From: Scleroderma bovista
Lineage: Eukaryota > Basidiomycota > Agaricomycetes > Boletales > Sclerodermataceae
DNA length: 64,000 nucleotides
Assembly: GCA_037178675.1 (NCBI GenBank)
Contig: JAYMGJ010000671.1
Span: 1-64,000, forward strand
Direction of reading: 5' to 3'
Part shown: one piece after another, positions 1-64,000 of the stretch
Position numbering within the stretch: position 1 is the stretch's first letter
Layout: each line of letters opens with the position of its first letter
Translations under genes and position numbers: made by a program
The notes under the pieces: generated by a model
The model's database searches: none
Seen by the model: the letters and a program-made list of their open reading frames with translations, nothing else
What the model was told of the DNA's origin: nothing

Positions 1-254
1 TTGGGAGATTTGATGGAGAGGACAAGGCTAAATTCTGTACATAGAGGACATCAGCAGACAAAAGCGGAGAAGTATCAGTTGGCATAGATGGTAGTACAGG
101 CATTGTACTAGTAGGCAAGATCTGAGGAGATAGGAGTTTTACGACTTCTCAGTCCAAGTGAGTAGACAATGCAGCAATAGAAGTACAAAAATAGCCAAGA
201 AGGCTGAGCTCAGTCAAAGAAAACACATATGAAATTGAATGTGGAAGTTCTTGA

Positions 255-3200
255 TCAAAGAAACAAATCTTCAAGAAAGGACTGATCCTGCCCTGGATCA
301 ATACCAGGAGGGAGTGTCTGAAAGGATGTAGCTTCAGGGGGCAAGGGTTCACCACTGATATAGGTGATAGCAGGAAGTGGGGCAGGATGAGGGTCTTGAA
401 TAGTACTGGTAACAGCTAATGCAAGGAGTTGAAGACCAGAGACAGGGGAACCAGGGGGTTCTGAAGATGGAGGTAGTGATGAAGGAGTAGTCTGTTCTTC
501 ATCATCCAGAGAGGACATAGGAGTAAGAGGAGGAGTGGTAACAGCAGAGTCAGGAGTGAATGAGCAATCGACATCTGCATTTGGCTTCCAGAATGGAATA
601 GGTGTGAAGGACAACAGAGGAGAATCAGGATCATCACTGATCTCATCAGTTGGATCAGGAGTCATAGCAGCTGGAGTTGATTGGGGATAGAATCGGGTAA
701 AGGCAGTTCCAATCTGAGTGACACAACTGGAGTGTGTGTCTGTCATTTCATCTTTGGAGACAGCCAAGGAAGTATGCAGAATGAGATAGTCCTGATAGCA
801 ATTTCCCAATGAATCAACACCATCTTGAGAAGGAAGAGCATAGCAGGTCTCAAGACAAGGGCCTGAGAGATCCACAATTTGACAGACAGATAACATTGGT
901 CGATCACCAATGGGGAGATATTCTTGCTCATGGATTCTGACACAAATACGGGCAATGACAGGGTGCTCTTCAACAGCAGCAGTAGTACCACCAGAGAATT
1001 CAATCTCTTCAATGATGCTTTGAAGGACTTCATCTGGAGTGGGACTAGGATTAGAGGGAGTGCTAGCAGTTGTAGAAGGAACAGGAGGTGGTGATGATGG
1101 ATTGGGGGTTGATGGGGGAGATAAAGCATTGCAACCTGGCAACTGAGGGGATAACAGAAGAGTAGGACTTGGAGGAGAGACTTGTAGAGCAGGAATCATA
1201 GGCTCCATAGATGCAAAATTCACAGATGAAGAGACATTGGGATATGGAGGGGGATCTTCATCACAGGCTGGAACAGAGAAGTCTTGTGCTTGATTGGCAG
1301 GATCTTCAGTGTCAGAGTTTTCCAGTTGTGCATTCAGCAGGATCAGAAAGCTAAACATAGAGCGTCGCTCTTCTTCATGAATCTGAGCACAGAGGAAAGC
1401 AATAGCAGGGTTAAGTGGCTCTAGGACACCATCTCCAACAGCATGAATATGCTCAGCAACAACCTGAAGTGCTTCATCTAGAGTGGGTCATGGATTGTTT
1501 GGAGTAGTAGCAGGCATAGGAGGAGGAGGAGTTGAAGATGCAATAGGATGTGATGACAGTGGATCAAGAGTTGATGGGGGAGGTGAAGCAATACAAGCAG
1601 GCAAATCAGGAGGTGATGGATGAGGTGAGACAGAGGATGCCTCTTCTCCTTCAGCTTTTTCTTCTGATTCATGAATAGCCAATAGTCCAGTTCCAGAGTG
1701 ATTGGCAGAGTGTGCATCGATTGCACACATCTCCAAGGGATGATCAGTGTTGGCTCCAAAGACAATATATGTGCCAGACTCTCTCTCCACAATGCTGACA
1801 GAATTTCCATGGGCCCAGGGATGACCAAGTAGAAGATCAAAGCCAGAGTCATTGTCAGGGGAGACATAGAGATTTGCCCATGTCTTGGCAGCACCACAGA
1901 ATAAGGGAACATTTTCAATAAGACCAGTGAGCTGAGCAAGACCACCATTGGCATCTCTCAAACGCAAACTCTGGGAAGTATCGATGGGCATCTTGATGAC
2001 AGATTTAGCAATGCTAGCTTTGACAACATTGAGAGTGGATCCTGAGTCAATGACAGCCTTGACTGGAACTTTATTGCAGGAAAGATTGATGGTGATGAGA
2101 GGACTGGTAGTGAGACACATGTAGGAAGCAGCAGGGGGGGTTCCTTCAACAGTCCTGACATAGGGAATGGCTTGTTTCTTAGTCTTGATAATATCCTGGA
2201 AGTGTTGGGAGATTTCCTTTGATGATCCAATAGCTTCTCCAACAGACATAGTGAGAGGAGTAGCCAAAATGCGATCCACAAGACCCTTAATGCTGGTATT
2301 CTGAGAGAGGGAGGAGGACATGGCAGCAGGAGGCCTAGTCTTCTTCTTCTCAGTAGAGTCAACAACAGGGTGTGAAGATTTGACAGGAGGAGTATCATCT
2401 TGCATGATAGCATCATCATTTGCACCATCAAAAAGATAGGGATGAACCTCGATGGGCACTGGCATAGGAATAGATGCAGGCATTGGCTTTGGCACAGGTA
2501 CAGGAACAGCAGCAGGGGCTTGATTCTCTTTTGCCTTGCCTTTACCATAAGGAGGCATGATGACACCTTCAAATGCAGTTTTCCTTTTCTCCTTGGTAAC
2601 TCTAGGAGCACGATCAACAGTGGCAACAAGAGGTTCTTCTTCTTCAAGTTCATAGATTCTGGCTTGCAGGTCTTCTTCATCATGGATAATAAAGCGCACT
2701 GTGCTAGCAGCTCTAGCAACAGTAGCAGCAGCAGCAGCATGATGTTCATATGCTTGCAGGATAGTCTCTTCTCCATTCCTGATAAGTCTTTGACCATTTG
2801 GGAGAGTAATTCTGCGCATTTCATCCCTGGCAAGTGATCCTCTTGATACAAGCTCATTGACAGCTTCACATCTGTTGAGACCATGACCCTCTACACCACA
2901 CCCATAGCAGATGATGGGAGGTCGAACAAGAGGATGAGTAGGATGAGTAGGAGTGGTCACAGTAGTGGATGCAGTAGTAGGGGCTTGAGTAGGAAGGACA
3001 GGACGAGGGAAGACTTTGCCAATATCAGGGTCAAGCTTCATGGCATGGAAGTAGTAGATGGCATAGTCTGGGTCAGAGAGGGACATGCAGGAGAGCTTGT
3101 GGACAAGTGTCTCAACATCATCTCTCTCCTTTGCAATTATTCTTTCCTGATCCAAAGCTCTGAGATTGGCCCTGGCATCTGAAGAAGACAGTAGTGGACA

Positions 3201-4106
3201 AATGGGATCATCTCTGGGGTTATGATGATTGGAGATAGATGAGTTGTTCCTAGGTTCCAAAGGTGACTTCATTCCAAGAAACTCCTTTTCTTCCAGGTCA
3301 AACCTGTCACGGTGGAGGAGTTCTTCTGCTACCTTGCAGACATCTGCATAAGGATAGGGTACAGAAACATCCAGCTTGGGATCCCTGAGGAGAAGACGAG
3401 CATCCACATCAGATCGGAATGAGCGGGGTAGTCCAATCCAGAAATAGCGATTATAGTCTCCTTCTGATATCTTTCCTTTATTCATCAGCCATCCTCCAAT
3501 GCGAATGAAGTCTCTGTTGTATGCTCTGAAGTCATGAAGAGAGGTGATTGGAGTGTCCAAGGATTCAAGGACAAATCACTTGAGATCTGTCTCTTGGAAG
3601 CGTTGATCGGAGAAATCAGCATCAAAGTGCTTCAAGAGATCCTTCTTGAAGGCATCCCAGTTAGGAGTATGGTAGTGTGGCATGCCTTGGATGATTTCTT
3701 GTACATGGATGGAACAGTATTGAAGGATAGATTGCACCTTCTCAGTGTCAGAGGTGACATGATGAAGAGCGCAAAGACGTTCATAGTGGGCAATGAAGGG
3801 CTTGACATAAGAGTGCTCTCCAGTGAACTTCTCTGGGGCTGACTTAGTCCCAATGATTGGTAGAGTAAGCACAGAGGGTGTGACAGTAGCCATAGGTGAT
3901 GATATGTTGATAGCGATAGGGGTAGAGGAGGAAAGTGTTGTTGATGTAGGAGGTAGAGCAAGTTGGGAAGTGTTATGAGCCGATGTAGGAGTCCAATGGG
4001 ACAGTGTAGATGGGGTAGATAGAGTTGTGGGAGATGGAGAGGTCAATGGAGATGAGGACATCGACAGAATTGACAAAAGCGGGATATCAAATCCAGATAC
4101 TACCAT
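255..4106 (-). pseudogene. Ty3/gypsy gag-protease polyprotein with two in-frame TGA codons
   Basis: One continuous minus-strand reading frame codes a retrotransposon capsid and protease. The capsid part lies at 3576-4061, followed by a CCHC zinc knuckle (CYGCGVEGHGLNRC, near 2880-2925) and a retropepsin-like domain (VIDSGST, near 2040; LLLGHPWAHG, near 1810). A long Pro/Ser-rich tail follows. The frame is broken only by TGA at 3576-3578 and TGA at 1488-1490; both fit CGA to TGA changes. ATG 4104-4106 abuts the primer-binding site, so the internal ATG at 4059-4061 is the more likely start. Reverse transcriptase and integrase are not seen and would lie beyond the left edge. The tail holds a diverged internal duplication. 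Confidence 0.85.
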
Positions 4107-4124
4107 GCCTCACGGTGGGCTCCA
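4107..4124 (-). other. tRNA primer-binding site of the gypsy element
   Basis: Read on the minus strand, TGGAGCCCACCGTGAGGC begins two bases after the LTR end (CA at 4127). It starts with TGG, the complement of a tRNA 3' CCA, as usual for tRNA-primed LTR elements. I cannot name the tRNA. This site identifies the 2.3-kb repeats in this window as LTRs of this gypsy family. Confidence 0.75.
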
Positions 4125-4126
4125 GA

Positions 4127-4354
4127 TGTGCGCCTAAGTGAGGGAAGAGGTCAGAACAACCAACAACCAACACCAAATGACAGCAGTATGCGAGTGGTGG
4201 TCTTCCTTTGCGTATCTGGTATCTAATCTCCTGAGGGGGATATGCTGCACACCTTCAGGCAAGGTGCAGGGGGGAAGGGAAGGGCTTCTGATGGGGAATA
4301 TATGCGACTTGGGATTGGATTGACTCTTCTTCAGCCTACCACAGTGGTTAGGAA
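4127..4354 (-). repeat. Gypsy 5' LTR, 3' terminal 228 bp only
   Basis: It matches the first 230 bases (plus strand) of the full LTR at 9096-11438, beginning TGTGCGCCTAAGTGAGG and breaking off at 4354, where the copia LTR starts. On the minus strand this is the U5 end of the 5' LTR of the gag-protease element at 255-4106. The rest of the LTR is not found next to the copia element, so insertion was followed by loss or rearrangement. Confidence 0.85.
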
Positions 4355-4858
4355 TGTAGCAACAAAACTGGGGCGACAGCAACGTAGGAACGCAAGCATA
4401 CCTTGGATAGCTAGTAGCGAGGTCTTGAAGTTGAGTTTATAGAGAGTAGCAAGTACGAGTGAGAACAGTTAGACTGTATTGAACTGTAGTGTAAACACCG
4501 AGTTCGTTCGTTATTCTACATGGGATTCCTACAGGGTATATATACCTGTGGTACATGGTCTGTGCGTAGATAAGTATTAATCTCGCCTATTTCACCATAT
4601 TCCCATATGTAGTAAGTGCACTTTCCATATATGTAGTTATCTGGAAACGTGCTAGTAACGTGCATCAACATGCGTTTAACATGTGTTGTGCTTCTGATAG
4701 TTCCGGCATTCCTGTGGAGCCGGTCATGTGATTTACCGGTAATCCAGTTAACACTACTCCGTTATCACATGTAACTGTGATCACTGGAAATCTCCAAGAT
4801 TAGATAAGATAAGATAAGATGAGATTGTACTCCATCTAATCATGCTTTCTTGTCGACA
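4355..4858 (-). repeat. Copia 3' LTR (504 bp)
   Basis: It has TG..CA ends (minus strand TGTCGACAAG ... TTGCTACA). A polypurine tract, TTAGCGAGGAGGAG on the minus strand (4859-4872), lies directly upstream of it in element orientation, which fixes this as the 3' LTR. A short GATAA microsatellite lies near 4800. It interrupts the gypsy LTR at 4354. Confidence 0.75.
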
Positions 4859-4895
4859 CTCCTCCTCGCTAAGATTTGTACTCTAATAGATTCAG

Positions 4896-5219
4896 TCACG
4901 AGCGATTATCTTGGAATTTCTGCCATGTTAGATTCTTTGTCATCATATCAGCTTTTTGCTGATCAGTAGGAACGTAGTCAAGCATGAAAGTTTGTTTCTC
5001 AATGCATTCGCGAAGGAAATAATACTTAATATCAATGTGCTTTGATTGTCCTTCCATTACTGGATTTTGCGCAATATGAATAGCGCCTTTGTTGTCTCCA
5101 AACATCATGAAGTGTTGGAGGGATAAATGACATTCCTGGAAAAGTGATTTGATCCAGAGAATCTGTTGTGCACAGTCGCACATAGACATGTATTCGGCTT
5201 CTGTTGATGACAGAGCCAC
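4896..5219 (-). pseudogene. Copia RNase H
   Basis: It contains ALSSTEAEYMSM, FGDNKGAIHIAQNP and KHIDIKYYFLRE, the conserved RNase H motifs of copia pol. It is in the same frame as the reverse transcriptase and is separated from it only by the TGA at 5229-5231. Its own end at 4896 is the natural end of pol, followed by the polypurine tract and 3' LTR. Confidence 0.85.
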
Positions 5220-5228
5220 TGTTGGTTG

Positions 5229-6623
5229 TCAGCGAGATCGCCAGCTAACCAAATCGTTGCCTAAGAAGATTGCATAGCCACTAGTGGAACACCTTGTTTC
5301 ACTATCGCCTGCCCAGTCAGAGTCTGAGTAACAATCCAGTGACGAAGCTCCTCCTGAAAAATGAAGTGCAAGGTTTGGTGTTGAACCCAAATACTTCACT
5401 ATGTGAAGTGCCTTCAAGAGGTGTTCTTCAGTAGGATTTGCCATGAACTGTGACATTTTTATTATGGCAAAGGCAATGTCTGGACGCGTGCCAAGCATGA
5501 CAAATAGGAGTGAACCTATAACGGATTGATACCGTTGTTGTGTAGTTGGGCTTGCATTATAATCCTTTGGTGCTGTAGATGGTTGATATCCAGCAGGTAA
5601 AGGAGTACGGATGTGTTTGACATTTTCCATTTGAAAGCGTTTGAGGACTTTCATTACATAGGGATGTTGGTGTAGAACCATTGAGCATTTAATGTGATTG
5701 CGAGTGATTTGGAATCCTAAATATTCCTTTACTGGTCCCATATCACGAGCTTCCCATATGTTTAGGAATGCTTTCTTCTTCTTTTTTAGCAATGTTGCAG
5801 AATTCGACATAAGTAGTCCATCATCGACGTATACGATGAACAGCATGATGCCTGATTTATCTTGGAAATAATAGACTCCAGGATCTGATTTGGAACGTTT
5901 AAAGTTTAGCTTCAGGAGCGATTTGTGAAGCTCTTTGTTCCATGCTAATGCGGCTTGTTTCAGGCCGTACAAGGCGCACAATAGACGATAGACCTTGTTA
6001 CTTGAACCAGGTACTTTGAAACCTTCGGGTTGCTCCATGTAGATTTCTTCATCGAGTCACCCATATAAGAAGGCAGTCTTCACATCAAGACTTTCAATTT
6101 CCCAGTCATTTCTACATGCATAAGCCAGAAGCAGTCGTACTGTTTCAAAGCGTGTGACCGGTGAGAAGGTTTCATCATAGTCTTCACCATAGATTTGAGA
6201 AAAGCCTTTCGCAACCAAGTGGGCTTTAAATCTTCCATCCGATTTCTTTGCGAATACCCAACGGCATTTGATGGGTTTTCGATCTGGCGGACAATCCACC
6301 AAAGTCCAGACATTTCTATCTTCGATAGATTTTATTTCTTCCTTGCATGCCTGTTCCCACTTCTTTTGTTCATCTATTGGATAATTTTTTACATCCTTAT
6401 AATGATAAGGGATGCCTTTAAGCAGTTTTGCCGCTTGTTTCATTATGTAGTTGAGGACATAATGTTGGCCTAGTTGAATCATAGTGTCAACATCATTATT
6501 TGGAACAATGACGTCTTCCATTTCGTTTTCGTCTTCATCCATTGATGGTAACGGAACAATGATAGGGGGAGTCTCTTGTTGAGATTCTGCAGGTGCAGGA
6601 GGATTTGGCCTTGATTCGACCAT
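5229..6623 (-). pseudogene. Copia reverse transcriptase
   Basis: This is the reverse transcriptase of the copia element. It contains WVFAKKSDGRFKAHLVAKGF, VKTAFLYG, LLCALYGLKQAALAWN and the catalytic FIVYVDDGLLM. A TGA at 6057-6059 splits it immediately after FLYG, and a TGA at 5229-5231 ends it in the SWRSR motif just before RNase H. Both stops are in frame with the flanking coding sequence and are plausible CGA to TGA changes. No frameshift occurs from about 8790 to 4896, so this pol has been silenced by point mutations alone. Confidence 0.9.
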
Positions 6624-6854
6624 TGGTTCTGGTTGAGGAATAATAGGAATTCCTCTTCCTAATACCGTTCTAGTCCATTCTCGTTCTCGTGCAATTTCTC
6701 ATTCTATATCCACTGGATTCCTTTGACCATAGACATTGTCTGGTCTCAACGGTGGGTTACGAATTCGAGGAGGGTTACGGCATGGTGCTATAGGATGGGG
6801 TTGTTGTACAGGATGGGGTCCATTTCGTAGATATTCATCGAAATGTACTATTGG

Positions 6855-7649
6855 TCATCTGTGTGGTCCTGATGGTCCCTGTTGTTGTCCATCAGAATTT
6901 GTTTGTCCTCCATGAGGAGCTTGCGTGTCATCGTCAGTGACTTCCTCTGCAGTAGCTTTTGGAGGGCATTGGGTTGGACTTTGTGGCTTTGTGGTGTCAT
7001 TTTTTGAATCGTCACCGCTTGTATGACCTTCATCTGGTTGTGATGGGTCAATGGGTGGAAATTCCAGATCGTCGGGTGGAGGTTGGTGATTATCTTCATC
7101 GTTATTACCTGTTGCTCCTTCTTGAGGAGGATGAATTGGTTCAGGAAAATCGATTTTCTTTTTCAACTTTTCTTCGGGACAATTAGGGAATAAATTTTCA
7201 ACGAATGTGGCTGTTGTTTCCACATAAATAGATCTGTTGTTTCGTAAGAAACAGTAACCTTTTGTTCCTGGTTCATAAGCAAGGAATATCATCTCTTCGG
7301 CTCTCGGAGTAAGTTTGTCCTTTCGCTTGTCCTTTGGTATATGGACATAAGCTAGACATCCGAATACTCGGAGATATGAAATATCAGGTTTCTTGTTGAA
7401 CAGTAGTTCAACTGGTGTTTTCCATCCTATGCGGCGCATCGGTGTCCTGTTATATACATGGACTGCAGTGTCAAGAGCGAAGTTCCATAGATTCTTCAGT
7501 AGACATGCTGCGTGACACATGGTTTCTTCTTTCTTGAGTAAGGTCCGATTGAACCTTTCTGCGCGACCATTTTGTTGTGGATGATCCGAAACGGAGAGTT
7601 GTTGTTCTACTCCTTTGGAGGTGAGGAAGTTTTTAAATATGGTTGCCAT
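6855..7649 (-). pseudogene. Copia integrase, C-terminal half
   Basis: It continues the integrase in the same frame as 7677-9080. The stretch just before the first ATG reads VRSDRGGEF, with the second catalytic Asp, and is followed by QQNGRAERFNRTLLK, with the catalytic Glu. YNRTPMRRIGWKTPVELL and YLRVFGCLAYV are typical copia integrase core and C-terminal signatures. The Pro/Asp/Thr-rich tail is the usual linker to reverse transcriptase. The end is a TGA (6855-6857), and translation in the same frame runs on to the next TGA (6699-6701). Confidence 0.85.
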
Positions 7650-7676
7650 AAATTCTCCTCCTCGATCGGAACGTAC

Positions 7677-9080
7677 TCATAGGAGTGAATGACCAGTTTG
7701 CTTCTCAGCCCAGGTTACCCAGGTAGAGAAAGCGGTAGCGGTATCCGACTTTAACCGCAAAAGGCAAACTGTGCCATATCCAGAGTAATCATCAATGATC
7801 GTGAGACAGTACTTGTGTCTGTAGTAAGACAAAACGGGGAACTCGACCAGGTCGCAGTGTACCATTTCAAGTATCTTGTCTGCTCGTTTATCGGAAGATG
7901 GAAAAGACCTTGAGGGCATCTTGCCAATCTGACAATCAGGACAGAGTGGCGTCGCTGTTGGTATGTCTAATGTCTCAATTCCATCGGTAGCACGAGTGGC
8001 ATGCCGCATGGTTTGAGGGTTAGGATGGCCTAGACGACTGTGCCATAGATCATAACTGTTGAATTTATTTGTAACGGTAGCGCATTGCACCGTTGAAATT
8101 GATTTGATGTCCAAATCCACGAGAAGTCCAAGAGCTCCAGTCTGATGTATCGGTTTCCCATGGAACCAATGGAGATTGTTTCTTGGAATTAACCTAGTCC
8201 CTTCCAAGAAGACTTCATTCCGTGAATCGAAGACATGAGTTATCTTCGTGTCAGCATACAGTTTCATTTTTAATTTCGTGGTGAGCCACTGGAGTGAACA
8301 GATACGCTTATCTCCAGATGGAGAATAATAGACGTGTCGAAGATAGATTTCTTTTTGAACATTGCCAACCTTAGCTTTGAAGGCAACTGTTCCTATGCCT
8401 AAGAATTGAATGACTTCAGCACCAGCAGTTCCAACATTTATTGGTTTCTTGAGTTTTTTATACGTCAAGAAGTCATCGTGGTATGGTGTAGAATGGTCGG
8501 TTGCACCAGAATCCATAAGCCAAAGACCTGTTAAATGTTCATGCTTGGAGCAGTGTGATTCAGTTCTTTGTCCTGAGTGGGATGAAGTGCAATGACACTT
8601 GTCGTCACTCTTCTTTGAAGTGCACAAGGTATACAAGTCAAAGCATTCATCATTGTACGAGTCATGAACAAAACTGTCATCCTTATATGCTATGGTTCCA
8701 TCATCTGGAACCCAGGGTTTCGTAGCTAGTCTACGTGCATAGTCCTCATCATCTCTTTTCCTTCTTGCCAGGTCATTACGCACAGAAACGTAATACTGAC
8801 TCTGTAGCAAGTTGAGATGGAGTGAGCACGGACCAGCCTGTCTCAGGAATATTAGAGACGGACCCAGCATCGGATTCATCGTCTGAGTCTCCGTGGAGCT
8901 CGACGATCTGAGCGGTTTGTTCTGTAGCGTTTTGACGCTGTTTTCCTTTTCCTTTATAGGGCTGCTTGCCCTTTCCTCCTTTCTTTCCTCCTCCTTTTCC
9001 TTTTCCACCACCCTGGTTCTTTGGCGGGAATGAAGAAGGACCCGCAGCGGCATTAGGGGTGAACGTCTTTTTATAGTCAT
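7677..9080 (-). pseudogene. Copia protease, GAG-pre-integrase and N-terminal integrase
   Basis: The protease shows LWLMDSGATDHSTPYHDDF (near 8500). The GAG-pre-integrase shows LWHSRLGHPNP and the pair LCPDCQIGK. The integrase begins with VHCDLVEFPV and LTIIDDYSGYG (near 7800). The frame ends at TGA 7677-7679, after which the same frame continues as the rest of the integrase, so this stop is a nonsense mutation. Near 8800 a second frameshift separates the basic Gly/Lys-rich gag tail (coded in another frame between about 8800 and 9080) from the protease. The start listed is only the first in-frame ATG, not a true gene start. Confidence 0.85.
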
Positions 9081-9095
9081 CGCGGTGATCCGCGG

Positions 9096-11438
9096 TGTGC
9101 GCCTAAGTGAGGTAAGAGGTCAGAACAACCAACAACCAACACCAAATGACAGCAATATGCGAGTGGTGGTCTTCCTTTGCGTTTCTGGTATTTAATGTCC
9201 TCAGGGGGATGTGCTGCACGCCTTCAGGCAGGATGCAGGAGGGAAGGGAAGAGCTTCTGATGGGGATGGAATGCGACTTGGGATGGTATTGACTCCTCTT
9301 CAGCCTACCACAGTGGTTAGGAAGAGTCCTGGGATTGAAAAGCGATGATAGATTGATGACAGGGGTGTAACAGCAGTGATGGAGCAGAGGGGAAGCAAGG
9401 GGACAGTTCCTGCTTCAAGAATGCGATGGACAGTGATGGGATAGAGTGGACAGTGATGCTAGACTGCGCTTCAGCCTAGAGAAATGATCAGATACAAGAT
9501 ATATCTGATAAACAGCAATATAGGAGCTTTAGGCCAGCACTGAGTGACCTACAAGTCCAAAGACAGAGATAGAGCTTATAGACAGTGAGGGAGAGTGAAT
9601 GTGGTCGCTTTATTGAGGGGGAAGCAGACACTTCCTTGCAGCCTTTGGCTGCTGGTTTATATACAGGAGGGGCTGTGGCCCTGTAAGCACAAATGACTAA
9701 GTGCTTGGTAAGAGATTGGTAAGAAATTGGTAAGCGATTGATAAGCAGTGTAATCAGGCTGAGTCATCGATGGGGAGAGCCTGAACAAGCTGCTGAGCCA
9801 AGGGAAAGAGCAAAAACATAGGTAAAAAGGGGTGTATAACCAAGAATATGGAAAAATCATTGCATGGGGCCCAAAAGAGAGGGGGAGAAAGCATGGGATG
9901 AGTAGATCGAAGCTAAATGAGCATATGCGATGACATAATGCATATGAATCATAGGGGCATGAGTCATGAATTGATAAGCAGCATGATAAGCATGATTTGA
10001 AGGATGATTGGTAAGTGATTGGTAAGGGGAGTAATGGGGATTAGTAATGCCAAGAGGGGATGATTAATGCGCAGCAGAGTGAGTCAGAGTGAGCCAGAGT
10101 GACTCTGTGTGACTCAGAAAGAAGGGAAGCACAACCTATGATTTATTGAACTTTAGATCTGGAGATGAGCTTCTGAAGCAGTGCCACTGATGGGAGTGGC
10201 TGGGGGATAATAAAAGAATTGATCCGACCAGAAGAGCAGTGTCAGGGGGCCTGGAATGACAAGTAGAGTCACAGCTGGTCACAGAGTGTCACAAATCCCT
10301 TGGATTGAGCTTCTGTAGAGCAAAAACGCGAAATTTGGTGCTCCCGAAGTGCAGTCTTCCCTTGAGCAGTAAGGGGAAGGTTCTGTACTCTATTAGGGCT
10401 CCTAAGAAGGGTTCTAGAGCACTGTTTCATTCGTGTTTGTTGCGGGATAGCAGGGAAGAGAATCGCAAGTAGCAGATTCGACGTGTCCAGGGAAGCGAGA
10501 TGAATGATAGAGGGAGATGGATGTGACAGGACTCTGGGATGAAAGGACCATATGCAGAGGACTCAGAAGACACAGAGACGACCAGGTATGAATTTTCAAG
10601 TCTAATGATAGACTTGAGACGACCAAAGTATGTGTGCGACGCAGGACTGACAAGGAGAATGCGCTGACCGAGAACATGAGGGACTGAGGGAGCAGGCTGG
10701 GAAGATATGTACCAGACAGTACACAGGAGCTCAGGGAGAGGCTGTCCCAAGAGCAGGACATAGTTGAGGTCTGCTGCAATAGCAGAGAAACGTTCCAGAG
10801 AAAATGTGGACTCCATAGTGAGTGATGAAGCGGGTGTCTGGATTGCAGGTGGAATATCTCCGTGGGAAATGAACGGATTTACGTCGGAACTTGACGGGCA
10901 GATAGACCACAGTCTAGGCTCCATTATGGTATAGTCACATGATTGATAGCTTCAAAAATGGCGGAGCTATTCAAAATATCGGAATGCCGGCACTGGGCGC
11001 CTAAATTTGACATTTGGGCGCTAAAAATGATTCTTCCTTTTCTCCTTTGTTTCTCTATCGTTTCTTCTGCTTCTTTGGTTGTTCTGGTATGGGAGTTGGA
11101 CTGCAGTAGGTTGCATTCCTCTCTCATACTGAAATGATCACCAATCCTTGGATTCTTCTGCTTCTTGGCGGTTCTTGTGCGAGGGATGACTGCCAGACGA
11201 TGGCATTCATCTCTTGCTCCAGGATAGTCATTCTTGTGCGATAGATGGCTATGACAAGCTTGTATTCATCCTTCGCATAAGGATAGTCATGACTTTGCAT
11301 GATATGGATAGCGAGGGCTGTCTGTATCCCTCAAGTCGGGACAATCTTTCAACAGATCTTGGGTGTGCGTTCTTCACATTAGTTTCATCGGCTAACTTTC
11401 TCCATGTCCACAGTACCAAACACGTTTGGTGCGTGACA
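9096..11438 (-). mobile_element. Solo LTR of the long-LTR gypsy family (copy A, 2,343 bp)
   Basis: Minus-strand ends are TGTCACGCACC ... TTAGGCGCACA. The flanks are GCGG (9092-9095) and CCGG (11439-11442), which fits a 4-bp target duplication with one change. No internal gypsy sequence adjoins either end, so it is a solo LTR. It lies between the copia pol and the satellite region. It has exactly the same length as copies C (17421-19763) and B (61314-63656). Confidence 0.85.
10427..10816 (-). CDS. LTR-encoded conserved ORF, copy A (129 aa)
   Basis: The frame starts MESTFSLERFSAIAADLNYV and ends LLSRNKHE. The same frame with the same start context occurs in every full LTR copy in the window (62645-63034, 18044-18433 and, diverged, 20430-20822) and frameshifted at 54265-54653. 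An upstream in-frame ATG exists at 10924 here but is not kept in the diverged copy, so I chose the internal shared ATG. It lies in the LTR part upstream of the TATA box, in sense orientation. I recognise no domain. Its middle (GQRILLVSPAS, then YLVVSVS) is beta-rich by appearance. Function unknown. Confidence 0.5.
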   Translation of the reverse strand: MESTFSLERFSAIAADLNYVLLLGQPLPELLCTVWYISSQPAPSVPHVLGQRILLVSPASHTYFGRLKSIIRLENSYLVVSVSSESSAYGPFIPESCHIHLPLSFISLPWTRRICYLRFSSLLSRNKHE

Positions 11439-11583
11439 CCGGTCCTAGCAATAAGGAACCTGGTCCTGGTAATACAGTCCAGCAGTCCAAAAGGCAAAGA
11501 AGGGCAACAGAAAGAGCAGATCATGATGCACCTACACCCCGTGATAAAAGGAAAAAGAGATAGATTACATATATATATTTTAT

Positions 11584-12720
11584 GAATGTGTCCTGTTGTC
11601 AAATGTGGTACCTATTGATATCATTACCACTGGTCTCATCCCATATGATACCAGTATCCTTATCATCAGCCCGGATCACTGCTGGTCACCATACTAGCAG
11701 TATTGTCAGCACTGGCCCACACAAGACCATTATCCTTATTATTGGCCAGTACAATCTGTATAATTATTATAGGTCAATTTGGAACTGATCTGGTCTGGTA
11801 TCTAATAGTTGTGTTCTTAGACCATTATGTTTGTATAATGATTGCCAGTTCACTTCTACCAGTGAGTATACTACCGGTATGATCACAACCGGCTGGTATG
11901 CTACCGGTATGGTCACTACCAGTAGGTATCCTATCGACCGGTGAGTATACAAGCAGTATGGATTATTGGCCAGTACTATCTTACCGGTATGGGTACGATC
12001 GGCCCACACTATACCGGTATTCATATCAGTGGCCAGTACTATCTGCATGATTATTCCACTGTCAATATTCCACTGATCTAGTCTACTATCCACAGGCCAG
12101 TACCATCATCTTAGTATCATAGGCCAGTATCATCACCACTAATGGGATGGTCACCACCGGCCCACACAAGACTGGTATCCTTCCAGTGCAATTTGTATAA
12201 TCATTACTAATCAATATGCAACTGATCTGGTCTGGTAGCTACCAGTATGGTCAGTACTGGCCAATATGCTACTGGTATGGTGACTACTGGCCGGTATGCT
12301 ACTGGTATGGTCACCACCAGTCAGTATACTACTGGTATGCATGGCACCGGCCCACAGAAGACTGGTATCCTTATTATTGGCCAGTACAATGTGTATAATT
12401 ATTACCAATTGCTATGCAACTGATCTGGTCTGGTAGCTACCAGTATGGTCACTACTAGCCGGTATGCTACCAGTATGGTCACCACCACTCAGTATACTAC
12501 CGGTATGTGTAGCACCAGCCCACACAAGACTGGTATCCTTATTATTGGTCAGCACAATATGTATAATTATTACTAAATATGCAACTGATCTGGTCTGGTA
12601 TCTAACAGTTGTGTTCTTAGACCATTATGTTTGTATAATGATTACCAGTCAGCACACTCCAGGTGTAGTCACCACCGGCTACATCGGTCTGATGAAGATT
12701 GCATTGGTACTACAAAAATA
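11584..12720. repeat. CCGGTATG satellite, left array
   Basis: It is a tandem array built of about 30-bp modules (GGTATGCTACCGGTATGG-like). These are embedded in a longer imperfect unit of roughly 170-250 bp that contains CACCGGCCCACACAAGACTGG and AACTGATCTGGTCTGGTAGC; copies begin near 11700, 12160, 12345 and 12515. Translations through it are Tyr/Trp-rich shadows. It bounds the hypothetical gene pair on its left. The stretch 11443-11583 just before it shows nothing I can name. Confidence 0.75.
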
Positions 12721-12725
12721 CTACA

Positions 12726-13860
12726 CTACAGAAGGGATGGACCTAATTTTACTGTTGCCAACCATTGAGTCTCCTCCTTTTCTGCTGCTTTGGCCAATTC
12801 ATCCTGGAATTTTGACCATACCTGGTGCCGCCGGACCAACTCCCTCCATCGGCTGGTGGTTTCCACCAATCTATTTGCATATTGGGTATATGCTGCAATT
12901 AGTTGGCTATCTTGCATGGGGTGGATTGGTTGCTCATTGAAAAAAGTCACCAATCTGGTGATTCACCTTGCCATTTCCACTGTGATTGTGTCAGACAGCA
13001 TAACTGAAGGGCTCCAGACATACATTGTGTCAGGGGTACATCTCCCTCCTGCACAGCATACTTTGCAGACTCCCTTGCTAATAATTCATAGAGCTCATCT
13101 AGCGGTATGCAAACATTAGGAATGGGTTCATAGGTGGCATATAGCAGAACCTACCATCATCATTTTGCATCTCCGGAGATGCAGTATTGTGCTTTGAAGC
13201 TGGGGGTGTTGCAGATGCACGAAGTGGACTCTCAGTGAGATCAATAAAAACAGGGCCAGTGGTAGGTTTTGGCCAGACTGCATTGCTGTGGGAGGTATTT
13301 GTTCTGTCTGGTGAGTGCCATGGGGATCTGAGGGGGGGAACAAAGTCCCTGGACTGACTCCTGCAAGGTGAATTGAGGCGTGGAGTGGCAAGAGGAGTAA
13401 ACACATGCATAGTAGTAGATGGTGAGCCAATTTGGGGTTGAAATAGAGAACTGGATGGTGAAGACATTGGTGATGCTGAAACCCATGAGTGCCGCGCCAC
13501 TGGTGAGTCAAATGGAGGGGGCAAAAGTGATGCAAATGAATTGGGAGATAATGGGGATGAATTAGATATATCATGGGGGATGGAACAAGACCTTTCCGAC
13601 ATAGGGGAGAAAGCGATTATTGGTTCTGGCCCACAGGTGAATTTGGTGTCCTCAGAGAATGAGTGGAGAGGAGCCTCAGGAGTTGGGGATGAATCAGGGG
13701 AGCCAATGGGGGGTTCTGAACCTAGTGTGAAGCTTTCATTGGCACTTTGCTCATTGACCGACATGGCATCCTCATCCTCCTCCACTGTGGTGAGTGAACT
13801 GGGGCATGAACTTCCACTGGGTGAAGGTTGAACGACTACAATAGTTTGTCACATATAAAT
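12726..13860 (-). pseudogene. Hypothetical Ser/Pro-rich protein gene, disrupted or multi-exon
   Basis: The main open stretch (13099-13785, probably extending upstream to an acceptor near 13835) codes a Ser/Pro-rich acidic protein. It contains PVFIDLTESP, which fits the SUMO-interaction consensus (hydrophobic-x-hydrophobic-D-L-T). Downstream, after a frame change near 13130-13150, the coding-like sequence PLDELYELLARESAKY appears, then after another change HPMQDSQLIAAYTQYANRLV (12726-12953). These changes may be introns or indels; I could not fit clean splice sites. It is divergent from the gene at 14409. Family not recognised. Confidence 0.45.
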
Positions 13861-14408
13861 GGGAAATTATTGGGACTTACAGTGCTTCACCTGTCTTGTT
13901 GACGAGAACCTTACACATTTTGTTGAATGTTCAGTATCCATCAATGGAATTGTGTTTTGTGAGAGTAGAACAAATAGGATGTGAACAACAAGGTCAAGGG
14001 CAAGAACATCAAGGTGTATTATATAATCAATATGATCACCAGTGCAGTTTGGGTACCAACAGCCAAGCAAGGACCGGTCACCGGTTCCACCACATCGTCA
14101 TGTGCAAATTATGTTAATCACTATTATTCATGAGGTACATATGATTACCAGCGACTAATTGAATTCACTGGTGTGTGTTTGTGGCACTGAAGCAACTGGT
14201 TATTGATTTTACATGTGTTCCATTTATCTTGTTTTTTGTCTGCATATCATAATTTGTATTGGACCATTGTGCACAATACATGGGAATATGTTATGTAATC
14301 ATTTTCAACAATATATAGTGGCCATACCGGCATATTTCCCTTGCCTTTCCTCCACCACATTCATTCCCATCGAATCCCATTGCATTCAACTGCAAAACCT
14401 TTATCCAT

Positions 14409-16730
14409 GTCATCACAAGCCAACACCTTAACCTCCTCCATCGGCACCAGTGAGGACCATGTGAAGGCGATTGTTACCCAGGCAGCCAAGGTCATACGGC
14501 AATATACTGATGGTCTCAAATATAATAGCACTATGGAATACTGGAAGGAAACCACACATGTTGTGTGGGATAGGCTGGTGAGTTATTAGTACATAGTTTG
14601 ATATCTGTACCCATCAATCCCACAGAAAGAGGTCACTGCCGTTGTAGATCAGTTGCTGGCCAGCTTTGCAATCCCAATCCATGTCATCGCGGCCAATGCC
14701 TTCATGGTGAGCCCCGACTCACTTCTTGAGGCGAAGAAATGGCCACCTTGGGAGCACATCCATCGGGCAAAGGACAAAGACGTCGAGGATCACCCATGGT
14801 ACAATCTCCGGGAGCCCGCCCTGCCAGTTCCTCCTGCACCAACAACAACACCGGTAATGCAGGTGAAAGGAAAGGAGAAGGAGAGGAATGAAGACATGGA
14901 TAGTGGGAAATTAGGTGAGCACACCACATTTATAATCCCAATTGATTTCTGTTCTGAAGAGCCAAGGTGCAGGAACCGAGGAGAGTGGTGGAGAGTTGGC
15001 AGGATGCCGGTCCGTCTAAGAAAGGGAAGGAGAAGGCAAAGGTAGTGGAAGATCCACAAGGTCACATAAACCAGGGATGTCTGGTAAGCAATATGACTGT
15101 TGGATTGACACGAAGGTGTTTTCTGATAAAGGTAATGTGCAGACAAGCAGGATGGTGGTGGCCCAGTGGTAAGACACCAGTCTTGGTCCCCAGCGACCAC
15201 GCAGTCAAAGAAGGGGAAGGAGAAGGAAGTGCAAATGCAAGTGGAAGTGGAGGGAGAGTCACAGAGCATGATCACTGGGGGGAAATTGGGTAAGTGAGGT
15301 GCCACTGATACAATGGAGTCAGGCACTGATCAACTCAGAATGTAGACAACGAACAGGCCAGTGGAGAGCAGGCCAGAGGACGGTCTCTTTCCCGACAAGC
15401 TGGTGCATCAAATCGGAATCAGAGTAAATCCTGAGGATGCACGCCATGTATTAAGTCTGCACCTACCGTTGACAGCAAGGAAGATCCTGATATGCCACTG
15501 GTCAACCCCACTCAACCAAAAGCATCATTCCTTGCGCCAGTAGGATTTGGCCCTGTTCCACCAGAGGATTGGTGCAATTGATGTCAGAAGGGTGACAAAA
15601 TGTGCTTGGTAAAGCCAGGTTGGGCTTGCTTAAACTGCAACAAGGTAAAGATGAAGTGCAGTTTGACAGACAGGCTTCGTGCCCAATCTTGGGCCCCATC
15701 TGAGGCAGCCCCGACCACAACCTGGCGACGTTGGTCCCCTTCCAGGGTTCCATCGGAGATCGCCCCTGATTTCACCCCATGGCCAGCAAAGTGACAATGG
15801 TTGTCCAGCATCCACCCTACTCCTGGACCATTGAAGGCCAAGGCAGGACAGGTTGAAAGGTCCTCAGGCAAAGGTGAGTATCATCCATGCTTTGTATCCT
15901 TGCATTCAAATCACTGAACAGGTTTTGAAGTTTATATTCAAACACCTTCATTGTTGCCAAAATCAAAGTCCCGTGATACCAGTGTTGCCTCAACCTGTGC
16001 AGCATCTGCCACCAACCCTCCGATGACCCCATCTGCTGTTGTGACATCCGGCATGACTGAGGGTGAACGGTTGCAGGATGTGGAGGAGGAGGTCTTCCTT
16101 CTCAAGAAGGATATTGCGAGGATGAAGGAGGATACCAAGGAGAACATTGTCCTTCTGAAGAGAGATAATGCAAGGATGAGGGTGGAGTTGGAGCAGAACC
16201 AGGAGGAGCTGGAGACACTCCGGGCACTTGTGGAAGCCATGCACGAAGACTGGTTCCCCACTGCTCCTGCACTCCGTGACCCTGCAGTACCTTCTCTGGT
16301 TGAATGTCCTCCACCTGGTATGCATGGATCTCCGCCTTCTGAACATTCTCAATGTCCCAACATTTCCCCATCCATCTGGGCATTGTTAGATCTACCTGCA
16401 GGTTTGTGCTTTTGTTTTCTGATCTCTTGAATTCATGTTTTGAATGGTGCAGGTGACACTCCAGGTCCCAGTGCTGGTACCGACCACCAGGTATCTGCAA
16501 TTCCAGCCTGTGTCCCTCTGGAGACCTCGGACATGGATATTTCAACAGCCTCCACCGACAGACCATCACAGGTGGACCTGACACCTGCTATTACCATGGG
16601 GATTCAGCCATCCCCCATCATTACTGTCAGTCCCCCTGCACCAGAACCTCAAGATGTTGGTACTCTGGCATCAGAGCAACCAGATGTTGTAATGGGTGAA
16701 GGAGGCGGGGACTCCTCACATAAGGACTAA
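14409..16730 (+). pseudogene. Cysteine-cluster / coiled-coil protein gene with two TGA codons
   Basis: It is a multi-exon gene. Exon 1 runs 14409-14576 (MSSQANTLTSSIGTSEDHV ...). An intron of about 49 bp follows, then KEVTAVVDQLLASFAIPIHV, basic KGKEKE linkers, a cysteine cluster at 15573-15655 (WCN*CQKGDKMC, then CLNCNKVKMKC), and a coiled coil at 16049-16250 (EEEVFLLKKDIARMKED, ...). After a further intron near 16399-16451 comes an acidic tail ending at 16730. TGA at 15432-15434 and 15579-15581 are in the same frame; the second sits inside the first Cys pair, where CGA (C-N-R-C) is expected. Spacing resembles C-x2-C-x6-C-x6-C-x2-C-x6-C. The same cluster type occurs in the chromovirus gene at 34168-35245. 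It may bind nucleic acid; this is inference. Confidence 0.6.
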
Positions 16731-16839
16731 TTTTGTTTCATTGCCACAAACTTTGTATTTGTAGTACAATTAGTATCCTTTGTTTGTGTAAGAATATATT
16801 CCTGTGCATGGCTATGATTAAATGTGTAAGTGATCTACT

Positions 16840-17420
16840 TGTATGCTTAGCACCGGTCAGTCAGGCCAATGGCCCATTTCTTTACTTATAATTATTGTTG
16901 TACCATTGCCAATATTATCATGTGATGAATTACTAGTTCATATTTGTCACCCAACATTGGATACTACTGGATGATGAATCCCGGTCAGCACACTACTGGC
17001 ATAATCATGACTGGTCAGTGCACACCAAGTATGATCTTCCCATGGTGGTTTGCTTACCATAGTATACTAACAATGTACTCATACCTTTGATTAGCTTGAG
17101 TGGGCTTGTCTTATAGCACAGCCGGTATGATTATGACCGGTATGTACACTGGTGTATTCATGACCAGCAAGTGCAATACTAGCATGTCCATCATCTGCCA
17201 GTACTTGGTCTGTTGTTACAATATAATTTTGGTATCGTTATTACTTGTCAGTGCTGTCCTTGTGAAAGTATCACCAGGTAGCATTCTGCCAGCATGGTGT
17301 TGTTTACCACCAAACAAAACAATACCGGTATCCATATCATCAGCTGGTACCAAACTACTGGTCGGTTGGTATGCTACCGGTATGACAGTGACCGGTTGGT
17401 ATGCCACTGGTATGTACCAG
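16840..17420. repeat. CCGGT-rich satellite, right array (part 1)
   Basis: It is a degenerate array with CACCGGTCAGT, ATCCCGGTCAGCACACTACTGG and, near its end, the 30-bp module ACCGGTATGACAGTGACCGGT. It continues at 19764-19898 and 22000-22345 once the two inserted LTRs are removed. The pre-insertion array was therefore continuous and about 1.1 kb long. Confidence 0.7.
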
Positions 17421-18043
17421 TGTCACGCACCAAAGGTGTTTGGTACTGTGAACATGGAGAAAGTTAGCCAATGAATCAATGCAAAGAATGCACACCCAAG
17501 ATCTGTTGAAAGATTGCCCTGACTTGAGGGATAGAGACAGTACTTGCTATCTCTCTCACGCAAAGTCAAGACTATCCTTATGCAAAGGATGAGTACAAGC
17601 TCATCGTAGCCATCTATCGCACAAGAATGACTATCCTGGTGCAAGAGATGACTGCCAACGTCTAGCAGTCACCACTTGTGCAAGGACCAGCCAAGAAGCA
17701 GAAGAATTCAAAGAAGATGACTGTTTTTGGTATGAGAAAGGAATGCAAGTGACTGCAGTCCAACTCCCATACCAGAGCAACCAAAGAAGAAGAAGAAACA
17801 ATAGAGCAATGAAGGAGAAAGAGAAGAAATGAATTTTAGCGCCCAAATGTCAAAATTAGGCACCCAGTGCCGGCATTCCGATTTTGTGAATAGCTCCGCC
17901 GTTTCTGAAGCTATCAAGCACATGACTATATGGTCAGAAAGCCTAGACCGTGGTCTATCTGCCTGTCAAGTTCCGACGTAAATCTGTTCATTTCCCATGG
18001 AGATATTTCACCCGCAATCCAGACCTCCACTTTATTGCTCACT

Positions 18044-18433
18044 ATGGAGTCTGCATTTTCTCTGGAATGTTTCTCCACTATTGCAGCAGACCTCAACTAC
18101 GTCCTGCTCTTGGGACAGCCTCTCCCAGAGCTCCTGTGCACTGTCTGGCACATATCTTCCCAGCCTGCTCCCTCAGTCCCTCTCGTTCTCGGTCAGCGCG
18201 TTCTCCTCGTCAGTCCCGCATCACGCACGTACTTTGGTCACCTCAAGTCTATCGTTAGACTTGAAGATTCATACCTGGTTGTCTCTGTGTCTCCTGAGTC
18301 CTCTGCATATGGTCCTTTTGTCCCAGAGTCCTGTCACATCCATCTCCCGCTATCATTCATCTCGCTTCCCTGGACACGTCGAATCTGCTACTTGCAATTC
18401 TCTTCCCTGCTATCCCGCAGCAAACACGAATGA
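18044..18433 (+). CDS. LTR-encoded conserved ORF, copy C (129 aa)
   Basis: The frame starts MESAFSLECFSTIAADLNYV and ends LLSRSKHE. Compared codon by codon with the diverged copy at 20430, over about 116 codons there is no gap; I count about 30 synonymous and 20 amino-acid-changing codons, the latter often conservative (D/E, K/R, I/V). That ratio argues for selection on the protein. It lies about 1.15 kb upstream of the LTR TATA box, so it would need its own promoter. No known domain recognised. Confidence 0.55.
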   Translation: MESAFSLECFSTIAADLNYVLLLGQPLPELLCTVWHISSQPAPSVPLVLGQRVLLVSPASRTYFGHLKSIVRLEDSYLVVSVSPESSAYGPFVPESCHIHLPLSFISLPWTRRICYLQFSSLLSRSKHE

Positions 18434-19195
18434 TACAGTGCTCTAGAACCCTTCTTAGGAACCCTTGCAGAGTACAGAACCTTCTCCCTACTGCTCTAGA
18501 GAAGACTGTACTTGGGGAGCACCAATTTTCATGTTTTTGCCCTACAGAAGCTCAACCCAAGGGATTTGTGACACTCTGTGACCAGCTGTGGCTCTACTTG
18601 TCATTCCAGGCCCCCTGACACTGCTCCTTTGGTCAGATCAATTCTTCTATTATCCCCCAGCCACTCCCATTAGTGGCACTGCTTCAGAAGCTCATCTCCA
18701 GATCTAAAGTTCAATAAATCATAGGTTGTGCTTCCCTTCTTTCTGAGTCACACAGAGTCACTCTGGCTCACTCTGACTCACTCTGCTGCGCATTAATCAT
18801 CCCCTCTTGGCATTACTAATCCCCATTACTCCCCTTATCAATCACTTACCAATCATCCTTCAAATCATGCTTATATGCTGCTTATCAATTCATGACTCAT
18901 GCCCCTATGATTCATATGCATTATGTCATTGCATATGCTCATTTAGCTTCGATCTACTCATCCCATGCTTTCCCCCCCTCTCTTTTGGGCCCCATGCAAT
19001 GATTTTTCCATGTTCTTGGTTATACACCCCTTTGTACCTATGTTTTTGCTCTTTCTTTTGGCTCAGCAGCTTGTTTAGGCTCTCCCCATCGATTACTCAG
19101 CCTGATTACACTGCTTACTGATCGCTTACCAATTCCTTACCAATCTCTTACCAAGCACTTTGTCATTTGTGCTTACTGGGCCACAGCCCCTCCTG

Positions 19196-19250
19196 TATAT
19201 AAACCAGCAGCCAAAGGCTGCAAGGAAGTGTCTGCTTCCCCCTCAATAAA
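19196..19250 (+). promoter_or_regulatory. LTR core promoter and polyadenylation signal
   Basis: TATATAAA at 19196-19203 and AATAAA at 19245-19250 are 42 bp apart, a compact arrangement seen in LTRs. The same pair is present in inverse orientation in copies A and B. This defines the LTR as transcribed left to right here. Confidence 0.6.
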
Positions 19251-19763
19251 GCGACCACATTCACTCTCCCTCACTGTCTATAAGCTCCCTCTCTGTCTTT
19301 GGACTTGTAGGTCACCCAGTGCTGGCCTAAAGCTCCATTATTGCTGTTTATCAGATATACTTGATATCTGATCATTTCTCTAGGCTGAAGCGCAGTCTAG
19401 CTCATCTGTCCACTCTATCCCATCACTGTCCATCGCATTCTTGAAGCAGGAACTGTCCCCTTGCTTCCCCCTTGCTCCATCACTGTTACATCACCCCTAT
19501 TGTCCATCCATCATCGCTCTTCATCCCCAGGACTCTTCCTAACCACTGTGGTAGGCTGAAGAAGAGTCAATCTCATCCCCAGTCGCATATATTCCCCATC
19601 AGAAGCCCTTCCCTTCCCTTCTGCACCTTGCCTGAAGGCGTGCAGCACATCCCCCTCAGGAGATTAGATACCAGATATGCAAAGGAAGACCACCACTCGC
19701 ATACTGCTGTCATTTGGTGTTGGTTGTTGGTTGTTCTGACCTCTTCCCTCACTTAGGCGCACA

Positions 19764-19898
19764 CCGGTATGACAGTGACCGGTTGGTATGCCACCGGTAT
19801 GCTACTGGTATGATAGTGACTGGTCGGTATGCTACTGATAGGACACTGACTGGTCAGTATGCTACCGGTATGATAGTGACCAGTTGGTATGCCACCGG
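19764..19898. repeat. 30-bp satellite, right array (part 2)
   Basis: The repeat unit is about GGTATGCYACCGGTATGAYA followed by GTGACCGGTT, 30 bp in total, with about four copies. Each unit offers two CCGG or near-CCGG sites, and the flanking LTRs are inserted exactly at CCGG. Confidence 0.8.
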
Positions 19899-21999
19899 TG
19901 TCACGCACCAAACAGGTTTGGTACATTGAACATGGAAGATAATGCCTATATCAAATGATCCTTATGTGAAGGATAGGCACGACAGACCCTCATCATAGCC
20001 ATCTATCGCACAAGAAGACTATTCTGATGCAAGAGATGAATGCCAACGCTGACAGTCATCCCTTGCACAAGAACCATCAAGAAGCAGAAGAAACTGAAGG
20101 AATAACGTCATTATGGTATGAGAAAGGAATGCACACCTCTGCAGTCCAACTCCCATATCAGGATGGTCAAAGAAGCCGAAGAATTGATGGAGAAATGAAG
20201 GAGAAAGAGAAGAAATGATTTTTAGCGCCCAAATGTCATTTTTAGGTGCCCAGTGCCGGCATTCCGATATTTTGAATAGCTCCGCCATTTCTTAAGCTAT
20301 CGGGCACGTGACTATACCGTCAGAGAGCCTAGAACGTGGTCTATCTGCCTGTCAAGTTCCGACGTAAATCTGTTCATTTCCCACGGAGATATTCCCCCCG
20401 CAATCCAGACGTTCATCTCATCGCTCACTATGGAGTCCGTATTTTCTCTGGATCGTTTCTCCACTATTGCTGCAGATCTCCACTATGTCCTGCGCTTAGG
20501 ACAGCCTCTCCCAGAGTTCCCGTGCACTGTCTGGCACATATCTTCCCAGCCTGCTCCCTCAGTCCCCCTTGCTCTCGGCCAGCGCGTTCTCCTCGTCAGT
20601 CCTGCATCAAGGATGTACTTTGGTCATCTTAGGTCTATTGTCAAGCTTGAAAAGTCTTCTCTGGTCGTCTCTGTGTCCCCTGAGCCCTCAGCCTATGGTC
20701 CCTTCCTCCCAGATACTTGCCATATCCATCTTCCTCTGTCGTTTGTCTCACTTCCCTGGATGCGTCGAATTCAGTACTCTGTCCGCTTCCCCACTTTCAG
20801 ACGGCATCCCTCAGCATCATGACAGTTATACCCCCCCACTTTATAGTGCTGTTAGGAAGAAGAACCCTCTCTCATTCTTTCCCAGAAGAGAGCTCATCAA
20901 GGGAGCCCATGGTTGTGCTTCAGCGGCACTAGAACATATGCACTATACCTTAGTGTATGCTGACCCCCCCCAGAGACCTCTGGACCCCTGGTACCATTCT
21001 TGTGGCTGTTCTGTCTCAGATCAATTCCCCTATTTATCCCAGATCTTCCCTATTGTTCTCCCATCAAATTCCTGATGGTACACAGCTTCCCATCAAACTT
21101 CTTGGGCAGTGCATCAATGACTTCTTCTGCTGTGCAAGTGACTTATCCCTTGCTTACTGATGCTCTCCTGTCATCAGTATTACTCTATCCCTTTCGCATT
21201 TTTGGTATATTACTCAGCTGATGACCCACTCCCTTACCAATCAGTCTTGTCATGCAGCTTACTCATTCCTTTACTCAGCAGCTTATTCATGCTCCCTATG
21301 CTTACTCATTCCTGCTTATGCCTTGCTTACTGATCGCTTACAAACCCCTTACAAAGCTCTTACCAATCCCTTACCAATCCCTGACAAATTCTGCTTATTC
21401 CCTTCTCTTTTTGTACTTCAATGCTGTGTCCCCCCATGTATTTAAACCCCTGGGCTCAGCCCAGTGAAAAAAAAGGCCCAATAGCACGAAATTATCCCTC
21501 TCTCAGTCTCTCTCAATCAGTATCCCTTCAGTCCTTGAGTCCTTGTAGGCTTCAGTGAAGGTCTAAAGGCTCAATATCTTCAAGTTTATTCAAGTTATTC
21601 AAGTCCAAGTATTTCTCTAGGCTCAAGCAGAGTCTAGCCTGTCTATCCTTCATTCCCCATTGCTTCTGGACATCAGGAGCCCCCTTGCCCCTCTGCTGCA
21701 CCAATCTCTAGGTGTAGTATCGCTACTTCAGTCCCAGCCAACTCAATCCCCGCTTTGACACTTCCTAGGCTTTAGGAAGAGTCTAGACCCCTATCCCCTT
21801 CGTCCTCTATTACTCCTGTACCCCAGGAGTATCCTGCATCACTGTCTGCATCACCCTGTTGGTGTAGATCCCCTCTTCCCCTCCTCAGCATATCCTCTCT
21901 GGACACCGTGGAGGTAAACCACCACTTGCACATTTTTGTAGTCCTTTGTTGGTGTTGTGTTTGGGTTGTTGTTTCGACCTAAACCCACACTTTGACTCA
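19899..21999 (+). mobile_element. Solo LTR, diverged subfamily (copy D, 2,101 bp)
   Basis: It begins TGTCACGCACCAAACAGG and ends TTTGACTCA, with a perfect 4-bp duplication CCGG at 19895-19898 and 22000-22003. The first 930 bp align with copy C; the downstream half has diverged almost beyond recognition, apart from the general plan. A pyrimidine-rich region with ATTTAAACCCCTGGGC near 21440 may be its promoter. The fragment at 29418 belongs to this subfamily. Confidence 0.85.
20430..20822 (+). CDS. LTR-encoded conserved ORF, diverged copy D (130 aa)
   Basis: It starts MESVFSLDRFSTIAADLHYV. It is about 83% identical at protein level to copy C with no internal indel until the last 15 residues, where the ends differ (FRRHPSAS here, SLLSRSKHE there). 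The reading frame is thus the best conserved element between two LTR subfamilies. Upstream in-frame sequence is open but lacks the extra ATG seen in other copies, which supports this start. Confidence 0.55.
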   Translation: MESVFSLDRFSTIAADLHYVLRLGQPLPEFPCTVWHISSQPAPSVPLALGQRVLLVSPASRMYFGHLRSIVKLEKSSLVVSVSPEPSAYGPFLPDTCHIHLPLSFVSLPWMRRIQYSVRFPTFRRHPSAS

Positions 22000-22345
22000 C
22001 CGGTATGCTACTGGTATGACAGTTACTGGTCGGTATGCTACTGGTATGATAGTGATCGGTCGGTATGCCACCAGTATGCCACCGGTGTGACAGTTACCGG
22101 TTGGTATGCCACCAGTATGACAGCTACCGGTCAATATGCTACCAGTATGATAGTGACTGGTTGGTATGCTACCGGTATGACAGTGACCAGTTGGTATGCC
22201 ACTGGTATGCTACCGGTATGACAGTTACCGGTCAATATGCTACCAGTATGATAGTGACTGGTTGGTATGCCACCAGTATGCTACCAGTATGACAGTTACT
22301 GGTTGGTATGCTACCGGTATGACACTGACCGGTTGGTATGACCAA
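22000..22345. repeat. 30-bp satellite, right array (part 3)
   Basis: There are about 11 tandem copies of the CCGGTATG module, alternating GGTATGCTACCGGTATGACA and GTTACCGGTCAATATGCTACC. It follows immediately after the CCGG duplication of copy D. The following 22346-22525 is degenerate AT-rich sequence without a recognisable feature. Confidence 0.85.
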
Positions 22346-22525
22346 TTAATCATTACTGGCCAGTACACCACCTGAATGCCTATCATTAACTTGTACTACT
22401 TGTATAATCATTTCCATTCAGTACAATACCAGTCTTGTCTTTGCTAATACGTACAATCCTGACATGGCTATCATCAGCCTGGACTTGTTTCAAATATTTT
22501 TTCCTCACTGGCCCGACCATACACT

Positions 22526-22782
22526 TATTGTGACACCCACACCCAGGCCAGACTATCCATTATGGTGACACACCTACCCGGCCCGACCATACACTATGGT
22601 GATGCCCACACCCAGGCTGGACTGTACAATATGGTGACACCCCTACCCTGGCCTGACCATACACTATGGTGACACCCACACCCAGGCCAGACTGTATATT
22701 ATGATGACACCCCTACCCTGGCCTGACAATACACTATGGTGATGCCCACACCCAGGCCAGACTGTATATTATGGTGACACCC
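22526..22782 (-). repeat. 70-bp dimeric satellite (array 1, left part)
   Basis: These are tandem copies of a 70-bp unit. On the reverse strand it is made of two related 35-bp halves: GTCCGGCCTGGGTGTGGGTG... and GTCGGGCCAGGGTAGGTGTG..., both containing TCACCATA. It continues at 24014-24590 after a solo LTR. The same satellite occurs in opposite orientation at 60300-61313 and 63657-64000. Confidence 0.85.
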
Positions 22783-24013
22783 TGTCAAGACCAGTTCTCC
22801 TCAACAATCTTACTTGGAGGTCCAGGGGTGCAGGGAACTAATGAGGAGGTAAGTCCTGACACTAGTATGTGCTACTTAGTGCAGAGAGTCAAGTCCAGGT
22901 CATACGGACGAAGTCCGGGCGCTAGAGGAGCACTGGAAGTAAGTCCGGGTTTTGCGGAGTTAGTCCGGACTGCGGGAAAGTGGACCGGATTAAAGCGCAG
23001 TTTGTCCAGACGAAGGACATCCCAGAGGTGGGATAAGTCCTGAGAGGTCTAGCATCGAGTCTGGGACAAAGTTGGCTTTTGCCCTCATGTGAGTAGGAGA
23101 ATTTGCTAGGATCGGACATAGGACCAAGGGGACGAGATAGGACGGAGACCGGAGATGGCTGGAGTTCAGGTGGACAGGTGGACAGATGGACTAAGGGGAG
23201 CATAGTGGGTAGTACAGAGGGAGGAGTATCTTAGTCGAGATTTGATCTAAGGAAACTACTAGGCCGGAGTATAGTAGTTTATATAGTAAATGAGAACTAG
23301 GGTGAGTATATATGGTGACAAGTAAACACCTTAGTTGGGACAAGGGACGGAGCAGAAATGGACAGGAAAATAAACCGGAGCGGGAGCAGACACGGGGAAC
23401 TAGAGATACAGGGACGACGGAGAAAAAGCAGGGACAGTGAAGTAAAGGGAACTAGGTCGGAAGAGGACAGGTAAGGGTTGGAGGTGGACTTAACTAATGT
23501 TAAGTCTGGAGCGATGTCCAGGACCGGAGGAAGTGGGACCGGAGGAAGTGCATGACCGGAGGAAGTGCAAGAGTGGAGGGAGTGCACAGGTGGAGGAAGG
23601 GCAGAGTAGTCGGAGGAAGGTCTGGAGTTGGACATGGAAATGTCCAAGGCCATTGGTGGACCTATCAGGGAAAGCGGAGCAGAACAGGAGCAGACCTGAG
23701 CTGGAGTTGGATGTACCAGCTGGAGTTGGGCTATGTTGCAGACAAGACCAAGGGAGTGGCCGGACTGAAACCGGAGTAGCAACAAGTGGTAGGTACAGGT
23801 TCGACATGGTGGAGTTAGACCGCAGATGTGTCTAGAGGAAGACAGGGGTTAGTCCCGAGGTGGAGATGGACGTAGTGACCAGAGTTGGGCTGGAGTGCAG
23901 CTATGGGGCTGGAGATGGCCAGACTAGATCCGGAGTTGCATCTATGCCTAAGGAGAGGTCAGGCGGGCCAAGGTTAGACCGGAGTTGCAACTGGGAAAAG
24001 TATGGATATGACA
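22783..24013 (+). mobile_element. Solo LTR of a second gypsy-like family (1,231 bp)
   Basis: Ends are TGTCAAGACCAGTTCTCC ... AGTATGGATATGACA. It has a perfect 5-bp target duplication CACCC (22778-22782 and 24014-24018) and is inserted in the 70-bp satellite. It is the same family as 55922-57103. The first 16 bases resemble the chromovirus LTR at 33380, so a related Ty3/gypsy element is likely. Reading frames inside are Gly/Arg-rich and not coding-like. Confidence 0.9.
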
Positions 24014-24590
24014 CACCCACACCCAGGCCGGACTGTACATTATGGTGACACACCTACCCTGGCCCGACCATACACTATGGTGATGCCCACACCCAGGCCA
24101 GACTGTTCAATATGCACCCATACCCTGGCCTGACCATACACTATGGTATCACCCACACCCAGGCCAGACTGTATATTATGGTTAAACTACACACTCTGGC
24201 TGGACCATACACTATGGTGATGCCCACACCCAGGCCAGACTGTACAATATGATGACACCCCTACCCTGGCCCGACCATATGCTATAGTGATGCCCACACC
24301 CAGGCTGGACTGTACAATATGGTGACACACCTACCCTGGCCCGACCATACACTATGGTGACACCCACACCCAGGCTGGACTGTTCAATATGTACCCATAC
24401 CCTGGCCTGACCATACACTATGGTGACACTCACACCCAGGCCGCACTGTATATTATGGTTAAATTACACACCCTGGCCAGACCATACACTATGGTGATAC
24501 CTCCATCCTGGCCCAACCTCATATTATGGTGACAACCCACCCCCAGGCTGGACCATGTATTATGGCGACAATTCCACACACAGGCCAGAT
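24014..24590 (-). repeat. 70-bp dimeric satellite (array 1, right part)
   Basis: It continues the array at 22526-22782. Copies become shorter and more degenerate toward 24590. The edge at 24590-24675 (AAACACGGCCTAACCAGG, then TACATGGGCTCC) has an inverted counterpart at 60250-60300, so the two distant arrays share one edge. Confidence 0.8.
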
Positions 24591-24689
24591 CATATATCAC
24601 AGCAACACCCTGTAGTCCGGCCTGACCCCCGCTGGCCATAAAACACGGCCTAACCAGGTACATGGGCTCCAGCATCATCCAACCATGAC

Positions 24690-25440
24690 TACAACATGTT
24701 GTCCACCACCAACGTGACAATGACAATGACAACCACCAGCATTGATGGTGATGACAACGACCCCAGTCCCCCAATTCCAGCATCATCTGACCACAACTAC
24801 AACAACAACATGTTGACCACCACTACCATGATGCATTGGCCACACCAATGCAGCCACTACAGGTTCAATGGTGACAAAAACAACAACAACAACAACACAA
24901 GTCCCCCAGCTCCAGCATCGTCTGACCACCACCAACGCGATGGTGACAACTCGTCCTCCAGCTCCAGCATTGTCCAACCACAACCACCATGCATTGGCCA
25001 CCATGTGTCCAACAGCAATGGTGATGACCCCAGTCCACCCAGCTCCAGTGTTGTCTGACCATGACCATGACACATTGGCCACCACCAATGTAATGACAAT
25101 GGTCACCACACATCTGATGGCAATGACAACACCAGTCCCTCCAGCTCCAGTGTTGTCAGACCATGACCACGACCACAATGCATTGGCTACCACCAGTGCT
25201 GCTGCCACATGTCTGCCACCACCAATGCGACAATGAAGGCCAGTTGATGATGATGACCATGACCACAACTCATTGACCACAACTACCACCATGTGTTGAC
25301 CACCATCACTACCACCACATGCTGGCCACCACTACCACAACCTGTCAGCCACCACTACCACTATCATGTCTGTCACTACCAATCTGGCCATGATGGCCAC
25401 TACCCATGTGTCAACACCACCAAAGTGACAATGATGTAGT
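24690..25440. repeat. CCA/CAT-rich minisatellite
   Basis: It is low-complexity DNA with recurring CCCAGCTCCAGCATTGTC, TGACCACCACCAA and ATGCATTGGCCACCA modules of about 45-90 bp. The open frames it gives (Thr/Asn/Pro-rich, or Trp/Val/Gly-rich on the other strand) are products of the repeats. A similar composition, reversed, appears at 31600-31870. Confidence 0.65.
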
Positions 25441-25555
25441 ATATACTTTGTATATTTTGTTGAAATGATAGCTTTGTGTACTATTACTTGAATATTGATA
25501 ATATAAGAGGGTCAAAATAATTTGAATGTCTGACATGCTAGGAAACTGCTATTTT

Positions 25556-26000
25556 GTGATGGACTGACAGTCTGACAGTCAAGAACCTGATAAGTTCTGA
25601 CAAACTGAGAATAACTGGCCATCTGATAGTTTGGCAGTCTGTGAGCCTGATGTGCTGAGAATAACTGATAGTCTGGCAGTCTGAGTATCTGATGGTCTGA
25701 AAATAACTGGTAGTCTGAGAATATCTGACCATCTGGTGGTCTGAGAATAACTGACAGTCTGATGGTCTGACATCTGCCAGTCTGAGTACCTGATGTTATG
25801 AGAATAACTGACAGTCTGGCAGTCTGATTACCTGGTAGTCTGATAATAACTGGTGGTCTGATAATAACTGGTGGTCTGATGGTCTGACAATCTGACAGTC
25901 TGAGAAACTGCTGGTCTGATATCAGAAAGGTCCATTTCTGAGTGTCTGACCAACTGGTGGTCTGAAATTTTCTGAGAATGTTTGATATCAGATTTTTTCA
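25556..26000. repeat. CTGA-type minisatellite
   Basis: It is an irregular array of ACTGACAGTCTGGCAGTCTG and TGAGAATAACTGRTGGTCTG units, about 20-30 bp long. There is no coding signal. It lies next to the 3' end of the Plavaka remnant. Confidence 0.75.
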
Positions 26001-26109
26001 ATTGGCCAGATTTTTTCAGATTTTTTCAGACCTTTAGAACTTTTGTCAAGTTGCTGATGTATCCCAGAAGTATTAGTGCTGAACATTGACAGACAGAAGG
26101 GACTGACTG

Positions 26110-28883
26110 ACCTTTACAGCAGGGTCATCAGAGTTGTGCACTTGAAATAGCACAATATTTTCAGGAAAGTTTTGTGACTGCCCAATAGTGTGGTGTATAT
26201 CAGGCCTATTTGGCATGGGATCTTGATGATAAGCATGCAAAGCAGCTAACTTAGTTCAGATCTGGTGAATTCATTCTTGGCAGCACTTGATAGATACCAA
26301 TTAGGGGATAAATGCTTTGCGACTCATTCTAGTGAACCTACTTTTTCCAACATGGTGCTTGAGTTCTCCCTGCCAGAGTTTAGTCATGAGGAATGATGCA
26401 ATGGAAGTCACACCAGTTGTGTTGAAAAGGAGTCCATCATACTGAACATCTTGATCTGATCATGATAATCCCCAAGTGCGTGTACCTTGTAAGTGCAGAG
26501 GTTCAGCGTTTTTGGCTGGCACACATTCACTGCTGGGGAATAGGCCATTTTGGAAGGGCCCCCTTGAGCCTTTCTTCATCATCGAGACTCAGCTTCACAG
26601 TGCAATTCTTTTGTTGCAAAGGTTGGGCATGTTTCAGGAAAAAAGTTGTGCATTTGCTGAGCCAACTGTGCAGTTGTGTGTTCCATAATGTTGAGAATGT
26701 AGTCTGTGTGCACGTGGAGCTTTGCAAGGGCATGCCAATGACATAACAAGAACAGAAGCTGCTGAACCTGAGAGTTATGGGGCTCAGGAAGGAGATTCTT
26801 GAAAACCAGAAGAGCACACTGCCATACAGAAACCATTAGAAACTGGACTGGCAATCATCTAAAGAAGTCGCACCTGCAGTAGATCCTCAAAGTCTCAAGC
26901 AGTCATCTTCTTCAACTCCAAGCAATTCTCCTGAAAGTGGCAGATTGTGTCTTGCCCAAAAGTGGGAACTTGACAATATCTAGTGCTTATTAAGCTTGGC
27001 AAAATATACAAATATTTCATGCTTACTGTTTGTCCATTTCTGAAATCTGAGACTGTTTTAAGGTCTCAAGGATCCACAGTAGATGAATAAAAATGGCTTT
27101 CCATACTCCTAACTCAAATTCATGCAAAAGGTCAACAACAAACATGACAAATAGATCAAAGCCAGTATGGCTGGCTTAACTTCTCTGAAAAGGCATTCTG
27201 CTTGTGTCATCATTAGCTCAACATGATGTGGCATAAACCTCAATGGCAGACTGTTGTTGGGACCAGTGGTTCATCCTTCAAAAGCTCTGCAACTTGCATC
27301 CCATCCACAGCATAATGCTTCTCATATATTAGTTTGCGAGCTGACATGATTTTTTCATGGTGGTGGGCAGTGTCAGAGTGAGATAAAAGCCTGCATTGCA
27401 GTAGGTCTGATTCCATGGTGAGAAGATGAGCACAAGATTTTGGAATAAGACACCAAGGGCATGGGCATTTTCCCAAGTTCCTGATGGTCACAATTAAAAC
27501 TCCGAATATAAGTCATGTTAGCTAATGGTATCAGAGAGTAACACAATCACATACTTTTCTGGATAATCAGCAGAATAAGTGAATATTTGAGGATATATGT
27601 GATGCTTGACTTGGTCCTGGCAAGTTATCACGATGCCATGTTCATATGCTTCCAGGAACTCATCATCCAGAAGGATATGCCACTGTGCATGGAAAAACTC
27701 TCTGCAACAATGAGTTAGGAGGGCATCACTCAGCTTTTCTCCTGACTGCTCCATCACAAAATCCTTGAATGCAGCTGGAGGCTATTCTCACAACAGTGAT
27801 GGTTAGCAGTTGAACCCACAGAAGGTAACTCACTGATTGGAAGTAGGCAACATGAGAACATAGGTTTGAGCTTGGTTTGCAGTGCATGTACTTTGACTGG
27901 TTACCAAAGTAGAGGTAAAGTGGCCAAAGCTTTGCACTCCCGAACAAGGTAAGCTGTGTGGCATCCGACCAGAACATGAGCACTGCAATACAACATGGTA
28001 AGTCACAGTCAGGTTTGCAAGGTGAAGCTAGGAGTTGTTCTTGAGCTTTGATGAAAGCATCCAACATGTACAGTTCTCCATGGACTCTAACGTCATGGGC
28101 TTTGTTCAGTGGATGCCACCAGAGCTCATAAGGTTCATAATGGTAGATACAGTGGTGAAATGGATCTGAAAGCTTATTGCAAATGATTGAAACCAGATGA
28201 TGGTGATGAAAGTCCAGAACTGTATAGTCACAGGGACCTGGATTTGGCGTCTGGCAGTGAAAGGGGATGGATATTGTGATAGGTGAGCGACTCCAGCCAG
28301 TGCTAGCCTCTTGTCCATCATCTGAACTGCTTCCCAACTCCTTGTTGATTGCCTTCCAGTTGGTATTTTGGACATCATCTGGATTGTATTCTAAATCTCC
28401 AATAATATCCAGAAGAAGCTTGAAGTTTTCATGAGATTCCTGTGGCCTGTGGTTCCAATACCAGTCACCTAGTTGCAATGAGCTTTTGTTTGGATAGGGA
28501 TGGAATGGGTTGTCGGGTGCAGAGGTGATGGCTGGTATTGAGGAGTTGGCGGTAAAAGGCAGCTGGGACAAGTATGTCTGCATGTTGGTGGATTGCTTGT
28601 CAGGATCATGAGAAGGAAGTCTGATGTTGGACCTAAACATGTGGACAAGACCAAACTTATTCAGTTGAGTCTTGAACATTGACCAGGATACTGAAACTGG
28701 TGGTGTCAGATGTGACAAGTGAGATTCAGATGCTCCTTGGTTGGATGGGCCTTCCAACAACTGTACTCCAAGCAGAGGAAGTGGCATAGGACTTTCAGGA
28801 AGCATGTCATGAAAATGAAGAGGTAGCTGACAATTGAGCCAATGTGGTCTCCATTGTGCCAAGGGTAGCACCTCATCTTCCAA
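26110..28883 (-). pseudogene. Plavaka-type DNA transposase, multi-exon, decayed
   Basis: The first large exon (27830-28883) contains HYEPYELWWHPLNKAHDVRV, LMFWSDATQLTLFGSAKLWP and SKYMHCKPSSNLCSHVAYFQ. After an intron follow KDFVMEQSGEKLSDAL-like sequence (27518-27757) and TIRNLGKCPCPWC ... SARKLIYEKHYAVDGMQV (27240-27491). Then GFDLFVMFVVDLLHEFELGV appears in another frame (27075-27175), then NLLPEPHNSQVQQL ... HALAKLHVHTD (26579-26800), and last HHTIGQSQNFPENIVLF (near 26180). These are core motifs of the basidiomycete Plavaka family. Frame breaks and a TGA at 26895-26897 make it a pseudogene. Terminal repeats were not identified. Confidence 0.85.
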
Positions 28884-29417
28884 CTGCAGGGCTTCAGGTG
28901 TATGATTTCTGCAAGGGATCTATGCCAACTTGGTCAGAATGACAAAACTCAATCCCCACACATACTGGTTCAGAATGGGATATGTTATCACCATCATTAG
29001 TGCTTCCAATGCTAGGCTAGATCACCTCAGTCAGAATGGCGAGATTTAATAAAAATATTCTAGCACATACTGGTTCAGGATGAGGCAGGACACTGTCACC
29101 CTCAACCTGTTCTGCTTGAGCTTCTCCCAAGCCCATTCACAATTTCTTTTGTTGATATACCTCCTTAGATAGCACTCCAGAAGGCTGTTTCTTTCCTTTT
29201 GTGCACCCCCGTTTGTGCTTGGTGAAGTCAGAAACACAGGAGAAAGAGCAGCCACAGATGCAAGTCTGGAAAGATTGTTTGGCCATTGAGCCTGCCATGA
29301 GCTGTGATGAACCTGAAATTGCTCAGTCTCAGTTCCACAGGAGTGTTTAAGGCCTACCACTGGGGCATGGAAATTTAGTTCACAGCCACCCAAATCTGAG
29401 CTGGTGTTGTGGCCCGG
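28884..29417. other. Region upstream of Plavaka, no clear gene
   Basis: A minus-strand frame at 29046-29423 (125 codons) may hold a decayed N-terminal exon of the Plavaka gene, but I recognise no motif and no splice signals that join it. Nothing else is visible. Confidence 0.3.
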
Positions 29418-29759
29418 TGTCACGCACCAAACAGGTTTGGTACAGTGAACATGGAAGATAACACCTATATCAAATGATCCTTATGCAAAGGATAGGCATG
29501 ACAGACCCTCATCATAGCCATCTATCACACAACAAGACTATTCTGATGCAAGAGATGAATGCCAACGCTGACAGTCATCCCTCACACAAGAACCACCAAG
29601 AAGCAGAAGAAACTGAAGGAATAACATCATTATGGTATGAGAAAGGAATGCACACTTCTGCAGTCCAACTCCCATATCAGAATGATCAAAGAAGCTGAAG
29701 AATTGATGGAGAAATGAAGGAGAAACAGAAGAAATGATTTTTAGCACCCAAATGTCATT
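29418..29759 (+). repeat. Truncated LTR fragment (copy F, diverged subfamily)
   Basis: It begins TGTCACGCACCAAACAGG and follows copy D for 342 bp, ending abruptly at AAATGTCATT. The left flank is CCGG (29414-29417). The flanking host sequence is duplicated imperfectly: 29371-29416 and 29760-29804 share about 40 of 45 bases. Confidence 0.85.
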
Positions 29760-32700
29760 AAATTTAGTTCACAGCCACCCAAACCTGAGTTGTGTTGCAG
29801 CCCAAGCCTGCGGGAAAAATGGAGTTTGACAGTAGCAAGCAAAGCAAGTGACGATGAGCTCAGTGCCTGGTGCTGGCATGATGAAGACAGTGAATGACAT
29901 TGCAGCAGTGACAGTGAGTAGTAGTACTCATAGTACTACTAGTTGACTTTCTAAAATAGCTGAGGCATGAGGTGTCTCATAGAATATACTAAGTACTTAC
30001 TACTACTATGTAAGACTGAAAATGCACAACAACCATGATAAGTTTGGAACCAAGTTCATGTAATAAAATATGGTAACTACTACTATTGGTCCATGTCACA
30101 CATTTCACAGTAAAGAGGGTGTTGCAATGTGTATTGCAACAATATATACACACCATGGTAGTATCTAAATCACAACCTCATAGTAGTATTGTATCGCCCA
30201 TCCTGCATCTTGTTGCTGTCATCATCACTGCTGGTGATGGTGATGGTGATGGTGATCAGCATTCATTGTTGCTGCTGTGGGCATGTGCATGTGGCATGTC
30301 ATTGTTGACAATGAGGCGTGGTGGAGGTGGAGAGGGTGGTGGCGAGACGGTGAGGAGGTGGTGGTTGGCATCTCCTGGACGTTTGTGGGATTGTTGGCTG
30401 GGCTGTCATTCATATGTCTGGCACTGCACTCACTCATGCTGGCTTTGAGGGCATTTGCAGGTAAGGCTAGGTCCATGCTTGTGTTCCAACTGACTGGGCG
30501 GTCGCATTATGACTGCGATCTGTGGGTGATAGTCCTCAAGTGGATGTTGTTCCAGTGAAGGAATGTTGATGAGATTGTCAAAGAATGCCCTTATTCAATT
30601 AGGTGGTGGCACTGTTCTAGATGTCGTAAATAGTGGAGGTTGTCATCTGCAAGAAGCTAGGGCTGGCATGAGAATGTGAAGTGTCATTTGGGTGATGCCA
30701 AGGGAGGGAATGTAGGATGAGATGTCAATGTCATCTTTGTCTCCATTCTGAGATTGATAGCAGGATGCAAGGATGGGTGGTGGTGGTGGGTGGTAGTGCA
30801 GAGGGTTCTGAGGAAGTTGGATTGCATTGGCGGCTATGTGTTTGAGCACATAGCTTGATATCAAATGAGATGAGCTCTTACCCTTTCCAAAATGGCCCCA
30901 TTCACCAGCTGTGAGCTGCACAGCATTGATGACCAGCACCTCTGCTGCTGTTCTCCATGCCAATTCACATATGGTCTCATCAAGAACATATTCGCCACCT
31001 TCCATGGGACAATACAGGGCAAGGGTAGGCATATGGGGATGAAGAGCGATGTGTAGATTCGTTAGTGTGTCATCAAATTCTGGCAGGGGTAAAATATTAT
31101 TTCTCTGAGTCCAATGATGGTAAGTCATGTGGGAGCCAAAGGATATTGAGTCCTTATGGGAGCTGGGGTCTATCATCTGGATCTGACTCCCTGTCTCTCT
31201 GAGTGGACATATTAGATGTGCTGCTCACCGATGTTTTCATGTGTCGGGGTGGTTTCTCTGTCTCAGAGGGCAGGATGGGGGGACTGTCAGGATGTGGTGG
31301 AGAGTCTGTGTTGAGCTGGATTGGAGATTGCTCAGCATCCTGGGCAGACTTTTGGGCAATGGAGTGTGGACACCAGAAGACTGTCTTGCAGGGCTGTTGG
31401 GATCTGAGGTGTTCCTTGGCACCTTGGTGCGTGCAAGTTGGGTTGGGATGACGAGTCTTGTGTTTCCATGTACCCTCTGCATTGTTGTTTGTGTGGTGAG
31501 CCAGCTGTCGCATTGCATGGTGGCAGCTGTTGTCATTATTGTGGCTGACTGCATAGCAGTGTCACCATTACCCATGATCATGTTTCATTGTTGTTGTTGT
31601 TGTGACATCTTTGTCTTACTGGCATGCACACATTGATGTGCTGTTGTTGTTGCCATCTCACCATGGCATTGGCCATTGGTGTCATGTCATTGTCATCTTC
31701 ATTGTGCTAGCACAGACACACTGTCACCATTGGGGCACTGCAGACATGTCATCATTGTGCTAGTGTGGACATGTTGATGCACTATTGTCATGTTGTTATG
31801 TTGCCATGGCATTGGCTATCTGGCCAGTGGTGATGCACATCACATTGTCATTGTTGTTTGATTGAGGGCACAAATGCTGACATGGACATATCAAATGCAA
31901 AGCTGTAAAGGTCAGTGAAGTGCAAGAAAGCGACATGACTTACCTGGGTACATGCAGCCACCCAGAAACCAGTCGAAACGTACTTGTGGGGTCATTGGAC
32001 ACAGGCATCGACACATCGGAAGCTTGAAGATGTGAAGAAAAGTACTGTGGGTGCTGCAGGTTCTGGATGGCCACATGACCCGCACCTGTTTATTAACTAA
32101 TCAATGTTGACCATGTGTTGCTGGCTGCAGGAAGGCAGTTGAGGTGCTAGTGGTTGGTGGTAGTCATCATCTTTGCACTGATGTAAGTGGCCAACATCAC
32201 TGTCATCATAAGGATGGCACTTACTGAGTTCATCACTGATGGTAGCCTTACCTAGCTAAAGAAAAAGACCTGGTGGAAAGAGATGGGAAGAGATACCAGT
32301 GATCAGATATGCATGAGATGACACAGATACATACATTGTAGTAGCATACACTGTAGTAGTACTTGGATTGCCATTAGCATTGCTCTACACCTCGGGGCGC
32401 TCAGCTGATGGGAGGTGGATAGTGATGTAATGAACATTGAATGGATATATGTAGGTACAGGGGGGATGGTTGGGCAAAGCCCTGAGGGCTTCCAGCCTGA
32501 AACAAGTCACAGGGGAAAGGCTGAGCTGTGAGGGTGGGCTGGGACACTGAGCAGGTCAGCTGGAACTGATCCACCAGAGGTGAGTGGGATGCATTGAGTG
32601 GGAGACAAGGGGAGTGAGCAGAAGGATGCAGGGAGCTCCCACGAGGACCTGAGAGAGGGAGTGGTGCAGTGGGTGCAAAAGAAAGGCTGAGCTCATTGAA

Positions 32701-33035
32701 TGGTGGGGGCCACAGCCTTTTGGTCTTGTGGTGTGCAACAAGCAGGAAAGAGAGGCACCACACTTCACTTACCTAATGTGTAGACTAAATTCTATGCCAC
32801 TCAGCTAGAATTTTTGTTTGTATCTGTGTGGCACACATGTTGAGCCTACATTTTCATCAGGAAATTGGGGAAGAAATGATATTTCCTGATACACATTATA
32901 AACATACATCAGAATGATATTGTAATATACCCAAATATCAGCAATTAAACACCCTTACAATTGAACTAGTGTAACTGAGTACAATGATCAAGTGCATATT
33001 AGAATGGTTTATTGTAGGTAATGCAGGACAAACAT
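29760..33035. other. Mostly anonymous sequence with low-complexity ORFs
   Basis: Repeat-like TAGTACTAC-rich sequence occupies 29920-30010. A run of TGGTGATGG at 30220-30260 gives a His-rich shadow ORF. TTG/CAT-rich low-complexity DNA occupies 31540-31870, and a Pro/Ser-rich minus-strand frame lies at 32401-32763. Two overlapping minus-strand frames (30643-31513) look more gene-like and are listed separately. No transposon ends were identified. Confidence 0.4.
30643..31513 (-). pseudogene. Hypothetical gene remnant (two overlapping frames)
   Basis: The frame at 31154-31513 (Pro/Ser/His-rich, ending SDPDDRPQLP) overlaps the frame at 30643-31176, which is of more normal composition (MTYHHWTQRNNILPLPEFDD, GKGKSSSHLISSYVLKHIAA). 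A one-base shift or a small intron would join them. I do not recognise the family. It could be a remnant of a transposon-borne gene. Confidence 0.3.
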
Positions 33036-33270
33036 GGCATCTTGTTATCTTTGATGGTCTATCTTCCAACAGAGTTGCAGAGCCTGGTCATCTTGCTATC
33101 ATTATGTGTCCCACATATAATCAATTATAGTTAATCTGCCAGAATGGCATCCCACTTATATTTAATGGTCTATCTTTCAACAGAGTTGCAGAGCCTGGTC
33201 ATCTTGCTAACATCATGTTTCTAGCATATAATCAATTATAATTAACCTGTCAGAATGGCATTACACTTAT
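33036..33270. repeat. Tandem duplication, unit about 110 bp
   Basis: There are two full copies and the start of a third, beginning GGCAT at 33036, 33146 and 33257. Each contains AACAGAGTTGCAGAGCCTGG and CATATAATCAATTATA. The copies differ at several sites. Confidence 0.8.
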
Positions 33271-33379
33271 CAGCTTTTGCCCTCTTGTCAAGCCTATCAG
33301 CACCCTAGTAACCCTTTCACTTTGCCATTTGGCAAGTGGCCCAGGTTTACTACTGAAAGTGTTACCAAAAGTGTAGTAA

Positions 33380-34002
33380 TGTCAAGACCGGTTCTTCACT
33401 GATCTGATCTCTACGAGGGGTCAGGGGGTCAGGGGTTGGTCTAGCGGTAAGACCGAGATGCTACGTAGCGTAGTCGCGCTTCCCGAGTAATAGGAAGGCC
33501 GACCGAGGGTCTGATGGAGAGTCCGAGGGTAAACGGTCTACGACCGAGTGCTTGCACGAGACAGAGACGGAGAGTGCGCAGGGAGAACAGATGAGAAGTA
33601 TCTTATTCGATATTCGAACTGAACTACAACAGACCGAGTATCTAGGTATTTATACTGAGTGGAACGGATGAGGCGATGTACGGGAAGTCGGGATTACCGA
33701 CGAATGACGAGCGCAGTCGCGCTGCGCGCTGAGTAAGTACGGTAAGTGCGATAACCGGATTACCAATGAGTATCGTATTAGTAATGCAACGGGACGGGAA
33801 CGTATAGTAACCGGAAACAAGAAAGGAAACATATTAGGTAATAGTACAGAGAGACAGAACGGACAACGCGCTCACCGATCGGTGGCGATACAGGACAGAT
33901 AGCAAGAAACGGAAAAGGGAGTACATACAATAGACGGACGGCGAACGCGTGGACGCGATCGGACAATAGGGTACAGGGTGATCGGATGTCACGGTCGTGA
34001 CA
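33380..34002 (-). repeat. Chromovirus 3' LTR (623 bp)
   Basis: Plus-strand ends are TGTCAAGACCGGTTC ... GGTCGTGACA. It differs from the 5' LTR at five positions. Four of them are C/T or G/A changes at CpG, three of which are decayed in this copy. Confidence 0.95.
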
Positions 34003-34098
34003 GTATCCCCCTCTTAGGGCCGAGCCCACGAGGCTGCAACGCGTATTCCACACCGAATGTGCGTGACCGTTGTCTGGGTTTGAAAATCGGTTAGGGCA

Positions 34099-34105
34099 TA
34101 TTTAA
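34099..34105 (+). promoter_or_regulatory. TATA-like box for the antisense accessory gene
   Basis: TATTTAA lies 63 bp upstream of the ATG at 34168, between the 3' LTR and the gene. The distance is suitable for a fungal core promoter. Only position and sequence support it. Confidence 0.4.
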
Positions 34106-34167
34106 GACTGGCCTTCGGTGACGGTAGCCCAACAAATCCTTTCCTTCATACCACCCTCGATTTAAAC

Positions 34168-35245
34168 ATGTCCGCTAGCAACACCGACAACGTCGACTGG
34201 ACGCGCGCCCCCTCGCCCGAGTTGGAAGGGAAGCCGACCGATTCGATCCAAGTCCAAATCGCCAAGTTCGACGAACAGTCGCGTCGGCGACGGGAGCGAT
34301 TGATGAAACAGGCGGCCGAGCAAGAGGCGAGGAGGTTGGCGGAGGAGGCTGCCAGGAAGAAGGCTGAGGAAGAGGCGAGAAGGGTCGCCGAAGAGAAGCG
34401 GAAAGCCGAAGAGGAGGCGAAGCGAGTCGCCGAGGCGAAGGCGCGAGCGGATTTCGAGGCGAGGCGCAAGGCCGAGGCGGAGGTGAGGGCGAGAGAGAAA
34501 GCCGAGTCGCTGGCGGCTGGCGAGGCGATGCGGGAACGTTTAGGGCTGGGGCCGAAGCCTAAGGTGCGCCGTCGGTCTTTTTTCTTTTCTTTATTTGATT
34601 TTTGCTGATTTATTATTGAAATAGCCCCGACAGGTGACTGCCCGCTCGAACACGGGCATAATGGGGTTCAGGCCCCCTTGTGACCGATGCAGGCGAAGCG
34701 GCAACAGTGGCGGGTGCGAGCTGGCCGACGGTGCGCGCACACCGACTTGCAGTCGGTGTCAACGATCCAAGATCAAGTGCACCTTCGGTGTGTCGACGGC
34801 CGCGATGGAGAGGTCGGCGAGTGGAGAGAAGAGAAAGCAAAGCGAGAAGACGGTGGAGGCAAACACGTCGCCGAGAGGAGGCGAAAAGAGGAAACGGTCG
34901 AAGAAGACGATCGCCGACGCCGCGAGTACAGAGGAGATCGAGGCGGCGATGGGAGGGTTCTCGGTGGCTGGGCCATCGAATCGGCCAGACCCAGTCGCGC
35001 TGGTCCTAGACCGCCGACTCGGGGAAATTGTGGCGGCGATCGACCGCAACACCAGGGAACTGGTCAAGCTCGGTCGAAAGGTAGAAGGGGTAGCCTGGGA
35101 GACGAAGAGGGTCGCAGATGCGAGGGATCCGAAAGGCAAGGGCAAGGCGATGCCCGAGGGGAGCGAAGAGCAGGAGGAGTCGGACGAGACGGACGGGGAA
35201 GGCGAAGAGTTGGGAGACGAAGACGGAGAGGGCGAGTCCGAGTAG
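34168..35245 (+). CDS. Antisense accessory gene: coiled-coil and cysteine-cluster protein
   Basis: Exon 1 is 34168-34563, the intron 34564-34624 (GTGCGC ... GAAATAG, 61 bp) and exon 2 34625-35245; the predicted protein has 338 residues. Residues about 35-120 form a long Ala/Glu/Arg/Lys coiled coil (EARRLAEEAARKKAEEEARR). Exon 2 then gives PPCDRCRRSGNSGGC and PTCSRCQRSKIKC, six cysteines spaced C-x2-C-x7-C-x11-C-x2-C-x6-C, followed by a basic KR-rich segment and an acidic tail. The gene is convergent with pol (stops 89 bp apart) and opposite to gag-pol, so its intron is not removed from the element's genomic RNA. No frame damage is seen. It may bind nucleic acid; function unknown. Confidence 0.75.
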
Positions 35246-35333
35246 TCGGACCGTATTTGTATTTAGTTTTCTTTTTTCTTTTTACTTTGTTTTTGTATAC
35301 TATCAATAGACTTTGTTCGGTGATCCGAAAGAC

Positions 35334-37043
35334 TTAGCGTGAGAGGCTTTCTAAGGGGCCTGGCTTAGTCGGGTAGGCTTTGTGATAGTCGGCCACGAGT
35401 TCTGATGCGTGTCCTAGCTCGGTCGCGATCAACCAAGATGTTTCTTCGTCGGTACCTTCGTAACCAGCCCATCTAACTAGGTAAAGGAGTGGGCATTGGC
35501 GTCGACGTCGGTCGAACTTTGAGTCGAGGATCTCGGTGATCTCGAACTCGGGTTCGCCGTCGACTTCGATGGGAGGTGGTGGAGGTTGTGACCGATTCGG
35601 TATTGTATTCGGTGTCGCTGGTTCGAGTTGTGAGACATGGAAGACGGGATGGACAGCACGCATAGAGTCGGGGAGACGGATTGTGAATGATAGAGTGCCG
35701 ACTTGGGTGATGATTGGGTAGGGACCGAGATTCTTCTCGGAGAGTTTCTTTGACGGTCGGGTAGACCTAAAGTACTTGGCTTTGACGAATACTTGATCAC
35801 CGACTTTGAAATCGGGTGCGGGTGATCTTCTGGCGTCAGCAGGGCCTTGGTACCTTTTCTGGGCAGCAGCCATCTCTTCACGTAGGTACTCATGCAATGA
35901 CTCTAAGTCAACTGCGTATTCCCGTGCCCGAGCCGACGAGAGGTCGCGCTCGGGGTGCACAGCGAGGTTCGGGTGGTATCCTTTGTTCGCGAAGAACGGT
36001 GATACACCAGTCGTAGCGCTAGGGGCATTGTTGTAGGCGAACTCGGCGAGAGGTAAGAGATCCGACCAATTGTCCTGCTGGTAGTTGCAGTACATCCTGA
36101 GGTATTGCTCGAGTGTTTGGTTAGCTCGCTCGGTCTGTCCGTCACCTTCTGGGTGATAGCCCGAAGTGAAATGTAATTTCATATCTAGGGCCTTACCGAG
36201 TGATCGGAAGAAATGCGAGACGAACTCTGAGCCTCGGTCAGACGTTACATGCGCGGGGACGCCGTGCTTAGCGAAGACGTGGAGTAAGAAGAGCTGTGCG
36301 AGCTCGGGGGAGGTTATTGTGTCGTGGGTCGGGATGAATATGGCTTGCTTTGATAGTCGGTCAATGACTACCAGTATGGCTGTAAAGCCGGATGAGGATG
36401 GGAGTTGCTCGATGAAATCCATCGAGATGGAGTTCCATGGTCGGTCGGGGACCGGTAATTGCTTGAGCATCCCATAGGGTCGGTGACGTGGCGTCTTGGC
36501 TCGGGCGCAGGCCGTGCAGGACTTAACGTAGTCCTTCACGTAGGTACGAATGCCTGGCCATGTGTATTCGCGACGAATGAGCTCTAGGGTGCGGTTCTGA
36601 CCGAAGTGTCCCGATAGGGGATGGTCATGCTTGTATCTGAGAACACGAAGACGTAGGTCATCGGCCTCGGGGACGTACATGCGGCCATCGAGACGTAGGT
36701 AACCAGTCTCATCGGTCGACCATCGGGGATTCGAGGTGTCCGAGAGGTGGGCTTTAGCGATGGGATCGGTCGGGAGGTTGGCTAGGATATCGGCGTGGAG
36801 ACGCTCGACGTCCATGAGTGCACTAGCTCTGAGTACTGGGGCGTGTAGGCATGTCGCGCGAAGGGAGTTGGTGAGCTGTTCAGCCGTGAACACCGGTCGG
36901 AGGTTCTGTGGGTTGACTCGGGCGAAGCCCCTATCCCCCTCTTTGGGGTAGACGTCCCAGCGTCTAGTCAAGGCGTCGGGCTTTGCACCAAGTTTACCAG
37001 GTCGGAAACGAATGATCAGGTTAAAAGAAGATATTCTGACCAT
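35334..37043 (-). CDS. Chromovirus integrase with chromodomain
   Basis: It begins inside the RNase H-integrase junction (FNLIIRFRPGKLGAKPDALT). The zinc domain shows HPLSGHFGQNRTLELI and CTACARAK. The catalytic core shows SISMDFIEQLP, VTSDRGSEFVSHFFRSLG and the Glu in HPEGDGQTERANQTLEQYL. A GPY/F-type module follows (LGPYPIITQVGTLSFTIRLP). The C-terminus is a chromodomain (FEITEILDSKF ... LYLVRWAGYEGTDEETSWL), which in this group directs integration to marked chromatin. It overlaps the upstream pol frame by 28 nt in the -1 frame. The shift near 37030 has no canonical slippery site, so it is probably a one-base indel. Confidence 0.92.
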   Translation of the reverse strand: MVRISSFNLIIRFRPGKLGAKPDALTRRWDVYPKEGDRGFARVNPQNLRPVFTAEQLTNSLRATCLHAPVLRASALMDVERLHADILANLPTDPIAKAHLSDTSNPRWSTDETGYLRLDGRMYVPEADDLRLRVLRYKHDHPLSGHFGQNRTLELIRREYTWPGIRTYVKDYVKSCTACARAKTPRHRPYGMLKQLPVPDRPWNSISMDFIEQLPSSSGFTAILVVIDRLSKQAIFIPTHDTITSPELAQLFLLHVFAKHGVPAHVTSDRGSEFVSHFFRSLGKALDMKLHFTSGYHPEGDGQTERANQTLEQYLRMYCNYQQDNWSDLLPLAEFAYNNAPSATTGVSPFFANKGYHPNLAVHPERDLSSARAREYAVDLESLHEYLREEMAAAQKRYQGPADARRSPAPDFKVGDQVFVKAKYFRSTRPSKKLSEKNLGPYPIITQVGTLSFTIRLPDSMRAVHPVFHVSQLEPATPNTIPNRSQPPPPPIEVDGEPEFEITEILDSKFDRRRRQCPLLYLVRWAGYEGTDEETSWLIATELGHASELVADYHKAYPTKPGPLESLSR

Positions 37044-38986
37044 CGTGCTTGCCGACGGGTAAGAACCTTAGAGGTAGAAAAGTACTCCAAATTTTTATGG
37101 TCGGTCACGACGTCAATCGGGAAGGCAGGGCCCTCTAGATAATGACGCCAGGCCTTGAAGGCTTCGAAAATAGCGAGAAGTTCCTTGTCGTGTGTATCAT
37201 AGTTCAGCTCGGGCGCGGTCAGAGTGCGAGAGTAAAATGCAACCGGTCGTATCTCGCCATCCGAACCTGTGATGGATAGGATACCGGCGATCGCATAGTC
37301 CGAAGCGTCGGTCTCGACTGTTAGTTGGGCGCCTGGCTGGAAATGGGTGAGGATGGGAGCTGTGGTGAAAGCCTTCTTGAGTTGGTTGAATGACCGTCGG
37401 CAGACGTCGGAGAAATCCCAGGGGGCATCTTTCCGTGTCAACCGAGTTAAGGGAACCACTATATCGGAGTAATTGAAGATAAATCGACGGTAAAAGTTCG
37501 CGAAGCCCAGGAAGGACTGAATGTCCTTCACCTTGCGAGGTTCGGGCCAATCGCAGATTGTCTTGACTTTGTCTTGCGACATCGTCAAACCGTCGGGGGA
37601 AAGGAAGTACCCGAGGTACTCCACCGAGTCCGAATGGAACTCACACTTTTCGGGTTTGGCGTATAGCTTGTGCTGGCGAAGTCGCCGAAGCACTTCCCGA
37701 ACGTGTTCAGTATGGTCCTCCATGTTGTCCGAGTAGACTAAGATGTCGTCGAGGTAGACTACGACGCAGACATCGAGCATGTCTGCGAAGACCGAGTTGA
37801 CAAATCGTTGAAAAGCTGCAGGGGCATTGGTGAGACCGAAGGGCATCACCTGCCACTCGTACGAGCCGTAGCGAGTCCTGAAGGCGGTTTTCCACTCATC
37901 ACCTTCGGCAATGCGAACCAGGTGGTAAGCATGTCTCAGGTCGATTTTAGTATAGACCTTTGCCCGACTCGGAGAGTCGAGTAGGTCGGAGATGAGAGGT
38001 AGAGGGTACCGATCCTTCTTTGATATTTTGTTGAGTCCTCGGTAGTCGACGCAGAGTCGGAGAGAGCCGTCCTTCTTCTTGACGAAGAGGACAGGGGCTG
38101 CATGGGAGGATGAGGTCGGACGGATGAAACCAAAGCGTAGGTTTTCGTCGATGAATGCCCGAAGGGTTTCGAGCTCGACGGGGGAGAGAGAGTAGAGTCT
38201 ACCGGGCGGTAGAGGCGCTCCTTCTTCCAGTTCTATCTTGAGGTCATGTTCCCGATGAGGCGCGAGTACCGATGCTTTCGCCTTGCTAAAGACGTCGGCA
38301 AAGTCGTGGTATGCCTCGGGGACAGAGGAGAGGTCGGGAGTAGCGTCGACCGACGCAGCACGAAAGCTACCGTCAGGCTTCAGCTGGATAGAGAACTGTT
38401 GAGAGCCATCTAGCTGACAAGCCTTCAGAAAGGCTGCAGCGTTGATGAGAGCGATAGGAGGTGCCCGAAGACCGGGAGCCTGAGGCGAGTCGGTCGGGGA
38501 AGGAGACGAGACTGACGTAACGTCGAGTCTCAGCGCGCTCGGTGAGGGCGCTACAGGGTCGGGGAGTGAGCTCGGGGTTGGCACTTGCTGCGTAGATGTT
38601 CTGAACTTGATACTGCTCAGTACCCAGTCAATCGACGGATTGTATCGGGTGAGCCAGTTGTGTCCGAGAACGATCTTACAGTCAGAGTCCAACGGGGTGA
38701 CATAAAATGTCATCGGGGTGACGTCGCCAGAGGGAAAACGGATAGGTAGATCGGTTGCTTCGGTGATTATGGTGGTGGTGGTACCGTCGAATAGACGGAG
38801 AACGATCGGGGATACCGAGTAACGTGAAAGAGTGTTCATATTGGCAAATGACGGATCTACAAAACAGTGGGTAGAACCCGAATCTACTAACGCAGGAAAG
38901 GAAGGCATAGTATGGTCAACGATTGTTACAGAGGGTCGGAGAGAATTTGGATCGGAAAGAGCGGCTGCGTTGAGTCGGGCCTCCAT
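37016..38986 (-). CDS. Chromovirus protease, reverse transcriptase and RNase H
   Basis: The protease shows FPALVDSGSTHCFVDPSF and KIVLGHNWLTRYNPSIDW. The reverse transcriptase shows FVKKKDGSLRLCVDYRGLNK, MPFGLTNAPAAFQRFVN and the catalytic VVYLDDILVYSDN. RNase H shows LTVETDASDYAIAGILS and DKELLAIFEAFKAW. The open frame continues upstream of the listed ATG to the A7 run at 39049-39055, so expression by -1 frameshift from gag is possible. It ends at EYLLLT with a stop caused by the shift that separates it from integrase. Confidence 0.93.
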   Translation of the reverse strand: MEARLNAAALSDPNSLRPSVTIVDHTMPSFPALVDSGSTHCFVDPSFANMNTLSRYSVSPIVLRLFDGTTTTIITEATDLPIRFPSGDVTPMTFYVTPLDSDCKIVLGHNWLTRYNPSIDWVLSSIKFRTSTQQVPTPSSLPDPVAPSPSALRLDVTSVSSPSPTDSPQAPGLRAPPIALINAAAFLKACQLDGSQQFSIQLKPDGSFRAASVDATPDLSSVPEAYHDFADVFSKAKASVLAPHREHDLKIELEEGAPLPPGRLYSLSPVELETLRAFIDENLRFGFIRPTSSSHAAPVLFVKKKDGSLRLCVDYRGLNKISKKDRYPLPLISDLLDSPSRAKVYTKIDLRHAYHLVRIAEGDEWKTAFRTRYGSYEWQVMPFGLTNAPAAFQRFVNSVFADMLDVCVVVYLDDILVYSDNMEDHTEHVREVLRRLRQHKLYAKPEKCEFHSDSVEYLGYFLSPDGLTMSQDKVKTICDWPEPRKVKDIQSFLGFANFYRRFIFNYSDIVVPLTRLTRKDAPWDFSDVCRRSFNQLKKAFTTAPILTHFQPGAQLTVETDASDYAIAGILSITGSDGEIRPVAFYSRTLTAPELNYDTHDKELLAIFEAFKAWRHYLEGPAFPIDVVTDHKNLEYFSTSKVLTRRQARWSEYLLLT

Positions 38987-39045
38987 AGGTGCACAGTCGG
39001 GAACAACGCAACTCCCACTCTGTGCGGAGTCTCGGGAGTTGCTAT

Positions 39046-40389
39046 CTATTTTTTTGCCTCGGTGGAGGCCGTCGGTTTGGCTTCCGACGTGGTGTTCGTA
39101 GTGGTGGTGGTAGCCGCCCTAGCCTTGGCTGCTCGAGAGCCTGACTTGGGGCAGTCCTTGGCCTTGTGGCCAGTTGCACCACAGAACATGCACAGATTCA
39201 TGTCGAACCTGCGCTTGCGTTCCTCTGAGGTCAGCTTGCCGTCCTTGCCGAGCTTGTCCGAAAGCTCAGTAGTCTTGCCCGACTTGTTAGTTTTCTGAGT
39301 CGGGGTTGACGACGAAGAGGACTGGGCAGCGTTGCCCGAGGATTTACCCTTATCGGTTTTACCCGACTTGGTGTTGGGGGTGTTGGTACTAGTGTTGGTA
39401 GAGGTCTTGTTCTGACGAGCGACCTCTTCCTTGCGTTCCCAATATCGGGCGTCGATCTCCTGGGTGAGGACGCGAAGACCGTTCAGAGTGCGCGGTTTAC
39501 CGACGCGGCTGATCTCGTCCTTGATTCGGTCGGGGAGACCTGTGTAGAAGTGATGACGCAAGGCGCCATCGCCGTAGCCCCGAATCTGGGACGCGATACG
39601 GTTGAAGTCAACCACGTATCTGTTGGCACGATGGTTTTCCTTCATGCGGAGGTGGTCGAGCTGATGCTCAGCGTCGGCAACAGGGTCGTGAGGACCGAAG
39701 GTGGTTTGGAGTTCAATGACGAACTCTTCCCAATCGGTCATCCAGATCGGACGGTTGTGGGGGTCTCCTGCACCGAGTAGGTCTGGCTCGAACCATTCGA
39801 GAGCCATTCCTTTCAGATAGGATTGCGCGAATGTGACCTTGGTTCGGTCAGTACGAAACGCCTTCGGTCGGTCCTGGAAGTTGAGCTCGCACTGGACTAA
39901 GAATGTGCGCAACTTCTTTGGATCGGTCCCGTCGAAGGTGTCGGGTTCGCGCACCTTGGTGCGAGACGAAGACTCGGACGAGCGCGAAGATCGCGCGAGT
40001 CTGTCGATAGCGATGGAGAGGTTATTGAAAATGACTAGACCGGCCTCTTCTTGGTCGGGGATGCCCTCAATAGGGTCTTCACCGCCATCATCAGGGTTTG
40101 GGTCGTCGGGACCATCACCGCCGGGACCACCGTCACCGGGGCCATTGTCATCGGGATGGTCATCACCTAGGTCATCGCCGAGGTCTTCGACGAAGGCCCC
40201 AGGTGGGCGACGCTGAGCGGGGGAGGAGGCTCTCCGAGCGGAGAAGCCTTGGAACTGGGAGACAGAGTCGGGTGAGCGCCTGAGGCTAGTCAAGGCGCTC
40301 AAAGCAGCTGCCCGACGAGTGTCGGACGCTGAGGGTTCTGGGTTGTTTGCGCGAGCAGTGCGCGAGCGGGTTTGGATTGTCCTGGACAT
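39046..40389 (-). CDS. Chromovirus gag
   Basis: It has 447 residues. The Asp/Gly/Pro-rich segment DDNGPGDGGPGGDG is followed by a capsid-like region (KLRTFLVQCELNFQDRPKAF, RANRYVVDFNRIASQIRGYG, LRHHFYTGLPDRIKDEIS). A CCHC zinc knuckle CMFCGATGHKAKDC lies near the C-terminus. ATG 40389 is 42 bases inside the 5' LTR end. The reading frame is intact. Its TAG stop (39046-39048) directly follows a run of seven A. Confidence 0.93.
   Translation of the reverse strand: MSRTIQTRSRTARANNPEPSASDTRRAAALSALTSLRRSPDSVSQFQGFSARRASSPAQRRPPGAFVEDLGDDLGDDHPDDNGPGDGGPGGDGPDDPNPDDGGEDPIEGIPDQEEAGLVIFNNLSIAIDRLARSSRSSESSSRTKVREPDTFDGTDPKKLRTFLVQCELNFQDRPKAFRTDRTKVTFAQSYLKGMALEWFEPDLLGAGDPHNRPIWMTDWEEFVIELQTTFGPHDPVADAEHQLDHLRMKENHRANRYVVDFNRIASQIRGYGDGALRHHFYTGLPDRIKDEISRVGKPRTLNGLRVLTQEIDARYWERKEEVARQNKTSTNTSTNTPNTKSGKTDKGKSSGNAAQSSSSSTPTQKTNKSGKTTELSDKLGKDGKLTSEERKRRFDMNLCMFCGATGHKAKDCPKSGSRAAKARAATTTTTNTTSEAKPTASTEAKK
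39049..39055 (-). other. Candidate -1 frameshift site between gag and pol
   Basis: On the minus strand GCAAAAAAATAG holds seven A immediately before the gag stop. A -1 slip on A-AAA-AAA enters a frame that stays open into the protease. This fits the common -1 relation of gag and pol in Ty3/gypsy elements. I did not identify a downstream pseudoknot. Confidence 0.5.
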
Positions 40390-40417
40390 AGATGGTTGTG
40401 AACTCGTACAAGACTCG

Positions 40418-40428
40418 AGTTCGAATAT
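40418..40428 (-). other. Self-priming type primer-binding site
   Basis: Two bases after the 5' LTR, the minus strand reads ATATTCGAACT. It is the exact complement of AGTTCGAATAT in the LTR (plus 40661-40671), which lies at the expected RNA 5' end, 34 bases from the start of TATAAATA. This is the Tf1-like arrangement, in which the first 11 bases of the RNA prime reverse transcription. No TGG tRNA-type site is present. Confidence 0.65.
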
Positions 40429-40430
40429 AC

Positions 40431-41053
40431 TGTCAAGACCGGTTCTTCACCGATCTGATCTCTACGAGGGGTCAGGGGGTCAGGGGTTGGTCTAGCGGTA
40501 AGACCGAGATGCTACGTAGCGTAGTCGCGCTTCCCGAGTAATAGGAAGGCCGACCGAGGGTCTGACGGAGAGTCCGAGGGTAAACGGTCTACGACCGAGT
40601 GCTTGCACGAGACAGAGACGGAGAGTGCGCAGGGAGAACAGATGAGAAGTATCTTATTCGATATTCGAACTGAACTACAACAGACCGAGTATCTAGGTAT
40701 TTATACTGAGTGGAACGGATGAGGCGATGTACGGGAAGTCGGGATTACCGACGAATGACGAGCGCAGTCGCGCTGCGCGCTGAGTAAGTACGGTAAGTGC
40801 GATAACCGGATTACCGATGAGTATCGTATTAGTAATGCAACGGGACGGGAACGTATAGTAACCGGAAACAAGAAAGGAAACATATTAGGTAATAGTACAG
40901 AGAGACAGAACGGACAACGCGCTCACCGATCGGTGGCGATTCAGGACAGATAGCAAGAAACGGAAAAGGGAGTACATACAATAGACGGACGGCGAACGCG
41001 TGGACGCGATCAGACAATAGGGTACAGGGTGATCGGATGTCACGGTCGTGACA
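40431..41053 (-). repeat. Chromovirus 5' LTR (623 bp)
   Basis: It has the same ends as the 3' LTR and a perfect length match. It contains the promoter (40698-40705) and the presumed transcription start. It differs from the other LTR at five sites, one of them a CpG decayed here. Confidence 0.95.
40698..40705 (-). promoter_or_regulatory. TATA box of the chromovirus promoter
   Basis: TATAAATA on the minus strand, 34 bases upstream of AGTTCGAATAT (40671 going down). That sequence is the start predicted from complementarity with the primer-binding site. Confidence 0.6.
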
Positions 41054-41066
41054 GCCTCGCCGCCAT

Positions 41067-41663
41067 GTGCATCACTTAGTGACCTTGCTCAACAATGAAG
41101 GGTATCAACTTGTCCACCAAGGCATTATTGACAACTCGCCTTACTCCCATTCCAAAATCAACACCATACTAAATCTCTCCAACAGCATCCAAAGGCTCGA
41201 TGTTGTGGTCTCCCAAAAAAGCATGGGTCTACCACCTATTTTTCACTTCCACAGCACCACAGTTATGAATTTCATCTTGCCTGATCACATTTTCTGTGCT
41301 TACCTGGCTCTCACGTTCCGTGGCCTCTCAATGGTTAATCCAGGACCCTTATATGTGGGTCGCTGTGGTTGTAACACTTTTAATGCTCTAAGGAAATACG
41401 CGGAACGGGGTTTTTGCTATATTAACCAGTGTGCTGAAGTGCATCAGTACAACATCTCATGCAAAACATCGCCACGTACGCTGGCTGATGGACGAGGCAT
41501 GTGGGTGGATATAAAAAGACTCCCTCGTGTGTCTGTTTCCTCTAAAGACATTTTTGTGTGTTTTGGATGTATGGATGTTTGTTGGATATTAGGAGGAATG
41601 GTTTGCAATACCGAGTGTGCTTTGTTGACTCCTCAGATCACTGTAATTGAGGATGCTTCATAA
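41067..41663 (+). pseudogene. Hypothetical protein gene fragment cut by the chromovirus
   Basis: It is an open frame of 198 codons without repeats. Segments such as FHFHSTTVMNFILPDHIF, NALRKYAERGFCYINQC and LADGRGMWVDIKRLPRVS look like a real protein. It starts 13 bases after the right LTR end, so the 5' part is probably missing. The left flank of the chromovirus does not carry the other half. Family not recognised. Confidence 0.4.
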
Positions 41664-41937
41664 GTCTGCACTAATTCACCTAAATACAAATCTGACACTC
41701 TCATGGAGGAATATGCTTGCCAGGCCAAGGTTCTTGGGGAGCAAGAATAGGCCTTATTAATTTGTGGAGAGTGAAATGGTTGGTAATCGGTAGATGACGA
41801 TGTAACTGTACAGTGGGCCTTATGTGTTAGACAAGGTGTTTGCCATCTGCGGCGGCGCAGTTCTAGTTTATTACAGTTGCGGACAATCAAACACGACAAT
41901 TTTGGAGAATGAATTTTTATGGGACCACAAACCACCA

Positions 41938-42201
41938 CACACCGGGGATTTCAAGATTTTCCGGCAGTTTATAGTGCATTGAAAATGACAAATGACAAAA
42001 TTTAAATTTTACTTTCACATTTTAATGCCCTTAAAATTTGAATTATAGCAGTAGTTTGAGATTTTAATGGCAGTAAAATTTGAATCACAACAATAATTTT
42101 AAATTTTAATGCAAGTAAAATGTGAAAGTAAAATTTAAAACTATCATTTGTCATTTTCAATGCACTGTAAACGGCCGGAAAATCTTGAAATCCCCAGTGT
42201 G
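41938..42201. mobile_element. Fold-back MITE with about 85-bp inverted repeats
   Basis: The left arm CACACCGGGGATTTCAAGAT and the right arm (reverse complement) CACACTGGGGATTTCAAGAT stay alike for about 85 bp, through TGCATTGAAAATGACAAATG and AAATTTTACTTTCACATTTT. The AT-rich centre is about 90 bp. Flanking trinucleotides are CCA on both sides, a candidate 3-bp target duplication. There is no coding capacity. Confidence 0.75.
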
Positions 42202-42381
42202 CCAGGGATTCATTTTGTGTATAGATTGTGTTTGTTGGTCACTAGTAGAAGCAATTTGCATGAGCAGAATTTTGACAAATGTCCAAACAAGGTTGGGAAC
42301 AGCCAAAATTTTGGCAGTCCCACAAAAAAATCGCTAAAATTATGAAAAAATCACCAATTGACTCCTTTTCATTAGTAGTGT

Positions 42382-43707
42382 ATGATTCCATCGAGATACT
42401 GGAGCAAAACTGCACCAGTTTTTTACAAAAAAATTGGTGATTTGGTGCACACACGATTACATCAGCATATTTGTAAGCGGTTCTCGACTCTGCAGCACGA
42501 AATCGAAATCACCCTGAACTTTCAAGACGACATCAATGTCTTAGGCCCATGCATACATTATGAACTATCTGATGGCTCATATGAGACCATACCTGAGAAC
42601 CCTGGAATCCATTGTTTTGTGTGGGAACACTGCAATGATGTCAATCGTGTTCTCCATCGATTGAAGCATGCTGGTGCAACCATATCTGCCAAGAAGCTCT
42701 TTGCATGTCGACTGGATGTCATCATTGTCAGACAAACATGTAATTACAAAGGATGCATCCCAGATGACACAAAAGTCTCCAAGATTTGGAACTGGCCCCC
42801 ATGTCAAAATAGGACTGAAGTCCATGGGTTTCTTGGCACAGCAGGAATGGTTCGGATATGGATCAAAGACTTCTCCACCATCTCTTGCCCTCTTGTCCAA
42901 CTCACAAGGAACAATGTACCATTTGTCTGGGGAGAGCAAGAGCAAGCAGCTATGGATGCTCTCAAGTCTGCTGTTGTTGCCTCACCTGCAATTCACCCAC
43001 TTGACTACTCATCCTCTAATGAAGTAATTCTGCTGACAACTCATCTCACATTGTGGCTGGATACATTCTCTCTCAAGTCAATGGTGATGGAAAGCACTGT
43101 CCTGCCCATTTTGGTTCCATCATGTGGAATGAGTGTGAATCACAGTTCTCACAAGCCAAACTTGAACTTTATGGCCTATTTTGTGTGCTCAGAGCAGTCA
43201 AAGTCTGGATCATTGGCATCAAGAATTTCATCATAGAAGTTGATGCACAATACATCAAAGGAATGCTGAACAACCCCAACATTCAGCCAAATGCATCCAT
43301 GAACCGATGGCTAGCAGGTATTCAGACTTTCAATTTTAAATTGTGACATGTTTCTGCTACCAAGCATCAAGGCCCCAATGGGTTATCTAGACAACAGAAG
43401 GCTGAAGAAGACGAAGAAGATGAGGAGAGTGAAGAAGAAGTTGATGAATGAATTGATGAGGTTTTAGGATGTGGCCTATGGGTCGCAGGAGGACTGTCAG
43501 ATGGAAGGCTGGGAGGATGTGTTGAGAACAGAGTCTCTGTCTTTTCAATAAGGAAAGGAGAGGAGAATGGCACTGACATTAAACTACCAACAGATGATAA
43601 CACACAGAAACATGACAATGACTTGCAATTGATTGCCCAGTATCTTCAGACTCTAGTGTTCCCATCCCACATCACTGACAAGCAGTGAACTCAACTCATC
43701 CAACACA
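42382..43707 (+). pseudogene. Ty3/gypsy reverse transcriptase-RNase H fragment
   Basis: It starts after the catalytic RT motif. It contains FVWEHCNDVNRVLHRLKHAG, VHGFLGTAGMVRIWIKDFS, CPLVQLTRNNVPFVWGEQEQ, then after a frameshift near 43035 AGYILSQVNGDG, KLELYGLFCVLRAVKVW and VDAQYIKGMLNNP. In-frame TGA codons lie at 43344, 43449 and 43686, with no other stops in the last part. The frame resumes beyond the hAT insertion at 51568 with the integrase zinc domain. The missing 5' part lies toward the MITE. It is the oldest layer of this nest. Confidence 0.88.
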
Positions 43708-45170
43708 CTAGACACTAGTGTTGCCGCAGTTCCGGTCAAAAGCCAGTTTGTAACCAAAACTATCATGTGGTTTAAACCAAACCAATGTAAACAAGACCCT
43801 GGGAATGTCCCAATTTGGAACTGATTGGTTAAGTCCTGGTTTCAGTTTATAACCGGTCTTTGACCATACCCTGAGTCCTACTCATAATGCTTAGCGCTAC
43901 CAGTGACCAGTGACCAGTGACCACACATAATACGGTTCAACGTTGCAACCCCATACGAGAATGCCGATCCGTGCTTGCAAAGCATCAGTGATGCTTATCA
44001 TCCGGGGTCACCCGGTACCTCATTCCTGGCAAGTGGGATTTCTTGACCACACCGTAAGGTCCTATCTCACAGTTCATAACTGATTTCCCTAATCGCCTAG
44101 CTCGCCCATCATCTGCACAGTGCACTGCAAGAAATTTTCAACTACAGTTCATCTCGGGTATGGCTGACCTGCGTAGGTCATAGGTACACCCCCACTCATG
44201 ATGCTGAAGATGACAACTGTGACGACTGACATGTGGCACACTCCCCAGTTCCCACCGCCTCTGGCAAGTAGATTTCTTGTGCTTGTCCTCAATAGCGGCT
44301 GACAAACTTTGTTTCTTTGACTTGAACCAACATCTTTTGTGTGCGACACTAAAAGCTATGATGGTATGACCTGTTTTTCTCTCTTTCCCATCACAATCTC
44401 ATTCTGCATATCCCTCTAACTTGTGCCGCCCCAGGGAGCTTGGCCGACGACCAAATGGACTCCTATTGCCATTGAGTCCACACAATAAGTACTATGTACT
44501 ACTTAGTACGTACATATGGCAGTCATGATGCGTGCCATTGAAGACACTTTGCAGAATGTGGCATGGCTGCCGACTGATGCAGTCTATTTTAGATCTTGCT
44601 TTGGGCAAAGATGGGCCCATGATTCCCTGTTCAGTGGAATAGGAGGTGCTTACCGATCAATGCTCCATTTTCGAAGAACGTAATGTGGGAGCCGCTTCTG
44701 CTTGTAGTGCCCTCTGCAGAATGGTACCGTGGGCTGGAGAAACATGCGGTAAGTCCTGGTGATCTGTGCTTGGACCCCTTGCCCTGGTTCACCTGTCACT
44801 CCAGGAGTTCACTTCTCATTGCTGTAGTATTTCATCCATACACACCTGACCTCTACCATGGCAAACAACATTACCCTTCGATTCAGAGTAGCTCATTGCA
44901 AATTTGCGATAACCGCTGTGGTTGCATTGGGGGCCAGGTAATCGGTACGATACGATCTTGATTCTCGAATCTTGATTATCAATTTGTCATGACTTACCTT
45001 TTTTTTTACAACATTCGGAGCTCCACACCCGCTGTGCGCTATATAGATCATTTGACCATCAATGGGGCTTTTGGCCTCATGTCTGGTTTTATATTTAGGT
45101 GCACAGTTCTAGTGCCCGCCTTCAGTTATATATACGATTTGACTTGGGTCCTTTCACCCTAGAACCCATC

Positions 45171-48100
45171 ATGTCTCGAGAATGAACCCAGCCATCCCGG
45201 CGTGGTAGAAGTGTCCGTCGTGGTGGCAGTCGTGGCCGTTGTGGCCAGGGTGCAACTGTGTTACCTGATCCCACAGCTGATCAAGACGAGGTCTTCAACC
45301 TTGATGACCTGTCTGATTCTGACAGCACTGCCACACCGCCCCTTCCGTTGCCCAATGACACTACCAATATGGGCACCGCTGGTTCTGACAACACTCTTGT
45401 CACTCCAAACTCCAACGTCACTGCCGATCTTCTCATGGGTACATCGACGTTGGGAAAGGTGCCCGATATTGATCATTTCTTTGACAAACGACCCAGTGGG
45501 TCTACGTGTAAAGTGTGCAAGTACGTCAATAACTAGTGGCTACTATTTAGAATAATGTACTGACTCACTTCCTAGTCATTACTACAAACCAAAAACTGGT
45601 AACTCCAGCCTTCGGCCACATATCAGTGCGTTCCACCTGGAGGAGTATATCCGGGAGGCTGAAAAGCATGGGTGGCTGTCGGGCGAGTTGTATGTCAGCC
45701 CAGTTCGTGAAGCTATAAAGAAAGGATACACGATCTCAGAAATCAAAACCCGCTTTGAAGCTGGGGAGGACCTCTATAACCTCAAGGATCGCAGGAACTC
45801 CAAGGACAACCGTCCTCATACCAGTGATCGTGACCACATTCCACCCTATTCCATGACAGACTTCCAACAGTATCTGGTGAATTTCATTGTTGCCGATGAC
45901 CAGGTAAGTGTACATATTGTCGCTGTGAGTCCTTGCTGATTTTTCATAGTCCCTTAATGTGGTCAAATGTCCAGAATTCCGAAACCTTCTCCTACTTCTA
46001 CGAGAGTCGCTTAAGGACTTAGATATTCCGCACCGGACTCATACGCATGACCTCATCATCAACCAATGGTACCAATCTTTTCTCGAGCTGCAGAAAAGCA
46101 TGAAGGTATGTGAAACTGCTACAAACTCACAAACGTCTCCTGACCCATTTGAAGGGGGCGCTTGGCAACATTTCCTTCACAACCGACATATGGTCAGACA
46201 GCAACCTCAAGTCGTACCTTGCCATGACCGGCCACTGGATAAGTGAAGATCCCACCACAAAGGTGCTACATCTCGAGTGCGCCCTCGTTGCCTTTCATCG
46301 GCTGAGGGATCGCCATACGGGCGAGTCGCTTGCAAATACAATTTTATATCTTCTTGACAGGATGAATGTCACGGATAAAGTACGCACTCTCTCTTCAGCA
46401 TCGTACCTAGATGTTTAACTGTATTACAAATAGACTGGTCACTTTACTATGGACAATGCCGAGAACAACACCAAGTGTGTCTGGAAGCTTGGTGACTTGT
46501 TGGCAGAGCGAGAGTTTGATATCGCATTCGATCCTGATCAACGTTGCATTATGTGCCATCCCCATTTGATCAACCTCTGTGCTAAACACGCCTGTGAAGG
46601 CTTTACGAAAGTCGACGTCTCCGAAATCGAGCGGACGATCACCACCCCCATAGTTCAGCAGCATGCAACTACCACCATGCCGGTGGATGAACATGTTAGC
46701 AAAGAGGCATACATACGGGCTATCCAGAGCAACCCACTCGACAAGGCCCGTGCTCTTGTCCGTGCAATCCGCGCGTCAGGTCTGTGGTGTGAGGCATTTC
46801 AGGAACGGATCAGGGTGGGGAATGCACAGGGCTGGCATAAATACCCTCCTGCGACACAGGTCCCACTTGTTGAACTTTTGCGTGAAGTTCTCACACGCTG
46901 GGACACCATTTTCTTTCTGCTCAACCGACTGAGAATATTATGCCCAGTACGTTATTCCTGTGTTGATTTTACACTTGCGTACTGATTACTTTGAACCAGG
47001 CTATAGACTACTTTGTCTCCACACCTGAGTGGTATGAAGACCTTGGTGACTTGAAACTTTCACCTGCGGAGTGGCTCGTTCTTTCCGACTTCGAAATCAT
47101 TTTAAAGGTATGTACTATGTATCACCGTCTTCATAATAAGCCACAACTGATCCTTTACCAGCACACGCACCTCATACAACAAACATTGTCATCTGAAAGT
47201 CAACCACGTCTTAGCCACACTACGCCAATCTTCGAACTCCTCATGTCCTCTTGGGAGAAAACTGCGAGTGAGATTCCCCACCTCAAGCCATGGATTGACC
47301 ATGCCCTCGGCTGGGTATATAAATACTACAAGCATATGGACAACAAGGATGCCTACGTGCTTGCTATGTGTAAGTTTCATACATAATTCTTCTTACTGCA
47401 TCATTTACTCTGAAGTAGTTGTTGATCCCAATGTTCGCCTCAAGTGGATCAAACGTTGTTGGGGCACTGACTACGTCAAACGTGCCGAGGATTTGATTTT
47501 GAGGACAGTAAGTCATTATATAATACATTGTGTCGTCTTATTGAATGCTGCTAGATGACAACATATCACGAGGCAAAGAAAATACATGATTCGGGTACCT
47601 CTGAAGTGCAGCCAGGATCGCACTCACTTGATAGACTTGTGGAGGATCTCGGCCTCAATTCACTCAGTCTCAACCCCATGTCCACTGAACAGGGCATACA
47701 GACAGTTGAGCAAGAATACCACAAATACATTAGCGCTGAGCAAGATAGATTTGAGTGCAATCCATTCAAATATTGGGAGGTACGTTTTATTTACTATCTG
47801 TATCAGCATGAATGACTTGATATTAATGGGCCTCTGAAGATCGAGCGCAATCTATTCCCAACAGTATTTCTTATGGCCATGGATTATCTGCCCATTCAAG
47901 CCTCATCGGTCCCATGCGAGCATGTCTTTTCATCCAGCGCCGAGACTGACACAAAGAAACGTAACCGTATCGGCCCTGTTCTCATGGAGGCCTTGCAAAT
48001 GCTGAAGTTCTCTTTGAAGAAATTGCGTCTCAACTTCACTGAAGGATGGCAGATGGACTACAATAGTATTCTTCATCAGGATGACCCTGATATTGTTGAT

Positions 48101-48196
48101 GTTGGACAGGGTCAAAATTTGAATATTACGACTATCAAATCTATTGTGGACAAGGAGGATACAACATACATGAGCCAGGTGGTAGTCTACAATTAA
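45171..48196 (+). CDS. hAT transposase, about ten exons
   Basis: The first exon (45171-45520) has a TGA as codon 5 (45183-45185); a downstream in-frame ATG near 45369 could serve instead. A BED-type zinc finger is formed across the first intron (CKVC ... LRPHISAFH). Further exons give HTHDLIINQWYQSFLELQKS, NISFTTDIWSD (first catalytic Asp region), GHFTMDNAENNTKC (second Asp region) and MCHPHLINLCAKH. The last exon holds the hAT dimerisation domain LPIQASSVPCEHVFSSSAET with KRNRIGPVLMEALQMLKFSL. Introns are about 45-60 bp with GT..AG. A TATA sequence lies near 45128. Apart from codon 5 I see no damage. Confidence 0.85.
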
Positions 48197-48319
48197 TTTC
48201 ATACTGTCATAGACTCGTAGTTACTTCAGCATTGTACTATGTAGGTTTTGTCTGCAAGTTGCAAATGAATGGTCGTTACCACATGTTCAATTGATCATGC
48301 ACCAACTCCAATCGCCCGC

Positions 48320-49668
48320 CATTCCCAGCATGGATCTTGATTCTTGACTATATTCTTCCATTTGCTGCTGTGCCAGAGGATGGCCGCAAGATCGACGGGC
48401 TCAACAACAAATCCAAGCTTGCTCACTGCATCATGCTTTTCAATTTGTTGCGCACACTCGCCGCTCAAGAGGCAAGATGGACTCTGAGAGCTTGACCAGA
48501 TACTTGGTTGGCAGCCTGGCACTGTCATTGGGTAAGTAAATGCTGTTGATCGCGATCCAAATCTGACTCAGGTGTTTTCCAGATCATTTGGACCCACAGC
48601 ACATGAGTGCTACCAATACAGTCGCCCAAGAACTCGAGACACACGGTGTTCACACATTCTCCACTCGCCTTTATCCTTGGTCTGACTCTGACACACCCAC
48701 TCTTCTTCAGCATCACCCAAGTGCTCCATCGTGCTATTACCTGCGACAATGCAGTTGATTTCAAGGTTATCAATGGTACTGAGGGCAAGCATGTCCTTCA
48801 GTCGGTCAACCGTCAACGTTGTCCCGCGTGCAAACTTCAAGTTCGATTTCCCCGCACTTGAATCCACCTCCACGCTCGAGCAACTAAGCAAAATGAGAGG
48901 TATTTACAGAAAGTTGTCGTCATCACCAGTTTCGCTGAAGCTGGGTAGTTCGTGCACACGATGGGACCCTCAAGGACGGTACTCTGCACATTGGCTGGGT
49001 GGATCCCAAGACTGGTGAGCCCATGGATGTTAGAAGTTGTTATGAGAAGGACATCCTTACTCGTCACGGTGCTGGTGTTCATTTGATTGGTGAGTACATC
49101 TTTGAACCGAGCCAGATTACCACTAAGCAATTGCATAGAACCTGAACTATTGTGTCTTCCCGATGATATCATCGCACAGACAGATCGCACCTTGCTATGC
49201 GCCCTTGTCTGCATCGCCGAGGCCCTCAATATGTTCGGCATTACCAATCCTTCCAAGTTGTACAAGCATATACATCCATGATCCCTTGGAAGCCAGCACC
49301 TGTATTGGTAGTGGTATTGGAGGTACGTTGGGAATGGTGTTCAAGGATCGTCGTCACGACTCACGAGGACGTACAGAATGATATCCTTCAGGAAACGTAA
49401 GTCGCTTGGTGATTGGATGGGCGGTTTTCTGAGCGTAACCTTCAGCCTTCAGGTTCATCAACAGCACAGGATGGATCAATCTTTCGCTTCTGTCTTCTAG
49501 TGGTCCTGTCAAGATTCCCAATGGTGCCTGGTGAGTACTGTGTTCCCATTGCTATTCCATATACTCAAGACTGAACATCTCTGCAACTGCCTTGCAGTCC
49601 TTTAAGATCACAGGAGGCTTTGACGATATCAGTGACCATGAATTCACCATGGGCAGTGTGTACTAGTA
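48320..49668 (+). pseudogene. FAS2: Internally deleted fatty acid synthase alpha (KR-KS region) cargo
   Basis: Successive pieces match fungal FAS alpha in order: [20 protein letters not shown] (48353-48415), SATNTVAQELETHGVHTFST, FFSITQV, CDNAVDFKVINGTEGKHVLQ, NVVPRANFKFDFPALES (48810-48870), GWVDPKTGEP-like and YEKDILTRH-like sequence in shifted frames (48990-49075), EALNMFGITNPSKLYKHIHP, SGIGGTLGMVFKDRRHD, LSSSGPVKIPNGA and GGFDDIS (49618). The family continues between some of these where here there is none, so parts are deleted. Frames change several times and stops occur. The intact enzyme makes long-chain fatty acids in the cytosol; this copy cannot. Confidence 0.85.
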
Positions 49669-49935
49669 TGGGTCGCAACCCACAACTCACGAGCCGACTG
49701 AGATGTCTCGTCCAGCTACTACTACGTGTGCAGGGGTACATGTGCAGGGGGTACATGGCAGTGTACACCGAAACTTATTACTGGGCACATAGTCCATGGA
49801 ATCACAAGGGACTGGTAGATCTCTACCTCGTATCTACAAATCCACTGCAATGTAGACATTGTGACTAGTCATGTCTGGAATCTGTGACTCTGTGACTGTT
49901 GACTTTGGACTCCTTCACTTGCGGTTCCCATCCTC

Positions 49936-50019
49936 GTTCCCCAGCTCTACCTGTCGTCCACTCGTTCCCCAGCTCTACCTGTCGTCCACTCGTTCCCCAG
50001 CTCTACCTGTCGTCCACTC
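49936..50019 (+). repeat. 28-bp tandem repeat, three copies
   Basis: The unit is GTTCCCCAGCTCTACCTGTC then GTCCACTC. It starts at 49936, 49964 and 49992 and lies 20 bp upstream of the kinase ATG, so it may be in the promoter or leader. Confidence 0.85.
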
Positions 50020-50038
50020 ATTCCACCGAACGACTTTC

Positions 50039-51179
50039 ATGAAATTACCGTTGGATGCCATTCGCATTGCTGGGTGTTACAAGATTGAGGACTATGTTGG
50101 AGGAGGCTCATACAGTAAGAAATTTTAAGTTCAAGTAGGGTTGAAGCACTGATGTTCGTCTCAGGTGATGTGTACAGTGGCCAGCAAACAAACAGCCAGA
50201 TAAATGTTGAAGTTGTTATCAAGATTGCAAAGAGCAGTAGGGATGCTGCTGCTCTAATCAAAGAACATCAGATTCTCGAAAATCTTCACGACGTTTGTGG
50301 GATCCCAAAAGCCCTCTGGCTAGGACACGAGGGCGAACTTCATGTCATGGTACTTGAGCATTTAGGACCTTCACTTGCAGCTCATTTTCAGGCATGTGAA
50401 CAAAGGTTTTCTCTCAACACTGTGACACTCATCGCGACACAACTGGTGAGTTAAGAATTAGAAACATGGATATCCGCAAGTACTAATCTACCATGGTCAA
50501 GCTTTCATATCTGCAAAATGTCCATTCCCGCAACTATATTCATCGCAACATAAAACCTGCCAACATCCTGACTGGCACACAAGATTCCCCGAACATGGTT
50601 TACCTAGCTGACTTCGGTATCGCCAAACAATACCATCACCCTAACACGCACATACATATACCCTTCTGCGATGGTATTCCCCTCACTGGCACCCTTGCAT
50701 TTGCATCTATTAACAGTCACATGGGTGCTGAGTTGAGTCGACGTGATGACGTCGAGTCGCTTGCGTATGTCCTGATTTATTTCCTTCGGGGTTCTCTTCC
50801 ATGGTTGGGCGCTGGCGATGTAGACAGAGTCCTTCAACTTAAGCAGGGGACTCACGCAGATCGCCTATGTTCTGGGTTGCCGGGTGCCTTCAAACTTATT
50901 CTCGAACATTCCTGTGCACTTGCATTCACTCAGAGGCCAGACTACAATCTGCTCCAATCCTACATCTATGATATTCGTGCAACGCTACCAGATCCTAATG
51001 ATACTCTTTTCGATTGGCACCACAGCCATCTCATTCCATCTTCCCCCGCTGCTGCCCCAGTCACCTCAAATGGATGTGTCCGATCTCACAAGCAAACTAT
51101 ACCTGCAACAGTCGGTTCTGTGCCAACTAGTACAAGAGTGTACATATTCCCAGTCTCCTTTAAGTTTGACTCAATTTAA
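50039..51179 (+). CDS. Casein kinase 1-like gene carried by the hAT element
   Basis: Exons are 50039-50114, 50165-50445 and 50502-51179, giving about 345 residues. The glycine loop is VGGGSYSDVYSG, the lysine motif VVIKIAK, the catalytic loop YIHRNIKPANIL, the metal-binding loop LADFGIAKQY, and SRRDDVESLAYVLIYFLRGS is the CK1 signature. The catalytic loop has HRN in place of HRD (AAC at 50547-50549), a G to A change at CpG on the coding strand, which would be expected to abolish or lower activity. No stops or frameshifts. CK1 enzymes phosphorylate Ser/Thr; why a transposon carries one is unknown. Confidence 0.85.
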
Positions 51180-51567
51180 TACTGAATATTATATACCTAG
51201 ACTAAGACCCCGGATTTTGAAATCACCAAAGCCAACGTGCTCCCTTTCATTCAAAAAGCATTGTATCTGACTGTTTGTAGTATTGTACCAGTACTACAGT
51301 CTACAGTACTCAGCCTGTTTTCGAATGTATCATGTATGTTGTACCATGTAACGCAGTCAAGCTGGTTAAGACTGGTCTTAACCGGTTCCTAACCAAATAA
51401 ATATTTGTTTGGTTGTCAGTGGTCAATAACTATAAACAACAGTTTGGTTTGGTTACTGAATTACAGGTAATGGTTTGATCTGGACCAATTCGACTTGATT
51501 ATATAATAGCTGCCAAATCTGGCAACTGGTTTCGGTTTAACCGGACCGCGGCAACACTACTAGACAC

Positions 51568-51790
51568 TTTTTCATTCACAGTAACACACTCTGGCAATGT
51601 GACAGGTCTGGAAGACATCAAAAGGTCCTATTCGGTGAAGACCACATCCACATCCTGCAAGAGACTCATGACAAGCTTGGACACCACGGATTCTATCCTA
51701 CTTGACATACAGTCGCAGATTGTTTCTGGTGGCCATCCCTTGACAAAGATGTCACCTGGTACATCACATCACAGGGACTGTCGATCCATG
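51568..51790 (+). pseudogene. Gypsy integrase zinc-domain fragment (continuation of 42382-43707)
   Basis: FFIHSNTLWQCDRSGRHQKV, ETHDKLGHHGFYPT, then TGA (51703-51705) and FWWPSLDKDVTWYI. The His-His region and the FWWP motif are typical of gypsy integrases. It joins the upstream half in frame across the hAT element once one copy of the 8-bp duplication is removed. Confidence 0.85.
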
Positions 51791-51799
51791 ATAAGCTAT

Positions 51800-53643
51800 G
51801 ATTACAAAAAAAATAACTTGATCATATATATCATATATTCAGCCTCATGACATACTGATATATGATCTTGTCATTAAGTTACCAACAGCTATCTAATTCA
51901 GCATGACTGACATAATGCAACTCATGAAAAAATAATTAATTGACATTATTCTTGAAAAAAGTGTGTTGGGGGGTTGCTACAGTGGACCTAAAGGACAGAA
52001 GCTGTGGTAGGAAGTTGGTAACCCTGTAGTAACCTCAGTAGATGTTCAAGCTACTGTATTAGAGTAGTACCTGTAGTAACTACTACAAGTGAGTATGTGT
52101 AGAAATGAGTGTGTAGGACTACTTACCCTCAGTAGATGTTCAAGCTACTGAGGGACTAATAGGAAATACTACTGTGTATGTGCGCTCTGAGGGCTTATGT
52201 AAGCGTCACGTGGTCACGCACCTCAGTACCTAGTAACATGTGCTGGTTAATTTACAACATGCTCCCTTAAACAGTAAGTGTTAATAGGGACAGTAGAAAT
52301 ATGAATGAATGAAATCAAAGAAGTGTTAAATATCAAATGAATGAGTACTTAATGATTCCAAATGAGTGTAGTCCATTGCTCAAGGGTCCGAGGCTTTTTA
52401 GTTGCAAAGGTTCACCTTAGGCACCAGTTCTCGGTGGCAATAGAGGTCTCTCAGATGGGGTTTTTATGTCGTGAGAAACCCATCTGAGAGACCAACCATC
52501 TGCACCGGGATTTGCCGCTCCTATTCGGCTAGTCCTGAATAGTGTTCATTTTGTCGGCTTCACGCCGGCATAGCCTCTATGACCACTCTAGACCCTCTGC
52601 CGAGGCTCATCTGAGCCTCCTTGGCTTCTTGATTTTTATTAATAGTTGTTCACCGCTCTAGGTAAGATTACATAAGTGCTAAAAGCACTACTACTCCCAA
52701 AACACGACTGCATTTGGTCAATACCAGAACTGCAATATTCCCACCCTCCTTGTGAGCCTCCTCTGCCTTCCTGTGCCCCATCCCTGGTCCCCATGTACTG
52801 TACATAGTATCAGATATGTTATATAAGTATATAGGTCCATAAATGGAGCCTCAAATGAGTGTGCCAGAGGCTCTGGATGGTTGGAGAAATAGTTAGGGGT
52901 AAAAGTAAAAAAAGCTTCGCATTTTTGATACATTGGACATATACACTTCTGAATTACATCCCCTTCAAGGGGCCATATGTACCTACAACATATACCAAGC
53001 GCGTTTGATGGGGTGGAGCCTCTGAAGTGCTGTGTCACATTCTCCTCCTCCTGGTATAACACCCTGGGAGGCTCTTACTGCAAGTGTTGGTACTTTTGGG
53101 ATGGTTTGTAACTGTATTAGTTTACTATTACCACTTGTCTATCACATAAACTGGGATACAGAGCGCTCTAAAGGTGAGCAGGAGGGCAAACACTACTTTT
53201 ATGAAAATAGGGGCTTTATCAGTCCCCAGTGCAACCATCCATATTCTGACTATCTAGGAGGCTCTGTAATACTATATAGTAGTTGCCATATCATCACCAA
53301 GTTAATAGCTTGATGTGGAAGCGCAGGAGAAGTGAAATGATATGATGGACGGCATGGGAAAATGTCTGAAAAAATGTGGAGACTTTGAAAACATATCAAA
53401 AATGTGACATAACACACCACACACAGCATTTGGTGCTCTACTGGTGGTGGTACTGAGGATCTGACCTATGATAGCATCTTACCATACAGGATATTGCATT
53501 AGTTAGCCTGACAGAACCTCTGGACTCCAAACTTAGTGTACAGATTGTGCAACCTGCAGCACTGAAATGTAGCCATTGCACAAGGTGCTCTCTTGTGCCA
53601 AAATTTCGCTTTCTGAAGAGATTACGGTTTATACAAATACCGT
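51800..53643. other. Anonymous AT-rich sequence with one hairpin
   Basis: I see no coding frame with recognisable motifs. It contains ATATATCATATAT near 51820, short TAGTAACTACTAC motifs near 52070, and a strong hairpin at 52445-52493. The frames at 52718-53062 and 53032-53313 are not convincing. Confidence 0.4.
52445..52493. other. Perfect-stem hairpin
   Basis: GGTCTCTCAGATGGGGTTT pairs with AAACCCATCTGAGAGACC (18 bp, one bulged G) around a 12-base loop TTATGTCGTGAG. Neighbouring CCGAGGCTCATCTGAGCCTC (52599-52618) is also self-complementary in part. It could be part of a small non-autonomous element or a structured RNA. Confidence 0.5.
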
Positions 53644-54764
53644 TGTCACACACCAAACATGTTTGGTACTGTGGACATGGAGAAAGTTAGCCGATGAAAC
53701 TAATGCGAACAACGCACACCCAAGATCTGTTGAAAGATTGTCCCGACTTGAGGGATACAGACAGCCCTCACTATCCATATCACACAAAGTCAAGACTATC
53801 CTTATGCGAAGAATGAACACAAGCTCGTTGTAGCCATCTATTGCATGAGAATGACTATCCTGATGCGAGAGATGAATGCCAACGTGGACAGTCATCTATC
53901 GCACAAGAACTGCCAGGAAGCAGAAGAATCCAAGGATTGATGATCATTTCAGTATGAGAGAGGAATGCAACCTACTGCAGTCCAACTCCCATACCAGAAC
54001 AACCAAAGAAGCAGAAGAAACAATAGAGAAACGAAGGAGAAAAGGAAGAATCATTTTTAGCACCCAAATGTCAAATTTAGGCGCCCAGTGCCAGCATTCC
54101 GATATTTTGAATAGCTCCACCATTTTTGAAGCTATCAATCATGTGACTATACCATCATGGAGCCTAGACCATGGTCTATCTGCCTGTCAAGTTCCGACGT
54201 AAATCCGTTCATTTCCCATGGAGATATTCCACCCACAATCCAGACACCCACTTCATCACTCACTATGGAGTCCACATTTTCTCTGGAACGTTTCTCCACT
54301 ATTGCAGCAGACCTCAACTATGTCCTGCTCTTGGACAGCCTCTCCCTGAGCTCCTGTGTACTGTCTGGTACATATCTTCCCAGCCTGCTCCCTCAGTCCC
54401 TCTCATTCTCAGTCAGCATGTTCTCCTCATCAGTCCTGCGTCGTGCACATACTTTGGTTGTCTCAAGTCTATCGTTAGACTTGAAAATTCATACCTGGTC
54501 ATCTCTGTGTCTCCTGAGTCCTCTGCATATGGTCCTTTTATCCCAGAGTCTTGTCACATCCATCTCCCTCTATCATTCATCTTGCTTCCCTGGACACGTC
54601 GAATCTGCTATTCACGTTTCACTTCCCTGCTATCCTGCAACAAACACGAATGAAACAGTGCTCTAGAACCCTTCTTAGGAGCCCTGTACAGAACCTTCCC
54701 CTTACTGCTCAAGGGAAGACTGCACTTTGGGAGCACCAAATTTCGCGTTTTTGCTCTACAGAAG
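53644..54764 (+). repeat. Truncated LTR (copy E) with frameshifted ORF
   Basis: It follows copies A-C from TGTCACACACC to GCTCTACAGAAG, about 1.12 kb, and then stops. The left flank is CCGT. It carries the conserved LTR ORF from 54265, but a one-base deletion near 54335 shifts the frame; both frames stay open to 54653. It abuts the 3' part of the FunK1 gene. Confidence 0.85.
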
Positions 54765-57321
54765 GTAGCTGTGCTTCCAAGGGAGTTGTAGGGATATCGT
54801 TGCTCAAGTTGTCTTGGTCTGCTTGATCTGCTGCCCTTGCTGCCTGTAAAATGGCCTGCATCTTCTCAAGCATCACCTTGTAGGTGATCGGACAGGTATT
54901 AATGACCTCGAAGTTGAACACAGCAGGGCCCCCGATGGGATCATCAACGATCATGTTGTCAAATATTGCGTGGAAAAGGTCTGTGATTGCTGTGATGAGT
55001 GGCTGAAAATAGGGAGTAAAGTATGAAGTGATGTTCCTTTTGAAAGACGGTAGACTGCTAGCAAAAGCACTGGCTTTGAAGTCAGCAGCAGCACAGTAGC
55101 TACCAGGCATCCACCAAGACTTGAGTGTAGATCCTTCCAGATCTTCCATGGAACGATGCTGTCCTGGACCCTCAAACAACACACAAATGACAACAAGGAC
55201 ATAGAAAAAGGATTCAAGGTCATGGTGAACTTGATGAAAACAGCATGGTGGAGGGGTCAAAGCCTGACTGGACCACTGTCCATCGTACATGAGGTGCAGA
55301 GCCATAAAAGTCATGGAACCCTGCAAGAAATCAACTGTCAGTAGAGGTTTACAAGCTGGTTTACGACTTGCCATGCAGTGGAGAGTTTCATCTTCCTCCA
55401 TGCCTCTTTGAAAGGGCTTCGTATTGGGCCATGGCGTAGGAGGTTTGGGTTCTGAAACTTTTCGCAGCCTTTCTTCATCCACACGAGCGAAACCCCAGTC
55501 ATTAAGAAGGCCTGCACTTCGCAACCTGGATACTAAATGAGTCACGATGATGAGCATATTGGTGATTGTAACATCTCGATGCAGCACCCCACGATCGAAG
55601 GCTGTCTGATGCACTGCAATGATTTAGCTCACCGTGTTCTTAAAGTAAAGAATATTACTTACCTATGATGCAGTCAATGATGGCCTGGATCAGCTCTTCA
55701 TGATTGGTGAAGTAATAAATGGGGCGTGCCACTGGTTGTGATGGATCTGCATTTCGAGGGGGGCTGGTGCGAAGCCGAAGATGAACTTGTTTGTCGTATC
55801 ATCTGTCCTCCAGGAGGGTCTTGGCTCTGTCAAATCCAACAGCTACAGCCCGATGTCCTGATGTGGAGGAACTTGCAATATCTCCAACAATGCATTCTTC
55901 CTCAAATATTGGGATGCTGTCTGTCATATCCATACTTTTCCCAGTCGCAACTCCGGTCTAACCCTGGCCCGCCTGACCACTCCTTAGGCATAGACGCAAC
56001 TCCAAATCTAGTCTGGCCATCTCCAGCCCCATAGCTGCACTCCAGCTCAACTCCAGTCACTACGTCCATCTCCACCTCAGGACTAACCCCTGTCTTCCTC
56101 TAGACAGATCCATGGTCTAACTCCTCCATGTCGGACCTGTACCTACCATTAGTCGCTACTCCAGTTTCAGTCCGGCCACTCCCTTTGTCTGGTCTGCGAC
56201 CTAGCCCAACTCCAGCTGGTACATCCAACTCCGGCTCAGGTCTGCTCCTGTTCCGCTCCACTCCCTCTGATAGGTCAACCAATGGCCTTGGACATTTCCA
56301 TGTCCAACTCCGGACCTTCCTCCGGCTACTCCGCCCTTCCTCCACCTGTGCACTCCCTCCGCTCTTGCACTTCCTCCGGTCCTGGACATCGCTCTGGACT
56401 TAACATTAGTTAAGTCCACCTCTGACCCTTACCTGTCCTCTTCCGACCTAGTTCCCTTGTCCCTGCTTTTCCTCCGTCATCCCTGTAACTCTAGTTCCCC
56501 GTGTCTGCTTCTGCTCTGGTTTATTTTCCTGTCTGCTTCTGCTCCATCCCTTGTCCCGACTAAGGTGTTTACTTGTCACCGTATGTACTCACCCTAGTTC
56601 TCATTACTATATAAACTACCGTACTCCGGCCTAGTAGATCCTTAGATCAAATCTCGACTAAGATACTCCCCACTCTGTACTACCCACCATGCTCTCCTAA
56701 TCCCATCTTGTTCTCCTGAACTCCAGCCAACTCCGGCCTCCGTCCTATCTCGTCCCCTTGGTCCTATGTCTGATCCTAGCAAGTCTCCTACTTGCACGAG
56801 GGCAAAAGCCACCTCTTTCCCAGACTCGACGCTAGACCTCTCAGGACTTATCCCACCTCTGGGATGTCCTTCACTCCGGACGAGCTGCGCTCAACTCTGG
56901 ACCACTTTCCCGCAGTCCGGACTTACTCCGCAAAAACTCGGACTTACTCCCTGTGCTTCTCTAGTGCCCGGACTTTGTTCGTTTGACCCGGACTTGACTC
57001 TCCACACTAACTAGCACCTACTAGTGCCTGGACTTACCTCCTCATTAGTTCCCTGCACCTCTGGACCTCCTAGTAAGATCGCTGAGGAGAACCGGTCTTG
57101 ACACTGTCGATGTCATCACCGAGCAGCTGTAAAATCTCACCCTCAGTGTAGGCGCGGTGAGGGTCATGCCAAGTATCCTTAGCTATGAAATATCTTCTAC
57201 CCCAGCTGATGAGCCAAAGGGTAGATCCGCGGCCCAATCCTGATTCCGAGATGTAAAGCACATTTTCGATGTTAAAAGTTTCAGCTCCAGGATTCGCGTT
57301 CAAAGGTGCTTGCATGGACAT
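54765..57321 (-). pseudogene. FunK1-type fungal protein kinase gene, split by a solo LTR
   Basis: The N-lobe part (57109-57321) contains LISWGRRYFIAKDTWHDPHR and EGEILQLL. Past the LTR, the frame goes on as IPIFEEECIVGDIASS (55916 going down) with a TGA at 55799-55801, then ARPIYYFTNHEELIQAII. An intron at 55614-55662 follows, then GVLHRDVTITNML (catalytic loop), LLNDWGFARVDEE (metal-binding loop with DW) and FMALHLM, HHDLESFFYVLVVICV. These are hallmarks of the fungal FunK1 family. The 3' end runs into a truncated LTR at 54764. It is divergent from the gene at 57432. Upstream exons may be missing. Confidence 0.85.
55922..57103 (-). mobile_element. Solo LTR in the FunK1 gene (1,182 bp)
   Basis: Plus-strand ends are TGTCATATCCATAC ... 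GAACCGGTCTTGACA. It has a perfect 5-bp target duplication CTGTC (55917-55921 and 57104-57108). It is the same family as 22783-24013, in inverse orientation. Removing it and one CTGTC rejoins the kinase frame exactly. Confidence 0.93.
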
Positions 57322-57431
57322 GTAGTGGGGTGGAGTTCCAGATTCTGGGGATTTGTCACGGGACCATCATTGGATTGGTGGGTGTTTGGAAGGTGAGCAT
57401 TTGAGTATAACCCTGTTAACCCCCGACCCAA

Positions 57432-59576
57432 ATGGCTGTGTATTGCTTCACCCAATGGGAGCTTGGAGCTTTGCTGCACGTCCTCCAGGATGATGACTCA
57501 CCTTTGGCTCTAACTCACCTCAAACACTTCGCAGAAACATCACTTTCCTCTCCCGTACCAGAAGCTAATGCAAATGTTCCCAAAGCTTTGACAACGTAAG
57601 TTTTTCTGCATCTGGTCCAATGATAGGAGCTGACTTCAGATTGCAGCACTCCAAAGACTTGTCAGCGTGGCGGACGGAAGGCATCAAGACTCGCCACGAC
57701 TACAACTGACAAAGTGAGCTGGCGACAACGTGGAAAAGCTCATATCCAAGGCCTTAGTAGCGTTTATTCTCTTGTGGCAATGCTTTCTGCAGCAAACCAA
57801 CATTCAGATCTATACAAGCCTTTCCGCTGGGCTCAAGACCTTCACACCTCGCTTGCTGCTCGCACCCAGCACTGGTCCTACTCCCTGGCTTCACTATTGG
57901 CTCAATGTGGAAGTCTCAACAGCAAGAACGTCTCAACGAACTTCTTCATAATGGTTAGCCAAATTCAGTTGGTTGCTGCATGCTAAAAGTACATGGACAA
58001 GTTGTCATACTTCGGCAGTGTTACTCACATCAAGCATCACTACTCTACCAGCCTACGTCTCGAAAACAACCACCCTACTGTCACAGATGTTTACAACCAA
58101 GAAATAGAACCACTCAAATTGGAAACCAGGATCCCGGGTAGGCGTACCTTTTTGGAGTGGCATGCAGATGGTTGCAAGTACGCTGCACTTGCAGGAGGGG
58201 GCACAGTTTACCTTCTCTTGTTGATTGCGGAACTGGGGACTCGGGTATGCTTTCGCCTAGCTGAAGACGAGACGATCACCAAGCTGGCAAATGCTCTCAG
58301 GGAACCTGATCCAGGTAAGTATATTGCTGCATCTAGTTGAGGCAGGCACTGACAAGACTATTCAGTGACTGAACTGGGCTGAATGGTCATGAGACTTATA
58401 CCAACTGTATTGCAGTTAAGGGACCTCATCCCCCTCAGCATGCACTTGGTCTTTACTTCAGAGTACCTCAAACAGTACAGATTACCCACTGACATGGATT
58501 GCTGGGATTTGGAGGCGTCTGACAGTTTCTTCGACTCACTAATCTTAAAGTGGGTAAGGCCATTTTTTGTTTCCAAACCTTTGCTGATTTCTGTTCCCAG
58601 TAATTTCCAGCTTGTGAGCCGTGCGACGAATGTCTGGAATTCAGATACAACTCATATCCCTTTACTTACACCAATTTCGCTCCTTATAGAGCAACATCTC
58701 TTGCCTCCTGAAGATCATTCTAAGAACAGCATTAGCAATCCTCCTGGCGACACACAAGATTGGGCCATACCACCCATAGGGCACCACCACATTGTTATCT
58801 GTACAGGGTATGATCCACAGCATCCAGATAACCGCAAGAATCCAACATTGTTCAATGGCGACACGAATCACAGTCAACACAAGGCCTGGACAGAATTCCA
58901 GCGATTAAAGGCAGCCACAGCTATTGAAGTTAGCAGTGTGAAAGACTTGCAGGACAGAGTAAGTGCTAGATTACGGTGTTACCACCTGCTACTAAGGACT
59001 TCCACATAGTTGGCGGTTCACTATCTTGAGGGGGTCAGAAGGTCAACAAATTCATTCCTTTGCATTCCTGCATCATTGCTACAGAAGTGAGTTTTTTTAA
59101 GTGACATCTGACACAAGGTTCAAGACCTATAACCAGCACAACATTGGAGATGCGGGGTACAGATGGCTCTCTGCTGGCAAGTATCTCACACAGCATGCCG
59201 GCAGACTTGCAGGAAATGCTATTGGATCAACTTAAGTTGTGCTTTGAGCACAACATTTTCATGCCAAAAGACAGTGCCAATGAGGGTGAGGTCGGGTATG
59301 AAGCTATCCACCTAGCTTATTATAACAGACATGTTACGTGAGTAAGTTCATCACTTCACCTGTAATCAAAAGCTGATCCAGCCCTGGTATTACTTAGGGT
59401 GACAAGGCACCCAAAACAATTCAACCAAGGCTGTTGGAGAGGGAGGATGTCACTCGAACGAATCACGCACAATTAATTCCCTATACGTCAACAGATATGC
59501 GAATACATCAAAGGCTCTATGACAATATTCAGATAGCTTTGAAAGATCCATTGGATTTTTCTTCTCATATGGTAAG
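57432..59576 (+). pseudogene. Hypothetical multi-exon gene, 3' end cut by an LTR
   Basis: Exon 1 is 57432-57595 (MAVYCFTQWELGALLHVLQD), then an intron to 57646. Exon 2 is 57647-57953, exon 3 57990-58314 (FLEWHADGCKYAALAGGGTV), and a tiny exon 58366-58385 contains TGA at 58380-58382. A large exon follows (58416-58958: TSEYLKQYRLPTDMDCWDLE, IGHHHIVICTGYDP), then LPYTST-like sequence and EAIHLAYYNRHVT (59300-59340), and DVTRTNHAQLIPYTSTDM (59450-59505). The last exon ends HM at a GTAAG donor where the LTR begins. It has the look of an Agaricomycete-specific multicopy family, but I cannot name a domain. Confidence 0.6.
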
Positions 59577-60220
59577 TGTCAAGTCCGGGTCTACTCCGGT
59601 AGGGGGTCCGGTCAAGTCCGGACAGAAGCGGACGAAGGAAGAGGGCAGAGGGCTGGACAAGGGATTAGTCCGGCCGGAGTTGGTGACCGCTTGGATTCAA
59701 CGACTAAGGACAACGAGCGTTGATCCCTTGCATAGGTTCCGGTCAAGAGGAGGAGACGGAGACGGAGACGGAGACGGACAAGAACAAGAGTAGATGACTA
59801 TGGTTGATTTCAGACTGAGGAGTACAGGATAAACTACAGAGTACTTATACTAAGTAAGAACTAGGGTCGAGTATATACGGTGACAAGTAAACAGCCTAAA
59901 AGGCGGACAAGGGACAACCGGAGAAAGTACTAGGTCAGGTCTGATGAAAATAAAGTCAGGTCCGGGTAAAATAAATCAGGTCCGGTGAAAATAACACAAG
60001 GCATGGGATATATCGAGTTCACGGAGAACTCACGTCAAGGCAGGGTAAACGGCGAGGTGTGGTAACGAGCGAACAGAGGATAGTCCAAGGGTCGTACTTA
60101 ACGGAGGCATATCTGCGCGAGCGTGACCGGAGTAAGTGTTGAGCGACCGGAGTTGAGCTGTAGAGCTGCGATGCAACCAGAGTTACCGGATAAGACCCGG
60201 AGTTGGGCATGGTCGTAACA
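59577..60220 (+). mobile_element. Solo LTR of a third family (644 bp)
   Basis: Ends are TGTCAAGTCCGGGTC ... GGTCGTAACA. The flanks GTAAG (59572-59576) and GTAAC (60221-60225) match at four of five bases, compatible with a target duplication. The terminal TGTCAAG and GTCGTRACA resemble the chromovirus LTR. It terminates the gene at 57432-59576. Confidence 0.75.
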
Positions 60221-60299
60221 GTAACTGGTATTGATTGTCCTGTGACCGGCAAGGAGCCCATGTACCTGGTTAGGCCATGTTTTATGGCCAGTGGGGGTC

Positions 60300-61313
60300 A
60301 GGCCAGACTACAGGGTGTTGCCGTGATATATGATCCGGCCTGTGTGTGGAATTGTCGCCATAATACATGGTCCAGCCTGGGGGTGGGTTGTCACCATAAT
60401 ATGAGGTTGGGCCAGGATGCAGGTATCACCATAGTGTATGGTCCGGCCAGAGTGTGTAGTTTAACCATAATATACAGTCCGGCCTGGGTGTAGGTGATAC
60501 CATAGTGTATGGTCAGGCCAGGGTATGGGTGCATATTGAACAGTCCGGCCTGGGTGTGGGTGTCACCATAGTGTATGGTCGGGCCAGGGTAGGTGTGTCA
60601 CCATATTGTACAGTCCAGCCTGGGTGTGGGTGTCACCATAGTGTATGGTCGGGCCAGGATAGGTGTGTCATCATATTGTACAGTCTGGCCTGGGTGTGGG
60701 CATCACCATAGTGTATGGTCTGGCCAGAGTGTGTAGTTTAACCATAATATACAGTCCGGCCTGGGTGTGGGTGATACCATAGTGTATGGTCAGGCCAGGG
60801 TATGGATGCATATTGAACAGTCTGGCCTGGGTGTGGGTGTCACCATAGTGTATGGTCCGGCCAGGGTAGGTGTGTCACCATATTGTACAGTCCAGCCTGG
60901 GTGTGGGTGTCACCATAGTGTATGGTCGTGCCAGGATAGGTGTGTCATCATATTGTACAGTCCGGCCTGGGTGTGGGCATCACCAGTTTATGGTTGGGCC
61001 AGGGTAGGTGTGTCACCATAATGGATAGTCCGGCCTGGGTGTGGGTGTCACCATAGTGTGTGGTCGGGCCAGGGTAGGTGTGTCACCATATTGTACAGTC
61101 CGGCCTGGGTGTGGGTGTCACCATAGTGTATGGTTGGGCCAGGATAGGTGTGTCATCATATTGTACAGTCCGGCCTGGGTGTGGGCATCACCATAGTGTA
61201 TGGTTGGGCCAGGGTAGGGGTGTCACCATAATGGATAGTCTGGCCTGGGTGTGGGAATCACCATAGTGTATGGTCAGGCCAGGGTAGGGGTGTCACCATA
61301 TTGTACAGTCCGG
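60300..61313 (+). repeat. 70-bp dimeric satellite (array 2)
   Basis: About 14 copies of the 70-bp unit (two 35-bp halves: GTCCGGCCTGGGTGTGGGTG... and GTCGGGCCAGGGTAGGTGTG...). It begins with the same edge (GGAGCCCATGTACCTGG, 60256) as array 1, in inverse orientation. It resumes at 63657 after the inserted LTR. Confidence 0.9.
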
Positions 61314-63656
61314 TGTGCACCTAAGTGAGGGAAGAGGTCAGAACAACCAACAACCAACACCAAATGACAGCAATATGCGAGTGGTGGTCTTCCTTTGCGT
61401 TTCTGGTATTTAATGTCCTCAGGGGGATGTGCTGCACGCCTTCAGGCAGGATGCAGGAGGGAAGGGAAGGGCTTCTGATGGGGAATAGATGCGACTGGGG
61501 ATGGTATTGACTCCTCTTCAGCCTACCACAGTGGTTAGGAAGAGTCCTGGGATTGAAGAGTGATGATAGATTGATAACAGGGGTGTAACAGCAGTGATGA
61601 GACAACAGGGAAGCAAGGGGACAGTTCCTGCTTCAAGAATGCGATGGACAGTGATGGGATGGAGTGGACAGAGATGCTAGACTGCGCTTGAGCCTAGAGA
61701 AATGATCAGATACAAGATATATCTGATAAACAACAATATAGGAGCTTTAGGCCAGCACTGAGTGACCTACAAGTCCAAAGACAAAGAGGGAGCTTATAGA
61801 CAGAGAGGGAGAGTGAATGTGGTTGCTTTATTGAGGGGGAAGCAGACACTTCCTTGCAGCCTTTGGCTGCTGGTTTATATACAGGAGGGGCTGTGGGCCT
61901 GTAAGCACAAATGACTAAGTGCTTGGTAAGAGATTGGTAAGAAATTGGTAAGCGATTGATAAGCAGTGTAATCAGGCTGAGTCATCGATGGGGAGAGCCT
62001 GAACAAGCTGCTGAGCCAAGGGAAAGAGCAAAAACATAGGTAAAAAGGGGTGTATAACCAAGAATATGGAAAAATCATTGCATGGGGCCCAAAAGAGAGA
62101 GGGGGAAAGCATGGGATGAGTAGATCGAAGCTAAATGAGCATATGCGATGACATAATGCATATGAATCATAGGGGCATGAGTCATGAATTGATAAGCAGC
62201 ATGATAAGCATGATTTGAAGGATGATTGGTAAGTGATTGGTAAGGGAAGTAATGGGGATTAGTAATGCCAAGAGGGGATGAATAATGCGCAGCAGAGTGA
62301 GTCAGAGTGAGCCAGAGTGACTCTGTGTGACTCAGAAAGAAGGGAAGCACAACCTATGATTTATTGAACTTTAGATCTGGAGATGAGCTTCTGAAGCAGT
62401 GCCACTGATGGGAGTGGCTGGGGGATAATAAAAGAATTGATCTGACCAGAAGAGCAGTGTCAGGGGGCCTGGAATGACAAGTAGAGTCACAGCTGGTCAC
62501 AGAGTGTCACAAATCCCTTGGATTGAGCTTCTGTAGAGCAAAAACGTGAAATTTGGTGCTCCCGAAGTGCAGTCTTCCCTTGAGCAGTAAGGGGAAGGTT
62601 CTGTACTCTATTAGGGCTCCTAAGAAGGGTTCTAGAGCACTGTTTCATTCGTGTTTGTTGCGGGATAGCAGGGAAGTGAATCGCAAGTAGCAGATTCGAC
62701 ATGTCCATGGAAGCGAGATGAATGATAGAGGGAGATGGATGTGACAGGACTCTGGGATGAAAGGACCATATGCAGAGGACTCAGGAGACACAGAGACGAC
62801 CAGGTATGAATTTTCAAGTCTAACGATAGACTTGAGACGACCAAAGTATGTGCGCGACGCAGGACTGACGAGGAGAACGCGCTGACCAAGAACGAGAGGG
62901 ACTGAGGGAGAAGGCTGGGAAGATATGTACCAGACAGTACACAGGAGCTCAGGGAGAGGCTGTCCCAAGAGCAGGACATAGTTGAGGTCTGCTGCAATAG
63001 CGGAGAAACGTTCCAGAGAAAATGTGGACTCCATAGTGAGTGATGAAGCGGGTGTCTGGATTGCGGGTGGAATATCTCCGTGGGAAATGAACGGATTTAC
63101 GTCGGAACTTGACAGGCAGATAGACCACGGTCTAGGCTCCATGATGGTATAGTCACATGATTGATAGCTTCAAAAATGGCGGAGCTATTCAAAATATTGG
63201 AATGCCGGCACTGGGCGCCTAAATTTGACATTTGGGCACTAAAAATGATTCTTCCTTTTCTCCTTCGTTTCTCTATTGTTTCTTCTGCTTCTTTGGTTGT
63301 TCTGGTATGGGAGTTGGACTGCAGTAGGTTGCATTCCTCTCTCATACTGAAATGATCACCAATCCTTGGATTCTTCTGCTTCTTGGCGGTTCTTGTGCGA
63401 GGGATGACTGCCAGACGATGGCATTCATCTCTTGCTCCAGGATAGTCATTCTTGTGCGATAGATGGCTATGACAAGCTTGTATTCATTCTTCGCATAAGG
63501 ATAGTCTTGACTTTGTGTGATATGGATAGCGAGGGCTGTCTGTATCCCTTAAGTCAGGACAATCTTTCAACAGATCTTGGGTGTGCGTTCTTCGCATTAG
63601 TTTCATCGGCTAACTTTCTCCATGTCCACAGTACCAAACACGTTTGGTGCGTGACA
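61314..63656 (-). mobile_element. Solo LTR, long-LTR gypsy family (copy B, 2,343 bp)
   Basis: Plus-strand ends are TGTGCACCTAAGTG ... GTGCGTGACA. It has a perfect CCGG duplication at 61310-61313 and 63657-63660; removing the LTR restores AGTCCGGCCTGGG, the satellite unit. Very similar to copy A. Confidence 0.93.
62645..63034 (-). CDS. LTR-encoded conserved ORF, copy B (129 aa)
   Basis: It starts MESTFSLERFSAIAADLNYV and ends LLSRNKHE, intact. It differs from copy A by a handful of residues. The upstream in-frame ATG at 63142 (MEPRPW) is shared with copy A only. Same position in the LTR as the others. Confidence 0.55.
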   Translation of the reverse strand: MESTFSLERFSAIAADLNYVLLLGQPLPELLCTVWYISSQPSPSVPLVLGQRVLLVSPASRTYFGRLKSIVRLENSYLVVSVSPESSAYGPFIPESCHIHLPLSFISLPWTCRICYLRFTSLLSRNKHE

Positions 63657-64000
63657 CCGGCCTGGGTGTGGGCATCACCATAGTGTATGGTCAGGCCAGG
63701 GTAGGTGTGTCACCATAATGTACAGTCTGGCCTGGGTGTGGGTGTCACCATAATATACAGTCCGGCCTGGGGGTGGGCATCACCATAGTGTATGGTCAGG
63801 CCAGCGTAGGGGTGGCATCATAATATACAGTCTGGCCTGGGTGTGGGTGTCACCATAGTGTATGGACAGGCCAGGGTAGGGGTGTCACCATATTGTACAG
63901 TCTGGCCTGGGTGTGGGCATCACCATAGTGTATGGTCGGGCCGGGTAGGTGTGTCACCATAATGGATAGTCCGGCCTGGGTGTGGGTGTCACAATAAGTG
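63657..64000 (+). repeat. 70-bp dimeric satellite (array 2, continued)
   Basis: About five further copies of the unit, running to the right edge of the window. Confidence 0.9.

Follow-up and report, generated by a model that had tools for sequence, protein, structure and literature searches.

To our knowledge, most known transposons of the hAT superfamily, to which Hermes and Ac belong, carry a single gene. Two-gene systems are found among other DNA transposons: Harbinger pairs its transposase with a Myb-like protein, MuDR and En/Spm are also two-gene elements, and fungal KDZ elements carry TET/JBP genes; we know of no accessory gene in these systems that encodes a protein kinase. Host kinases can tune transposon activity. 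Genes may also be captured: Pack-type transposons of plants do so, and some fungal Helitrons carry captured genes.

Here we describe a hAT element in a 64,000-nt stretch of contig JAYMGJ010000671.1 of Scleroderma bovista (the window) and compare it with its relatives in this one genome, naming loci by contig (C415, C270 and so on). Like Hermes and Ac, the element has an 8-bp target duplication, short inverted ends, a PF05699 domain and a match to the Hermes structure; unlike them, its lineage has a second gene, a casein kinase 1 (CK1)-like kinase, in several subfamilies. In retaining an accessory gene beside the transposase it resembles Harbinger, MuDR, En/Spm and KDZ. We consider it likely that the window element belongs to a two-gene hAT lineage of transposase and CK1-like kinase, in which the kinase would help the element. 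In the literature searched, the titles and abstract openings name no transposon encoding a CK1 kinase.

The element occupies 7,844 bp (43716–51559, + strand). Its left terminal inverted repeat, TAGTGTTGCCGC, lies at 43716–43727 (+), and the reverse complement of TAGTGTTGCCGC forms the right one (51548–51559, −). A perfect 8-bp target site duplication, CTAGACAC, abuts both edges (43708–43715 and 51560–51567), and duplications of 8 bp also flank the copies on C415 and C270. Short terminal inverted repeats are common to several copies, with bounded copies in the window, C415 and C270. With at most one mismatch, the terminal 12-mer occurs 232 times in the genome, compared with 186 times for the pattern read backwards; it is not rare and, alone, is weak evidence for element ends. 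Insertion is proven by the target duplication together with the empty site, which is present in two relatives. The joined flanks (428 bases) match C721:29481–29875 (query 1–395) and C287:134596–134970 (query 19–395), each at 90% in one alignment spanning the junction at 196/197. The window thus contains a real hAT unit, as the original prediction held. It also correctly placed the transposase, a fatty acid synthase piece and a kinase within this unit in one orientation: the exon and alignment coordinates give the order transposase, FAS2 relic, CK1-like kinase, all on the + strand. Separately, its leftmost 345 bp recur at C708:55631–55287 (97%).

The transposase gene (45171–48196, +) has ten predicted exons in our own splicing model: 45171–45520, 45576–45903, 45950–46105, 46155–46379, 46434–46946, 47000–47107, 47162–47369, 47419–47507, 47555–47779 and 47840–48196. 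The joined frame of this model is open save for one stop, at codon 5 following the first ATG. The hAT C-terminal dimerization region PF05699 (47843–48010, +), partly in the last exon, is matched at 9.4e-12, above the domain cut-off, and the protein matches the Hermes transposase in the PDB at 1.1e-5. The motifs TTDIWS, MDNAENN and CEHVFS are candidates for the usual hAT catalytic D, D and E positions.

Downstream lies a relic of the middle part of FAS2, the fatty acid synthase alpha gene (48316–49840, +). It consists of six blocks with 74–83% identity to the host gene at C164:31304–29183, in unchanged order, with internal losses and no long open frame, much as the predicted mosaic with internal deletions. 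Intron-like stretches are retained, at positions taken from the alignment with the unannotated host gene; a host exon in that C164 stretch matches FAS alpha in the PDB at 2.2e-86. The FAS2 piece matched no place in the genome beyond the window element and the host gene. The relic appears to be a Pack-type captured fragment, a DNA-level piece of a host gene with its introns, specific to this copy; in this respect it looks like the ordinary captures of Pack-type transposons and Helitrons. Part of FAS2 was probably taken in between transposase and kinase.

The third component is a CK1-like kinase gene encoding 344 amino acids (50039–51179, +), with exons at 50039–50114, 50165–50445 and 50502–51179 and a frame that is open throughout. 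It matches PF00069 at 6e-20, and its closest PDB match, across the full-length kinase domain, is CK1 delta (4kb8, 3.2e-66); it shares a SIN stretch with the delta/epsilon/HRR25 branch of CK1 and differs from that branch in being transposon-borne. The catalytic Lys (K45) and the DFG Asp (D156) are present, but at codon 135 (50547–50549, +) the catalytic Asp is replaced by Asn, giving HRN for HRD. The gene is therefore intact in its three exons and open frame, as first described, but not in its catalytic residues, and this copy of the kinase is probably catalytically dead. With the Asp-to-Asn replacement and the early transposase stop, the window element looks worn.

The kinase is not confined to this copy, and we regard it as a maintained second gene on the strength of its distribution, its presence in bounded elements, its divergence in step with the transposase within subfamilies and purifying selection. 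First, a search with the window transposase gave 25 loci, and 12 of these have a CK1-like kinase 2.7–5.5 kb away, compared with none of 63 other hAT (PF05699) places outside that search. With the window kinase as query, we listed 31 CK1-like loci, 12 of which have a hAT transposase no more than 8 kb away (0.85 expected; binomial p 1.6e-11); with the PF05699 list alone the count is 8 of 31 (0.78 expected; p 7e-7). These p values assume independent loci, and copies related by descent are not independent. We drew the lineage cut with the kinase places already known: the 18 top-ranking transposase loci (E to 6e-21) hold all 12 kinase loci, the five that follow (C8, two on C36 and two on C480; E 2e-16) have no kinase, and the whole list of 31 transposase-matched loci still yields 12. 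A second kinase query added C645 and C35, whose contigs gave no hAT place in the hAT searches; both are outside these counts. We reject chance neighbourhood of the two genes, as they occur together in a single transposase group only.

Second, the kinase lies inside ends with a perfect duplication in three copies: the window element, C415 (33185..9882, duplication CTTGAAAT) and C270 (17468..25526, duplication CTGTGAAC). The C415 element, 23 kb long, was considered as a giant cargo element and rejected as such, much of its extra length being repeats common to other contigs. On C163, no left end was found within two mismatches between 26000 and 36162.

These pairings bear directly on the original prediction that a single hAT copy had captured both FAS2 and the kinase. 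For FAS2, which is present only in the window copy and the host gene, this holds; for the kinase it is refuted by the 11 further loci at which a related transposase adjoins it, two of them in bounded copies, and we give the combined reading almost no credence. Joint capture in one recent event is likewise rejected, other copies having the kinase and no FAS2 found there. The search for relatives sharing both cargo pieces thus recovered the kinase but not FAS2, in line with the earlier suggestion that the two had different histories. Unlike transient captured pieces of the Pack-type and Helitron kind, the kinase of this lineage is common to several copies and constrained.

Third, the two genes diverged together within subfamilies. 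Related kinase–transposase pairs are present in at least five diverged subfamilies. Kinase and transposase distances at 11 loci are correlated (Mantel r 0.91, reached in 0 of 20,000 permutations), also after C142 and C270 are left out (r 0.82, 2 of 20,000). Between subfamilies, the identities are uncorrelated (r 0.07, 46 pairs), and with one locus taken per subfamily r is 0.25 (reached in 23 of 120 permutations), 0.18 (42 of 120) and −0.06 (63 of 120). The correlation therefore resides within subfamilies, and joint divergence is seen within the four that have at least two members. Three kinase trees agree with one another, and their topology recurs in one of three transposase trees: one pair of codon trees is equal, whereas the transposase codon tree including C1, and the amino-acid tree, put C500/C664 elsewhere. 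Support at the deep transposase nodes is 35–72. The case for a single ancient union of kinase and transposase is weakened, because the correlation is found within subfamilies only and the tree including C1 differs.

An alternative, in keeping with the lack of correlation between subfamilies, is that hATs of this lineage took in host CK1-like members several times, with the pairs co-inherited within subfamilies only. Such repeated capture also fits the 19 of 31 CK1-like loci that lie more than 8 kb from any hAT transposase; most of these are 36–47% identical to the window kinase, about as distant from it as the kinases carried by hATs of other subfamilies. Orientation differs as well: all four copies of the window's subfamily (window, C415, C285 and C142) have transposase then kinase on one strand, whereas at the other eight loci the kinase is head-to-head with the related transposase. 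Against it, the lack of kinase matches at the 63 other hAT places means that repeated capture would need to favour one lineage, and C26 joins C163/C270 in each of the three kinase trees and, weakly (support 59–72), in each of the three transposase trees. We regard repeated capture as a possible but minority explanation, compatible with the kinase being kept by selection within subfamilies.

Fourth, kinase and transposase are both shown to be under purifying selection in sequence comparisons between copies. Computed on one exon of each gene, omega is 0.10–0.23 for the kinase in six pairs (dS 0.55–1.95) and 0.05–0.14 for the transposase in non-recent within-subfamily pairs with finite dS (dS 1.07–3.17, partly saturated). 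In C285/C142, 174 of 183 substitutions are transitions, 162 of them in CpG-type context; since CpG-directed transitions might inflate silent sites, we repeated the count on transversions. The kinase ratios are then 0.08–0.20 in four of seven pairs (p 0.0023 to 2.4e-6); C500/C664 gives 0.37 (p 0.24), and C285/C142 and C163/C270 have one change each, so that all three pairs have too few changes to be informative. Between C163 and C270, no constraint is seen in either gene. Constraint on the kinase but not the transposase of C285/C142 (silent to changing transitions 12:5 versus 6:8) was considered and set aside, the changes being few and offset by C163/C270.

If the kinase were instead a neutral passenger, carried without use, its decay would be readily accommodated: the window copy lacks the catalytic Asp, the kinase exons of C371, C163 and C500 contain stops, and C163/C270 is unconstrained. 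The C371 kinase also lacks the DFG Asp, that of C26 lacks the catalytic-loop Lys, and the HRD Arg is retained in only 3 of 11. Moreover, no kinase match lies within 8 kb of five near-identical transposase loci (two on C1, and C12, C181 and C193) or of the C34 locus, so some relatives do without a kinase, and a kinase-less branch has reached at least five loci. The low omega and transversion ratios nevertheless speak against a passenger, as does the catalytic Asp, present in 10 of 11 kinases with the window as sole exception; the recent decay, like that of the transposase, may belong to old insertions. We therefore consider a passenger improbable. Comparisons between copies support the suggested selection on the kinase; for the window copy itself, whose kinase lacks the catalytic Asp, it is not supported. 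Maintenance as a second gene, with the kinase kept by selection within groups of relatives, hints that the element uses it.

The kinase would help the element, most likely by phosphorylating either the element's own transposase or host proteins of break repair or meiosis, and so timing excision for a safe moment. Its candidate target on the transposase is an N-terminal acidic Ser motif (type FFDIDDxS), recognized by eye in all seven copies whose N-terminus was read and varying between copies. It is conceivable, and we suggest it tentatively, that a standing second-gene kinase controls transposition through this Ser, making a self-contained phosphorylation-gated transposon. A different proposal is that the kinase acts on host signalling and not on transposition, for example by favouring nuclei that have the element. 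A host-directed role would suit the functions of CK1/HRR25-type kinases in DNA repair and meiosis, as well as the organization of the kinase as a separate gene that has introns of its own; the persistence of kinase-less relatives speaks against it, and we think such a role rather unlikely.

With the kinase read as a selected second gene of the element, the kinase-bearing copies and the kinase-less branch would offer a natural with/without system for the timing of transposon movement. Kinase-bearing hATs may also help to explain the numerous CK1-like genes, at 31 loci, in this genome.

The single genome on which all comparisons here are based spans 51.8 Mb in 850 contigs; a type I FAS alpha gene and short introns mark it as fungal. 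Within it, the hAT element at 43716–51559 has the ends TAGTGTTGCCGC and a perfect duplication, CTAGACAC. The 12-base end on its own proves little, with 232 genome matches at up to one mismatch versus 186 for a reversed control. Insertion is proved by the flanks, which, when joined, match two further sites at 90% identity, each in a single alignment spanning the junction (C721:29481–29875 and C287:134596–134970, on other contigs of the genome), bearing out the original prediction of a hAT unit with inverted ends and a perfect duplication. The left 345 bp recurs with 97% identity at C708:55287–55631, next to a 2.1-kb repeat; in the 15 kb examined there, the opposite end was not found. Just left of the element, frames at 42379–43346 look like a decayed gypsy-type reverse transcriptase, and a Pfam search of 42379–43236 gave no matches. 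Among 30 loci examined that match the end pattern, L024, L026 and L045 (C17:96616–96819, C47:3476–3711 and C300:160703–160937) are MITE-like units of 204–236 bp that carry the same 12-base ends. Their 8-bp duplications are perfect in two cases and contain a mismatch in the third, and the window element's hAT group may mobilise them.

The transposase gene (45171–48196, ten exons in the splice model) has a hAT dimerisation region and a match to Hermes; when the exons are joined, a stop interrupts the frame at codon 5 after the first ATG and nowhere else, and a later ATG could serve as the translation start. The FAS2 relic, a partial fatty acid synthase alpha sequence at 48316–49840, aligns to the host gene at C164:31304–29183 in six ordered blocks of 74–83% identity and lacks segments as long as about 260 bases. 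Because relic and host copy both retain intron-like sequence that begins with GT and ends with AG, the relic was acquired as DNA. The kinase gene (50039–51179) is closest to CK1 delta and HRR25. As predicted, it is open over three exons. The Asp of its HRD motif, retained in 10 of 11 kinases, is replaced by Asn.

A DNA search found the kinase also on C415, C285 and C142, in each case preceded on the same strand by a related transposase, at about 67–73% DNA identity to the window copy. The cargo was thus shared only in part: the kinase recurs, but the FAS piece has no match on any of these three contigs. The 23-kb C415 element has its ends at 33185 and 9882, where the 8-base flanks match; it includes repeats common to other contigs and has a short insertion in one transposase exon. 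A recent segmental copy of 3.2 kb (C240:54773–57961 versus C415:7000–10189, 99.3% identical) spans its right end and flank. The C285 and C142 copies are 97% identical over 6 kb, the former with a right end and the latter with a left end; the stretches examined did not reveal the other end of either, and one transposase exon of C285 has a stop absent from C142. Decay between these two is strongly CpG-directed, with 174 of 183 substitutions being transitions and 162 lying in CpG, TpG or CpA context. Window 1–33000 has an observed/expected CpG ratio of 0.32, the element one of 0.66 and the surroundings of the host FAS2 one of 1.00.

The association extends beyond this subfamily (all locus and place counts are lower bounds). 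A kinase query gave 50 rows, merged by gene into at least 31 loci, and a transposase exon query 28 rows, merged into at least 25; a Pfam search gave at least 81 hAT places. A transposase lies within 8 kb of the kinase at at least 12 of the 31 kinase loci (all at 2.7–5.5 kb), versus 0.85 expected; with the Pfam hAT list alone, the figure is at least 8 of 31, versus 0.78. Conversely, the kinase is present at 12 of the 25 transposase loci and at none of 63 Pfam hAT places outside that set. A second transposase query placed the kinase at 12 among the best 18 of 31 loci, a cut of our own choosing, and still at 12 among all 31. Kinase and transposase are arranged head-to-head at the eight loci that fall outside the window's subfamily. 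C270 holds a complete bounded copy (17468–25526) with CTGTGAAC flanking both sides and the kinase inside, and the right ends of C163, C270 and C5 are alike. Kinase and hAT matches at C8:100982 and C314:178316 have identical 17,559-base spacing, suggesting a duplicated segment or two haplotypes. One C1 locus, examined over 209500–217836, has a transposase and a right end, with no kinase match in that interval. Five transposase loci of the window-related group (two on C1, and one each on C12, C181 and C193) are 98–100% identical over one exon, with no kinase match on their contigs, and seem to be a recently spread kinase-less branch. Searches of titles and opening abstract lines in an open-access library turned up no elements of this kind.

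When one exon of each gene was compared across 11 of 12 paired loci (C75 left out), the pairwise identities of kinase and transposase gave a correlation of r = 0.91 (0 of 20,000 permutations); dropping the near-duplicates C142 and C270 lowers it to 0.82 (2 of 20,000). Both genes recover the groups {C670 (the window contig), C415, C285, C142}, {C5, C371}, {C163, C270} and {C500, C664}, with C26 adjoining {C163, C270}. The correlation is confined to within subfamilies: it is 0.07 for between-subfamily pairs (n = 46), and 0.25, 0.18 and −0.06 with one locus per subfamily. Kinase codon and amino-acid trees agree with one another, and their topology is shared by the transposase codon tree built without C1; with C1, and in the transposase amino-acid tree, {C500, C664} moves beside {C5, C371}. 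The two genes are therefore shown to have descended together within subfamilies, and across them may or may not go back to a single origin.

The kinase was constrained while the copies diverged. Nei–Gojobori omega over the kinase exon was 0.19, 0.16, 0.18, 0.23, 0.14 and 0.10 (dS 0.55–1.95) in six non-recent pairs, which overlap in the sequences used; three between-subfamily pairs were saturated. Because decay is CpG-directed, we recounted transversions only in seven pairs: ratios of 0.20, 0.12, 0.14 and 0.08 were significant, one of 0.37 (6 changes) was not, and two recent pairs had one change each. Omega was 0.11 in C285/C142 and 0.69 in C163/C270, so constraint is absent from at least one recent pair, and 3 of 11 kinase exons (C371, C163 and C500) contain stops.

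By eye alone, we spotted a short acidic motif that contains a Ser, ahead of the zinc-finger-like part, in all seven transposase N-termini examined. Its five versions are VFNLDDLS (window), YFDIANVS (C285 and C142), FFDTTNVS (C415), FFDIDDHS (C163 and C270) and FFNIDDMS (C5), and the acidic neighbours of the Ser suit CK1 or CK2. A kinase kept by a transposon would most simply act either on the transposon's own protein or on repair of the breaks left by excision.
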